Of a DNA stretch of 64,000 nt, positions 1 through 64,000 are shown piece after piece. The stretch is from the NCBI GenBank assembly GCA_029204225.1, contig CM055096.1:62352957-62416956 (forward strand). The letters run 5' to 3'. Each line of letters starts with the position of its first letter. Position 1 is the first letter of the stretch. The notes beneath the pieces were generated by a model, which was not told where the DNA came from, searched no databases, and saw nothing but the letters and a program-made list of their open reading frames with translations. Source of the DNA: Diphasiastrum complanatum. Its lineage: Eukaryota; Streptophyta; Lycopodiopsida; Lycopodiales; Lycopodiaceae. Made by a program: the position numbers and the translations under genes.

Positions 1-1608
1 GCAATAGGAACATTATTACTCAGGTAAATCATTCTTTCAGCATAGGAACAAGAATCGAGAATCATCTTAGCTTTTTCCTTTGTCAAAAACATACGTATTC
101 TTAGAATTTTTTTTTTGGTCACGTTCCGAAATGGAACTCGTTCTGGATTGTGTTTCAAAACGCGTTCCGTTCTGGAACGGGCAACTATGGTTTTGATTAT
201 CTTTATTTGAAAATCATTATCATTTGATAGTTTGCAGTTCAGTTTGATTGTGCGTGATATGTTGTGTATGTGTTCATTGTTAAAGACATTCTTAGAGCCT
301 TATAATGAAGTTAGATGTGAACCAATTTTTCAACTTTTGGAAGTCATGATGCATGCATGCCAGCCGAAAATGGCTTAAAATGTCATAAGGAGGGGCCTTC
401 TACCTTAGCATGCTTTTGTCACAAAATAAACCAAGAATGGTATTCAAATTGGTTGTTGGTTCTTCTTCAATGCGATTATTGGCAAAGTAAGCATGATGTT
501 TGGAATTTAAAGCATCATAAGATATTAGGAACCCTAACCTGTGCTGCCCTAAAGTGAACAACTCAAAGATAATTTGTGACAAAATAATTTTGCCATGTTT
601 CACAATGTTATTTTTTAGGTCTAAAAAAATTAAATTTTTCAAGTTTTTATAAGATGCACAAATGTAACTTTTCCATTCCATATGTGTGGAATGTACACCT
701 CAAAATCAATGAAGGAAACTAAAGCAGCCAAAGCTTAAATTATTTCTTTTCCAGGGGACATGTAAGAGGCTGAAAAACTATAACAAAAAGATAAGCCACA
801 GACTAAATTAAGTGAATAAGTACAAGCTTCATGAAGGAGTTGGCTTTCATGCAGATTCAGGTTTGTTGAAACATTCTAGCATTTTCTGCTTTCATAAATC
901 TCAAGTTGTGTTGCTTAGCGCACAGCCTGTTTATAAAGACCCTGCAAAATACATTTGAATTCAGTAGCACCCCCCCCCCCCCCCCCCCCCCTTCTTTTTT
1001 GTTGAAAATTACCTTTTTGTCAAGATGATATATTTTACATAGAAATGCTCATTGCAAATAACTCGAATATTAGAAATTGAAACTATAGTACTCTAGAATG
1101 TCACTGCAGGGTTTCCATACAGTAGATAACGTTTCATTCTTGGCAATGAGCTGAACAGAAGGCTGGATTGAGAAAGGTCCTTTGATACTCTATTATGGAG
1201 AAATACCTTACCTGAGTTCGAATAGCTAATTACAGCAGAAAAGAATGGGCTCCTCTTAAGAAGGACCTATTGCATGTAATACTAGCAGGTATATAATGTA
1301 TGCTTTGCAGTTGAGAGCTTGGGATTTCTAAACTAGAAAGCTTAATATTCTCGACCTATGAGTTAGCTGATTCCTTCTATTTTATTGTTGTATTTTGAAG
1401 CCACAGATCCTTTGCGAGTAAAACATACATGTCATAAAGCTTCTGGATGTTGTCATTCTTGTTAGTTATTGATGCTTTTTCTGGCAAAAGTTTAAGTTTT
1501 TGTGCTGTGGAGAAGCTTTTGAGTTTTGGATTGATTGTTTGATTGCTTGTAATTTTTGATACCTCACTTTGCATCTTCTTTATCTTGACTGTGATTTTCT
1601 TCTTTCAG
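1..1608 (+). other. intron upstream of first visible exon; no coding exon seen
   Basis: No reading frame here matches the EXO70 segment expected before 1609 (the LEEEFKQLL...YSK region). The stretch is AT-rich with many stops. It contains a 22-base C run at 970-991 and a GGAAC/GTTCC-rich patch near 120-180. I see no recognisable mobile-element protein. Confidence 0.6.
970..991 (+). repeat. poly-C homopolymer, 22 bases
   Basis: An uninterrupted C run inside the upstream intron. Long C/G runs are prone to slippage and sequencing error, so the length may not be exact. The complementary strand could form a G-quadruplex. Confidence 0.85.
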
Positions 1609-1890
1609 CAAGCAGGTAGAACCAGCGCGTTTATTGGAAGCTTTACCAAACTCAACGAAGCCCTCAGGAGGCTCTCAGCCAGAAATGGGTGACCTTGCTT
1701 CTTCAAATAATTCACCTGCTGACATGACGAATTTGAAAAGTTCACATCCTGGATCCAATATGGAGGGAGAAAGAAAATTAGCTTTAACATTGCCTGTCCT
1801 CATTGCTCCAAGGATGATTCCTCAGTTAAAAGAAATGGCACAGAGGATTGTAGGCGCAGGTCATCACCAACAATGTGTGAAAATCTACAA
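1609..1890 (+). CDS. EXO70A: EXO70A exon (first in window)
   Basis: The acceptor is a pyrimidine-rich tract ending CAG at 1606-1608, and the donor GT is at 1891-1892. The exon opens with one base completing a codon, then encodes KQVEPARLLEALPNS, a Ser/Asn/Gly-rich variable linker, and LTLPVLIAPRMIPQLKEMAQ followed by AGHHQQCVKIY. The same order is found in EXO70A proteins (VEPDRLF..., LP.LI..R.LP.L.DLAQ..., AGHQQQ...IYR). The linker is poorly conserved in the family. The exon ends two bases into a codon that is completed at 7146. Confidence 0.88.
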
Positions 1891-2099
1891 GTATTGTTCC
1901 TCCTGAAAATGGTCGTTTGGGTTTTCCTCACATGGTTTATCTTTGGGTTTTTTCCTTGATTGCATATTTACATCCATGAAAGTCAGATTCATATCTTTAA
2001 CAGATAAGTTAATATTATGATGAGCTTTTCTCCTCCGCTTTAGATACTCTCACAACTCTCTCTATAGCTGGAGGCATCTCAACACCTGTGAAAAGGTCC

Positions 2100-2940
2100 C
2101 AATATTCTCGATCCTGAAGAATATTTTGCATCTTGAACTTCTAGATGCTAAAGTTTGTACCATCTAGCTTACGAGATTCCGGTAACACAACGTCATTCAA
2201 TCCTGCCATTCTCAAACAATAATATTGATCTGTAGCGATTTTTCTTCGACGATCCGATGTCCTCCTAGAAGGAAAATCCACATTGTCCTCATAACAATGT
2301 TGACTCCACATGGCACATGCAACTAATGCTCCTTCAATAATCTGATTGCACAAATAGACATAAATTTGTGAAATTGGATATATTCTAATTTGACAAATAG
2401 ATATATAATCTGATTGCACACTTGCAAAAACAATCTCTCTCCCTCATGTAGAATCTTGATAGCTTCCAAGATCAAAAAGCCAGCTCTGATAATTGGAATT
2501 TGATGCTCAAATTCAAGATAGGAGTGAACTAATCATATTAGCACTCACACACACCAATCAATATCAACATAAGAGATTAAAGAGAACTTAGATTAATTGA
2601 AGAATGACTATAGCTCTCTACAAGGGAATGAATGGGGGTGGGGCACCAGCCCTCCTTTATATAATTTCTCTAGTCCTTAGCAAAAGCTAAAAGAATAAAA
2701 CAAAAAGCAAAAAGCTGACTACTATAGTTGCTCTCTATTTTGGGTAAAGACACTTATTAAATTTCTAAGTGAAAAATCATGTTTGTTTCTAGAATTAGTG
2801 TGCCCTCGTACATGCAAGACTAATTAACTTGACTTTAGGACTTTGACTTTGATATACTAAAAATAGAAATGGCCCCTAAAATAGCTCACAGGCATGGCCA
2901 AATCAACATTAGAGGTGCAAATAAACATCAATTTCTAACA
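2100..2940 (-). mobile_element. M: 5' end of a minus-strand Copia (LTR, PBS, gag start)
   Basis: On the minus strand, 2175-2100 encodes RKLDGTNFSI, a stop, then KFKMQNILQD, the usual Copia gag N-terminus. Further right, 2482-2496 resembles an initiator-tRNA-Met primer-binding site (GCTCTGATA on +). An LTR-like block from about 2497 to 2940 ends in TTTCTAACA. Its end (ATAGAAATGGCCCC... CAGGCATGGCCAAA) resembles the LTRs of elements D and E, so M shows which coding family those non-autonomous elements come from. The element is truncated after the first gag residues. Confidence 0.6.
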
Positions 2941-3199
2941 AATGATTTTTGTGTTCCTCTATTTTTTAGGATGTGCTAGTTATTTTCATATGCCGCTGAA
3001 ATTTTTTTGCTCGTTTGTTGGCTCATTGGGTTGGATTAGAATGTCCTTACATTTGTAACTAACTATACATAAGTCAATGAAATGCATAATGTACATAGGT
3101 AATACACATGCATTCAAGATATATCAATGTTATGTCTTGAATAGTGCCTGACGTAATTAAGGAGACGTGCAATCTTCAAGCTTATAGAGTCCACCCACA

Positions 3200-4719
3200 A
3201 AGTCTTAGTCCATCAACTTTGTCCTAGACCACATGCATTCACAAATTTGATTATGTTTCATTGTTACTCTAGAGATATAACCCTTAAAGAAAAATCCTAC
3301 CTATCGAATGCACGCAGTACATATGATTTTTTATGTATAATAGCAGGCATTCTTAGCAAAGAAGCAAGGGCAAAGTTCCAAGAATGCAAAGGGAAAAAGA
3401 ACAAGGGGAAGAAACAACAGGATCAACAAAAAAATCAATCAAATCAACCAGAAGATGGATAGAAAGCAATTTGAAAGGAAATTGCTTTATTTGTGGAAAG
3501 CCATGACATTACACAAAGGAGTGTAGGAAAAACAAGTTCAAGAAGAAGCAAGATGAAGTTTTGTTGAGGAAGGACTTAATACAAAGATAAGTGCTTTGGA
3601 TCTTGTTGATTATGAGTCGTTTTCGGCATCAATATCTTTAGGTAACTTCTCAATGGAATAGGAGTGTTGGTTTATTGATTCAGGTGCATCGAAACATATG
3701 ACACCTAACTGAGATTGGTTATCTAGTTTTCAAGAACTAGATGATGGATCAAATGTGAAGTTGGGAGATAACTACACATATGATATAAAGGGAGTTGGAA
3801 AAGTACATGTTCAACTACCTTCAGGAAAGACTGGAGACATAATTATGTACCAGGAATCAAGAAGAACTTACTCTCAGTTTCAACTATTGTGAAGCAACAT
3901 ATGATTGTACAATTTGATGAAAAATGGTGTCTCATCAAGAGGAATTACAACGAAGTAATAGCTGAGGGCATTTTTGCAGGAAGGTTGTACAAACTTTAGG
4001 CTCAGCTGATGGGTCATCATGCAAGTATTGTGGATATTGGTTTAGTGAGTAAGTTATGGCATGAAAGGTTTGGACATCTGAATTTTAATAGTCTACAAAT
4101 CTTGAGGAAATACAATATGGTTACTAGTTTACCTCAAGTCGTTTCTGAGCACAAGTTTTGTGAGGGCCCTTTCTTAGGAAAACATCATATGAAGAAATTT
4201 CCGTCTAGTACTTTTAAAGTCAGAAACTTGACGTAAGTCATTTGAGGGTTTTTTGAAGTATTGCATATGCTCACATACCTAAGGATTCAAGGTGCAAATT
4301 GGATCCAAAGGCTACTAAGTGTTTATTTCTTGGATATGATAGTCAAGAGGAGGGATACAGGTTGTATGACTTGGCGAGTAAGAAAATATCAGAAGCAGGG
4401 ATTTAATCTTGGATGAGGATGGATCTCATAAAGATATAGAAATATCTTATGATAGGAAGCAAGATGGAGAAATTCCTATCTTGTGTGACGAGTCATTACA
4501 GGAGCCTGAGTCGACACATGTACCGCCTACACCAATTCAAATACCTAGAGTGACCATGGTTGAGAAAGGGAAAAGGAAGGAGAGATCAAGTACATGGGAT
4601 ACTTATTCATCTGTGACTTCACTAGGCAGGAAGCATTCTACATTAGATACTAGAAGCTTACCTAGATGATACTATGAAACTATCAAGGATAATGTTATTT
4701 TGGAATAGGGAGAGAGTAC
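3200..4719 (+). pseudogene. C: decayed + strand Copia gag-pol, left part
   Basis: Successive frames show a damaged CCHC knuckle near 3480-3540 (NCFICGKP, stop, HYTKECRKN), protease WFIDSGASKHMTP near 3670-3710, the pre-integrase segment LWHERFGHLNF at 4009-4236, and the integrase C-terminus AYAHIPKD...CLFLGYDSQEEGYRLYD at about 4262-4375. The linker before RT runs to about 4700. The integrase core is deleted and several stops and frameshifts are present. Element D interrupts it at about 4720, and it resumes at 6266. Confidence 0.75.
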
Positions 4720-4723
4720 ATAG

Positions 4724-5156
4724 CGTTAGAAAACCGACTTGCTCATACAAGTAACCCAAGACAAGATTCCTATTGTGATGAAACAATAGCCAAACACATG
4801 AGAGAGAACACAAGTGATGAGAAACTCCAACTATGTCCCATTGCAAATGAGCTAGGGCGCACTACACACTTATAGACTTTGGTCTATGCCGAAAAGCAAA
4901 AGCAAATGCAAAAGTAGCCTAAAAGCAATTGCCTTATTAGTCTCTATATATGGTAAAAGCACCAACACCTATCTAGAGCAAAACTTGTGCTTCAAATCAA
5001 GCACTAGAATCTCGAACTTGAGTCTAGCTAAATTCTAACTTGACTATACCAAATATAGGTAAAGGCCCCTAGAATTAGCACACAGGCATGACCCAATAAC
5101 CGTAATTAATCCTAAATGACAACATTAGGGGTACTAATGTGAACATTAACTCGAAC
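4724..5156 (-). repeat. D left LTR
   Basis: Starts at GTTAGAAAACCGACTTGCTC and ends near TTAACTCGAACA. It matches 5864-6265 along its length, with an extra segment of about 30 bp near 4910-4955. Confidence 0.75.
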
Positions 5157-5863
5157 ACTCCCCCTTAATGTTTACATTGTCAAGAACTATGCATAGCACA
5201 AGTATGCATGTGTATCCTCCATGATGCCCATGTAATGAAGATCCTCAATTCTGCTGTAGAATCCATGACCAACTATGATCTCAATGTCTTCCTTACTCAA
5301 TGTAGAACTTCCTTTGTATAATGATGTAGAATTCCTTTGAATGTCGATCCTTTTCATATGAACCTGCTTCATATGACTTCCCAATGTCTTGCTTTAGTCT
5401 TCATGTCCCTTTAGTTTATATGTGTAAGTTTAAACTTTGATGTGTCACATTTGAAATCTTGAAAGTCGAATTGATCACCACCATGAGTGCAACATATCAC
5501 CCGATTCCTTGACTTCCTTTGAATCAAAGAACTTTGACTTTCCCTGAATCAAATAATGTAGACATGATAGCCTTTGCCTTAACCTTGAGAACTTTGCTTG
5601 AAGATTGACTCCCTTGGTCTCTTTGAACATCTTTCAAGCAAAACAAATTCTTGCAACATAGCTCCTCCTTGTAGTGCCAAACCTTCTTCCACAAAGCTGC
5701 CACCCTTGTAGATGAAGACCAAAAAATGAGAGCTGGCTAGGGACACCACCTGCACCTGCTTTTTTCCTTTGAAGATGATGGTCAAATCAATCCCTCGTGA
5801 ATTGATTCCGTTCGTTGGAGTACCTCCTTGTTCTCTCAAATCTTGAACCATGCTTTGATATCA

Positions 5864-6265
5864 TGTTAGAAAACTGACTTGCTCATACAAGTAACCCGAG
5901 ACAAGATTCCTATTGTGATGAAACAATAGCCAAACACATGAGAGATATCACAAGTGATGAGAAACTCCAACTATGTCCCATTGCCAATGAGCTAGGGCGC
6001 ACTGCACACTTATAGACTTTGGTCTATGTCAAAAAGCAAAAGCAAAAGCAACTCTACATATGGTAAAAGCACCAACACCTATCTAGAGAAAAACTTGTGC
6101 TTCAAATCAAGCACTGGAATCTCGAACTTGAGTCTGGCTAAATTCTAACTTGACTATACTAAATATAGGTAAGGGCCCCTAGAATTAGCACGCAGGCATG
6201 ACCCAATAATCCTAACTAATCCTAAATGACAACACTAGGGGTACTAATGTGAACATTAACTAACA
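5864..6265 (-). repeat. D right LTR (5' LTR of the minus-strand element)
   Basis: TGTTAGAAAACTGACTTGC... to ...AACATTAACTAACA, with terminal inverted repeat TGTTAG/CTAACA. The degenerate primer-binding site lies directly to its left. Confidence 0.78.
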
Positions 6266-6530
6266 CAGGGAACTAGGAGATCTGCTAGGCTTGAAAAGCA
6301 TCATGAGGATTAGGATCGACGAGAGGATCATCGTGAGCATGAGGATGTACACTTTGCTTATATGGCTATAATGTTGGAAACTAAGGATCCATCTACTTTC
6401 AGGAAAGATGAAAAGAGGATATTTGGAGGAAAGCTGATGATGATCATGATATAGATGGGAAGTTATATAGAAAGCTTGTTGGAAGTTTAATCTATCTAAC
6501 GATTCTCTGCTGAGAATTGAGATTCGTGAA
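6266..6530 (+). pseudogene. C: decayed + strand Copia, right part
   Basis: Directly right of element D the frame gives RRSARLEKHHED, FAYMAIMLETKDPSTFR, then GKLYRKLVGSLIYLT. The first is the usual Copia text just before RT; the last belongs to the RT/RNase H connection. Most of RT is therefore missing. After about 6500 the homology is lost in a stretch rich in GAGAATC/GATTCTC inverted motifs. Confidence 0.7.
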
Positions 6531-7145
6531 TCGCTATAGCCTGAGAATCTTGATTCTCTGCACTATGGTACCAAGTTTCAACCATGTTCAATCATTGCCA
6601 TATGGGTAATTAGGCCATTGAGCAAGTAGTGCCTGGGCTTACTGCCAACAAAATATGGTAGTTCGTTTACTCTAAGCCATTGAGCATATCGTTCGCTGTT
6701 TACTCTATATGCCCTAACAGCATTCAATGCTGGTCTGTGAGTTGCAAAGCCCTTACATGCCAATGATAGTTTCCTGGCACTGGTTTCAAGTCTCATTTGG
6801 AACCACGTTCCATTTGGAAGGTGAGAGAAGTCTCAAGTTCTGATTAGAACATGATGTACTTTGATTAGTCCTTTTAACCGCACTTTGATCGTATGGAACA
6901 TGTTTCATTCTGTATGATCAGGACGAAGCAAAGACGGTTGGAATGCTTGTAGTATGTAATCAATTGTATGGAATGTGTCTCTTTGAACATGTTTGCATAT
7001 CAATGTTGAGATTTTTATGTGCAACAAATTCTTTTTTGTTAGATCTGAGATTGGCATTGCATTTTACATTATGCATAATGTTGTCAAAACAGGAGCATAC
7101 TGATGGAAGGAACATCTAATGTCAGAGTGTGGTTGGGTATTACAG
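6531..7145 (+). other. intron, no recognisable feature
   Basis: Unassigned intron between Copia remnant C and the 7146 exon. A 72-codon minus-strand ORF (6578-6796) has no motif I recognise and is probably chance. Confidence 0.5.
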
Positions 7146-7284
7146 GGAAATTAGGGCATCGAGTCTGGAACAGAGCCTGCGCAAGCTTGGAGTAGAAAGG
7201 CTCACCAAAGAAGATGTGCAAAAGATGCAATGGGAGGTGCTTGAGGGTAAAATTGGAAATTGGATCCAATTTATGCGAATTTCT
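7146..7284 (+). CDS. EXO70A: EXO70A exon
   Basis: Starts after TTACAG and ends before GTAAGT. With the preceding exon it encodes KEIRASSLEQSLRKLGVERL, then TKEDVQKMQWEVLEGKIGNW and IQFMRIS. This is the most conserved stretch of the plant EXO70A family and marks the start of the rigid C-terminal rod. It ends in phase 0. The next intron is short (230 bp). Confidence 0.92.
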
Positions 7285-7514
7285 GTAAGTAGGAATGCAC
7301 AGCATTTGGCAAAATGTCTTCCTGATATTATGGGTTTTCTTTATTTTCACTCTGCTTACAGCATTTGCATGATTATTCTCGTTCCTTTAAAGGATGCATT
7401 CTCAGACAAGCCTGCATTCTGTATTCGCAATTGTAAGTCAGTGCTGCTTCAATCAAGCTTTGGATGTAGCAGCTACTAACCCTCAACTATCTATACTTGG
7501 TGATTGGAAGCCAG

Positions 7515-7727
7515 ATCAAGCTTCTCTTTGTGGCAGAACGTAAGATATGTGATCAAATATTTCAGCAGCTTGACCCCTACAGAGAGCGCTGCTTTGCTGA
7601 AGTTGCCGAAAGTGGGTTCATTGTGCTTCTAAGTTCAGGAGACGCGATTGCAAAGAGCAAGAAATCTCCAGAGAAGTTGTTTGTGCTTCTTGACATGTAT
7701 GAGACTATGTGTGATCTTCTGCCTGAG
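7515..7727 (+). CDS. EXO70A: EXO70A exon
   Basis: Seventy-one complete codons between CCAG and GTACTT. It encodes IKLLFVAERKICDQIFQQLD, CFAEVAESG, LLSSGDAIAKSKKSPEKLFV and LLDMYETMCDLLPE. The donor opens a 46.9-kb intron, yet frame (phase 0) and protein similarity resume exactly at 54605 (IEIIFSGDP...GIRETASGL). Confidence 0.92.
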
Positions 7728-9168
7728 GTACTTGATTACTAACTTGGCTTATCTGGAAGTTTGGAAGATATGGTCTTTGCTAAATGATGGCTTTGTCTTG
7801 CATAAGATCATGATATTGTGTATCTATATTTTGCATAAGATCATTATATTGTGTATCTATATTTTAAAACTAGAATGGCTCGAAACCTTAGAAATGTTGC
7901 AAATAGCAATGACTCGTTCTGAATGTTGTAGGTGACGTCAATTTCTTTACTTTTTAAATTTTTTCAAATTTGCTCCATATGTACTGAATGACATATGCTA
8001 GAATGAAACCCCCGAACAGACATATATGCTGTAACTACTTGAATGTCCTGTAACTAATAGTTGCAATTTTGTGCAACTTAACTTCAACAAAACGTGAGAC
8101 GATGGGCTGGTTGCTATTGAACACCAACATACTACACTAACCCGCCCTGCAATGTTTTGTCCTGCTGATCATATTAACTAGCAACTTGCAAAAAGTTCCA
8201 ATTTTAGAAAATTTGAATCTTTTGTTGATTGATTGCACTTGTAGAGATTTAAATGTTTTGGTGATCAATTGTACGATTAGATCATAGGTCTTGATTCCCA
8301 ACATGTTTCCAGGGTTTGTTGCAATTTCTTCTCAAAATTGTAGGTGTATTTTTTGTCTTTAATTTTTTTTTATAGATCTTTGGGTTTATTTGCTTATCTT
8401 CACAACTATTTAGCAATTTATTTTATAATTTCAAGCAATTCAGTTCACTTGATTTTTAGAAGCATGATTCAAATCTCTAAAATATTAATAAGTTGATTTG
8501 ATTTGAATCAACTACGACTACGAGCTTTGCAGTCCACAAAATTATGCTTTAGCAAAACCACTTGAAATTTCTTAGGTAGGTTTCTTCAGGCGAAGACTTG
8601 GTGCTTGTCAAAAGCTTGTCTTGATCAATTGTTGTGCTCTTCCTAAGTCTAGGTGTGATATAAGAAACAAGCGGATTTCTTATTGATGGTAAGCCTCAAT
8701 ACTTGCAGACATGTCTCATCGACATTCGCTAGTGAAAATGAGTTTATTAGCATCTCATAGTCCATGTTGTTGTGCGTAGGGCACTTCATCACACTGATTC
8801 AGCATAGTTGACCAACATTGCTTCTAGGTCAAAGACTTATTTCTCACTTTATTTGGAAAGATGATCTTCTACCAATATCGTAGCATGTAGAGGAAGCATG
8901 AACATGGTTTTATAGAGAACATATGTGAATTTTTCTTTTTCCAAAGAAATAATTGCTACAACCTAGTAGCTATATCTTCATTTGCCAACATGGAAGGAAA
9001 CGCAAGTTTGTAAGACCCACAATTTTCTCAGTATCTTCTAGCATGCTTTTATGATTCATGTGGGTAAAAGATTATTTTTCTATTTTCTCCTAGATTAACA
9101 TTATGGTCTTCATGTAGTTGTTCTTTCCGATTCCTATGATGGATTGCATGAAGTTTCTACGAAGAAAA
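7728..9168 (+). other. start of the 46.9-kb intron, no recognisable feature
   Basis: AT-rich sequence with stops in all frames. I see no protein motif, LTR pair or RNA gene. A 31-bp near-duplicate (ATTGTGTATCTATATTTT-type) occurs at about 7800-7865. Confidence 0.55.
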
Positions 9169-9818
9169 TGTTAGAAATTATGCAAATGCCAACTTAAGCC
9201 AATGAAGTATTGTCAAAATTATGCAAATGGCAAAATAGGCCAAAATGTGAGGCCAACTTAGAAAGATGATCCATGTACTAATTTGGGCCTTACTTGTGTG
9301 AAATCTAACCTATTGCTGGCCAAAAGTTGAGTCTCAAGTCAACTTTTTTGGGGTGCTCACTACTACACAAGTTGCTTCATTTTGTTGGCTGCATTTACCA
9401 AGGACTCATCTTGAAAATTGGTGGCAATGAAAGGCTACAATTAGAGATTACACACTCACATTAAAGTAGGGTTTGGAGAGGAAACTCATTCCTTGTTCAC
9501 GTAAATAGAGCTCAGCCCATAGAGAGAGTATTCCTTGCATTGCTCTTTTCATTTATTGTATTGTGGAGGATAGTAGTTGTATTATGAGCTAGTATTGTGA
9601 TCTTTCTTATGTAATGTGTAAGGGCATATGCATAAAGTTTATTGGCATCTTGCCGATCATATCTCTTGTGAAATCCTGGAATAGAACCTTAGAGATTGTG
9701 GTTTTGTAATGAAGCTATAGTGTGATATTGTGGTTCATTACATTGTGTAGTCTTCAATTAATATTAAGCTTGGTGCTTAGGTGTCTTGTTGACAAATTTT
9801 AATAGAACATAACCAACA
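9169..9818. repeat. possible solo LTR
   Basis: Begins TGTTAGAAATTATGCAAATG and ends CATAACCAACA, with LTR-like composition. No coding sequence is attached. The flanking five bases (GAAAA / ATTGT) do not match, so a target duplication is not shown. Confidence 0.3.
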
Positions 9819-9977
9819 ATTGTATATGTTGTCTAGTGGATATTTAATATTTTTATCCCTCCTCTGTCACTCGTTAAAAACGTCACATGCATTGATATCT
9901 TTTACCTGTTGTGTATTTCTCTTGGCCACTAACTGCTATTAACAATCCATTCTTCCGCCATCCGGGCCTTCCACCAC

Positions 9978-10247
9978 TTAGAATTTGTTTCGAGCAGGAA
10001 CACAGATCATGCTACACACTAACACCGACAGAAAACACTCTCCACACCAAGCTCACGTAGCAACTGTATTTCTCAAAATGAAATTACAGTGTACATACAG
10101 TTGTTCACTCAGGCAACCCATGCATGACCCAGGTTGCCGTTGGCGGGACGCGTGTCCCGTCGACTTGCCTTGTGGCGAGGCCAATTGATCCTTATCAACT
10201 GATAGGACCCACAGTACAGTAGCACAATGATTCTACTTTAATTCTAA
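9978..10247 (-). repeat. B 3' LTR
   Basis: Its first 46 bases match the truncated LTR at 20994-21039. The ends on + are TTAGAATT...AATTCTAA, a perfect 8-bp inverted repeat rather than TG...CA. The polypurine tract of the minus-strand element follows on the right. Confidence 0.65.
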
Positions 10248-10303
10248 TTCTCTCCCTTAAAGTAGAGTCTACTTTTTATACAGTCATATACATAGCTTTA
10301 AAG

Positions 10304-12472
10304 TCAACAAACTTTAAGTACAGAAAGCTTTGATCTAAACTTATCAAACTTTTCTCCAACAAGTGGCTTAGTGAAAATATCAGCTAGTTGTTCTTCCGTA
10401 CTACAATGAACAACATGAATTTCATGACTCAGCAGCCTCTCACGTATAAAGTGATACTGAATCTCAATGTGTTTGGTTCTCGCATGGAACACTGGATTCT
10501 TTGCTAGCTGAATGCCACTCTAACTGTCGCTATGTAACGTCGTGGAATTTTTCTGCTTCATGCCAACTTCTTCCAAGATTTGTCTCAACCATATAGCTTC
10601 CCGTGCTGCACTACACATTGCCTTATACTCTGCTTCTGTGGTGGATAGAGCAATTGTACTTTGCTTCTTACTAGACCAGGAAAAGCAACTGCCACAAAGT
10701 TGGAATACATACTCTGTGGTGGATCTACGATCATCATAGTCACCTCCCCAATCCGCATCCACATAGCCACACAACTCAGGTAAACCCTCATGCTTCCTGT
10801 AAATCAAGACATAATCTGAAGTGCCTTTTACATAACGCAGAATGCGCTTAGCTGCCTTCCGATGCGTTTCCGTAGGTGCTGCCATAAACTGACTTACAAT
10901 ACCAACAACATAGCATATATCTGGTCTAGTCGTGGTAAGGTAAATCAAGCTCCCTACTGACTACCTATACAGCGTAGCATCAAATGACTGTGACTCATCA
11001 AGCTTAGAAAGCTTTTTACCTGGTTCAATAGGAGTATTCACTGGTTTGCAATCCTGCAACCTAAACCTGTGCAGCAACTCTTTGACATACTTCACCTGTG
11101 TTAAACCCACTTCGTGTCCTTTTTGCCACACCTCTACTCCAAGGTAATAATGCATCAGGCTGAGATTTGTCATCTCGAATTGTTCCATGAGGTCTTTCTT
11201 GATCATGTCTATTATCTCTTGATTATTTCCCGTAATAATCAAGTCATCAACATAAAGAGCAATCAAAGCAACCATACCATCAAAGCATAAGACATACAGA
11301 TTTGGATCAGAATGTGTTCTCATCATCCCCTTTGAACGAAAGTAGGCATCAATCATGCTATACCACGCACGTGGTGCCTGTTTAAGACCATAAAGCGCTT
11401 TCTTCAAGCGACATACTTTATTTTCCTGTCCTTTCGCTACAAAGCCTTCGGGTTGATCCATGAACACCTCTTCTTTCTCACCATTTAGAAAAGCAGATTT
11501 CACATCCATCTGATTCAAAGGCCAACCAAAATGTGAAGCTAAAGCAACAAGTAGACGTAGAGTATTCCACTTACATACCGGCGGAAAGGTCTTCTCATAG
11601 TCGATGCCTTTACTTTGTGCATACCCTTTGATCACCAATCTTGCCTTGTGCTTTGCTATACTTCCATCTGCATGGTACTTAGTTCTGAATACCCATCTGC
11701 AACCAATGGGTTTCTTGCCAACTGGTGGTTCTACTAAGTCCCATGTGCTATGCTTAGCAATTGACTCCATCTCCTCTTCCATGGCCTTGACCCAAATGTC
11801 ATCATCCTTCGCTTCACTATAAGTCGAAGGTTCTTTGCTTTGAATAATACTAGATAAGAGAGCATAATTTGCTTCATACCTTTCAGGTTGTGTCTTCTCT
11901 CTTGTTGATCTTCGTAGCTCTCCCTGGCTAGATGATCCTGGAAAGTCATCCATGTCGCGGCTCTCCAACAATCTCTCAAACCACTTAGGGAGCTTCCTGT
12001 CAGGTGATTGGCTTCCTGGTGAAAATGTATCCCACGGTACATCCTTCTCCTTGCGTTTGTCACCTGCAACTTCAATCCTTCTTGCACCAAAAGGTTTGTC
12101 TCTACCTCTCCAACCTGTCTCATGAGGTTGAGTAGTAGTATCTTGAGATGTATCCTCATATTCATCATTTGGAAGGTCAATGGATGGATCATCATCAGGA
12201 GGTATCCTCACTATACCATCTTTCCCACTGGATGTGTCTATCTTCTCAACATCCTCGTCTTCATACATCTTGGATTCATCAAAGATAACATCACGACTTA
12301 CATGGATTTTGTTTTCCACTGGATCAAAACATCTATAGCCCTTCACACGATCAAAATATCCTAGGAATATACACTTGATAGCTTTTACATCAAGTTTACG
12401 TCTCTCTTCCTTAGGAATGTGTACAAAGGCCTTACATCCAAAGATTCGCAAGTGGTTCACCTTTGGCTTCAT
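10304..12472 (-). pseudogene. B Copia reverse transcriptase and RNase H
   Basis: Reading minus from 12472: integrase C-terminus (LRIFGCKAFVHIPKEERRKL), a 180-residue linker, RT with VDDLIITGNN (YVDD box at about 11230-11250), and the connection to LYR. A stop lies at about 10960, then IYLTTTRPDICY and RNase H (ADWGGDYDDRRST, STTEAEYKA) to HSDS. After another stop near 10520, NPVFHARTKHIEIQYHFIRE continues to 10304. Two nonsense codons therefore break an otherwise well kept domain. The element belongs to a different Copia lineage from A. Confidence 0.85.
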
Positions 12473-12643
12473 CTTCGTGAATGCTTCCTAAGGTGTTATC
12501 TTTGGTATGGCAATGGTAGGACTTCTATTTTGAAGATAGACTGCCGTACTGCATGCTTCTGACCAAAAATCTTTTGGTAGTTTCATCTCAGCTAGCATAG
12601 ATCTGGCACTTTCCACAATCGTACAATACCTGCTCTGATACCA

Positions 12644-13033
12644 TGTCAAATTCCAAGGCCTAGCTATGGAGTATCATAACAGCATAGTAAGCACACTATG
12701 AAAGCTTCAGAAAACCAGCTATGGAGTAGAACACAAAAGCAAGAGAGAGAGGACTTCAAAGCTCACACAACATGAATGAATATTCAAAGTGTAGTAGGGC
12801 GTGGAAACCCCTCCAAAGTTTGGGCTACATATAGCATGTTATGTATAGAGGTGGTGTCTTGCTAATTCTAGCTCTAGAACCCACATGGGTCCTTAACCTA
12901 CTTGATTTACTTGCCTAATTAGCACAAGTGGGGTGTACTATGTACATAAATGTTTTACCCCCATGTCTTATGCACAACTTACAAGTTACAAGTATACAAG
13001 CCTTAAGGGACAAAATAGGCATTTATTTCAACA
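12644..13033 (-). repeat. A 3' LTR
   Basis: TGTCAAATTCCAAGGCC... to ...TTATTTCAACA, 390 bp. Near-identical to 17587-17972; it carries 4 extra bases near its right end. Confidence 0.92.
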
Positions 13034-16000
13034 CCCCCCCTCAATGGCTATTTTGTTCATACTAACACCTAGCATGCTACGAAACTTTTCAAATTTTTCT
13101 CTACTAAGTGCCTTAGTAAAGATATCTGCTGCTTGTTCGTTGGTATCACAGTACTCGAGCTGAATTTCTCCGCTTTGTATCTTCTCTCGTAAGAAGTGTT
13201 GATCCACCTCAATATGCTTCGTACGAGCATGGTACACAGGATTTTTGGCAAGCTGGATGCAACTCTGGCTGTCACACTGAAGAATAGTAGGACCATCCTG
13301 TGGAATTTGCACCTCCCCAAGAAGTCTCTTGAGCCATATTGCCTCGCAGGTAGCTTTTGCCGCTGCCTTGTACTCAGCCTCTGTCGATGATAAGGTAACT
13401 GTGGGCTGTTTCTTGCTACACCAAGAAATGGCCCCTGAACCAAGGTTAAAAGTGTAACTTGTGGTCGACTTTCGATCATCCCTATCACCTGCCCAATCCG
13501 AATTAGTAAAGCCTCCAAGCTGAAGCTTTCCGTCATCTGTGTACTCAATCCCATAGCAGGTTGTCCCTTTGACATACCTCAAAACCCTCTTGGCTGCTTT
13601 CCAATGTGCTTCAGTTGGAGAACTCATGAACTGGCTTGCTACACCAACCGCATAGGAAATGTCTGGTCTCGTAGTGGTGAGATAAATCAGGCTACCCACA
13701 AGTTGCCTATAAAGAGTCTCGTCCACAAAAGGAGTGCCATCATCTCTGGATGGCTTACTGCTGGTATCAATGGGCGTGGATACGGGTTTGCAATCCTGCA
13801 TGTTGAACCTGTTCAAGACTTCACATGCATAGTTGGCTTGGGAAATAAACACACAGTTTTCCCTTTTCCAAACCTCCAAACCAAGACAATAGTGGATTAA
13901 GCCCAAATCCTTCATCTCGAACTCATTTGATAAATGAGCCTTCACCTTTTCAATAAGCTGCCCATTGTTACCCGTGATGACCAAGTCATCCACATAGAGA
14001 ACTATCAAAACAATGTTCCCATCTTCCTCCTTCACGAACAGGTTGCAATCCGACTGACTCTTTATGAATTGCTCCTTGGCAAAATAGTCGTCAATACGAC
14101 TATACCAGGCCCTGGGTGCATGCTTCAAACCATATAAGGCCTTCTTAAGCCTGCATACCATACTTTCCTTGCCCTTAGCCTCAAAACCTTGTGGCTGTTC
14201 CACGTAGACTTCTTCAGCCAACTGTCCATTAAGAAGAGCACTCTTCACGTCCATTTGATGGACCTCCCAACCAAAAAATGCAGCCAATGCTAAAACCAAC
14301 CTGATAGACGTCATCTTAGCTACCGGTGCAAACGTCTCATCATAGTCCAAGCCCTCCTTTTGTGCATAGCCTTTAGCAACCAGCCTTGCCTTATGCTTTT
14401 CGATGCTCCCATCAGATTTGTATTTGGTCCTGTAAACCCACTTACAGCCAATAGGACGCTTCCCTTTTGGTAACTTCACCAAATCCCATGTATCATTCTT
14501 GAGAATGGAGTCGTACTCCTCTTGCATAGCATGTTGCCATACCTTCTCATCTGCTGCCTCAACGAATGTATGTGGATCTTGTGAATCCAAAATAGTAATC
14601 ATAAGTGCATAGTTTGTCTCCTGGTGTTCATGCTGCTGGGCTTGCCTTTGAGACCTCCTAGCCCCTGGATTGCTGCTCTCTCCCTCATCCAATATCAAAC
14701 CATCCTGCACAGTTTGCCAATACCACTTGGGAAACTTCTTCCTTGCAGTTGGTGATGAAGACGGTGAATAGGACTCAACAGATTTGCCCCTTTCCTTCCG
14801 CTTCCTAGCCTCCTCGGATTCTTCCTCTTGATCACTCATATGATCATCCTGAGGCTCCCCAATATATGGATGTGGGTCATCAAGTATTGGCACAAATTCA
14901 CTTGTACCATCCTCCATCTCAAGTTCCTCTATAGGAGGCGTTTGATCTTCTTCAAAGATCACATCTCGACTTATGATCCTTTTCTTGCTAGTAAGATCGT
15001 AAAGTCTGTAAGCTTTGCTTTCTTCACTGTATCCCAAGAAAATACTCTTTGCTGATTTTGCATCCAGCTTCTTCCTGTTATCCTTGGGAATATGGGCATA
15101 GGCTGTACAACCAAACACTCGCAAAGCGCCTACCTTGGGCTTAATGCCGCTAAATGCCTCTTCTGGAGTCTTGCCTTCCACAGCTTTTGTTGGACTTCTA
15201 TTCAACAGAAACACTGCTGTGTGCATTGCCTCGCCCCAAAAAGAGTTGGGCAACCCCTTTGCCTTGAGCATGCACCTTGCACACTCCACAATAGTTCGGT
15301 TCTTTCTCTCTGCTACGCCGTTTTGTTGAGGGGTATGAGGAGCTGTAAGCTGCCTTTTGATCCCATTGGCCTTGCAGAATTCCACAAATTCTGTCTTAAT
15401 GAACTCTCCACCACCGTCTGACCTGAGCATCTTTATCTTCTTTCCTGAATGTTCTTCTACCAAAGCTTTGAAATGCAGGAAGTACTTGAATGCTTCAGAT
15501 TTTAACTTCAAGAAATAAATCCAAATCTTGCGTGAGAAGTCATCAATAAAGGTCATAAAGTAATATGCCCCCCCTGCAGATTTTGTTTGGGTTGGCCCCC
15601 ACAAATCTGAATGTATCAAGTCAAGTATGCCTGCTGCCCTGGTGGTGCTTTCCTTGGGAAACTTATGTCTTTGCTGTTTTCCCATAGCGCAAGCCTCGCA
15701 AACTGAAGAGCTTGGCTTAACAACTGGAAGCCCCTCCACCATATGATGCTGGTTCAACACCTGCATGCTTTGGTAGCCAAGATGTCCATACCTCTCATGC
15801 CACAACCTATCCACATCCCTTCCTTTTGCTGTATAAGCATGCTGACTAGGGATAGAAGTGTATAACCTGTATAGATTATCTTCCTGCAATCCTTTGGCCA
15901 CAACCTTCATATTATCACTCAAGTCCAACACAAGACAAGAAGTAGCATCAAATTCTACTTTCATATTTTGTTGAGTGATAGCTCCTACTGAAAGAAGATT

Positions 16001-17212
16001 TTTAGCAAGTCCTGGTACATATAAGACATTCTTAATGACTTTGACTTCTCCTGATGGAAGCTTTACAGGTACTGTGCCCTTTCCCTTGACCTTGTGTGTT
16101 GAGTTGTCACCTAGGCACACCTCTTGTCCATCACTAATCCCCACAAAGGTATCAAACCAATCCCTATGAGGGGTCATGTGCTTTGAAGCACCTGAGTCAA
16201 TGTACCAACCACCTGTTGTAGCTTGTGAAGCCAATGCAACAGAGAATAACTCAGCTTGCCTTATGTCACTCTGCTCCTCTCTTGCAACACTCTCAACAAC
16301 ATTTCCTCCTTGCTTCTTTGTGCCCTTCTTTTGGTCTGCAAGCTTCTTCCTGCACTCAAAAGCAAAGTGTCCATATTTACCACAGTAATTGCAATTCCCC
16401 TTCCTTCGAGGTGTGGAAGAAGTATTCAAGGAGGGTTGTGCTTCTGACATCTGCAAGTTCTCCATTCCTTGCTCAAGTGTTTGTGGTGTTCCTTTGTTCT
16501 TGCCTTTACCTTTCTTCTTATCCTTAGCTGGATTTTGCTTCTTCTTAGAAGCAAAGGCATGCTCCTGGAAATCTTCCCTCTTGGAGAGATTAACTCTCCT
16601 CATCTCCTCCTGTAACAAGAGACCATAGACTTCTTCATAGGTAGGGATCTTCTCTCTCACTGATATCATCATCACAAAGTTCTGATAAGCATATGACAAG
16701 CTATTCAGAACTATTGGCACCAAGTCTTTGTCAGCAATAGACTCTCCAAGTACAGAAAGCTGATATTTAATATCCTGAATCTTAGTAAGATGATCAGTAA
16801 CTGTCTCCCCTGTCTCCATTCTGAGAGTATACAACTTGTTCTTCAAGTAGAGAAACCTGGTTGTACTTGCTGTCTCATACAATGCACAAAGAATGTGCCA
16901 TGCATCCACAGGCCCTTTGGCTGACCTGATTAGAGGAATCACATTATCCCTCACTGACATGTTGATGATTCTGTGTGCCTTTTCCCCTCTCTTGATATAG
17001 TCCTTAAGTTCAAGTTCGGATGTTGGAACAGGCTCCTCACCTGTCACAAGCTTCCAACATTCTTTGTCTTCAAGAATGTTCTTGATCTTGAATTTCCATA
17101 TGCTAAAGTTAGTGCCATCAAGCCGGCTGGCTTCACTCAGCATGCTCTCTGCAAGACTAGACATAGCTGGATAGAAATAAAACACAAAAGGCAAACTGGG
17201 GTTTTCACCCAA
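13028..17212 (-). CDS. A: full Copia Gag-Pol polyprotein, 1394 aa
   Basis: A single open frame with every expected domain, positions approximate. Residues 20-260 are gag (LDGTNFSIWKFKIKN). About 275 is a CCHC knuckle (CNYCGKYGHFAFEC). About 335 is the protease active site WYIDSGASKHM. About 480-510 is the HHCC pre-integrase part (WHERYGHLG, CEACAMGKQ). About 535-650 is the integrase core (DLIHSDLWGP, RSDGGGEF). About 920-1150 is RT with LYVDDLVITGNN at about 1074. About 1240-1370 is RNase H (SDWAGDRDDRKST, SSTEAEYKA, HARTKHIEVDQHF). All catalytic residues I can see are present. The last residue and TGA stop lie in the first six bases of the 3' LTR. The upstream in-frame Met at 17212 is 15 codons before MSSLAESMLSE; either could be the start. 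This element could be mobile. Confidence 0.93.
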   Translation of the reverse strand: MGENPSLPFVFYFYPAMSSLAESMLSEASRLDGTNFSIWKFKIKNILEDKECWKLVTGEEPVPTSELELKDYIKRGEKAHRIINMSVRDNVIPLIRSAKGPVDAWHILCALYETASTTRFLYLKNKLYTLRMETGETVTDHLTKIQDIKYQLSVLGESIADKDLVPIVLNSLSYAYQNFVMMISVREKIPTYEEVYGLLLQEEMRRVNLSKREDFQEHAFASKKKQNPAKDKKKGKGKNKGTPQTLEQGMENLQMSEAQPSLNTSSTPRRKGNCNYCGKYGHFAFECRKKLADQKKGTKKQGGNVVESVAREEQSDIRQAELFSVALASQATTGGWYIDSGASKHMTPHRDWFDTFVGISDGQEVCLGDNSTHKVKGKGTVPVKLPSGEVKVIKNVLYVPGLAKNLLSVGAITQQNMKVEFDATSCLVLDLSDNMKVVAKGLQEDNLYRLYTSIPSQHAYTAKGRDVDRLWHERYGHLGYQSMQVLNQHHMVEGLPVVKPSSSVCEACAMGKQQRHKFPKESTTRAAGILDLIHSDLWGPTQTKSAGGAYYFMTFIDDFSRKIWIYFLKLKSEAFKYFLHFKALVEEHSGKKIKMLRSDGGGEFIKTEFVEFCKANGIKRQLTAPHTPQQNGVAERKNRTIVECARCMLKAKGLPNSFWGEAMHTAVFLLNRSPTKAVEGKTPEEAFSGIKPKVGALRVFGCTAYAHIPKDNRKKLDAKSAKSIFLGYSEESKAYRLYDLTSKKRIISRDVIFEEDQTPPIEELEMEDGTSEFVPILDDPHPYIGEPQDDHMSDQEEESEEARKRKERGKSVESYSPSSSPTARKKFPKWYWQTVQDGLILDEGESSNPGARRSQRQAQQHEHQETNYALMITILDSQDPHTFVEAADEKVWQHAMQEEYDSILKNDTWDLVKLPKGKRPIGCKWVYRTKYKSDGSIEKHKARLVAKGYAQKEGLDYDETFAPVAKMTSIRLVLALAAFFGWEVHQMDVKSALLNGQLAEEVYVEQPQGFEAKGKESMVCRLKKALYGLKHAPRAWYSRIDDYFAKEQFIKSQSDCNLFVKEEDGNIVLIVLYVDDLVITGNNGQLIEKVKAHLSNEFEMKDLGLIHYCLGLEVWKRENCVFISQANYACEVLNRFNMQDCKPVSTPIDTSSKPSRDDGTPFVDETLYRQLVGSLIYLTTTRPDISYAVGVASQFMSSPTEAHWKAAKRVLRYVKGTTCYGIEYTDDGKLQLGGFTNSDWAGDRDDRKSTTSYTFNLGSGAISWCSKKQPTVTLSSTEAEYKAAAKATCEAIWLKRLLGEVQIPQDGPTILQCDSQSCIQLAKNPVYHARTKHIEVDQHFLREKIQSGEIQLEYCDTNEQAADIFTKALSREKFEKFRSMLGVSMNKIAIEGGC

Positions 17213-17586
17213 CTAGGGTATGCAGCCACTTGCTCAATAACCCTCAGCTTCTGGATTTGAAACTATCCCCCTGTATGGCTGTCCTAGCCCTTGTCCAAGA
17301 TCCACTCAGAACTTTCACTGAAGTCCCCACTGTAGAAAGCGCCCTCCTACAGTCCTGGCTGTCCAAAAAGACTCAAATTTTTTTGTCTCAAATTAGAAAC
17401 TTTTTGGCTCCCCGTACTCCCCTTGCCAACAATACTCCAACCATGCAGATAGCACAGAGATCAGATGCCCCTACGAAAAGTCCTCCCTCCTCAAAGGTAA
17501 GCTGCTCTCCAGGAATGGCAGAAATCTGATCAAAAACAGGTCCAAGCTTTCACCACACCACAGGCAACATAACCTGCCTGATACCA

Positions 17587-17972
17587 TGTCAAATTCCAAG
17601 GCCTAGCTATGGAGTATCATAACAGCATAGTAAGCACACTATGAAAGCTTCAGAAAACCAGCTATGGAGTAGAACACAAAAGCAAGAGAGAGAGGACTTC
17701 AAAGCTCACACAACATGAATGAATATTCAAAGTGTAGTAGGGCGTGGAAACCCCTCCAAAGTTTGGGCTACATATAGCATGTTATGTATAGAGGTGGTGT
17801 CTTGCTAATTCTAGCTCTAGAACCCACATGGGTCCTTAACCTACTTGATTTACTTGCCTAATTAGCACAAGTGGGGTGTACTATGTACATAAATGTTTTA
17901 CCCCCATGTCTTATGCACAACTTACAAGTTACAAGTATACAAGCCTTAAGGGGCAAAATAGTTATTTCAACA
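17587..17972 (-). repeat. A 5' LTR
   Basis: 386-bp copy of 12644-13033. Its left edge is directly joined to the initiator tRNA-Met type primer-binding site. Confidence 0.92.
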
Positions 17973-19801
17973 AGCTACACCATTGAGAGCAGGAGTATGA
18001 GCTTGCGTAAATTGTCTCTTGATCCCACATTGATCACAAAGATCATTGAAGTCATTAGACTTGTACTCACCTCCACTATCTGATCTTAGGACTTTGATCT
18101 TCCTACCTGTCTGATTTTCGACCAATGCTTTGAAGCTCTTGAAATTGTCAAATGCATCCGATTTCTTCTTCAAGAAGTAGATCCACGTCTTACGTGACAT
18201 ATCATCAATAAAGGTCATGAAATAGAAGGCTTTACCTAAGGACATAGTCCTCATAGGCCCGCATAAATCTGTGTGGATCAAATCCAAGATGTTCTTTGCT
18301 CTTGCAACACCACCTTTATTGAACTTCTCTCGATGCTGCTTCCCATATACACATGATTCGCACATCGATTTCAAGTGGTCTTCTATGGTAGGCAATCCTG
18401 TTACCATCTCCAATTTTCTCATCAAACTGAGGCTTCCTAAGTTCAAGTGACCAAGCCTCTTATGCCACAACTCAGTTTGCGATGGAATGGACGATACGAG
18501 TCCATGTTGCCCCTTGATTGTAGCATTCAGCCTGTACAATTTTGTATTGGGCTCCCTTACTCCATTTGCAATAACTTTGAACTTTTGGTTCACATCCTTC
18601 ACAAAGCAACGATCATGGGCAAATTCTACTTTCAACTTTTGATCAGTAATGACTCCAATAGAAAGTCGATTTTTCTTCAAACCTGGTATGTAAAGTACCT
18701 CCCTGATCATCCTGCTTTTGCCATCAGGTAGTTGGATTGAAACGGTGCCTATCCCCTTGATCTTCACACAGCACCATTTGCTTGTGAAACGGACGTTCCA
18801 TTATCCAACACTTTCAAGCTACTGAACCAATTCTTGTTACCTGTCATGTGTCTTGTGGCTCCCGAGTCAATATACCATGCTCGATCATCTTGATTAGATG
18901 ACAATGCAGATATGAAGATGCTAGAGTCTTCAATCTCACCCTCATCGACAAGGTTACCTGCTTGCTTTGGTTACCCCTTGACTTGTTCCGCCAGGAATTT
19001 CCGACATTCACTCTTACAATGGCCCTTTTTTCCACAATGGAAACACTTGCCTTTCTTCTTGGTCTTACTGGAAGATCCCTCATGCTCCTGAGTCTTGGCA
19101 AATTGCTATTTAGACTTCTTCTTGCCCTTGCCCTTGCCTTGTTTTTGACGTGTCGCAAGTGCCTGATCGTCAGTATTTTGACGTCTAGCTTTCACCATTT
19201 CTCGCCGTTGCTCTTCCTGCATCAAGATTCCTATGAGCTCATCAAAGGTTGGCAATCTTTCTCTTGATGCTATGCCGCTCACAAACATCTGATAGGGTTC
19301 TGCAATGCCACACAATGCATTGTGCACCAACTCCACATCACGTATGCGCTCACCAATAGAATGCAAGTCATCCCTCATTGGCTTGATTCTGGTCATGTAC
19401 GTCTGAATGTGCTCTCCTTGCTCCATTCGGGCACTATTCAACTTTGACTTCAGAAACATGATTCTTGATGGATTTGACGTCTCGAGCTGCTCCTTTAGCA
19501 CATCCTATGCCTGTCTGGGTGTAACAACATCACAAATGTGGGTAATGATGTGATCCTTCACTGACAAGTTAATGAAGGTCAAAGCTTTCCTCATCTTTTT
19601 GTTGAACACTTTGATATCCACTTCATTTGGCGGCCTTCTCTCATCACCTGTGACGACTTCCCACACGTCTTTCTCCATCAGTACGTTTTTCATTTTGAAT
19701 TTCCACACTGCGTAGTTGGAAATCCCGTCCAATTTGCTACTTTCACTCAAAATGGACTCTCCCATGTTTGTCATCGCAAAATTGCTTGAAACTTCTGCCA
19801 T
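17973..19801 (-). pseudogene. B Copia gag, protease and N-terminal integrase
   Basis: Gag starts MAEVSSNFAM at 19801 with KLDGISNYAVWKFKMKN. A stop follows at about 19505, and gag continues to the basic KQGKGKGKKKSK region at 19106. A CCHC knuckle (CFHCGKKGHCKSEC) reads near 19050-19000 and protease WYIDSGATRHMTG near 18875-18840, with frameshifts between. The frame 18767-17973 carries the pre-integrase (LWHKRLGHLN, CESCVYGKQHREKF) and integrase core (DLIHTDLCGPM, RSDSGGEY). It runs to NGVA, where element A interrupts it. Several disruptions make it non-functional. Confidence 0.85.
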
Positions 19802-21039
19802 AGGCTAAAAGCAGTATGCCGAGGCCAACTGTGATGTCAGAAGTTGAAAATAATGACCTGCACTTTTTCCCTTACTAGGCCACTCGCCGCTTTTTCACCA
19901 AATTGAAAGCCAAATCGGCATCGCCTTCCGAAATGCACTCAGTCGTCAACTCCTAACTACGTGCTTAATGGAATGGTGAAATCACTTTTGGCGCACTCCG
20001 AGCACTTTCTCCACTGCAATCACTCTGTTTTACTGTACCGTACTTGCAGGTACAGTCCGGGTGCCCTTCGTTTGGAGGTTATAGAAGAAACTTCACCTTT
20101 CATGAACTTGGGACCCAACTCAACTTTCAATGTGAAAATTCTTATTGAAGTTGAATGGCTATATTTATTTCAAATCCTCTTAGCCTTCTTCAACGACCCT
20201 TCAGACTTCATCTAATGGTCGATTTTGATCCAACTGTGGGTATTCATCTTGAGTAACACGATCTCGGGCCGTCGATCCTGATAATTCTTTATCCAACGGT
20301 CTTGATTTGATCCGCGCATTTTGTCCTCCTCCTCAAGCCGCTAGCGCCCTGGAAACGCGATGGTTTCCCTCACGGTGGTCGCGTGCGAGCTGTCCGAGCT
20401 CTCCTTCTCCCTTTTCTCCAAGGTTTTTGGATATGGCTGTCCTCAGAGAATCGATCCAGCACCCTCACGCTTCCACGGCCAGCCACGGCCTTCTCAGGTT
20501 TGATTCGCACTGCTTTGGAATTTCACAGCTTCCAAAAAGATTTAGAATGGAGAGAAATCCGCTTTCTTGAGCTTTCAAACCCTAGACCAGGGTTTTTTCT
20601 CAGAAAACTACTCTTGGCTTCCTATTCACAGTCCTCTGACAGGCTTATCCTCTTCCTCTGAGGTCGCCCTACTGCTGGAAATTTGATGCTTCAATCCGTT
20701 TGTCAAACGATGTCCGATTGAGTGCACACTGACTGCAAACACCAAGCAGCCTTCCTTCGGAATTTCAAAATTCCGTTTGCTGAGGTTCTGATTCAGCCGA
20801 CAACTCTTGTCTCTGAATCCCCACACAGTCTCAAGCTCACCAAGCTTCTGTGTGCTAAACTCTCTGCACCAGTGCTTATCTTTCCGTCTTCAACCCGCCG
20901 TAAACCCCGAACTCTCAGAAGACACTTCTCCCGAAGCTCTTTTCAACGGCGATGCTGTACTGTGTATACTCCCTGTATGGCTCTGATACCAACTTAGAAT
21001 TTGCTTCGAACAGGAACACAGATCATGCTACACAGTAAC
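17973..21039 (-). mobile_element. B: decayed Copia, 5' half (LTR remnant, leader, gag, protease, integrase)
   Basis: From right to left: a truncated 46-bp LTR remnant (20994-21039), a primer-binding site (GGCTCTGATACCA on + at about 20980-20992), a 1.2-kb untranslated leader, then gag at 19801. The + strand ORFs in the leader (20307-20997) have no family motif. Confidence 0.85.
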
Positions 21040-22070
21040 TGGAGTATGGTTAATTCTAGCCATTTTTTGACGGTTTTTTCAGTTTTGTTTGAATCTCTCG
21101 TAATTTATGGTAGATCTTTCCAACAATTGTACCTTATGTTAGGGAGTCATTAATTGCTGAATTAATGATTGCATGCCGGGTTTATGCAAGAATTACAGTT
21201 CTAGACTAGGTTTTGTTCAAAAATTGCTTGTGTTTGAGAGTTTTTGGCTAGAAATTGGTAGTAAGAGTTATGGTCTAGCAAAATCAGAACATTTGAAGTT
21301 GCTACAGATTATTTTGAGCTATTAATGATTAGTATGTGGATGCATGAGGTAGAAATCAGCTTCATGTAGGTGAAAAAACCTAGAAAATTGCCAAAATTCA
21401 TAATTTTTGCAAGTTTTTTTCATGGAAATGATTGCATATGGCTGTAATTTGATTTGTAGACCTTGCTTGAATGTTTTTCAACATGTTTTGAATCTGTCCA
21501 ATCAGTAGGGACAGAGAATTAAATCTATAGATGGTGTAGAAGGCTGAAAAGAAGCTGAAAATTGCTTGTTTTCATGCTTCTTTGGTGATACAAATCAGAA
21601 AGAGAATCGCTGATGGAGTCAATCCAGCTTGTTTTGTATCCCTCTTGGCCTTCTCGACAAGCTCTAGGACTTGCAATTTGGATATCGGAGGCTTATGCTC
21701 CGTCTTTCCATAGTTTGTAGCTAGCGCGCCCTAATAAAAATTCAGCCTATACTGAACCTCTAGACCTGATCGAAGGCTTCACGGAACTCTAATAGGCTGT
21801 TAGAGACTGTTGGTAATGGCTCTTGGGGTGCATGCATAGCAAATAGGTCGATTTCTAGCCTTACCTCCAAGAAAAGTATTCGATTTCTAGCCCTCCTACA
21901 GATTCTTTGGGCTCTCTGTACTCGCACTTTTGGGGCTGAGGTGGCAGAGTGATGTGGCAGTCATCTTGGAAACATGCCTACCCTTTGTATTGGGATTTAC
22001 AATGACCAATTTGGTGCAATGTAGCTCAAGATATCGTCGTCTGCTAGTTTTGCTTTTTTCTATATAAAAA

Positions 22071-24493
22071 TTGCCAAATTGCCAAATTGTTTTGATGCAT
22101 GTTTGCTTTTCCTTGACTTTAACTGCGAATCCTGCTGTACCTCCTTACATGCAAATTTGCCAACAATTCAGTACTGCACTCTCTGACATGAACTATCGAA
22201 ATAATTTAAGAGACCAACAGATGGAGGTTCTGATGAACCAAGTGAAATTGTTGTCTTATTCAAATCTTGGATTCTAGCCTGAGACCTACTCAGGGGAGAA
22301 GAAAGAGAAAAAACTGGAAGTGGTGGAAGATTGGCTTGTGAAATGGAGAAGTTATTTTAATCTCCACGGGGTTCCTGAAGAGAAGATTGAGAGCGTAGTT
22401 TTGTTTCTTCGCGACAAAGCCTTGTCATGGTTGTGAAAAATTGTCAAAATCTATCTTGGATATTTTTTGTGTTTCTAGTTTGTGAGAAAATATCACATGT
22501 GTGGAGCATGTTCCCACATGTAGAAAAAGTAAAAATAGTTTAGTCGTATTGACTTTAGGGGTATCATAAAGATTTTGTATCAAGCATCTTGGTGTAGAAC
22601 CTTGATAGGGCCAAAATTGGCATAGAGGTCAAAATGGTCAAATCCTCATATAAAGCCTCAATTTGGCCAAAAGTAGATTGTGATGCAAACTTGAGGTAGT
22701 TAGGCTTGTGACACATGTCAAGTTTAGGTTTGATGAGTGATGCACCCTATGTGGTGGCAAAAGTCAAAGGGTCCAATCATAAGAGAGATGTGTTGGAAGG
22801 GTCCAATCAAAAGTGAGGGATGTTGCATCACACATCCAATAGGATTAGAGAGGCTATGTTTAAGGGGTATATTATAAAGCTTGGATCTCCACAAGTTTCT
22901 ATATGTAGTTTCATTCCCTTCATTAATGTATGAGAGATCTATGAGTTTTTTGAGTCAATTTGGAGACTTGCCAATTTTGCTTGTATTGCCTTCTCTCTCT
23001 AGATGAGCCCAAAAGTGGTATTTTCTCTATCTACCCGAGGAGAGGAGCTTGTTGGGACTTCGTTTATTTCATGAAGTCCTCCACATGTGTGAAACACGTT
23101 TTGGTAGTGAATGAATGCATGTAGAATGGTCTTTTTGTCGTAGATCTTGTCATTGATCTTGGATTTCAATCAATAGGTGATCTATAGTGCATGAGCCAAG
23201 CTTAAGAGATCAATTTCACACATTAGGACATTTCCACATGTGTGAATTTTCACAATGGTGGCGAGATCTATTAGTCAAACCCACTACTTGGGATGCGTTT
23301 GCAGAAGTTTTCAAAAAAGCTTCCGTCATAATTGATGACGTTGACTATTACCAAAAATTTGTGAACGACAAGATGGAAAATAAGAGTTTCTTATATCCAA
23401 GAATTTATGGTTGTCTAGAATCGAGTTCCATCATTTGATCCGAAATTGGCATTATGGCAGTTGTCTACCTCTAGAAACAAAAAGGGGAAGAAGCGAGGTC
23501 CAAATCGACCTCCAAAATACTTTAATAAATTGGATTAAATGGAATCGGAACCGCCGAAGAAAAAGAAAAAAAGTTTGTCTCGGATCAAGGCTAAATAAGC
23601 AAATTTATGTTTCATTTGCAATAAGCTTGGGCAGATGATGAAATTTTATCCGGAAAGAAAGAAACCTGGAACATAGATGATCGAAATCCCTGGGGGCAAA
23701 GGTAAAACTTTGGAGATTAACCTATGTGATTGTGATTGTGAATGTTCTTTTACTACTGCTTCTTTCTTGCCTAATGATTTTTTTCGTTTAAAGGGCACAA
23801 TTAAGGATCAAGAAGGTATTATTTTATTAGACAATGGTTCAACTCATTATTTTATTAATTCTCGTCTTGTGCAGAAACTCGGCCTGACAATTGAAGCCAA
23901 CAATCATAGATATTGAGTTTATCTAGCTTTAGGAGCCGAGTTGGAGACTTGGGACATAAAAGTGCCGAATTCCCCAATGATGATTCAAGGTCATAGAGAA
24001 ATAGTTAATTTTCATGTTTTAGACCTTGCACGTACTGATTTAATTTTTTGGATATGAATGGTTATTTAGTAAATCGCCTTCTCTGGCTATTGATTTTGAG
24101 AAGTATGTTCTCACTTTCAAGGAGAGTGATAAAGTAGTTACATTATTTGGAAGTAATTTTGTTCATCCATCAGACACGATTTCTATAGTTAGTATTATGG
24201 AAGAATTTGATTATTCACAGTATGAAGTTTTTCTATGTTTGCAATTCTTATTGTGGGTATTTTCTAATGTGTATCTAAGTAGTTGTGAATTCTCTACAAT
24301 TTTAAACTTAGTAACTTCAGATCAAGAACAAGCAACGGAAAATCCGATCATAAGTGAATTTAAAGATGTTTTCCCAACAGAATTACCTCATGGTTTACCA
24401 CCATCTAGGTTAGTAGACCACATGTTAGAGTTAATTCCGGAAGTCAACCTATCTCTAGGCAACCTTATAGGTTTTCTTAGAAAGAGGAGATAG
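22071..24493 (+). pseudogene. I: broken Gypsy gag-protease-RT start
   Basis: Frames in order are 22071-22277, about 22278-22431 (PETYSGEKKEKK... to DKALSW), 23255-23438, 23677-23916 (protease) and 24197-24493 (linker and RT N-terminus with HGLPPSR). Multiple stops, the solo-LTR insertion and loss of everything after RT's first residues make it a pseudogene. Confidence 0.75.
22432..23254 (+). repeat. solo LTR (J-like family) with perfect target duplication
   Basis: 823 bp running TGTGAAAAATTG... to ...GAATTTTCACA, with inverted ends TGTGAAAA/TTTTCACA. It is flanked by ATGGT on both sides (22427-22431 and 23255-23259) and sits in the gag gene of I. Its right part (CACATGTGTGAATTTTCACA) resembles the LTR of element J. 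There is no internal region, as expected from LTR-LTR recombination. Confidence 0.88.
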
Positions 24494-24498
24494 AGATT

Positions 24499-25224
24499 TC
24501 AAATAAACTGATCAATATAAGCAGTCAAATCACTAGTATGGCGAAGGCTACAAAACAGATCACGTTGGCGAGCCAACCACTGTGGGTCAATCATAGCCAT
24601 ACGAAGATCATGACGAAAAGTAGGCCATATATGTAACCCCTCACGAGTAGGCTCAGAGCGATAAACACGCCACCAAGATTGAGCTCTACCATCTAAATGT
24701 AATGCGGCCAACTGCACTTTCTAGGTTTCAGTCTTGGGATATATAAGAAAATAGGTCTCTAATTTAGAGAACCAATTTTCCAAGATATTCCCTTCAGATG
24801 AACCTGAATAAGTAGTAAGCTGGATGCGATCACGAAAATCACGAGCAAAATGGGGCTCAGGATTACCTGAAAAAAGTAGGAGAAGGAAATCCTGGTGGTG
24901 CGTAGGGAAATCCAGGTGGTGGTACAGAAGACCCGAAAGGAGACCCATAAGGACTAGCACTATATGAAGGGAGACCAAACGTACTACCAAAAGCACCTCC
25001 TGAAGTGAAGCAGGAGCAGGCGTACTCAAAATAGGAAATAAAGGTTCTTTACCAGGACGATGAAGAATGTCTGGGGGGATGGTATCCCCTCGTGGTAGGA
25101 TAGTCTCAAGGCTAGAAAGAACACGATCAATACGACTCTCAAGATGATCCATGCGGGCATCAATATGTGTAAAACGATCATCTAAAGAGCTTTGCGGTGG
25201 GTTTTCTGATGAAGAAGTTGCCAT
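24499..25224 (-). pseudogene. H gag (truncated)
   Basis: MATSSSENPPQSSLDDRF, then HIDARMDHLESRIDRVLSSL, the same N-terminus as the G gag at 44563. A frameshifted middle (LQEVLLVV...) replaces the Ser/Gly/Pro-rich segment seen in G. Later residues (GNPEPHFARDF, NWFSKLETYFLIYPKTET) return to frame. A TAG stop replaces a Gln codon at about 24720, and the frame continues QLAALHLDGRAQSWWRVYRS to 24499, where the element ends. Confidence 0.82.
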
Positions 25225-25659
25225 AGGGACTAAGGAAGAGACAAAACCTGAGGGAGAGGACGTTTGTCATCACCCCAACTTAGTCTAACTTCCAAAATCA
25301 CCAAAAATGGCACAGAAACAGCCAATCAAGAAAGTAGAATAATGGACAGCAAATGTGCAAGGCCAATAAGTAGAAGGGTTCTAACAAAATGGAAAAAAGG
25401 AGGAGGGTGTGAGGCAGCAAAATAACAAATATGAGAGGGAAATAGGGGGCTGGAAAAAGAGCAGTATGTGAAGAGAAAGAGAGCAAGTAGGTGCAAAAAG
25501 GAAGTACAAATGGGCGCAAGCAATACCTGGGTGGGTGCTGATCTGTTGTCCAATCAATAGTGCCAACAAAGAGAGGTAAAAGCTGAAGATATGACAGAAT
25601 AGATGCGCCAACCAGCCACCAATCCGAATCCTCAACTCGTGCCAAATAAGCTGAAAAAA

Positions 25660-26050
25660 GTGCTGAAAGAGGGCGCTAGACAGCCGACAAATAATCAGCA
25701 CGAGAAATCCGTCGAGAATGGTGAGTTAATAGGGCGCTGGGCAGCAACTACCAAGATCCACAATATGTTGAAAAATAGGCTGGAAAGGGTGCTGAAGTAA
25801 GGCGCCGATCAGCCTCCAATCAATAGCCGAAACGGACAGCAAGTCGGTGAAAAGAACCGCTGAAAATGAGACGGTAGTAGGGTGCTGGACAGCCTCCAAT
25901 CAATATAAAAAATGGACAGCAAATCGGTGACGAAAAGTGTCGAAAATGATGAGGTAGTAGGGTGTTGGGCAATAGCTACCAAATCTGCAAAAACAATGAA
26001 AATCTACCAAAAAAATCGACGAAAGTGATGGTTACCGCTGAAAATGAGGC
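25660..26050 (-). repeat. degenerate leader tandem repeats of H
   Basis: Units recur around a GGGCGCTGGACAGCC-like core followed by TCCAATCAATA and a run of AAAATG/GACGAAA-type words. Cores lie near 25671, 25731, 25800, 25881 and 25961. They correspond one by one to the units in G's leader at 45040-45605. Confidence 0.7.
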
Positions 26051-26055
26051 GAAAG

Positions 26056-26413
26056 CATCACATAAGCAAGACTTAACCCTAGAAAGCAGGAAAGAGAGCT
26101 TAAAGAGACTAAAGAGGAGAGAGATCAAGATCATAGCGGAATAATAAATGACACAGATTCCCTGCTTATAGCCTAAAGGAAGCCCTAAAAGGAAGTTTCC
26201 AATGGCAAGGGCCCAACTGGGAGGGATAATAGTGCGCCCTCCAAGAAGGCCCCCACTCTCCAGTAATATGTCCAAATGTCCAAATAAGGCCCAAAGCCAA
26301 CCATATAGCCTAAGTGTCAATAATGAATAAAAAAAGGGCCCAAGGCCTACTTATGCATAAAGTAAAGTAAATGTAAATGGACGTGGCGAATGTAATGAGC
26401 CGAGTCCATAACT
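26056..26413 (-). repeat. H LTR (5' LTR)
   Basis: Aligns with G's right LTR (45630-46000) through blocks such as CTAGAAAGCAGGAA, AGTGCGCCCTCC, AAGGGCCCAAGGCC and TTATGCATAA. The left edge is eroded and the right edge is ATAACT. Confidence 0.7.
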
Positions 26414-26811
26414 GCATCTCAAAATCAAGATCTGATCTGAGGTAGAGTATCCTGGTCTGAACCCAGCCTGACCCAGAGCATGTAACTCCTCAGTCTCAGC
26501 AAAAGATCCAGTAACTGTCTGTAATATAGAATCATATATGTTGGCCAGAGTGTGGCCAATCATGATGGTGCGGTAGTTTTCTACACTCATGGGATCACCT
26601 GCCTTTGAAGGATATTAGTACACCATGCCGTGGAAAAACTAGAAATCACAGCTGTGTTAGAAATATGAGCAATGTAGGGAGAGATGAGGTGTGCTACGGG
26701 CTTTAGGAAGTCTACGTTTAAAGAGTCATAGTTAGTGGCTTTATGAAGAGTGAGGATCATGACTACGAGCATGGATGACAAGGTGATGAAGGGAGCGACA
26801 TTCGGCATCAT
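26414..26811 (-). pseudogene. LINE reverse-transcriptase fragment
   Basis: Minus-strand text HKATNYDSLNVDFLKPVAHL, then YRTIMIGHTLANIYDSILQT and LGQAGFRPGYSTSDQILILR. This matches non-LTR reverse transcriptases (the YR.I.....L.K.Y and QAGFR.G.ST.D.I..LR blocks). A frame change lies near 26587. There is no endonuclease domain and no poly-A tail nearby, so it is a fragment. It abuts the H LTR at 26413. Confidence 0.8.
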
Positions 26812-26865
26812 ACCACGAGGAGTGTAGAGGCCTACATTTGGCTATGTCTTGTCTCTTCAAGTTTT

Positions 26866-28041
26866 ATGGTGCATGTGTATTTTCCATCACGCAAAACTTT
26901 ATGGAGTTCTGGAGCTAATGGAAGGAGTGCACTATATGGAGTCTTGTTCAACTATAAGCCTAAGGTTGTGTACCTTAGTGTTCTTGTAGGTTATTGCTTT
27001 GCATGTGGTTTCTTGGAAGGAAAGAAGGATGGAGATCCAAGCTTATGGATCATGGTTGGATGCTTATCCACCAAGGAAGGCTACATAGCCTTTACACTCT
27101 CTATCTCAAAGGTGTTTGAGCATGGAGATGTTATTGTTTTTCATGAAGATCTATTTTCTATCTTGGAAGGGGCAGAGAGCACAGTGTCTCTAATTTCATC
27201 ACAAGTCATTTCTATTATGAATGGTCAACTTATGGAGTCGAGGTTTGAGGAGGAGTATCCTCAACATGCATGTCCAAGAAGATCTTCATCATTGTACAAG
27301 GCCGAGTCCTTGAGGTTCTTATTTCATGGAAAAGAAAGGATAAGTGAAGGTGGTATTCATTCTATCCTACTCACCTATCGTTCTCTTTCTTTGGTTGATG
27401 TTGTATCTTGCTTAGTTGAGATTTGTTCATCTCAAAGATCAACTAAGACTATTCTAGTTTTGAATGAAGTCTTTAGTTTGGAATTAATTCTTGTCATTGG
27501 TGACTTGATTATGTTTCCAAAACATCGAGAAGGCAAGATATTGTATCATCATTTGTATGCTCTTAAATTGAGTAAGAGCAAGTACGAGTTTAGTAGTCAT
27601 AGTTTGAAAGAAGAAGTTTTTTCATGTTTTGATGCATTTTGTGAACTTCTTTTGAGAGTAAGTGAAACATCCAGCGAGGACACTTACATTCTTAAGAAAG
27701 TATTTAGCCTCAATTTGATCAAGTTAGAGTATGGTTTCAAGATTAGATTCATTTTGGATAGAGTTCATAGTGTTTGGACTAATGAAGCTAGTGTGCTTAA
27801 TCTTGAATATTGCTCAAGGTATAATCTTGATCTATATGATCTTTGTGGTCAATATGAGGCTTGGAGGCCTCGGATTTTTCAGATTTTGGTGCAGCCAACT
27901 TCATGCATGTGGACTTTGCAAACCCAGGATCAACTTCAGGCATGGAGGAGGCACATTGGCATAGTAGCAGATTGGCGGAATATTTTTCAAAGGCATTTGG
28001 AAAAGATTTCTGTCAAAGAGATCTTATCATGGTTATGGTAA
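26866..28041 (+). CDS. unidentified 391-codon ORF
   Basis: A single frame from ATG 26866 to TAA 28039-28041, long for this AT-rich region. I recognise no family: no CCHC, protease, RT, integrase or helicase motif. The protein is rich in Leu, Ser, Val and Ile with short hydrophobic runs (VVYLSVLVGYCFACGF near residue 34-49; LELILVIGDLIMF near 205-217). A second frame, 27861-28055, reads naturally at the end (EASDFSDFGAANFM). It lies between the LINE fragment and the left LTR of J. It could be part of an old retroelement, a captured gene or chance; I assign no function. Confidence 0.35.
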   Translation: MVHVYFPSRKTLWSSGANGRSALYGVLFNYKPKVVYLSVLVGYCFACGFLEGKKDGDPSLWIMVGCLSTKEGYIAFTLSISKVFEHGDVIVFHEDLFSILEGAESTVSLISSQVISIMNGQLMESRFEEEYPQHACPRRSSSLYKAESLRFLFHGKERISEGGIHSILLTYRSLSLVDVVSCLVEICSSQRSTKTILVLNEVFSLELILVIGDLIMFPKHREGKILYHHLYALKLSKSKYEFSSHSLKEEVFSCFDAFCELLLRVSETSSEDTYILKKVFSLNLIKLEYGFKIRFILDRVHSVWTNEASVLNLEYCSRYNLDLYDLCGQYEAWRPRIFQILVQPTSCMWTLQTQDQLQAWRRHIGIVADWRNIFQRHLEKISVKEILSWLW

Positions 28042-28190
28042 GGGAGCTGCTATGATGGATTCTTTGATTATCTTCGATTCAAATTCAAAGCAAAGAATCC
28101 ACACACAAAGAGTTTCTTCATCAACAATTCAACCAACCTTGGAGGATTTCAAGTTCAAGTGATCAAGCCAAGTTGATAACTTTTTAGGAG

Positions 28191-29100
28191 TGTGAAGAAT
28201 AAAAACCCATTCAACTTGTCTATAGGGGTTGATGAGGAAAATCATCTTGCTTGTGCATTTACAAGTTGTAAATATCATTCTCTAGTATGTACAAACTCGA
28301 GCTACATGACATGCACAATGTCTAGATGGTCATATTTGGACTATATTCACTTTGTTTCATTGTATATATCAAAGGTATGTGAACTGAGCACATGACCTTG
28401 TAGATTAGGGCGAGTTTGAGTTAGGTAGATCTAGATTTGTAGACATGCATAAAAATAGATGACATGCAAAGTCAGTTAGAGTGCATGCATGCAACATGCA
28501 AGTCAGTATACATGTTCTACACATGTCCAATTCATCTAGGGAAGTCACATGCAAGACATGCAAATACAGTATTGGACACATGCATGTAGTTTTGTACATA
28601 TCTAGTTGAGAAATTGACATTTGGAAAAAGTAGGTAGAAGTTAGGTGCAATTTCAACATGCAAGTTGTTAGGTGTCAATATGGTAGTAGTTTACACTTGA
28701 TTAGGTGTAGGATATGCATTGAATGCAAGGAGTACCACGAATTTTGGCTCTCCTATATATGTACATATCATTCTCACTCATTTCTAATGAAGAATCAAGC
28801 TTTGGTAATGTCATAGTGTCAAAATTGAATCTCATGCTATTTTGCTTGTTTTTGGTATTCTCTCTCTAACTCGAGTAGAAGGCATTCTTCATACAATAGT
28901 TTGCTTATGTATTCTCTCTATTTGTGAGGAATTAGTATTGCTTTGATCTGTAGCATTCTAGATTGTGCTCTAGCCTCATATCTGTTGGTAGATTGCAGGA
29001 TTGCTCTATAGGTGATCTGTGTGCCATCACAAAGCATGGTAAAGATCATTCACACATTTCTTGTGGTTCTCCACACGTGTGAATTTGCTGGATTTTCACA
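28191..29100 (+). repeat. J left LTR
   Basis: TGTGAAGAATAAAAACC... to ...GCTGGATTTTCACA, 910 bp. A TATA-like TATATATG lies near 28753. Only the right two-thirds align with the right LTR, so the copy is old. Confidence 0.6.
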
Positions 29101-29531
29101 GCACCCTGCGTGTGTAAGTCCAACCTGACGATCACATAGTTATTTGATTAATTAGAAGGTCAATAAAAGGACTTTAGGCCTTTTTGTGGGACTTTAAATG
29201 TCGCAGAGCCTAAATGTCAAGTTAGTGAATAAAATAGGGGCTCCCGCCAAAATTCAAATTCAAATTGGTTCCCTCCAATTATTGTATGGGTTCCCACTCT
29301 TTTTTAAAGCTTGAATAGTTAGGGAGGTAGAAATGGGCCGATAGGACAAAGATCAGTGGTCATATTGTCATATTTTTGTCAAAGAAGTCTCTTTTTTGCA
29401 AAAATTCCAGTATTACTCTTGATTCTTCGTCATATCGTTCGTCGAGTTTTCTGAGGATTCTAAATATAGTAATTTACCATTTTGAGTTCGGCGAAGATTA
29501 GATCTATCAGGATCTTCCAAAAAGTCAATTT

Positions 29532-30276
29532 TTGCTCTCGCCAAGCTGTAAAAACCTAATTCTTGTCAAAAAGAACCTTCGCCAGTTCTACCACAGTTTA
29601 GATATACCAAAGTACAATGGGTTATCTAATCCCATCAGATTTATCCAAATATTTTTTGAATCGTGTAGGGTTTATGGCGAAGTTTTTCCACAAGATAAAC
29701 TTCAGTTATTCCCTATGGCCTTAACTGGAGCTGCTCAAGATTGGTTTTATAACCAAGAGGAAGCAGAACGTCAAGATTGGAAAGTGGTTAAAGCCGCTCT
29801 CATTACGTGATTTAAGCCCAGAAAATTTATGGGAGATCCCTTTATTCTTTTAAGTAAAATTAAAATGGGAAAGAGAGGCATCAAGAGATTATATTGAACG
29901 GGTCAAAACCTCAGATCTGAGTGTGATCCTTAATCTAATCAATGAAGATGTTTTGATTATGTGGTTTTTAGCAAGTCAACCCAAACGGATTAGACACGAG
30001 CTGAAATGCCATACTGAATACGCTACGATACAAAGCGCTATGGCTGATGCAATTCATAAGGAGGATGAAGATTCTGACGATGAACCAAATGTTGGAATGT
30101 TGTCTTATACAGCAGGGCAAACCACAACAACATCCACCACCATTGCATCAACGAATATCAATGCTACTGCAAAGAAGATTATCAATGAGTTTGAGCAACC
30201 AGGTCAAAAGCAGCAGATGCAGCTAGAAAAGATGCAGTCTCAACTTGATGAAAAGATCAAAGCCTTGGAAGATTTC
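29532..30276 (+). pseudogene. J gag
   Basis: LDIPKYNGLSNPIRFIQIFF, then LTGAAQDWFYNQEEAERQDW is the retrotransposon gag core (29580-29810). A stop and frameshift follow, then INEDVLIMWFLASQPKRIRH and an acidic tail (KEDEDSDDEPNVGML) in the frame from 29923. A Gln/Lys-rich coiled segment (QQMQLEKMQSQLDEKIKALE) runs up to the K insertion at 30277 and continues at 36359 (LQQEGSLEAAKAA). Confidence 0.78.
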
Positions 30277-30634
30277 TGTAATAGATCCTAACACCACAGT
30301 AGGGCAAACACTAACTGATCCACCCAACCTTGCCTACTCCCTAATATAGAGTAAGCCCCTCCTAGCCCAGTGTGAGGACTGGTAGCATGCTACTGCCAAG
30401 TGTCGGCCACGTGGCACTGACGTGGCCGACTGCACGTCGGGACCCAATTGGGGGCCCTATCCTGCTGACAGGGTCCCTAGGCTGTGTTAGGCCCGCCATG
30501 GCTATGGACCGTGCTGGGGCACACTACTCACACTGTCTTGCCCTATTGGTCATGTACACTGGACACGACCCTGACTGTGGTATCTGACCTATCTGTGTTC
30601 CCTAGGGTTCGGCACTGGTTACGAGCTCGTAACA
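30277..30634 (-). repeat. K 3' LTR, complete
   Basis: 358 bp, TGTAATAGATCC... to ...GAGCTCGTAACA on +. It contains TATATTAGGG-type promoter sequence on the minus strand near 30340 and a GC-rich central part. Confidence 0.9.
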
Positions 30635-30645
30635 CTCCCTCCCCC

Positions 30646-33315
30646 TTAAGAACCGTCTTGGTCCTCTAAGACAAAGTCTGGAAAAATCTTGCGAAGGACG
30701 CTGCCTCTTTCCCAAGTGGCATTCTCAACAGGCTGATCATTCCACTTAACCAGATATTCTCGGTATAGAGTATGACGAGTTTGCGTCTCTCTACTATCTA
30801 GAATTTCCTCTGGTTCATGTGGAGGTTGTTGAGGATCCAATGGGAGAACTAGAACACTGTCCCCTACCAGATTATCTGATCTGGTTAAGGCTTTTCGTAA
30901 CTGACTTACATGAAAAACTGGAAAAACCTTACTGCTGTGTGGGAGTTCTAGTTCATAGGTGACCTCGCCTAGTCTCCTACTGATGGTAAAGGGACCACAA
31001 TACCTTGGAGACAACTTAGCACACACTCCTGATTTGAGGGTTTTAGAGTCAACTGGGACTCTCAAGTAGACTTTCTCACCAGTGGAGAACTGCACATCCC
31101 GTCTGTGTGGATCTGCATAATGCCTGGCTCGATCCTGGGATTGTCTAATGCTACGCTTAGCATGTTCTATCATCTGGTTTAGGTCTTCTAAAAAGTTTCT
31201 GGCTGCTTCAACTTTTTCTTGTTTAAACCCTACAGCTGTGGGTGAGCGTGGCTGAAAACCGTACATCAGCATAAATGGGCTGTATCCCGTAGCTGAATGT
31301 TTGGTACTGTTGTAAGCAAACTCTAATATCGAGAGATACTCCTCCCAATTAGTCTGCCTCTTGCTGACGTATGCACGAAGCATATCCTCCAGCACTTGAT
31401 TTACCCTTTCTGTTTGACCGTCCGTCTGTGGATGGTCGGTGGTACTCATATTAAGTTTAGTATGGAGATGATGGAATACTGCCTTCCAAAAATTTCCAGT
31501 AAACTTACTGTCCCGGTCGCTGACTATGCCGGAAGGTAGACCGTACAATTTAAATAGCCCGTCTACAAACAACCTCGCTAACTCTGGAGCTCTAACGGTT
31601 GTTTTGGTCGGATTAAAATGAGCCATTTTGGTCAGACGGTCAACTGTGACCCATATAGCGTCATTACCCTTTTGGGTTTTAGGTAGGCCTACTATAAAAT
31701 CCATGGAGATACTCTCCCATTTACCAGCTGGTATTTCTAAGGGATGCAACAACCCTCCTGCCTTTAAACGCTCTGCTTTATTTACTTGACATTTCTGGCA
31801 ACTGGTTACATACTGGTGGACGTCCTTTTTCATACTGGGCCAGAAAAATTGCCTACGAAGAAGCTCATAGGTCTTCTGTATGCCTGGGTGTCCCGCGCTA
31901 GGATTGTCATGACATTCATATAGGACCTGCTGCCTATAATCCTCTGAATTGGGGACACATACTCTATCTCTATAGAGCAAGTACTCATCCTGAATGGAAT
32001 ACTGTTTCCATTTGAATCCTTGAGTCAACTGACCCTCAACCACTGGGGTTTGCTTGGGTGATACAGGCTCAGAATCCTCAACGTCATCTGATGACGTATA
32101 CTCGGACTCATCATCATCCTCAACGGAAGCTGCCGTATTCTTGGATGAACTGGCACCAGCCCCGGGAACTGGTTCTGGAGTCTGTAACTGTCTGTTCTGG
32201 ACTGAGTTCCAGATAATAGAGAAGAATGCATCATGCTGGCATTTCCCTCTCAAGGACTCGAGTAACTCATTACGAATCTGAGTAAAACTCAGCTCGTTTA
32301 TCATAGGCATTCTGCTAAGGGCATCTGCTACTGTATTGAATTTTCCACGCCTATATCTGATAGACATGTCAAACTCTTGCATCAACTCTGCCCAGCGAGC
32401 TTTCCGACCTCTAAGCTCAGGTTGATTGCAAAGGTATCTGAGACTCTCATGGTCTGTCAGGACCTCAAAGTTGGCACCATACAAATAATGCCTCCAAGTC
32501 TTAAGGGCATGGACTATAGAAAAGAGTTCCTTTTCATAGGCACTATACCTAGTCTGTGCTGGCTCGAGTTTTTTACTCTCGAACGCAACTGGTCGTCCAC
32601 CCTGAGTTAGCACAGCACCTATTGCAAAGTCGCTAGCATCTGTTTCGACCACAAATGACTGATTGGGGTCGACGACTTTTAAAACTGGTGCTGTAGCTAA
32701 GGCTGTTTTGAGAGCATCAAAGCTCTCCTGTTGTGCGGACTCCCAAATGAACTCCTTTCCCTTCCCCTTAAGGAGATTTGTCATAGGGACTGCTATCTGA
32801 GCATATTCCTTGACAAATCGTCTGTAATATCCCGCCAGACCAAGAAAGATTTGAAGTTCCAAAATATTCTGAGGTCTCAGCCAACTGAGTATGGCTTTAA
32901 CCTTATTTGGGTCCATCTTAATCCCATCTGAAGAGATAATGTGACCCAAATATGCTACTTCTTCAACGAAGAATTCACACTTGGATTGTTTAGCATAAAG
33001 CTTATGCTTTCTGAGCAGTCGAAACACCTTTCTGAGGTGTTTTAGATGCTCCTTCCTCGTTTTGCTGTAGACGAGGATGTCATCTAAAAATACGACTACA
33101 AACTTACCCAAGTATGGTCTGAGGACACTGTTCATCAAGGTCATAAAGGTAGCTGGAGCATTTGTGAGCCCAAATGGCATCACCTTAAACTCATAATGAC
33201 CGTGACGAGTCCTAAAAGCTGTTTTCGAGACATCTTCCGATTTTATACGGACTTGATGATATCCCGATCTGAGATCTATTTTGCTGAAAAAACTTAGCCC
33301 CGTCGAGTTGATCAA
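30646..33315 (-). CDS. K RT-RNase H-integrase-chromodomain frame
   Basis: Continues RT from [18 protein letters not shown] has FLDDILVYS. RNase H has [36 protein letters not shown] and [10 protein letters not shown]. The integrase zinc region has [19 protein letters not shown]...CQKCQVNK. The core has [17 protein letters not shown] and [13 protein letters not shown]. The [20 protein letters not shown] module follows. A C-terminal chromodomain ([20 protein letters not shown]) ends near the stop at 30646, directly before the polypurine tract. All catalytic motifs are present. Chromodomains of chromoviruses steer integration towards marked heterochromatin. The first Met is internal to RT, so this is not an independent start. 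Confidence 0.92.
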
Positions 33316-35425
33316 ACAACTCGTCTGCCCGAGGCATAGGGTATTTATTCTTAATTGTGACTTTATTGAGGGCTCTGTAATCTACGCAAAGACGCATAGA
33401 CCCCTCCTTCTTTTTCACCAATAGGACTGGTGAGGCCCATGGTGAACTACTGGTCTGAATTTGGCCTTTCCCAAGATAGTCTGTTAACTGCCTAGTTATT
33501 TCTTCATCCTCTGTTCGGCTGACCCGATACGGAGGTTTAGAAACAGGTGCAGTACCTGGTACTAGGTTTATTACATGATCTACCTCTCTGCTAGGTGGTA
33601 GACCATGTGGCAAATCTTCAGGAAAAACATCTTTAAATTTAGACAATAAAGTTTCTAATTTACTGATTTTGTGCTGAATAGAACTGGAAATAGAAACTTC
33701 AGGAATAAACTGAAAGTCACATAAGAATACCTGATGGTCTTCGTCTCCGATTAGCTGACAGAGCTCTGAACTGCAGACCATAGGGCTGTTGGGAACATCA
33801 TGCTCCCCATGCAACTGGATCTCTCGGCCTTTATACTGAAAGCTGAGGGTGTTCTCCTGATAGTTTCTGTGGAGGGAAGGTCCTAAACTGTAGAGCCAAT
33901 CTCTCCCGAGAACAATGTCTGTTCGATCCAGGTGCATTATCTGAAAGTTTATTTGATCTTGGTACCCCTGAATACCAAGATTTAACTTACTTACCATAGT
34001 TTCCCATATTTTTTTATCTTCACCCTTAGCTAATGAAACTATGTACCTATGCTGACTAGGTACTTCTGGTAGTTTAAGCTTTTTAACCAGGGTGTGGTTG
34101 ATGAAATTATGGGTTGCCCCATCATCAACCATGACTCTTACTGACTGGTTACCAACTTTCCCATGCATACGTACTAGGTCATGCGGCCCAAAGCTGAAGG
34201 GTCTCGCTAGCATTGCAGAGGTGAGCTGGCAACAGTGCTCATGATCTTCATGATACACTTTAATCTCGGAAGCTGCTGAGTTACTGGGGAAACATACAGT
34301 TTGAACAAGATGAACTTGTTTTTTATCTTTTTTAGTGAAAGGCCCCTTGGGACACTGTCTGACTGTGTGTCCCTTGCCCATACACACAAAGCACAAACGT
34401 TCTTGTTTGGCTTTCTCAAAATCATCTGGTTTTAAGGGCTGTATGAGTGAAGGGCGTTTCTGAGGAGCTTCACCTTTAAATTTATCTTCTTTCTTTCTTT
34501 TTAAAAATTTCTTTTTAAATTGAAAGTCTTTCTGAGGAAGCTGCTCAGAAAGTGGTTGCTGTCTCGCTCTCTTCCTACCCACTGAATCATCATAGATTTG
34601 AGCATATCTGAGAGCTTGCTCAAGGGTAGTAGGCGAGTTTCTCTGGACCTCTACTTTATATTCATCTTTGAGGCCACGGACAAATCCCCTGATTTTTTGA
34701 TAGTCATCCATATTTTTAATCTTTAAAATTGCCTCTCGATACTGCGAGATATATTGGATGAGGGACTTGTCCATTACTGTTCTTTCCCAGGCTTCCCAGG
34801 CTCTATCAAGTTCATTCTCTGGTAGAAATTCTCTTAGGAAAGCTTCTTCAAAAGCTTTCCATGACCGGGGAGTCTGCCCAGTCTCCTGGAGATTTAACCA
34901 CCACTTATAGGCCATAGGCCCTAAAGAAAGACTGGCCTCAATTGCTTGCAAATGGTCAGGGGTCTGTTTAAGAGCATGAATGTTCTTCCATTTGCTGAGG
35001 AAGGTTTGTAGAATATCTGCATTTCTATCCTTCTCTTCCCTATTAAAAGTAGGAGGCTTTAAATCTTTAAAAACACTGGGGTGAGACCGTAAAGTCTCAC
35101 CCGAAACTGATGGAAGTGGAGAAGGGGATAACTGAGAAGTGGAGGGAAGGCTTCCTTTCGCGGAGCTCAAAATCAAGTTTTTGAGTTCAGCGAACGAGTC
35201 GTCCACACTGGACTTGAAATTGGCTAATGCCAGCTTCAGTTCATCCACTTCTGTTACCAATTGGAGGAACTGCTCCTTGGTAACCAGTTCGTCGAGTTCT
35301 TCGGCGAACTGTTTCTGTTCTTCTACTTCCATGGGTTCCTTCCCTTTTCTGTAAGCCAAGGCTTCTGTTTCAAGTTCGTCGAAGCCTCTCTCCTGCGGTT
35401 GATCAGGTCCCTGAGGAGTGGTCAT
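33212..35425 (-). CDS. K Gag-protease-RT N-terminus frame
   Basis: Starts [20 protein letters not shown] at 35425. A gag core is at about residues 120-260 ([40 protein letters not shown]). The CCHC knuckle [14 protein letters not shown] is at about 345. The protease-like site [20 protein letters not shown] is at about 435 (D-D-G in place of D-T/S-G). RT begins [20 protein letters not shown] at about 610-630, then [20 protein letters not shown]. The frame is lost at a six-T run near 33290-33300 (GAKFF), where the other frame continues. With five Ts the two would be one polyprotein, so this is either a disabling mutation or a sequencing error. The last 29 residues are out of frame. Confidence 0.88.
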
Positions 35426-36135
35426 CTTCGAAACTGAAAGAGAGCTACCTTAACTTCTGAAGGAAAAAAGTCTAAAAGACTAATTTACAACTGTACAAGG
35501 GAAAGGAAAGATGACTTAGCTGTTTCTGAGGACTGTACTTCCAAAGAAAGAATGAAGAGGAACCCTTTCAGCTCTTTTCCCCAAAATTTCAGACCTGCTG
35601 TTCCGAAAAATGCCAGTTTGAAGCTTCAAAACGGTGCTAAATTTCCCGGTTTTTTGATGATAGTAGCTCGCTGGTCTGATAGGAATCCTCTTGCTCCAAA
35701 TCTCTGACGTTGGGGCCCAAAAACTTGTTGAAAAACCAGATTTTCAGAAGTACTGGCAGCGCTGGCCCTGCTCCTCCTTTTTGGCTTCAAACTCGCTGAG
35801 AACCAGTAACTTTTTCCCTGGAAATCGGATGTAGGTCTCTGACTGTACAGCGATGGAGGTGCTGGCTTCTTCCTACTCTAATTTCGCTGGGAAAACTATA
35901 GAGAATCCTCTCAACTCAGTGGGAAACAGCTGTTTTTTCAGCGAGTTACCTACACTTGGAATCTGACTCCTTGCTACTGTGATTTCTCAGTGGAAATCAG
36001 AAGTTTGAAGGCTGCTCCTACAGCGATCCTCCTCCTCTATTCCTCTCTGAGAATCTGAGAAACACTTCCTATCTTCTGATAGATTTCTCTACTACTGTCC
36101 TGAACTCCCTAGGATGGAGATGGCTCTGATACCAG

Positions 36136-36358
36136 TGTAATAGATCCTAACACCACAGTAGGGCAAACACTAACTGATCCACCCAACCTTGCCTACTCCC
36201 TAATATAGAGTAAGCCCCTCCTAGCCCAGTGTGAGGACTGGTAGCATGCTACTGCCAAGTGTCGGCCACGTGGCACTGACGTGGCCGACTGCACGTCGGG
36301 ACCCAATTGGGGGCCCTATCCTGCTGACAGGGTCCCTAGGCTGTGTTAGGCCCGCCAT
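36136..36358 (-). repeat. K 5' LTR, truncated
   Basis: Matches the first 223 bases of the left LTR without visible difference and ends at GGCCCGCCAT. J sequence (TGCAACAAGAAGG) follows. Confidence 0.9.
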
Positions 36359-37356
36359 TGCAACAAGAAGGATCCCTAGAAGCTGCTAAAGCAGCAACCG
36401 AAGTCCCTTCTCCATCTATGCCACAAGCAGATCCAAGAACAGATGCTAATACATAGTTTCACCATCATGAAGAACCTTTTAACATGACAGAACCTGAAGC
36501 ACCGCTAACAGATTTGATCATGAATATGCTGTCTAGCAAGATGGATATCACACTGAGGGAGTTTCTTAAGCTGGTGCCGAAAGGAAAAGAAGTATTATCA
36601 GAAAGATTGACTTAGATGGAACCATCAGTCCGTCAGAAGCCACTTTTTTGTGCCGGGTTTGAAGAATCGAACGAAGTACTTAATGTGGGAGTAGCATGGG
36701 AAAGTGAGCAGAAAAACATCACCCTACCGATACAACATAGACAGTTTAGTAAAGAAGCATCCATGATTGATGGAGGTTCAGGAGTTAGTTGGTCATGCAA
36801 ATTACTATTGGATATTCATACTATTCTTTGCAGATTTAGCAAGACCTATATATAAATTGACTATTGTACCAATTTGGACAGTAGAGGCATTGGAAGCATT
36901 TGAGAAATTGAAGAAAGCTTTAGCTTTTGCACCGATACTACGAGCTCCAATCTGGACAATGAGTTTAACGTTCACACTGATGCATCGAAATATGCCATTG
37001 GATCAGTTTTGATGCAGCCAGGTGAATGTAAGAAAGATTATCCTTTCAGGTTTGCAAGCAGACAACTTACAGATACGGAGAAGAATTATTCGACAACTGA
37101 ACGTGAAGCGTTGGCCATGATTTTTTCTGTTAAAAAGTTTCGACATTATCTATTGCCAATGCATTTTGCATTTTATACTGATCATCAACCATTACTTTAT
37201 TTGGTGAACAAGACATGCAACACAGGGTGCATTGCGAGATGGCTACTATTATTGACCGAATTCGATTTTCACGTTGTGGTTCGAAAGGGTAAACAACATT
37301 ATTTAGCCGACCATGTTTCGAGGATTGAATCAGCGCTTGTTAATGTTGAAAAATGA
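36359..37356 (+). pseudogene. J gag tail, RT thumb and RNase H
   Basis: After K, QQEGSLEAAKAATEVPSP continues gag. A degraded spacer leads to VGHANYYWIFILFFADLARP (the end of RT) and ARPIYKL. A frame change at about 36980-37010 leads into RNase H: SRQLTDTEKNYSTTEREALA, FYTDHQPLLYLVNK, ADHVSRIES, with a stop at 37354. The RNase H is well preserved although integrase and the RT fingers/palm are absent. Confidence 0.8.
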
Positions 37357-38091
37357 AAAATCATCTATCTTAACTTTAGGCTTGTCACAAACTTTTTTCT
37401 ATGTGAGTTTGTTGTTTCATAATGTAAATGCCAAATTTGGCCTAGAAGAAACTCGAGGTACATGGGTTCTTCAAGTCTAGTTGGTGATATACAACTTGCA
37501 TATAGAATGTAGACTTAGAAATTTCAATAATATGCTTGTAGAAACTCGTGGCATATCACATGCAATGGTTGTAAGTGTTCTATAGTGACATGCAAGACAT
37601 GCAGAAAGTGAATTGGACACATGCATGATGATTTGTACAATTCTAGTTGAATATTTGACACTTGGTAAAAGTAGATGCATGCATGTGAAGTGACAAATGT
37701 CACTAATACTCTAGTTTTTACTTGTAGATGTGGATGGAAGTTAGATGGATGATGGTTCTACCTCGAGCTACTTCAGACTCCATAAATATGTGTAGACATT
37801 CTCGTAATTTTTTTTATGAAGAACCAAGCTTTGAAGCTATTCCATGTTATTTTGGATCTACACTATCATTTGCTTGAATATTGCTCTCTCTTTCTCTCTC
37901 TTTCTCTCTCTAACTCGAGTAGAGGCTTATGCTAATGCATTAAACTCTTGTACTTTTTCTTTCTTGTCTTTCAAAGTTATCATTCTTTGATTCTTAGCAT
38001 GCTAGATTATGTGCTAAACACAAAGCTTAATAAGATCATTCACACTTGAGGATCATTCTCCACACGTGTGAGCTTGCTGGAAATTTTATCA
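37344..38091 (+). repeat. J right LTR
   Basis: Begins near TGTTGAAAAATG and ends near GCTGGAAATTTTATCA. It is shorter and diverged from 28191-29100 but shares several blocks of 15-25 bases in the same order, including the CT-rich run before AACTCGAGTAGA. Confidence 0.6.
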
Positions 38092-38536
38092 TGTACAAGA
38101 ACTTGACATGTATATTTTATTTCATTTGGCCAATTTTGTGTTAGAATTGTAAATACAATTTGATCATGCTAGTGAAAACTCATGTGCTCATTAATTTTTA
38201 TGTACTTATCAAACTAAAACTCGAGGCTATCCACTAGATGTGATTGCCACAAATTAACAATTTAGTGAGTAAATCAGTCGCCATTCTGTTGCTTCGGCTT
38301 CTCGTTGTTTTTCCAACTGCCATTGCTGGCTCCTTCTGTTTGTTGGTCTCGATTTTGCCTTTGATCTGACTCCCTCTTAGGCTTGAACTACTTCTTGGCT
38401 TCTCCTTGTTGCTGTAAAGAGCTTGATTAGAAGTGTCCTTATGATCAAGGTACTCACGAGCTTCGACTTGTTCTCGAATTTCGATCATTGCCTTTTCGAG
38501 TGTCATCACTGGATCCTTTGCTAGCAACGTTCCAAT

Positions 38537-38561
38537 AGGGTTTAGGGTTTAGGGTTTAGGG
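38537..38561 (+). repeat. short interstitial telomere-like repeat (TTTAGGG)3
   Basis: Three consecutive TTTAGGG units plus partial flanks, the plant telomere repeat, far from any chromosome end as judged from the surrounding gene. Confidence 0.8.
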
Positions 38562-39986
38562 CATGAATAGGGTAGGTTAGCATTTAAAAATCATGATTTT
38601 AGTTCATACTTGGAGAAGATCTGTAATGGATCTAACCATTGTACATACATCATGAAGTGAGTAATTCAAGCACTTTGATTTTCAAGCTTCCAATTGACAT
38701 TGTCTTGTGATATCTTTTATGCATTGATAGAGGCATAATTTATTGTGGATCTAATGATCGATTGAATTCATAACCACCTACTTTTCTAGTATTTTAAATA
38801 AGATCTAAGTTGATTTTCTCAAATATATCGAGCATTTATTGAGCTCTTGTTTATAAAGCTAGAAAACTAGCTTGTTTTGAAAATCTGAGTTATGTTGGAT
38901 CAAATACAATATCATCCACTTATATCTTTGTGAGAAATGTTTATTGGCATTCATTTATATTGATTTTTATAATGATATCAAACTGGGGATAGGATTTCTT
39001 ATCTTGTTTTGCCAAAATCAAGTGTTTATGTGTAGAAATTACTTTTTTAGCAACTGCACTTTAACCATAAGCAATCAAGAGAGAGTTTTGGATCAATTGA
39101 AATGAAAATAAGTAGTTTTTTTATATAGATTAATGTATTTATGCTTCTGAAATCATTTTCTTTCATTTCCACTATTGAGTTCTCAAGATAGACAGTTTAG
39201 GCTTGGAATAGTGTATTTGGGATTTTGTAAAAGTGCCTTGCATTGGAATTGGCAAAATTGCCAAACTAGCTTCAATTTTTGCTTGTTTTGAGATTGATGG
39301 ATAGTTTGCGTTTGATTAATATAGATTGATCTAATCCAACTCCATTGGAGGAGTTTACACACCTCTGTGAGTGTTCATAGAGTAATTAGATTCATTATTT
39401 GTTGTTTCAAACATTTAGATAAACTATTTAATCTAGAGAAAAAACTTTGCCATCAAATTTATAAGTTTTATGCAAATTGTTTTTTGTGATAGTCGATCAA
39501 AAGGGTCAAGATCTCCATTGATCTTTCTAAATTGATAAAGAAAACTCAATTCAGGAAGTTCCTATTTTATAGAGTAGTAGATCTTATCATCCATCTATCT
39601 CACTTTTTTGTGGTTTCATAAAAAATGTCTTCTAATAGTATTGTTTTGGTTGGAACATAATGAGAGGTTAACTTCATCCAATTATTTGTTATGTTAGAGC
39701 ATCTTTCAATATTAAAAAAACTCATTGCATATTGGTGAACGTCGACACTTATGTTTAAAGTGGCCTCAACCAATGGAAGGAGAGTAGCTAGGTTCTCTCC
39801 TATAGTTTTACTAAATCACGATTTGATGCTGATCGAATAACAATTCCAATTCGAATCTAATTCAAATTTCTGAATCGAATTTTCCTAAAATTTGTTTTCT
39901 CACATGACCCGATTACAGAGAGGGCCAATTTTCTCTTTTTTTGGTTGTTGTTTTTCATTGTAAGAGCACAATGGAGCACAATGGAA

Positions 39987-39989
<3 letters not shown>

Positions 39990-40042
<53 letters not shown>
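39990..40042 (+). repeat. (GA)n microsatellite
   Basis: About 53 bases of uninterrupted GA dinucleotide, in the giant intron. Confidence 0.95.
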
Positions 40043-40045
<3 letters not shown>

Positions 40046-40870
40046 GTAAGTAAAATTATGAGTTATTACTTTTTGGAATTATGTATAAATTTAAATTGGA
40101 ATCTAGATTGTTGAATGTTTTGAGTTCATACCTTTATAGTTCGTTTGTTATTTGTTTCATGATTCATCTATGATTTGACATCGCCTTCAGGTTTACCGTT
40201 TTAAAGTTCAAACCCTAAAAGTATACATAATACAGGTGTCAAGTAACACGTATTGGGTAGTTTAAACGATCAAGAATTAAAATATGGAATTTGGAAACTT
40301 TAATGCTTATAATTCAATCATGATATCTATTATTATTAATGCATTATGTAGCTATTTTTTTGGCTTTTATAAATTCTAGACAAATCTACAAAAGAATTTG
40401 AGTTTTGAAACCCTAAAACTGATTTGCTGATTCAAAAACCCTAGGACTGATTTGAAAAGGTCGAATAGGCCGATTCCGATTTGTCCGATTCCAAATAAGA
40501 AGGAAACTCTATTCTCTCCCACTTATCCCTCTCCTATGTCAAAACACCCTAAACCCTAAACTACCTATTTTACAAACCCAAATAAAATTTTCTAGGTTGC
40601 ACAAACCAAACAAAAAATATAGTGAGAAGCTTTGCTTTACGCTAGACATTCAAAGTGGTGAATAATATAAACAAAAATTGCACTTCAAAACAAAATCTCA
40701 TTTTATTGCTCAAACTACTCACATAAGAGTAACACTTGAGCTTTTTGGCAAATTTTCAAAATAAACAAAGGTGGCCTACACACTAGCATTTCACAAAAGG
40801 GAAAAATGCAACAATACCTTTTTGGGTCCTATATTCTTCAGCCAAAGCAAAGAATCAACGAAGAGGAAGG

Positions 40871-41025
40871 ATGGCGAGCAGAGGAGGGAGGATGGTGGTG
40901 GCAGCAACCCCATTGTCTCACCGAGAGCGACTGCGCCAGCTCGTGGATCGCATGCTCAAGCGCCTGCATGGAGGGGCCAGGGTTGATCGTCGTGACTTTT
41001 ACAAGCAATGCCTTGTTGTTGCCAA
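40871..41025 (+). CDS. exon-like ORF of unidentified plant gene (captured or nested?)
   Basis: ATG at 40871 in a GC-rich island opens a natural-looking segment: MASRGGRMVVAATPLSHRER, LRQLVDRMLKRLHGGARVDR, RDFYKQCLVVA. A consensus donor GTATGT follows at 41026. Codon use and base composition differ from the AT-rich surroundings. A second candidate exon at about 41248-41326 (HFCIEELALVSQFYPKEQRP) ends at AAG before GTCAGT, but its phase does not join the first directly. I do not recognise the protein. It could be a gene fragment moved here or a small gene inside the EXO70 intron. Confidence 0.35.
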
Positions 41026-41504
41026 GTATGTGTGTGATCTCATATGACTCCATCTTACCTTCATTTTATTCGCACTTACACTACATGTATACATATGTAC
41101 ATTTTCTGAGTTCATACTACAAAAAACACTTGGTGCTTAGACAAGAACAAATTGGGGATTGAGCGTTTACGCTCTTTATTTGCCAGCTCAAATTTTGCAA
41201 GGTTTAAGTAGTGTCCTCTTTATAGCTCAGGTCCTTATCAGATGCCATTTAGGTTTCGAAATACATTTCTGCATTGAGGAACTGGCCTTGGTGAGCCAGT
41301 TCTACCCCAAGGAACAGAGGCCTAAGGTCAGTTCTCTAGTAGTTTTACTGTTCACATTTTATAGAATTTTTTGGTCATTTTAGATTCAAAGTGTTTTTGT
41401 GATGACGTTAGCAAGGTGAAAAATTTAGACATAACCGGCATGGCGTTGCGGTGATGACATCTCTATCACTGATCAGGAAACAGTAACGCATGTGGAGAAA
41501 TTCT

Positions 41505-41724
41505 GCCTGGATCCAAAAAAAGGGAGGGAAAAGGATTTGGAGGGGAAATAGTGCGCCCTCCCAATAGGAGGACCCCCACTCCAAATCAATGTGACCAAGT
41601 CTTAAAAATATAACCAAATAGGGCCCAAGGCCAGTATATGAATAAAAAGGGCCCTTAGGCCTGCTTATGCATAATAACAATAAAAGAATGGACGCGACGA
41701 ATGTAATGATCCAAGTCCACAACT
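41505..41724 (-). repeat. G 3' LTR, partial
   Basis: Matches the right 200 or so bases of 45630-46000 (AGGGAGGGAAAAGGATTTGG..., ...CCAAGTCCACAACT). The first part of the LTR is missing. Confidence 0.85.
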
Positions 41725-41961
41725 CTCCCGTGCAGAAAAACAAAGCCCTCCACTGGCTAGCAAGCATAATGACTATTTAAAATAATAATGTAAGCATGCT
41801 AAATACTGAAAAATCACGAACTAATGGAAATACTGATGGAGAGGACAAAAGTCGTTACAACAGATACCCCAAAAGTATCATAACTGTGTAAAGCAAGTAC
41901 TAAGCAAATACTACAATAAAGAATAGTCATAGCTAGCCGAATCATGAAGTAGAGGGAACAT

Positions 41962-42276
41962 TTACAATGATATCTGTAGAACTAAAGCCATGAGGGCTCG
42001 AGCCTGATCTGCCAATAATGGTGTATGATAAAACACATCAATAGACTCCCATGTGGCCTCCTCAACAGGACAACCATCCCACTGGATCAAAAACTGAATC
42101 TGTCGGCAGCGTCGACTATGGTGAAGGCGCCCCTGGTGAATGGCAGTTGGTAAGAAAGGGAACAGCTCAGGATCAACATCATGGCGACGAAAGGAACATC
42201 TCAGCCGCGTCATCAGAAACCAAGCAATATGGAACAGCCAGGAATGCCAAGGAACCAGAAGAAGATCAAGCAGCAA
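41962..42276 (-). pseudogene. G C-terminal chromodomain-like region
   Basis: RQIQFLIQWDGCPVEEATWE, then SIDVF matches the chromodomain core (LIQW.G.P.EEATWE) at the end of chromovirus integrases. The preceding residues (HDVDPELFPFLPTAIHQGRL) suit the usual lead-in. The integrase core itself is absent. Confidence 0.78.
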
Positions 42277-42308
42277 CCAGGAATGCCAAGATATCCGTAA
42301 TGCCCAAG

Positions 42309-42830
42309 CTAGTAGAGGATCAGCCCAAAAGATAGGGACATCATACGAAGGTATCCAAAAAGCCCGAGAAGGTAGAACTGCATCGGCTGAAGGATCCCTG
42401 TATACTCATCTAGAAAGATCCCAGCATATAAATACCCTAGATAAGTAATAGTGACCATCTGGCAAATATCCTCGGATGGAAAATGTGTAACGATATGGGC
42501 AAAAGGCTCATGAATCATGTTAGGAATCGTAGAAATATCATGAGGCAGATCACAAACCTCAAGCAGAGATCCATGGAATAAAGCGAAAGAAGATACAACC
42601 TGATCACCAATAACGAGGGAACCAACAAACGTGGACCTGTGAAGAACCCCATAGAAATCAGCAGGAACATCGGCCATAACGGACTCAAGAGATGGAGATA
42701 TAGAGACCAATGGAGAAGATACTGCACCAACCACCGAACCAGGAGGGCTATCTGAAGTATGCGCAAAAGCAATAGTAGAAATACCACCAAGGTATACGGC
42801 CTCGATATCAATGAAACTAGGAATGACCAC
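42309..42830 (-). CDS. unidentified ORF between protease and chromodomain of G
   Basis: 173 codons (MVIPSFIDIEAVYLGGISTI...). It has no RT, RNase H or integrase motif. It has several Ser/Pro-rich parts (SDSPPGSVVGAVSSPLVSIS). It may be degraded retroelement linker or acquired sequence; no function assigned. Confidence 0.35.
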   Translation of the reverse strand: MVIPSFIDIEAVYLGGISTIAFAHTSDSPPGSVVGAVSSPLVSISPSLESVMADVPADFYGVLHRSTFVGSLVIGDQVVSSFALFHGSLLEVCDLPHDISTIPNMIHEPFAHIVTHFPSEDICQMVTITYLGYLYAGIFLDEYTGILQPMQFYLLGLFGYLRMMSLSFGLILY

Positions 42831-43130
42831 CGAATACGATATCTGTGAATCAAGGCATATAGGCGCAAGGCATGTAGCAACAACCTGTAAATCCGGAGCA
42901 ACATCAACCTAAGTAAGAGGACCCACGGACGGTGAAAGTGAAGCAACAACTAATGTACTCTGAATGGAAAGAAGAGCTGCATCATGAGCCTTTGGCAGGC
43001 TACGCATAAACTGCTTCCCGGTAACCAACTGATAGTCACCCTAGGAATCAATACCAGAAAGTAAGTGATGCCGACCAACATGTGTAAAAGACAGTTTCTG
43101 CTGAGAAAGATCCACAATAACAGTACCAAG

Positions 43131-43394
43131 TCACGAAAACCAATCTCCACCAAAACTAATGTCATGGCGCTCCAGAGGAATAATATAGAAATCTGCCTGT
43201 CCAGAGAAGTCACCAATGCTATAATCCAAGCCCTGAAACATCTGAGAAGTGGAAAAAGAATGGGAATGAGCAACCTCGACACTGAGAGATTGTGTAGCAG
43301 AAATAGGTGTAGTACGAATCCTAGTGGAAATGTAACTGCTAATAAATGAATGTGTACTGCCCGTATCCACCAAAGCAATATACTCTCGCCCCAA
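43131..43394 (-). pseudogene. G aspartic-protease region
   Basis: Contains EYIALVDTGSTHSFISSYIS (the DTGS active site), then hydrophobic strands and LERHDISFGGDWF, equivalent to the D-I-I-L-G-M-D-W-L end of Gypsy proteases. The catalytic Asp is retained. The surrounding frames (43711-42950) are shifted. Confidence 0.8.
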
Positions 43395-43759
43395 AATGCG
43401 AACACGTAATCGAATAGAACGAGGACCAGGACGCCCACCAGCCCAAGTAGCATAAGTAAGCTGTGCATGGCAAGCGGCGGAAGCAAGATCATCAGGAAGT
43501 GGGTCAGCCGGCTCATCAGAGGAGTATCAAGTATCTGGATATAAACATCAGAATCATCAGGAGTAAGAGCCTCATGGTAAAAAACAGCGGTAGGAGGACC
43601 AAGAGGAACAATAGTAGAAGAAGCCAAAGTAGGAGAAGCAGTGGAATGAGAGCAAGAAAAACGAGAAGAAGTGGATAACTCAGGATAGTTATGCTGCAAG
43701 GTAGTAGCCAAGGAGATAGCATCTGAGAGAGTAAGAGGCCAAAAAGATGAGACGTCATA

Positions 43760-44563
43760 TTATAAGGAGTCTCTAAGACCGGCAATAAAACGTGAAATAA
43801 GTTCTGTAGGATGAAGATCAGTAAAAAGGTAGGAAAGCTCAATAAACTGATCAATATAAGCAGTCAAATCACTAGTATGGTGAAGGCTACGAAACAGATC
43901 ACGTTGGCGAACCAACCACCGTGGGTCAATCATAGCCATACGAAGATCATGACAAAAAGTAGGCCATATATGTAACCCCTCACGAGTAGGCTCAGAGCGA
44001 TAAACACGCCACCAAGTCTGAGCTCTACCATCTAAATGTAATGCGGCCAACTGCATTTTCTGGGTTTCAGTCTTGGGATATATAAGAAAATAGGTTTCTA
44101 ATTTAGGGAACCAATTTTCCAAAATATTCCCGTCAGACGAACCAGAATAAGTAGTAAGCTGGATGCGATCACGAAAATCACGAGCAAAATGGGGCTCAGG
44201 ATTACCTGAAAAAGTAGGAGAAGGAAATCCTGGTGGTGCGTAGGGAAATCCAGGTGGTGGTACAGAAGACCCGAAAGGAGACCCATAAGGACTAGCACTA
44301 TATGAAGGGAGACCAAACGTACTACCAAAAGCACCTCCTGAAGATGAAGCAGGAGCATGCGTCCTCAAAATAGGAAATAAAGGTGCTTTACCAGGACGAT
44401 GAAGAATGTCTGGGGGGATGGTATCCCCTCGTGGTAGGATAGTCTCAAGGCTAGAACGAACACGATTAATACGACTCTCAAGATGATCCATGCGGGCATC
44501 AATATGTGTAAAACGATCATCTAAAGAGCTTTGTGGTGGGTTTTTTGATGAAGAAGTTGCCAT
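43760..44563 (-). CDS. G gag
   Basis: 267 codons: MATSSSKNPPQSSLDDRF, a coiled-coil-like HIDARMDHLESRI segment, a Ser/Gly/Pro/Phe-rich stretch (about residues 70-125), then the gag core (FARDFRDRIQLTTYSGSSDG, NWFPKLETYFLIYPKTE, MQLAALHLDGRAQTWWRVYR, LTAYIDQFIELSYLF). It runs to LISRFIAGLRDSL, then a stop. Homologous to H gag, with an intact frame. In a complete element the frame would continue into the zinc knuckle and protease; here the following 350 bases are frameshifted. Confidence 0.85.
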   Translation of the reverse strand: MATSSSKNPPQSSLDDRFTHIDARMDHLESRINRVRSSLETILPRGDTIPPDILHRPGKAPLFPILRTHAPASSSGGAFGSTFGLPSYSASPYGSPFGSSVPPPGFPYAPPGFPSPTFSGNPEPHFARDFRDRIQLTTYSGSSDGNILENWFPKLETYFLIYPKTETQKMQLAALHLDGRAQTWWRVYRSEPTREGLHIWPTFCHDLRMAMIDPRWLVRQRDLFRSLHHTSDLTAYIDQFIELSYLFTDLHPTELISRFIAGLRDSL

Positions 44564-45039
44564 AGGGACTAAGGAAGAGACAAAACCTGAGGGAGAGGAC
44601 GTTTGTCGTCACCCCAACTTAGTCTAACTTCCAAAATCACCAAAAATGGCAGAGAAACAGCCAATCAAGATGGATAATAATCAGAAAATAAGGGGCTAAG
44701 AAAGTAGAATAATGGACAGCAAATGTGCAAGGCCAATAAGTAGAAGGGTTCTAACAAAATGGAAAAAAGGAGGAGGGTGTGAGGCAGCAAAATAACAAAT
44801 ATGAGAGGGAAATAAGGGGTTGGAAAAAGATCAGTATGTGAACAAAAAGAGAGCAAGTAGGTGCAAAAAGGAAGTACAAATGGGCGCAAGCAATACCTGG
44901 GTGGGTGCTGATCCGTTGTCCAATCAGTAGTGCCAACAAAGAGAGGTAAAAGCTGAAGATATGACAAAATAGATGCGCCAACCAGCCACCAATCCGAACC
45001 CTCAACTCGCGCCAAATAAGCTGAAAAAAGTGTTGAAAG

Positions 45040-45605
45040 AGGGCGCTAGACAGCCGACAATTAATCAGCAAAATGAGCAGCAAGTCGATGGAGAAATCCG
45101 TCGAGAATGGTGAGATAATAGGGCGCTGAGCAGCAACTACCAAGATCCACAATATGCTGAAAAATAGGCTGGAAAGGGTGCTGAAATAAGGCGCCGATCA
45201 GCCTCCAATCAATAGCCGAAACGGACAGCAAGTTGATGAAAAGAACTGCTGAAAATGAGACGGTAGTAGGGCGCTGGACAGCCTCCAATCAATATAAAAA
45301 ATGGACAGCAAATCGGTGACGAAAAGTGTTGAAAATGATGAGGTGGTAGGGTGCTGGGCAATAGCTACCAAATCTGCAAAGACAATGAAAATCTGCCAAA
45401 AAAATCGACGAAAGTGATGGGTTACCGCTGAAAATGAGGCGGTAGTAGGGCGCTGGACAGCCTCCAATCAATATCAAAAAATGATGAAGAAATCGTCGAA
45501 AGTGATGGGCAGTAGGGCGTTGGACAGCCACCACCAATCTGCAAAAATGACGGAGAAAAATCGATGAAAGTGATGGGTGGTAGGGCGCTGGACAGCCTCA
45601 CCAAT
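45040..45605 (-). repeat. leader tandem repeats of G (about 8 units, 65-100 bp)
   Basis: GGGCGCTGGACAGCC-type cores at about 45041, 45121, 45190, 45269, 45349, 45448, 45513 and 45584, spaced 80, 69, 79, 80, 99, 65 and 71 bases. Each is followed by TCCAATCAATA or a variant and a purine-rich tract. They lie between primer site and gag, i.e. in the untranslated leader RNA. Confidence 0.8.
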
Positions 45606-45629
45606 ATGCAGGAAAGTGCTCTGATACCA

Positions 45630-46000
45630 AGTTACAAGCTAAGATTCACTAGCTATGCTAGAAAGCAGGACTTAAGCTAGAAAGCAGGAAGAGAATGCTT
45701 AAGGAGGCTAAAGAGGAGCAATCATCATAAACTGAATAAAGGAATACAATGATGCCCTACTTACACCCTCTCCCTGAATCAAATGGAGGATTCAGAAAAA
45801 GGGAGGGAAAAGGATTTGGAGGGAAAATAGTGCGCCCTCCCAATAGGAGGACCCCCACTCCAAATCAATGTGACCAAGTCCTAAAAATATAACCAAATAG
45901 GGCCCAAGGCCAGTATATGAATATGAAGGGCCCTTAGGCCTGCTTATGCATAACAATAAAAGAATGGACGCGGCGAATGTAATGAGCCAAGTCCATAACT
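45630..46000 (-). repeat. G 5' LTR
   Basis: 371 bp, AGTTACAAGC... to ...AAGTCCATAACT. The termini form AGTTA/TAACT instead of TG...CA. The primer-binding site abuts it with no gap. Confidence 0.82.
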
Positions 46001-47166
46001 TGGTCAGTTCCTACTAATCTAGCGCACTTTTTTCAACTCATTGAGTGCCCCATTTGCTACTGTTCCAACGCTGATATAGGGAGGATAATAACATACAAAT
46101 CTATGGAGAATTGGAGTGCTCAGTTCCTGTTGTTCTAGCGCTGATCTAGCACCCTCCTTCCAGTGTTTTTTGGCGTTTTCATATCCCTCTTTCCAACGTT
46201 TTTTTTAGACAACTGTTCTGAAGCTATTCTGAGGCTATTCTAAGGCGAAATTTGTAGCACCAATCATTGGTCCAATCAGCGATTATTTGCTGCAGCCCTG
46301 CACATCTCTGAAGGAGGAGGTAATCCTGACCTTTTTCCAGGTCTTGAGGAATTTCTTTTAAGGTGGAATTAGCGTTCAAATTTTGCTAGTCCAGCGCACT
46401 TCTGTGGGGATTCTTGCTTGGATTTTAGGGAGAGCTCCTTCCCTATCTATTGTTGTTTTACTAGTTGAAGAGCTTTGGGTTAGATTTGCCGTTTCTCAGT
46501 ATTTTACAATCAGTGCAATTTCTAGCTTGATTCTGTGCTGTCTCTGTTTTGTTTCATAATGGAAGATGATAGAGTTGATATTCCGCTCAGTCCACCCGTT
46601 GCTCTTCCATCACCACCACCCAGCCCTGGGCTTAGTCCTGCCCATAATCCGCCTACAGTGGCTGCTCGTTAGCCTGCTAGTACTTCCCCTTCTGTGCAAG
46701 GTCGCATGGATAGTGTGGAAAAGACCGTCGCAGAGATGCGAGCGATGATGGTAGCTGGTGGCTATGCGTCTTCTTCACAGTATGCTCCACCTTATCCGTC
46801 TTCTGCTGTTCGTCCTATGTTACCCTCCACCCTATCCAGAAGACAAAGATATTAAACCTACCCGTTTCGCTGGAAACACTCCACAACGCAATATTGATAT
46901 GCTTTTCCTGTCTTGGCAAGCATCTTTTCAAAGATTGTCCTCGACGTACGAGCAAGAAGCTCCATACTATGCAACGTCAAGATGATTTGGATGACTTGTT
47001 GGTAAGTGATGATGAGGACACTCGTCGTGTCATGACTATTTTGGTGCAAAAGCTTGTTCCAGAGGCACCAGTTTGTTACTTGTCCACCAAGGCGCGGGAA
47101 GCTTATCAGTTTCCAGATAGTGAATTGATACGCGTGAGAGGAAAGCTGGAAGGTCATGACATGCTC
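46001..47166 (+). mobile_element. F: decayed + strand Gypsy, left part (leader, gag)
   Basis: After the G LTR come about 550 bp of leader. Gag starts MEDDRVDIPLSPPVALPSPP at 46559 with an early stop. VEKTVAEMRAMMVAGGYAS follows, then an internal deletion and a damaged zinc knuckle (CFSCLGKHLFKDCP, about 46895-46940; one residue short between the second Cys and His). The protease lead-in REAYQFPDSELIRVRGKLEG and HDML ends at 47166, where E is inserted. Confidence 0.8.
46559..47166 (+). pseudogene. F gag with internal deletion
   Basis: The N-terminal Pro-rich part (46559-46670), a stop, a coiled segment, then frameshifts to PEDKDIKPTRFAGNTP and the zinc-knuckle frame (46894-47166). The gag capsid core (usually about 200 residues with W and F motifs) is missing. 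The frame continues across element E into LVLFDTGSSHTA at 51009. Confidence 0.75.
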
Positions 47167-50100
47167 TGTTAGAGTTAATGTTTACATTATCTTGAACTAT
47201 GCATAACAAAAGTATGCATGTGTATCTTCCATGAAGCGCATGTAATGAAGATCCTCAATTCTGATGTAGAATTCATGATCAACTCTGATCTCAATGTCTT
47301 CAATACTCGATGTAGAACTTTCTTCGTATGATGATGTACAATTCCCTTTGAATGTCGATCCTTTTCGTATGAACCTGCTTCATATGACTTCTCAATGTCT
47401 TGCTTTAGTCTTCATGTCTCTTTAGTGTATATGTGTGACCCCCATGAGTTCAACATATCACCTGATTCCTTGATTTACTTTGAATCAAAGAACTTTGATT
47501 CCCCCTGAATCAAATAATGTAGACATGAACCTTGAGAACTTTGCTTGAAGATTGACTCCCTTGGTCTCTTTGAACATCTTTCAAGCTACTACAAATGTAA
47601 GGATGTCCCCAACATTCATAAAGAAAAAAATAATCCTCTTTGTTTACAGTAACACCATCATGATAACCATAGGTAGGAAATAGATCTACAAATGTCAACA
47701 TCAAATCTCGTACATCAACACCCACTTTAGGAACCTTTACTTCATTAAGTAGACGGCTCCACTTGTGTCGATTCCTTGAATTGAACCCATTTCAATTCTC
47801 ATGGTACTCTCATAAGTTACTGCTTGTGATGAACTTGATGGACTTTAGTTGAACTACTCCCCTTGGATGTACACTTCATGTTTGCATTCCAACCACTCTC
47901 TCCACATAGAATAGTATGTCATCCATGAACCAAACAAAATATGCAAGTAAAAGAGCATCCCCAATAGAAAGATAAATTTATACAATACTTCCTCACACAA
48001 AGTAACTGATACTCTCTTGCAAATACTTTCTCACACAAAGTACTTGACATGATCTTTTCCATGGAATCTCCTACCTCTATCTCACACATAGAGTCACTTG
48101 CACCAAACAACTTTCCAACCTAGAAAGCATTTCATCATGATATTTATTCTGACACTTTGTCATATGCAAACTTGGTGTACGTCCATCTTCAACCATGTTG
48201 TTTTTCTTGAAGCTAAACAACAACCTGTACTGTTGATTTTCAACGGCTAATCAACTACCTTGCCTTCCCAATCTTATAAAAGAATCTACCACATGACAGA
48301 ACATGAACTTGGATAGATTCTAGAACTTTTCTCCAACTCAAAATAGAATTGATCTCACTTAGAACCACCACATGAACAATTAACTATGACTTGGATGGTA
48401 TCCAGGAATTACATGACAACCACAACAAGCAATCACTTCGATTACTCATAAATCTGAAGTGATACTAGTTCAGATAGACAAGAAAGTTTCTACAACATAA
48501 CCAAGTTACTATGACTTGAATAGAAACCAAACCGAACAACATAGAATGTCGACCACACAGCTTGCCACACCTGTCACTTGTAACAATGAACTTATCATTT
48601 GCCACCATGATAAGAAACTGTGAAAACATCTCCTTGAATATCGATTTACCTATGTAGACTCATAGTCTATACTTCTCATGCAACTCCCTCTTAAGAGTTT
48701 GCACCTTTGTCGATTCCAACCTCGACAAAACCTTGTCAATCTTAGAACCTTTGAAGTTGACCTTCCTTCAGTATGCTTGTTGGTAGCCGCTTTTTGCAGC
48801 TTCAGCATCACCTTGATCGCTGATTGTCTTCCCCTACCATCTCTTTTGTTTCATGTAGAGTTTCCTTTCCCTGTGAGTTAACCCTTCCATTTTGTGACGA
48901 ACCTTGTTCTGATTACCCTTGTGAATCCCTTCTTCACCTTGCACTTGATTGCAAACAACTCCTAGTTGTATTGCTGATCCTTACTCCTGAGACCTCCCTC
49001 AGCATGCATCAAAGTTCACCATTGCATCCTAGCAATTTGTGTATTTCCATGCTTCCTTGCATGTAATCATCCTCAACTTGCATGTGATAAACTCCCACTT
49101 GTATGTGATTGTCTTGCTATACTTTCACTTGCATACAAATAGCTTCAATTTGGCCTTTATTTGACCCCAAAAGCCCTCTTTTAGCCAAAGTTAGGCCCTT
49201 CCAAAGTGGCCTTAGGAAATAAGTTCAAAAATGAACTGTTTCTTCATTATAAAAAACTCCTGCCCTTCAATTCCAAATTCACCAGTCGGGTCCAATCTTG
49301 GATTTCTCCATGAAGATTTTTAAAGAAAATTCTTCAAAAACTGCCTTTCATCTTTTCAAAGGCCCTCTTCAATCAAATCCCATGGTGTTTCAAAAACGAA
49401 TGGCCCACGTCGCTTTTAATGCATGTGATCTCAACCGTCCATCAACAATCTTCTTGATCGAGCAGTTCTTCTTAATCCTGTGCAATGAATCCACCTCCTG
49501 CGTGACACTTCCATGCACTATAGACAGATTCTAGTTTGCCGCATGGGCTGGTCGCGACCATCTCCAGCCCCTCTCTTCTTCTTCCTTCGTTGGTGTTCGC
49601 TATGGTGAACAACCAGAAGAGACCTGGCTATGAATCGATCTTGCATCTACTCTCTTCCACAGCTGGTCACAGCTCTTTGACAGCCAATTCAGACCTCTGA
49701 ATCACCCACCTGAATGACCTCTTCAATGAATTCAGCTATTCGTAGTTTGCTTGCCCTTTTCTGACGCCTGATGCATGGATGCACTTAGTTCTCTCTTCTT
49801 TCCAGATCTACGCTATAGCTTCTCTCTCTTTACTGACTATATATTCTCTTTCCAGCAACTGTCTTGTATTGTAGCAGGTCTGATTTTTAGCAATCCAGCT
49901 ATCTACCCTGCTGTCTTCCAGCGATCTAACCTGTCCTTCAGTGATCTGACCCTACTGTCTTCCAACGATCTGATCTACTGTTTTCCAGCAATTTGACCTA
50001 CTGTTTTTCAGTGAACTATTCCAGTGATCTTCCTTCTGATCATTAGCGAATAATTCCAGAAATGACTTGCAAATTTGTGACCTCAAGCAACAAGCTGATC

Positions 50101-50373
50101 TGCAATCAGCAATCAGATCTGATCCTGAAATCTGAGGGAGATTCCATAATCTCCTTCTTGGAGCTCAACTCTTTCCTTGTACACCGGATCTTCTCCCACA
50201 AAGCTGCCACCGTTGTAGTTGAAGATCAAACTTGAGAGCTGGCTAGGGACACCACCTGCACCTGCACTAGCTCCTCTCCTTGAAGATGATGGCCAAATCA
50301 ATTCCTTATGGATTGATTCCGTTCATTGGAGTACCTCCTTGTTCTCTTAATCTTGAACCACGCTCTGATACCA

Positions 50374-50840
50374 TGTTAGAAAACCGACTTGATCATACAA
50401 GTAACCCAAGACAAGATTCCTATTGTTGTTAGACAATAGTCATACACATGAGAGAGAACAACAATGATGAAGAGATGTACTCCAACTATGTCCCATTACA
50501 AATGAGGTAGGGCGCCAGCTTACATATATACTTTCTCTAAACTATGTGTAAGGTAAAAAGCATAAAGCAAATAGCAAAAGACAAAAAGCTAATTGCTATA
50601 ATTACTACCTATATTGGGTAAACACCCAAGATGAGTTTCTAAGTGATAAAAGCAAATCCTATTCTAGTAGTAGTGCGCTCACCTACATGCATGACTAAGA
50701 AACGAATTTACTAAAAATAGTAATGACCCTAAAATACAACTTACTATAAATAGTAATGGCCCCCTATAATAGCATGCAGGCATGGCCAAACTAACACTAA
50801 TTAAAATCCTAAATGATAACATTAGGGGTACTAATGTAAA
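50374..50840 (-). repeat. E LTR
   Basis: TGTTAGAAAACCGACTTGATC... to ...TACTAATGTAAACA. Homologous to D LTRs and, in its right half, to M. The last dozen bases expected (TTAACTAACA) are replaced by the inverted repeat. Confidence 0.8.
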
Positions 50841-50999
50841 CATAGTTTAGAGAAAGTATATATGTAGGCTGGCGCCCTACCTCATTTGTAATGGGACATA
50901 GTTGGAGTACATCTCTTCATCATTGTTGTTCTCTCTCATGTGTATGACTATTGTCTAACAACAATAGGAATCTTGTCTTGGGTTACTTGTATGATCAAG
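50388..50999. repeat. 159-bp near-perfect inverted repeat, 294-bp loop
   Basis: Arm 50388-50546 and arm 50841-50999 are reverse complements with one difference seen (AAGCTGG versus AGGCTGG near the inner third). The arms are the first part of the E LTR. A transcript through here would form a long hairpin. Confidence 0.93.
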
Positions 51000-51008
51000 A
51001 ACATGCTC

Positions 51009-52265
51009 GTCTTGTTTGACACCGGTTCCTCGCATACAGCCTAGATGTGACCCAGCAAGTGAGTTGGAGAAGTCCATCCGCACACAGTTTAAACACGTGC
51101 TAATTAGTAATATGCCAAAGGGATTGCCGCCTAGTCGGAACGTTGATCATCGTATTGAGCTCGTTCCAGGGGCAAGTCCGGTATGTAGGCCTCCTTATAG
51201 GATGAGCCTAAAAGAGGAAGAGGAAGTCAGAAAGATGTTGGAGGAGTATCTCAAGCTGGGGTACATCCGTCCGAGTTATTCACCTTTCGCCTCTCCTATT
51301 TTACTTGTTAAGAAAAAGGATGGTAGTTCCGGATGTGTGTAGATTACAGGGGATTGAATAAGATCACTAGGAATAATTCTTAACAAACCGCCGGTAGAAC
51401 TTACAAAAGCCTAAGAAAGACTGTAATTGGCGTATATCGGCAGGCCTCGACCACTTTTTAATGACAACCACCTTGGCTGGGTCAACTGAAATATCCTCAG
51501 CTGTCACTATGTGACCCAAATACAGTAATACTCGACACGAGTCTTACACAACTCTGTCTTTTGAGCATTGGCATACAAGACAAAAGCTTGTAACTTGCCC
51601 AAAACGGTCTTGAGATGAACCTCATGCCCATATAGTCTCGCAAGACATCGTTCATGAGCATCATGACCGTGGCTGGGGCATTGGTTAACCCAAATGGCAT
51701 AACCAAAAATTCATAATGACCGAAACGGATTCGGAAGGCCGTCTTCTGGACGTCTTCATCTCGAATCCGTATTTGATGGTATCCACTTTTGAGATCTATG
51801 TTACTGAAAATGGTTGCACCTTGCAACGTATCCAGTAGATCATCAATCCTGGGCATCGGATACCTATGCTTCTGCTCCTTTAACGGACTAGTTAAGGAAA
51901 AACAACACTGTGGTTTGATGGGATGCTGAAGCTCAGCAACGTTTTGAGAACTTGAAGGAGTCTGTGGTTGGATGCTACCTGGGAGACTCGATAGGCGAGA
52001 AGTCTTACCCAGAGTTTGTCATCGAGGACCGATGACTTGCCAGAGGAGGGAAGGATTGTTAGAGTCCTGTTACGACTCTATCACGACCTCGGTTATCGGT
52101 TAGTGTACCTTTGGAACTCGAAAAAGAATTCAGAACCAGAGATAAACAATTGAGAAATCGTTCTATCTTTGAGTGCTTGATTTGGTGGAAGGTCAGATTG
52201 AGGATGATGATTTGTGGGAGAGAGTTGAAAGCATAAAGAAGAATTTCCCTAAGTTCCGCTTTTGA
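51009..52265 (+). pseudogene. F broken pol with internal inversion
   Basis: The RT N-terminus on + (51109-51378), the RT middle on minus (51868-51379: [51 protein letters not shown], then LGHIVTAED and LQSFLGFCKFYRRFV), then + again from APLTD at about 51874. Several stops are present. Confidence 0.85.
51379..51868 (-). other. in-place inversion within F reverse transcriptase
   Basis: About 490 bp. The protein text before, within (minus strand) and after is consecutive in a normal Gypsy RT (ITRN, then YPMPRIDD...FYRRFV, then APLTD), so the piece has been flipped where it stands. The junction bases at 51375-51383 and 51864-51874 are slightly garbled, allowing a few bases' uncertainty. Confidence 0.85.
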
Positions 52266-52304
52266 GGACAGATGTAGTTCAAGGGGGGAAGAATTTTAGG
52301 TTTC

Positions 52305-52668
52305 ATGTCCTGTATATAGGATTCGACATAATCCTAGACTTGGATACACGGTATTCCAGTACTCGAGATTATTGGTTATGCCTCGTTTTTCCGGACTAGG
52401 CCAGAATTGTAATTTATAACCTTGTGAGGACCCAGTGACACATCTAAAGACATGTGGAGCTAGTGCATGGGTGAGGGCGACTATTGGCATACTGTAGGGT
52501 ATCGATAGTAATGAAAAGCATGTATGGGAATATTCTAGGCTTGCATGGGAGCATGCACAATAAAAGCAGAGTCTATATATCCTTGGATCGTGTAGCTGTG
52601 AAGTTCTTATCCAGAGCCTTTCTGTAGGAGAAAAGGTGCATCAGCTGTTATACAACAAAAAAGATAAT
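52305..52668 (+). repeat. F 3' LTR (approximate)
   Basis: Follows the polypurine tract. From TGTCCTGTATATAGG to GTTATACAACA, with a TATA box (GTCTATATATCC) near 52573. No second copy is in the window, so the ends are provisional. Confidence 0.55.
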
Positions 52669-53039
52669 TGCATTAGAGAGCATGGGACCATGCAAAACTC
52701 TATGATATCATTACAAATTGGTGAAGATCTGGGGCCAAAACATTTTCTAGGTCAGGAAAAGCGTTTTTCTAATAAAAAAAAACAAGCTCAAAAACTTGTT
52801 TTGAACAATTGATTGTACTAATTTCACTAAAGCATTTAAAGCATCAAGAAGCACAATCACAAAGGTCCTCTTGGCTAACATCATTTGTTTAAATAGGTGG
52901 GTATTCCCTCCTAATTACGTGTTTAACTTTTATAAATAATAGCATCAGTGATCTCACTTACAACATACTTTTTGCCAAAATACGTACATAGATAACCTGT
53001 TTAGTCAGTCTCACCGTTCTTTCCACTCTTTGCACTGAA
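52669..53039 (+). other. intron, nothing recognised
   Basis: AT-rich, stops in all frames, between the F LTR and Copia fragment N. Confidence 0.5.
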
Positions 53040-54065
53040 TTTATCTTAACCCACTCCCTCTACCTGCAATGCATCATTGTTTCCCATTTGAATGGGTATG
53101 CAATCTAATATTTTCTTGCAAACTTTGAGCCAAGATTTATTTGTTGTCATCAACTGTTTCTGTTTATGCACTCGTGAGGAAATTTCATCTTGTTCACTTA
53201 CTTGATGCACTTCTTGTTGCCTTGATTGGTGTGCAATCCTTTTCATGAAATTACTCCCATTGAATCCAAATTCTTTGCACTAAGGGCATTGCATCGTGTT
53301 GAAATTCTATCTCTTACCTCTTTCCCTGCCAGTAGATCCATTTTGATGAAACCTAGGATATCCTTGCTTTCTTAAATGCAATCTATTGGCCAAGTTATTT
53401 GTCTCATTATAGCCTCCAATTTTTCTATGCTTCTTTTGTTGTTCTTGTAGATTTCACTTGTCTTGCAGGTGGAGCTGCAAGATTCAAACAGAAAGTTGCA
53501 TAGGCTCTCCTTGCTTCTCCAATAAATGCAGTCAGCCCATCTTCTCCACCATCTCTGGCAGCTAACACAATCTCAATCCCTGCAACAGTGGACCACATGC
53601 CCGTTTCTTCCCATATCATCTGAAGTTTCCACTTCCAAAGCTGGAAGTCTCTCCCATGAAACTTTTTAATGGATCTGAGATGCCATCACAAGGGTTTATT
53701 GACTTATAGGTAGCCTTCAAGCTGATGGGCCCATGATGTACTGCTTCAAGGAATCATTAACTATTATTATATCAAACATCATCATCTCCTTTAATGAATG
53801 GAACTATTGGAAGATGGTAACTAGAAATGAACAATAATCAATCAAATGTTAAAATCCTAGCATATAAACACATGAGATGCTGCAAGATACACTGCAAGAA
53901 AGCTAGAGCAACTTTATTCAAGAACAAGAAAGCATCATAAGATAAATAGTGTGTTGAGCTTCTACCATCTATTTTTGCTCCTACCTTCTAATCCTAATAC
54001 AAGACTCAATACCTAACTAACAATCCATACCTTTAGGATTTTATTCACCAACTGACTTTCTAACA
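53040..54065 (-). mobile_element. N: Copia fragment (LTR-like block and gag)
   Basis: The minus strand from about 53680 gives KFHGRDFQLWKWKLQMIW, typical of a Copia gag start, continuing EETGMWSTVAGIE to 53425, and a later gag part at 53246-53046. The block about 53735-54065 ends TTTCTAACA and has LTR-like composition, but no partner is present. The gag is broken and pol is absent. Confidence 0.5.
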
Positions 54066-54604
54066 ACGTGACATTTTTCCTAGGTTTAATGGATACTTTC
54101 CCAGCACTACCTAGTTTCCAATATAAACGATTTCTGAAGTGGGGTGTAATATTTTGTGAAGGTATTCAACTTGCCAAATTTTATAGAGAGCCTCAATATA
54201 TATTGAATAAAGAATCCAATTTATTTAGTGACAATGCTTACTGGCACACAAAGCTTCTTGATCAACTTTCATTTTTTAGAGTCGCGAGCATGCTCTATCT
54301 TTCCAGAATCCATCCATACGTAACCCCTCCATTGTAAGTGGTTGATGTTTTGGAAGGAAAAAATGACTAAATTGATCCTACACCATATGGTTCACATTGT
54401 GTTATTTAACTTCTATTTGATTTGTTTCACGTCCATAATCTGTCATGGAATCAATTAAGATAGAAATTTCGATGTCCAATTCTGTTTCAAGCCATTTAAT
54501 TCTCTTTAGTAGAAACGCATCTCATAGGAGATTGAATGTCAAGTGTCAATGTAAACACAATCGATAACCCTAATACTTTGCTTTTGGTTGTGGATATTTT
54601 ACAG
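54066..54604 (+). other. end of the giant intron, nothing recognised
   Basis: An 89-codon ORF at 54068-54337 has no family motif. The branch-point and acceptor region of the 54605 exon lies in the last 60 bases. Confidence 0.45.
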
Positions 54605-54810
54605 ATCGAGATAATATTTTCGGGCGATCCATCAGCAGGCATTCGTGAAACAGCTTCAGGGTTGACAAAGAGGCTTTCCCAGACAGCACAAGAAACATTC
54701 AACGACTTTTTAGAGGCTGTTGAGAAGGATGCCACTAAGACACCCGTCCTAGATGGCACAGTTCATCCCCTCACTAGTTATGTCATCAACTATGTCAAGT
54801 TCCTTTTTGA
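54605..54810 (+). CDS. EXO70A: EXO70A exon
   Basis: The acceptor ACAG is followed by ATC GAG. The exon encodes IEIIFSGDPSAGIRETASGL, TKRLSQTAQETFNDFLEAVE, KDATKTPVLDGTVHPLTSYV and INYVKFLF, the hallmark central segment of EXO70. The donor is GTAAGT at 54811. It ends two bases into the Asp codon completed at 54945. It lies just after the giant intron. Confidence 0.94.
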
Positions 54811-54944
54811 GTAAGTTTAACCCTGCCATGTGCTTTCATCCTTGAACAGTAATTTAATGTGGTGGGCATCCTCCATCTTGTCTTTGTTTTTTGGACATAT
54901 TGAGAAAAGGTATAGATCAGGATGATACCATTGGTGTTACACAG

Positions 54945-55145
54945 CTATCAGGCAACTGTCAAACAACTATTCGAGGAGGATGAAAATGTAGATAAGTCAA
55001 GCTCACAGTTGGCAACAGCAACAAGGAAGATATTGCAGGTGCTTCAAAACAATCTCGATGGCAAATCGAAACAATACAAAGATCCTGCTTTGACACAGCT
55101 TTTTCTTATGAATAACATGCACTATATCGTGCGATCTGTTCGGCG
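54945..55145 (+). CDS. EXO70A: EXO70A exon
   Basis: Follows a 134-bp intron (acceptor CACAG). It encodes YQATVKQLFEEDENVDKSSS, ATRKILQVLQNNLDGKSKQY and KDPALTQLFLMNNMHYIVRS, then VRR. The donor is GTAATG. The phase fits the next exon, so the two join as VRRSEAKDLLGDDW. Confidence 0.94.
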
Positions 55146-55248
55146 GTAATGACCTTTTTGTCCTATTTTTCAAAGCTTTGAGCTGACTTTTTCCCTTTGT
55201 TTCTCCTGCTATTGGTAAGGTGCCACCATAACACAGTGCTTATTGCAG

Positions 55249-55348
55249 TTCCGAGGCCAAAGATCTCTTAGGTGATGACTGGGTGCAGAGGCATCGTAGG
55301 ATCGTTCAACAACATGCAACGACATATCAACGTACTGCATGGGGAAAG
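55249..55348 (+). CDS. EXO70A: EXO70A exon
   Basis: A 100-bp exon between TTGCAG and GTCCTT, encoding SEAKDLLGDDWVQRHRRIVQ and QHATTYQRTAWGK. Highly conserved in plant EXO70A. The protein motif fixes the boundaries. Confidence 0.93.
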
Positions 55349-55710
55349 GTCCTTTTCTCTCAATAGAATCTATATTATGCAATGCTTCTGGCTGTTAAAA
55401 AGTAAATGCCTTGTTGTTCCACTTGGAACATAGCTCCCATGTTCCCTTTGCGACTAGTTCTCTAAAATGACATTTGTTACAATTATAATTTCAATTCTTC
55501 TTTGCATTAGTTGAGATACCCATTTTCCTTTTTGTTATTTATTTGAGCAGTGCCTTTAGAGTTTGCTGTCATTTGCTGTGCACTGCACACACAAATGATG
55601 TCCATAAATGCTTTGCGACTGCCAGGAGTGGTGTTGTAGAAGGATAAGCTGTAGAGCAATCCGGTCGGCAGTCTTCTTCTTTAGTGATATTTGTCATTTG
55701 ATATATGCAG

Positions 55711-55820
55711 GCTTTGCAATATCTAAGTGGTCAAGGATTATCGTCATCCTCTGGTGGAAGCACTGGTTTGACTGGAAATGCTGATAGTGGTGGGATGTCA
55801 AGAGCTGTGATAAAAGAAAG
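55711..55820 (+). CDS. EXO70A: EXO70A exon
   Basis: Starts after ATATATGCAG and ends before GTTAGG. It encodes ALQYLSGQGLSSSSGGSTGL, then a Gly/Ser-rich loop and SRAVIKER. The Ser/Gly loop is the variable linker seen here in EXO70A1-like proteins. The following codon is split and completed at 55958 (R-F-K). Confidence 0.88.
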
Positions 55821-55957
55821 GTTAGGCCTTGGAAAGCCTTCGGAGTTATGAGAAGTGATAGAATACTGTAGTGGCTTGTTCAGTTCTTGTTGAATCTTTT
55901 TTGTGAGTTGAGCTTTGAATCTGTTCATGAAAAAACATTTGCTGTGATTGAAAACAG

Positions 55958-56104
55958 ATTCAAAAATTTCAATCTCCTATTTGAAGAATTGCACCAAAAG
56001 CAGACTCAATGGACCATTCCTGATAGCGAGTTACGTGAGGCAGTTCGATTGGCAATCGCAGAAGTTCTCTTGCCAGCTTATCGCAACTTTTTAAGGCGTT
56101 ACAG
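55958..56104 (+). CDS. EXO70A: EXO70A exon
   Basis: The acceptor is AAACAG and the donor GTACTT. It encodes FKNFNLLFEELHQKQTQWTI, PDSELREAVRLAIAEVLLPA and YRNFLRRY. A 6.6-kb intron carrying a TRIM and a Copia element separates it from the terminal exon. Confidence 0.93.
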
Positions 56105-56284
56105 GTACTTGCTTGCTTTTATTTTAAGAATTGCAGATTGTCAGCAGTGTTTGGAACAGGTCCTGAACGGCACTCCATACGGTACTTGCACTTCCTTTTA
56201 TATTTGTTTTTCATTTTGTTTTGTATAGGTAAAGAGTCACTGTTTGATATTATTTTATATAGTTCACCTTCTGTAAAACTACAC

Positions 56285-56428
56285 TGTTAGAAATCCATAA
56301 ATCATAATATGGATGGACAGACTAGGATTCGAACCCAAGACCTCCCTCATACGGGATGAGATGCTCTACCACTGAGCTATCCGCCCTGTTTGATAGTTCT
56401 CTCTAGCGTGTGGATTGTTATTCCAACA
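56285..56428 (-). repeat. TRIM 3' LTR
   Basis: 144 bp, TGTTAG...CCAACA; carries the tRNA-like segment 56314-56386. Confidence 0.93.
56314..56386 (-). other. tRNA-like cloverleaf in TRIM 3' LTR
   Basis: 73 nt on the minus strand. The acceptor GGGCGGA pairs with TCTGTCC in all seven positions (two G-U). The D arm is GCTC/GAGC, with A box TAGCTCAGTGG (56369-56379). The anticodon stem TCTCA/TGAGG encloses loop TCCCGTA. The T arm TTGGG/CCTAG encloses TTCGAAT, with B box GGTTCGAATCC (56325-56335). The A-to-B spacing of 44 matches real tRNAs. The conserved U33 is C, so decoding is unlikely. The anticodon position reads CCG. Confidence 0.85.
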
Positions 56429-56529
56429 CGCCCCCTCAAGCCACACTTGGTTGGGGTCTTAGCTGTCACCTGCCCCACAACTTGGGCCACCTAACCATGG
56501 CTTTGACACCATGAACTGTTAGGTCTAAC

Positions 56530-56544
56530 TTGGCTCTGATACCA
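56530..56544 (-). other. TRIM primer-binding site
   Basis: TGGTATCAGAGCCAA on the minus strand, complementary to the 3' end of plant initiator tRNA-Met and directly beside the LTR. A second, degenerate copy (TGGCTTTGACACCATG on +) lies at about 56498-56513. Confidence 0.9.
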
Positions 56545-56688
56545 TGTTAGAAATCCATAAATCATAATATGGATGGACAGACTAGGATTCGAACCCAAGA
56601 CCTCCCTCATACCGGATGGGATGCTCTACCACTGAGCTATCCGCCCTGTTTGATAGTTCTCTCTAGAGTGTGGATTGATATTCCAACA
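56545..56688 (-). repeat. TRIM 5' LTR
   Basis: 144 bp, abuts the primer-binding site; carries the tRNA-like segment 56574-56646. Confidence 0.93.
56574..56646 (-). other. tRNA-like cloverleaf in TRIM 5' LTR
   Basis: Same structure, 260 bases away. A box 56629-56639, B box 56585-56595, both unchanged. The anticodon loop is TCCGGTA (again C33) and one anticodon-stem pair is lost. No run of four T occurs on the minus strand from here to the far end of the element. The first such run, at 56275-56278, lies just outside it. Confidence 0.85.
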
Positions 56689-56696
56689 TACACTAA

Positions 56697-56783
56697 TGTA
56701 AGAAAGCAAGAGTCAAGTCACCAAGATCTAGCTATCAATCAATCTCCACAAGAAACAAGAGAGAAGAGGCTGGGCGCCCAGCT

Positions 56784-56830
<47 letters not shown>

Positions 56831-57091
56831 ACAACAAGAGCAATGCTTAGCCAAACTGAAAAATGTGACACAATAAGCCAATATGTACTCTACCTACTTA
56901 CTGATTGTAGGGCACCCCCAAAAGTCAACATAGGACCCATGAGTCAGTACATGACCAAAATTGGGTCCAATTAAACTTAAGACAAACTTAAGATGGCCTA
57001 AATAACTAAATACACATGGTTACACAAATCTCGACCTTTTGGGTCAAAGTAACCTATGGATTAACTTCAGCATAGTCATTTATTTCTAACA
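56697..57091 (-). repeat. L 3' LTR
   Basis: 395 bp. Its right 200 bases (TAGGGCAC..CCAAAAGTCAACATAGG ... TTTATTTCTAACA) match 61345-61564 closely; the right copy has a short extra segment near 61378-61400. Confidence 0.85.
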
Positions 57092-57124
57092 ACCTCCTTC
57101 AATGCAGAAAAACTGAAATCTTCA

Positions 57125-60100
57125 CTATGTAATAAAACCACCACGTGGTATTAAATTTAAAGCTTTGCATAAAGCTTCAAATCTGACTCTAGGCAACGCC
57201 TTAGTGAAAAGGTCCGAAATATTATCCTCTGTGGGACAATACTCAAGTAAAATGTCGCCATCATGAAGTCTCTCCCGAACAAAGTGATAATGGATCTCGA
57301 TGTGCTTCGTCCTCGCATGAAAAACAGGATTTCGTGCAATGGCAATAGCACTCTGACTATCACTCAAGATAAGAGTGGCTGAGGGCTCGCCAATCTTCAT
57401 GTCAACAAGTAGTCTTCTCAGCCATAAACACTCCGTTGTGGCTGAAAATATCGCTCTATATTCTGCCTCACTAGAAGAAGTAGCAACAGTGGGCTGCTTT
57501 GTACTTGACCAAGAAATTGCAGAATCTCCATAGAAAAAGCAATGTCCACTTGTAGAGCGGCTAGTGTCTTGATCTCCAACCCAATCCGAGTCACTAAAAC
57601 CAACCAAACATGCATCATCACAAGCAGGAAAAACCAGTCCATGACTTCTTGTTCCTTGAGGATGTCGAAAGATCCTCTTCAACACTTTCCAATGTGATGT
57701 CATCGGGGCATGCATGAATTGACTCATGAGTGAGAATGGTTCACCATCACCTTGACTACTCAATTTTAGGCCTGTCTCCATAGGTGTAGCAACCGGCTTG
57801 CAATCTTCCATCTTCACTTCAAAATCTGCCCAATGTAGTGTTCTTGAGAGATGAAAATTCCAGCCCCTTCTTGTACAAATTCAAGACCAAGATAAAAGTG
57901 CAATAGGCCTAAATCTGAGGTTTCAAAAACCATACCAAGATCAAGTATTACGGCATCAATCTGCTGCTCATTACTTCCCGTAATAATAATATCATCAACA
58001 TAAAGCAAAATAATGACGATATAATCTGAAGTATGTGACATAAAGAGTAGATTCCGTAGGACTGTTAGTAAACCCACGATCACAAAAATAGGCATGTATC
58101 TTTTGATGCACATCCTCGGGGCTTGCTTCAGTCCATAAAGTGCCTTCTTGAGAAGATAAACTTTATCTTCTTGGCCTTCAACCAAAAAACCATCAGGTTG
58201 TTGAAGGTACACTTCCTCATTGAGATCACCATTGAGGAATGCTGTCTTTATGTCAAATTGCCGCAAACGCCAACCAAAATGGGCAACCAAAGAGGTTACT
58301 ACTCTCACGGTAGTCATCCAAGCAGTAGGAGAAAAAGTCTCCTCATAATCAATCCCCTTTTGCTGAGCATACCAGCAATAGAAGATGGTACCAAATCTAG
58401 AAAAACTTCAACATTCACACTATGTGGGCTGTCCCCCTTCAAGATGTGAGTTGGGGCCACCATTAATGAATTCTTTTCATCAAAATGCACATCACGACTA
58501 ACAATAATCTTGTTAGTGCTAAAATTGAACAGCCTATAGCCTTTGCTTCACTACTATAGCCAACAAAAATGCATGTAACTCCTTTACCCTCAAGCTTTGT
58601 ACGAAGTTTATCCGGAACAAAAGCATAGGCCGTACAACCAAAAATGCGAAAGTGAGAGATTGAAGGCTTCTTCCAATACCAAACTTCATAAGGAATTAGT
58701 ACTTTCAATGCTTTAGTAGGACAACGATTGCTTATGTATGCTGCCGTTATAACCGCTTCAGCCCAAGACTTGTGAGGCAGCCCCTTTCCTTTGAGCATGC
58801 AACGGGCCATCTCCATAAGTGTGCGATTCTTTCGCTTGGCAACACCATTTTGATAAGGTGTATAGGGAGTTGTCATTTGATGTAGAATTCCCTTCTCTCG
58901 AAGAAATGCATCGAACGTATTCTTAATGTATTCTCCTCGATCGGTGTGTAGGGTCTTCAAAGAATGCCCAAACTGATTTTCCACCATTGCTAGAAAATCT
59001 TTGAAATGTTGAAAAACTTCCGATTTAGCCTTCATAGGATAGATCCATGTAAAACGGGAAAAGTCATCAATAAAAGTCACAAAATAGATGCACTTTCCAA
59101 TGGATTCGGTCCTCATTGGACCACAAACATCACTATGAACCAAATCAAATTTATCCGTATGCACCCCTCGCATACATGCCCTTTCGGCTGCTCAATAGTA
59201 GGAAAATCTTCTACCATATTAAATGTCTTCAGCTTCTTCAAACTTGCAAAGATGAGATGTCCAAACCTTGCGTGCCACAATTCAACCAACTCCAATGATT
59301 GTGATGTAGAAGCAACAAGACATATAGAGGGAATTCGTCGCTCATAGGTATCCATAATGAATAAGCCAGCATGCATTGTTCCCGAAACAATAATCAAGAG
59401 AGATCTTTTAGGATCCTTGACAAGACACTTATCTTCTTTGAACTCAACAACTAGTCCTTGCTTCAACATAGTTGAAACCGAAAGAAGATTCTTCTTGAGT
59501 CCAGAACATAAAGCACATTCTTAATGTACTTTTCTTCACCATTAGGCAGAATGATGGCTAGAATTCCAATTCCATGAATAGAATAAGATGCATTATCCGC
59601 ACATTGTACCTTGCACTTCCATGAATGCTTCTTTGCGAGAAGTCATATAATGAGTAGCACCACTATCAATCACCCATTCAATGGGCTGAAAATCAGCAAC
59701 TTGCAAAACAGAACCTGAATTTCTCGTAGATGTAGAAGTACTAGTAGAAGCAATATTAGACACAAAAGCATAGTCTTGGTTGAAGAGATCACCACTAGCT
59801 TCAAGCTCTTGCTCCAAAGTAACAAGTGAAGCACTAGTATCAATTCCTTTACTCTCCTCTTTCGCAAGCTTGTTCTTACAATCCTTGATGAAGTGCCCAT
59901 ACTTCTTGCAATAATGGCACTTCCCTTTCTTTTTTTGAGTGTTGACATCTTGACCTCCAATGGGCTTTTGCTCATCCTTGGAAGGAGGCTTCCCCTTTCC
60001 TTTTGACTCGCCTTTGCTTTTGCCTTTCGTGAAGAAAGCTTGATCTTGTTGAGTGTCACTCGCAAAATTTTGCCTCGTTTGCTCCTCTTGAAGAAGCAGC

Positions 60101-60754
60101 CCAACAAGTTCATCAAAGGAGAGTTGATGTCCTCTAAGAGAGATACTCAAAGATGAAGCAAATGGAAGATAAGAGGAAGGTAATGAGCTAAGAGTAATGG
60201 AAACAAATTGAACATCCTCAATTATCTCATCGATATTGAGAAGCTCCTCACGAAGATCCTTGATCTTCATTAAGTGATTGGTCACTTGATCCCCTTCTTA
60301 CATTTTTAACAAAGAAAGCTGATTTCTAAGGTACACCACTCTTGTTGGATTTTTGACTCTATACATAGTATAAAGTGTATCCCACGCACTTTTCACTGCA
60401 AGACCTAATATGAGGTAAGATAGATCTTTTCACAACAAGAGCAACCATAGAATGTGCTTGTGCATCCCTTCTATCCCACTTCTTTTGTTCTTCCGAAGAT
60501 GTAGAAGATGATGATGATGATGATCCACGAGGTGTAGGAGGTGCCAAAGACGGAGGCCTTTTCTCATCACCAATGAGCAAATCCCACAGCCCTTTCGCTA
60601 TGAGAAAATTCTTCATCATGTAACTCCACAAGGAGTAGTTTGTGCCATCCAACTGATCTTCACTAAACAAAGAACCGATAGCTTCCGATTCTTTAGCCAT
60701 TACCTCCAACAAAATTTTAGCTTGTAGTAGATAGAAAAGAGAGCCTTTCCACAA
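57125..60754 (-). pseudogene. L Copia gag-pol, broken
   Basis: Gag: EDQLDGTNYSLWSYMMKNFL near 60680-60620, then a Ser run (60480-60540) and a frame break at about 60360. The frame 60285-59593 has the CCHC knuckle CHYCKKYGHFIKDC and protease WVIDSGATHYMTS. The pre-integrase (LWHARFGHLIFASL, 59469-59113) and integrase (FDLVHSDVCGPM, HTDRGEY, PYQNGVAKRKNRTLM; 59173-58463) follow. A gap loses the linker and the start of RT. RT has LLYVDDIIITGSN at about 57990-57960 (frame 58317-57814). RNase H has FSDSDWVGDQDTSRSTS, SSSEAEYRA and HARTKHIEIHYHFVRE (57817-57125). At least four frame breaks and one internal deletion. Confidence 0.88.
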
Positions 60755-61344
60755 CCAAATCTACTCAAAAAATTTGCAGCAAACAAAGAGCTGAAAGTAG
60801 GAGCACAAGATGTCTTTCAATCTGCAACCAAAGTTCCCAAAAGATAATGGATAGATGGATGTCTTTCTGCACAAAATAACCAGCTCCTTGAAAATTAGGT
60901 TAGCTTCGATTGAAGCCTACACCGAAACCCAAATAAGAAGCCAAATAGTGTGATCAACACACACTCCAATAGGGCTGTTGAAAGCACCCTATTGCTTGCT
61001 GAGAATCTGCAAATTTCTAGCTACAACTTTGACCTAACCCTGAATAGGGTTTGCTGAATTTTGGGCGCCCTCCTACACAAATGCAAACCTGAAAACAAAA
61101 AGAGCAAGATAAGGAGACACCACAACCAAAAATCAGTAACAGGTTTTTGGGTGCCCTCCTCCAAACCAAACTTGCTGAAAACTGGTTGTATAAAAATCAG
61201 ATTTGAGATTCTGATAGATTCTGATTTTTGGGTGCCACAAATTGCTCCTCCAACATCTTTGATGGGCGCCCTCCTTCAACCTGAAAAGAGACAAAAAAGC
61301 TGATCCAAACTCCACTTGGAAAGATAAGCAGTATGCTGAAATTT

Positions 61345-61564
61345 ACTAATTGTAGGGCACACCCAAAAGTCAACATAGGGCCCCTAAACCAAATTAGACC
61401 CCTAAGGGACCCATGAGTCAGTACATGACCAAAATTGGGTCCAACTGAACTTAAGACAACTTAAGATGGCCTAAATAACTAAATACACATGGTTACACAA
61501 ATCTCGACCTTTTGGGTCAAAGTAACCTATGGATTAACTTCAGCATAGTCATTTATTTCTAACA
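61345..61564 (-). repeat. L 5' LTR, truncated
   Basis: Homologous to the right part of 56697-57091 and ends with the same TTTCTAACA. The target duplication ACTAA follows. Confidence 0.85.
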
Positions 61565-61839
61565 ACTAATGCATAGTTCCCCCATGTCATAGAAATCTGT
61601 TCTGAAATGAAACGAGTTTTGGAACGTGGGTAGCTTCTTTGTCTTTTTTCAAACGTTTCTTTTTTTGGTTTTTTATAAGAATTCTAGACTGATTTTAATA
61701 TGGGTGTGCATGGGGCAGCCTTCAAGCGGTTCAGTTCACAGAAAACATTTTTATGTCAAACGGCACGGATAGGGCCTAGGAAGATAACGAGGCAAATTGG
61801 CACAGACATAAGCATTTACAGATAGACCTAGGTTTTCAG

Positions 61840-61840
<1 letters not shown>

Positions 61841-61892
<52 letters not shown>
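61841..61892 (+). repeat. (GA)n microsatellite
   Basis: About 52 bases of GA dinucleotide in the last intron. Confidence 0.95.
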
Positions 61893-61894
<2 letters not shown>

Positions 61895-62125
61895 CAAGCA
61901 AGCTTTATTAACGTCTTTTGGGCACTCGTGGGTGCATAAGACCAAAAAGAAAATATGTACAAGCAACAGCGGGAGCATCATCCATAGGAGCACATAGCCG
62001 TAAAATTCTATAAACTAGCTACGAATGAAAGTAGAACAAAGCAAAAGTGACATAAGCCCACAACTTGGGCCAGGTATAACAGAAGAACTACAGAAAAAGT
62101 ACCAATGCCCACAACCTGGGCTAGG

Positions 62126-62127
<2 letters not shown>

Positions 62128-62171
<44 letters not shown>
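62128..62171 (+). repeat. (GA)n microsatellite
   Basis: About 44 bases of GA dinucleotide, 235 bp from the previous run. Confidence 0.95.
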
Positions 62172-62174
<3 letters not shown>

Positions 62175-62684
62175 CTGGGTCTCTTTTTGAATGTTTATTT
62201 TAACTGTAATTAGCTGAGAGTATGGAATAGTTTTCTCCTCCCACTAATTATCTCCCAAAAAGTTTTGAAGTAGTGAAATGTAGTTTCTCTGCACAGAATT
62301 ATGGTTTTTTTGCTGCCCATGAAAGGCTTTAAGGCTTTGGCTATGAAAAAGTTTGAAAATAAAGTGATTTAATTCCCGAACTCGTTATGTACGTACGGAA
62401 TGCATTCCATTCCATACATGCGGAACGGTATGTTCTGAACCAAAAAGTTTTTAACGGGTATCTATGCCTCACATTTTGTATCAAAGTTGTTTCTTATTTT
62501 TTAGTTTTCACATTCCATAAAGTAAAAAGGTAAATTTATTTCTGTTAAGTGTTCTGCACGTACAGAACAAATTTCTTTTCATACGTATAGGGGCAAAGGT
62601 TTTTGGAGTGTGTATCCTTTGGAGTTTTGATAGTTAGGCTAGGTTTGTCATATTTCCTTCACTTACTGTTTTATGTGTTGATAG

Positions 62685-62802
62685 TTCCATATTGGACAAT
62701 GGGAAGAACCCTCAAAAGTACATGAAATACTCACCGGAAGATCTCGAGCGACTACTTGGAGAATTTTTTGAGGGAAAATTCAAGGGTGATCAACGGCGGT
62801 GA
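62685..62802 (+). CDS. EXO70A: EXO70A terminal exon with stop codon
   Basis: After an acceptor ending TTGATAG the exon encodes SSILDNGKNPQKYMKYSPED, LERLLGEFFEGKFKGDQRR and TGA. The basic C-terminus fits the family's phosphoinositide-binding end. The first residues (RSSIL) differ from the usual FGPLVE, so the acceptor could be a few bases off. The rest is clear. Confidence 0.9.
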
Positions 62803-64000
62803 AGGTCCTTTAGGAATGAATGAAATGAAGTGTGCTTCTTGCAACCAGAGGCATATTAACTGTGGATAAAATAGTGCAGATTATTGTTGTTGGCGTTGGA
62901 GGTGAGCATCAATCCAGAGGCTGTTTATAAATACGGATCAGTTTTGGCTCCAAATGCTTGGCCCTGAAATGATTAGTGATGATGCATCCTATTTGAAGGG
63001 CGCCCAGTAAAAGTTCAACAGGACTTCTTCAAATGCTTGTTTGACTGCACCATGCTAATTGGTGGATGAATATAGGAAATCTTTCTGATTGAAGGACAAT
63101 ACTGGAGTTGACGCACAAATTTGACAAGTATTTGGTGAGGTCACTATAATGCATCCTTTTCCTTATGTAGAGGTAAAGTTTTAGACTATCTTTCAAGTTT
63201 TTTGTTGTTGTTCTATTACATGTGTGTTCTCATCAATGCTCTTAATAGCATTTGTCAAAATAGTTCTATTGCTGATCTATATCGTCTGAATTAAATTCTC
63301 AACCTGTTAAGGTGAACATGGTTTACAAAGTCATCGAACAATCATGTCATTGTGTACTATTGCTTATATGCTATGGTTTTAAGAGTGGTAAGAAAGGCAA
63401 AATCCAGTTGGGTCTTCCAACTTTTATATTGCCTTCAAGAATGGCTGAGAGAATGTCTTGTGCATATTTATGATGGCCTCAATTATAACTGCAAGCTGTA
63501 TATGGATTGCAAAAGAATCAGGAATGTGATGTTGAGAGCTCAAATATTTGTCAGTACATTTTGATATGCAGCTGCTTTAGCATTGCAAAAGTAACCTTAG
63601 CATTTTGGTTTTTTTTTATAATGAAATGTGTTCTGTAGGTTTTGGTTAGTCTCTTGGAATGTATGTTCTTGCTCGTTGGAGTACTCAGGAGTGTGTCAGC
63701 CAATCTATTCTTCAAAATAACTCATTAAACTAATCAATAAAATAGAAACATTAGTAATCTAAAAGAGAGATTTGAAGACTCCACATGCAGCAAACAAGGG
63801 TGGAGAACACGAAATGGAAAAGGGATTCTGATGAGTTTACTACAATGAGCTCCTTGATTTGGCACTGCCTTATTCACTAGATTTAAAGTTTACTAGTCTG
63901 TCACATTAGGGAAATTTGTATAGAAGTCGTGCAAGTGACACATCGAAAATTTTTCTCTCATCAATCTTATCTTTCCTATTCCAAATTCATTCACCATTAT
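62803..64000 (+). other. probable EXO70A 3' UTR and downstream flank
   Basis: No conserved ORF. AATAAA-like words occur (for example ATCAATAAAATAG near 63733) but the poly(A) site cannot be fixed. The ORF at 63352-63564 shows no motif. Confidence 0.45.

Follow-up and report, generated by a model that had tools for sequence, protein, structure and literature searches.

Fused insertions in this genome suggest that a short TRIM retrotransposon, whose LTRs each carry a tRNA-like segment, is copied together with larger Copia-type elements having a common primer site. The reading we favor, with a probability of roughly 60%, is that the RNA of this Helenus-type TRIM is made by Pol III and shares particles with several LTR retrotransposons, and that template switching at the common primer site gives rise to composite insertions. 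The element was found in the 64,000-nt stretch of DNA analyzed here (the window), and its family was followed through the genome (1.745 Gb, 5176 contigs).

A tRNA-bearing TRIM and its dispersed family

The TRIM lies on the minus strand at 56285–56688 of the window, a 404-bp LTR-interior-LTR element read from the sequence and belonging to a dispersed family. Its 5′ LTR (56545–56688, minus) and 3′ LTR (56285–56428, minus) are 144 bp each, have the usual TG...CA termini (TGTT...AACA on the minus strand) and differ at 4/144 sites (K 0.028). Between them is an interior of 116 bp (56429–56544, minus), of insufficient length for encoding retrotransposon proteins, with a primer-binding site (PBS) TGGTATCAGAGCCA at 56531–56544 (minus), presumably complementary to initiator tRNA-Met as the primer, and a polypurine tract at 56429–56437 (minus), which reads GAGGGGGCG in the window copy. 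The interior also holds a second, degenerate copy of the PBS region at 56491–56513 (minus), whose score was equaled by 0/2000 shuffles. Target-site duplications TACAC stand at 56280–56284 and 56689–56693. The initial annotation had called the element a TRIM from its 144-bp LTRs, 116-bp interior, purine tract and exact TACAC duplication, all of which are confirmed in the sequence, as are the PBS and the 5-bp duplications. The assignment also agrees with the definition in the available text of Gao 2016 (PMC4717578): the element is shorter than 1500 bp, is present in two or more complete copies whose duplications differ, and belongs to a family without retrotransposon proteins.

The TRIM touches a larger element in the window, here named Copia-C (56697–61564, minus), which has its own LTR type, no tRNA call in the LTR, and interrupted gag-integrase-RT frames. 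The 5′ LTR of this copy is deleted at its inner end, and its target-site duplication (TTAGT on the minus strand; 56692–56696 and 61565–61569) overlaps that of the TRIM by 2 bp. Genome searches with Copia-C used queries that ended at 57093 and 61566, 2 bp beyond the true ends. Outside the PBS, the TRIM interior has no similarity to Copia-C. The wider setting is an EXO70A-like gene on the plus strand, with exon-bearing frames at 7470–7739 (Exo70_C profile positions 11–87), 54536–54811 (86–156), 54916–55146 (156–240) and 55872–56105 (289–349); their best match among solved structures is an EXO70A1-type chain, which we take to be the Arabidopsis protein. An intron of about 47 kb containing Copia and Gypsy elements separates the first two exons, and the TRIM lies antisense to the gene, about 180 bp beyond the last exon seen; a motif scan of the window found no final exon.

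Each LTR contains a 73-nt tRNA-like segment, recognized both by ARAGORN and by the Rfam tRNA model RF00005: 56574–56646 (minus) in the 5′ LTR, at 46.6 bits and E 8.8e-7, and 56314–56386 (minus) in the 3′ LTR, at 47.3 bits and E 5.6e-7 (E-values for the whole window; gathering score 29). ARAGORN called no tRNA elsewhere in the window and gave these two inconsistent anticodons, and an Rfam search of 56280–56693 at E up to 1 returned tRNA alone and no 5S rRNA. The acceptor stem, read from the sequence, has seven pairs, two of them G-U. The A box TAGCTCAGTGG (56629–56639 in the 5′ LTR, 56369–56379 in the 3′ LTR, both minus) and the B box GGTTCGAATCC (56585–56595 and 56325–56335, both minus) begin at LTR positions 50 and 94, an offset of 44 nt; a strict A+B-box pattern occurs at just two places in the window, one per TRIM LTR. 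The complete segment that the initial annotation had described in each LTR, with its seven acceptor pairs and correctly spaced boxes, is thus upheld, and the covariance scoring it had proposed returns a tRNA above the gathering score in both LTRs. Taken by itself, the tRNA-like part has an ordinary folding energy (z -1.05 for 56314–56386, -0.54 for 56574–56646), so the tRNA signal is one of sequence and structure combined. A distant DNA search for the isotype of the nearest tRNA gave scattered prokaryotic and phage matches. Upstream of the tRNA-like part, positions -6 to -4 (56650–56652, minus) read CAA, a start motif of plant tRNA genes; since CAA is found within 10 nt of 36–45% of plant tRNA genes according to the available text of PMC11700998, its presence in the TRIM is mild support.

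The family is young and dispersed. The LTR query gave 1283 first-look candidates, 40 of which were scored and were every one at least 97% identical, and the interior query, which is not biased toward an intact tRNA part, gave 1114 candidates with 40 scored. From these we fetched 38 stretches, covering the 40 LTR-query matches, and 30 interior-query loci, 68 loci altogether. Many have the LTR-interior-LTR layout, while some are solo LTRs, including three with duplications (GTTTC, TAAAT and GGGTC at L016, L028 and L045), or tandem arrays (e.g. L034, L046, L080, L083). Among the 27 simple elements, meaning those of the 38 loci with a single, normally spaced LTR pair, an exact 5-bp duplication flanks 20 and TG...CA ends are present in 26; 20 have the exact PBS at its expected position, 22 have an identical degenerate PBS copy and 14 have a run of 7 G in the polypurine tract. 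A cruder duplication test was positive at 12/30 interior-sampled loci; it is based on the outermost matches, so composites and arrays are misread. LTR-LTR divergence has a median K of 0.021 over 27 pairs, none of them identical, which at plant substitution rates of 1.3e-8 and 7e-9 corresponds to about 0.8–1.5 My.

The LTR sample comprised 109 distinct copies (116 rows before repeats were removed; shorter alignments were left out), of which 106 were called as a tRNA by ARAGORN. A chance tRNA match and a one-off insertion are thereby ruled out, and the genome search suggested by the initial annotation instead shows the tRNA part to be a feature of the family. Such calls would also inflate tRNA counts in genome annotation. 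The A box is exact in 94/109 copies, the B box in 82/109 and both in 74/109, with at least one box altered in 35/109, and the upstream CAA is present in 107/109. A search pattern for LTRs in which the flanks are no more than 30 nt apart had one exact match in the genome; it retains the first 13 nt of the tRNA part, and the short LTR is therefore a deletion, not a tRNA-free ancestor. LTR copies with deletions extending into the tRNA part were also seen at L046, L112, L117 and L092. Exact LTR patterns had no match in collections of genome contigs and viral contigs, neither of them plant-based.

The anticodon loops of the two window LTRs read TCCGGTA and TCCCGTA, with C at position 33. The initial annotation held that C33 argues against decoding, and the family agrees, with C33 in 107/109 LTR copies; as judged from the sequence, the tRNA-like part does not have a decoding role. 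That the copies are functional tRNA genes dispersed by a retrotransposon is very improbable, given C33, the inconsistent anticodon calls and the lack of a terminator close behind most copies, even though ARAGORN calls most sampled copies, 82 of them as Thr(ggt) and 15 as Pro(cgg).

Fused insertions with Copia-type elements

Three composites were traced to both ends. Two have the order TRIM LTR, Copia-C interior, Copia-C LTR, TRIM interior, TRIM LTR (LTR_T-Int_C-LTR_C-Int_T-LTR_T): L093 on C2 (5335 bp, duplication GATAC, outer TRIM LTRs with 0/144 differences) and L105 on C6 (5902 bp, duplication ATATA). The third, L099+L104 on C4 (5796 bp, duplication GACTG), has the opposite order, LTR_C-Int_T-LTR_T-Int_C-LTR_C, with outer Copia-C LTRs 97.3% identical. 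In their Copia interiors, domains of gag, integrase and reverse transcriptase are spread over separate frames, and within the composites tRNA calls are confined to the TRIM LTRs. All three have an internal LTR, two cores, a flanking duplication and similar outer LTRs, the marks of template-switch complex elements in the available text of PMC1950507. The joints sit at the LTR/PBS border, in a shared stretch CATGGTATCAGAGC.

Both kinds of joint recur. The exact junction of a Copia-C LTR with the TRIM interior occurs at 14 places genome-wide, as does the exact junction of a TRIM LTR with the Copia-C PBS, and the reversed-pattern control gave 0 in each case. Two of the former 14 are L093 and L105; the other 12 were fetched, and 10 continue into a full TRIM interior and TRIM LTR, the remaining two (L112 and L117) into a deleted form. 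The pairs L112/L117 and L111/L118 are identical, so there are fewer distinct fusion events than places. The variant junctions at L098, L099 and L100 stand outside this exact count. For the TRIM-LTR/Copia-C-PBS junction, sequence was read at L099, at L100, at the C803 copy of the L100 event and on C20 (in L114). At L064, an interior-query match, a Copia-C LTR abuts the TRIM primer site; farther along, and in inverted order, a TRIM LTR end abuts the primer site and leader of the Copia.

Some joined copies depart from this pattern. L098 and L099, about 200 kb apart on C4, share a variant end of the Copia LTR and do not differ in their TRIM LTRs, perhaps through segmental duplication. L100 (C22) and L063 (C803) are a TRIM-Copia hybrid in which an inverted segment splits the TRIM LTR at position 105/107, resembling what an autointegration product might look like. 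At L101 and L103 the TRIM LTR start or interior is joined within the Copia-C interior, away from the usual junctions, and at L044/L103 the TRIM primer site is joined to the middle of Copia-C.

Copia-C is the commonest fusion partner in the sample, and not the only one. Border joins among the 68 loci with TRIM similarity involve Copia-C at 7 loci (5 places, of which L098 and L099 may be one duplicated event) and three other elements, X, Y and Z, at one locus each, which rules out Copia-C as sole partner. At least two of these others, Copia X and element Y, show both junctions. At L094 (C5:67160500-67167500) the LTR of Copia X, ending TTTTTCACA, is joined to the TRIM interior, and a TRIM LTR is joined to another primer-site leader. 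L096 (C8) has both junction types with the third element, Y, and L095 (C8) has a TRIM-LTR/PBS junction with the fourth, Z. The foreign leaders at these TRIM junctions all start TGGTATCAGAGC.

This spread of partners bears on a rather unlikely alternative, namely that one particular element is the true mobilizer and the others are fellow passengers. That element need not be Copia-C, and Copia X is one candidate: the L094 leader opens into a single 1322-aa frame containing domains of gag, integrase and RT, and the two copies of a 456-nt stretch repeated on both sides are 99.8% identical, while the window copy of Copia-C has interrupted frames and the TRIM interior resembles it only at the PBS. 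The tally nonetheless favors Copia-C over X, Y and Z, and fusion with several partners argues against one dedicated mobilizer. With several partners, the simplest reading is that the TRIM is linked to its mobilizers by having a primer site and a particle in common with them, and not by its LTRs.

Transcription, template switching and alternatives

In the pathway we propose, the A and B boxes of the 5′ LTR would recruit TFIIIC and Pol III, transcription would begin close to the CAA that precedes the tRNA-like part, and LTR positions 1–42 would serve as U3. With no T4 in most copies, the RNA would continue through the 3′ LTR into host DNA, and would carry, besides a host tail, an R of about 100 nt at each end. 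This RNA would then enter particles of LTR retrotransposons with the same primer site, those of Copia-C most often in the sample and those of at least two others too. With both RNAs in one particle, as the template-switch model requires, DNA could transfer between them at the shared stretch: minus-strand DNA begun on the TRIM RNA would cross the PBS onto the 5′ end of the Copia RNA, make the usual jump to the Copia 3′ end and copy the Copia interior, before plus-strand strong-stop DNA of the TRIM completed it at the Copia PBS. A start on the Copia RNA would give the opposite order. The two products are those seen among the composites and would integrate with a 5-bp duplication, and the LTR/PBS border of the joints would correspond to the site of the second strand transfer.

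As far as sequence can tell, the pathway most likely begins with transcription of the TRIM by Pol III, a step favored because the promoter is complete, TATAAA and AATAAA are lacking, and Cassandra offers a precedent. Absence of T4, which the initial annotation had also brought forward, carries little weight. The 362-nt sense span from the start of the tRNA-like part in the 5′ LTR through the element indeed has none, the first downstream T4 lying in host DNA at 56275–56278 (minus, the sense strand of the TRIM), and just 5/109 LTR copies have a T4 anywhere from the tRNA start to the LTR end. A span of this kind is nevertheless equally free of T4 in 47.5% of dinucleotide shuffles and 27.1% of plain shuffles, and T4-free stretches are common in the window (125/588 when T-matched, 372/2546 overall). 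The predicted RNA (56275–56646, minus) folds much more strongly than its shuffles (z -7.3), a property that is not strand-specific (antisense -5.5 versus -6.3), yet -5 is reached by 1/80 background windows. Its preferred fold, at -140.9 kcal/mol against -114.7 for two cloverleafs, counts against the proposed pathway. In that best fold the two tRNA-like copies pair together, which recalls the Cassandra super-hairpin outlined in the available text of PMC7215508.

A rather unlikely account makes the tRNA-like part a passenger, with Pol II transcription that begins at a cryptic LTR promoter or outside the element, and with boxes that persist only through the youth of the family. In its favor, the boxes do not change detectably more slowly than the rest of the LTR: outside CpG/CHG, substitutions number 19/1952 cells in the boxes and 138/11819 elsewhere, and 1871/5000 random site sets are equally slow among these young copies. 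Box conservation as evidence of selection is therefore unsupported, and the comparison of box decay that the initial annotation had set for itself gives it no backing. Decay without a sign of selection is expected for dead copies, however, so promoter use is neither supported nor refuted by it. The complete composites (5.3–5.9 kb) would also be long for Pol III if ever copied as RNA. On the other side, a motif scan found TATAAA, TATAWA and AATAAA all absent from the window TRIM, and the full tRNA fold, both boxes and the CAA are present, the boxes being as in other Helenus families in the available text of PMC10886601. The earlier proposal that the element may be copied from a Pol III transcript thus keeps the boxes and the CAA, gains little from the T4 argument, draws nothing from the rate of box change, and stays an inference.

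The composites could instead have arisen at the DNA level, from adjacent TRIM and Copia insertions that later recombined, implying nothing about a shared particle. The window itself offers such a neighborhood, with the TRIM adjoining Copia-C and the two duplications overlapping. We consider this improbable, as each of the three composites is flanked by a 5-bp duplication of its own and the outer LTRs of one are identical, and these are the criteria against recombination between neighbors in the available text of PMC1950507. Both junction types also recur at many places and with other elements, and they are located at the LTR/PBS border.

Template switching in shared particles therefore remains our preferred reading of the fused insertions. 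We extend it tentatively, at somewhat less than even odds: Pol III-made Helenus RNA may be a promiscuous hitch-hiker in the particles of several Copia-type families with its primer site, swapping ends there and repeatedly building 5–6 kb composites, some of which insert as units with tRNA-bearing LTRs flanking a Copia coding region. If this is true, a Pol III-type LTR is passed on to protein-coding elements.

Comparison with known systems

The initial annotation knew of no named tRNA-carrying equivalent, a claim that falls with the publication of Helenus, named by Kojima in 2024 (PMC10886601; the TRIMp3 group) for TRIMs with tRNA-derived sequence and preserved boxes A and B in their LTRs. As far as the available text goes, Helenus elements have a PBS and a polypurine tract, their 5-bp duplications are found in fungi and plants, their Pol III promoters are unproven, and fungal members are tied to Copia by the PBS and a similar interior. 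The present family shares the short TRIM layout of less than 1000 bp, the PBS, the polypurine tract, the 5-bp duplication, conserved TRGCY...YGG (box A) and GGTTC (box B) in both LTRs and a tRNA thought to be non-functional. Compared with Helenus by its published description, the element is a further Helenus family, not a separate class. It differs from Selaginella moellendorffii, the sole plant species given in that text, in size (LTR 144 bp and interior 116 bp in a 1.74-Gb genome, versus 120 and 85 bp), and its link to Copia consists of fused insertions instead of the PBS and similar interior of the fungal members. A survey of TRIMs in 48 plant genomes (Gao 2016, PMC4717578) does not use the word tRNA in the main text available, and our literature searches returned no further relevant paper on Helenus retrotransposons and tRNA or on TRIMp3. 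Neither a TRIM-Copia composite of this sort nor a seed-plant Helenus was found in the literature searched, largely listings and abstracts, against which the fused TRIM-Copia insertions at the shared LTR/primer-site border are new. If the host is a seed plant, as we tentatively suppose, the family is probably the first Helenus known from that group.

Cassandra, a plant TRIM with 5S rRNA in its LTRs, had been cited as precedent by the initial annotation, in agreement with the available texts of PMC10853983 and PMC7215508. There, as here, a Pol III gene lies in the LTR, the PBS is of the Met type and tandem arrays occur; the differences are 5S rRNA there and tRNA here, and LTR terminators described there where most copies here are without T4. 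The account of Helenus gives, in its available text, no indication of an autonomous family that moves Cassandra (PMC10886601). A young plant family with recent TRIM-Copia composites offers a system in which questions about the TRIM mobilizer and about the Pol III promoter can be tested, and the composites suggest a link between TRIM and mobilizer by shared primer site rather than by shared LTRs. They add a recent fossil record of reverse transcription common to TRIM and Copia-type elements.

Like tRNA-derived SINEs, which have a tRNA-derived Pol III promoter and read through into host DNA, the element has a tRNA-derived promoter and probable read-through; unlike them, it has LTRs, a PBS, a polypurine tract and 5-bp duplications. 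The closest parallel to the composites is in grasses, where Sabot and Schulman 2007 (PMC1950507) attribute complex elements to template switching during reverse transcription, and not to later recombination, when duplications flank them and their outer LTRs match. In the available text of that paper the grass elements have the same internal LTR, two cores, flanking duplication and matching outer LTRs, but are described within single families, whereas the present composites unite a TRIM with Copia elements of unlike LTRs, in both orders.
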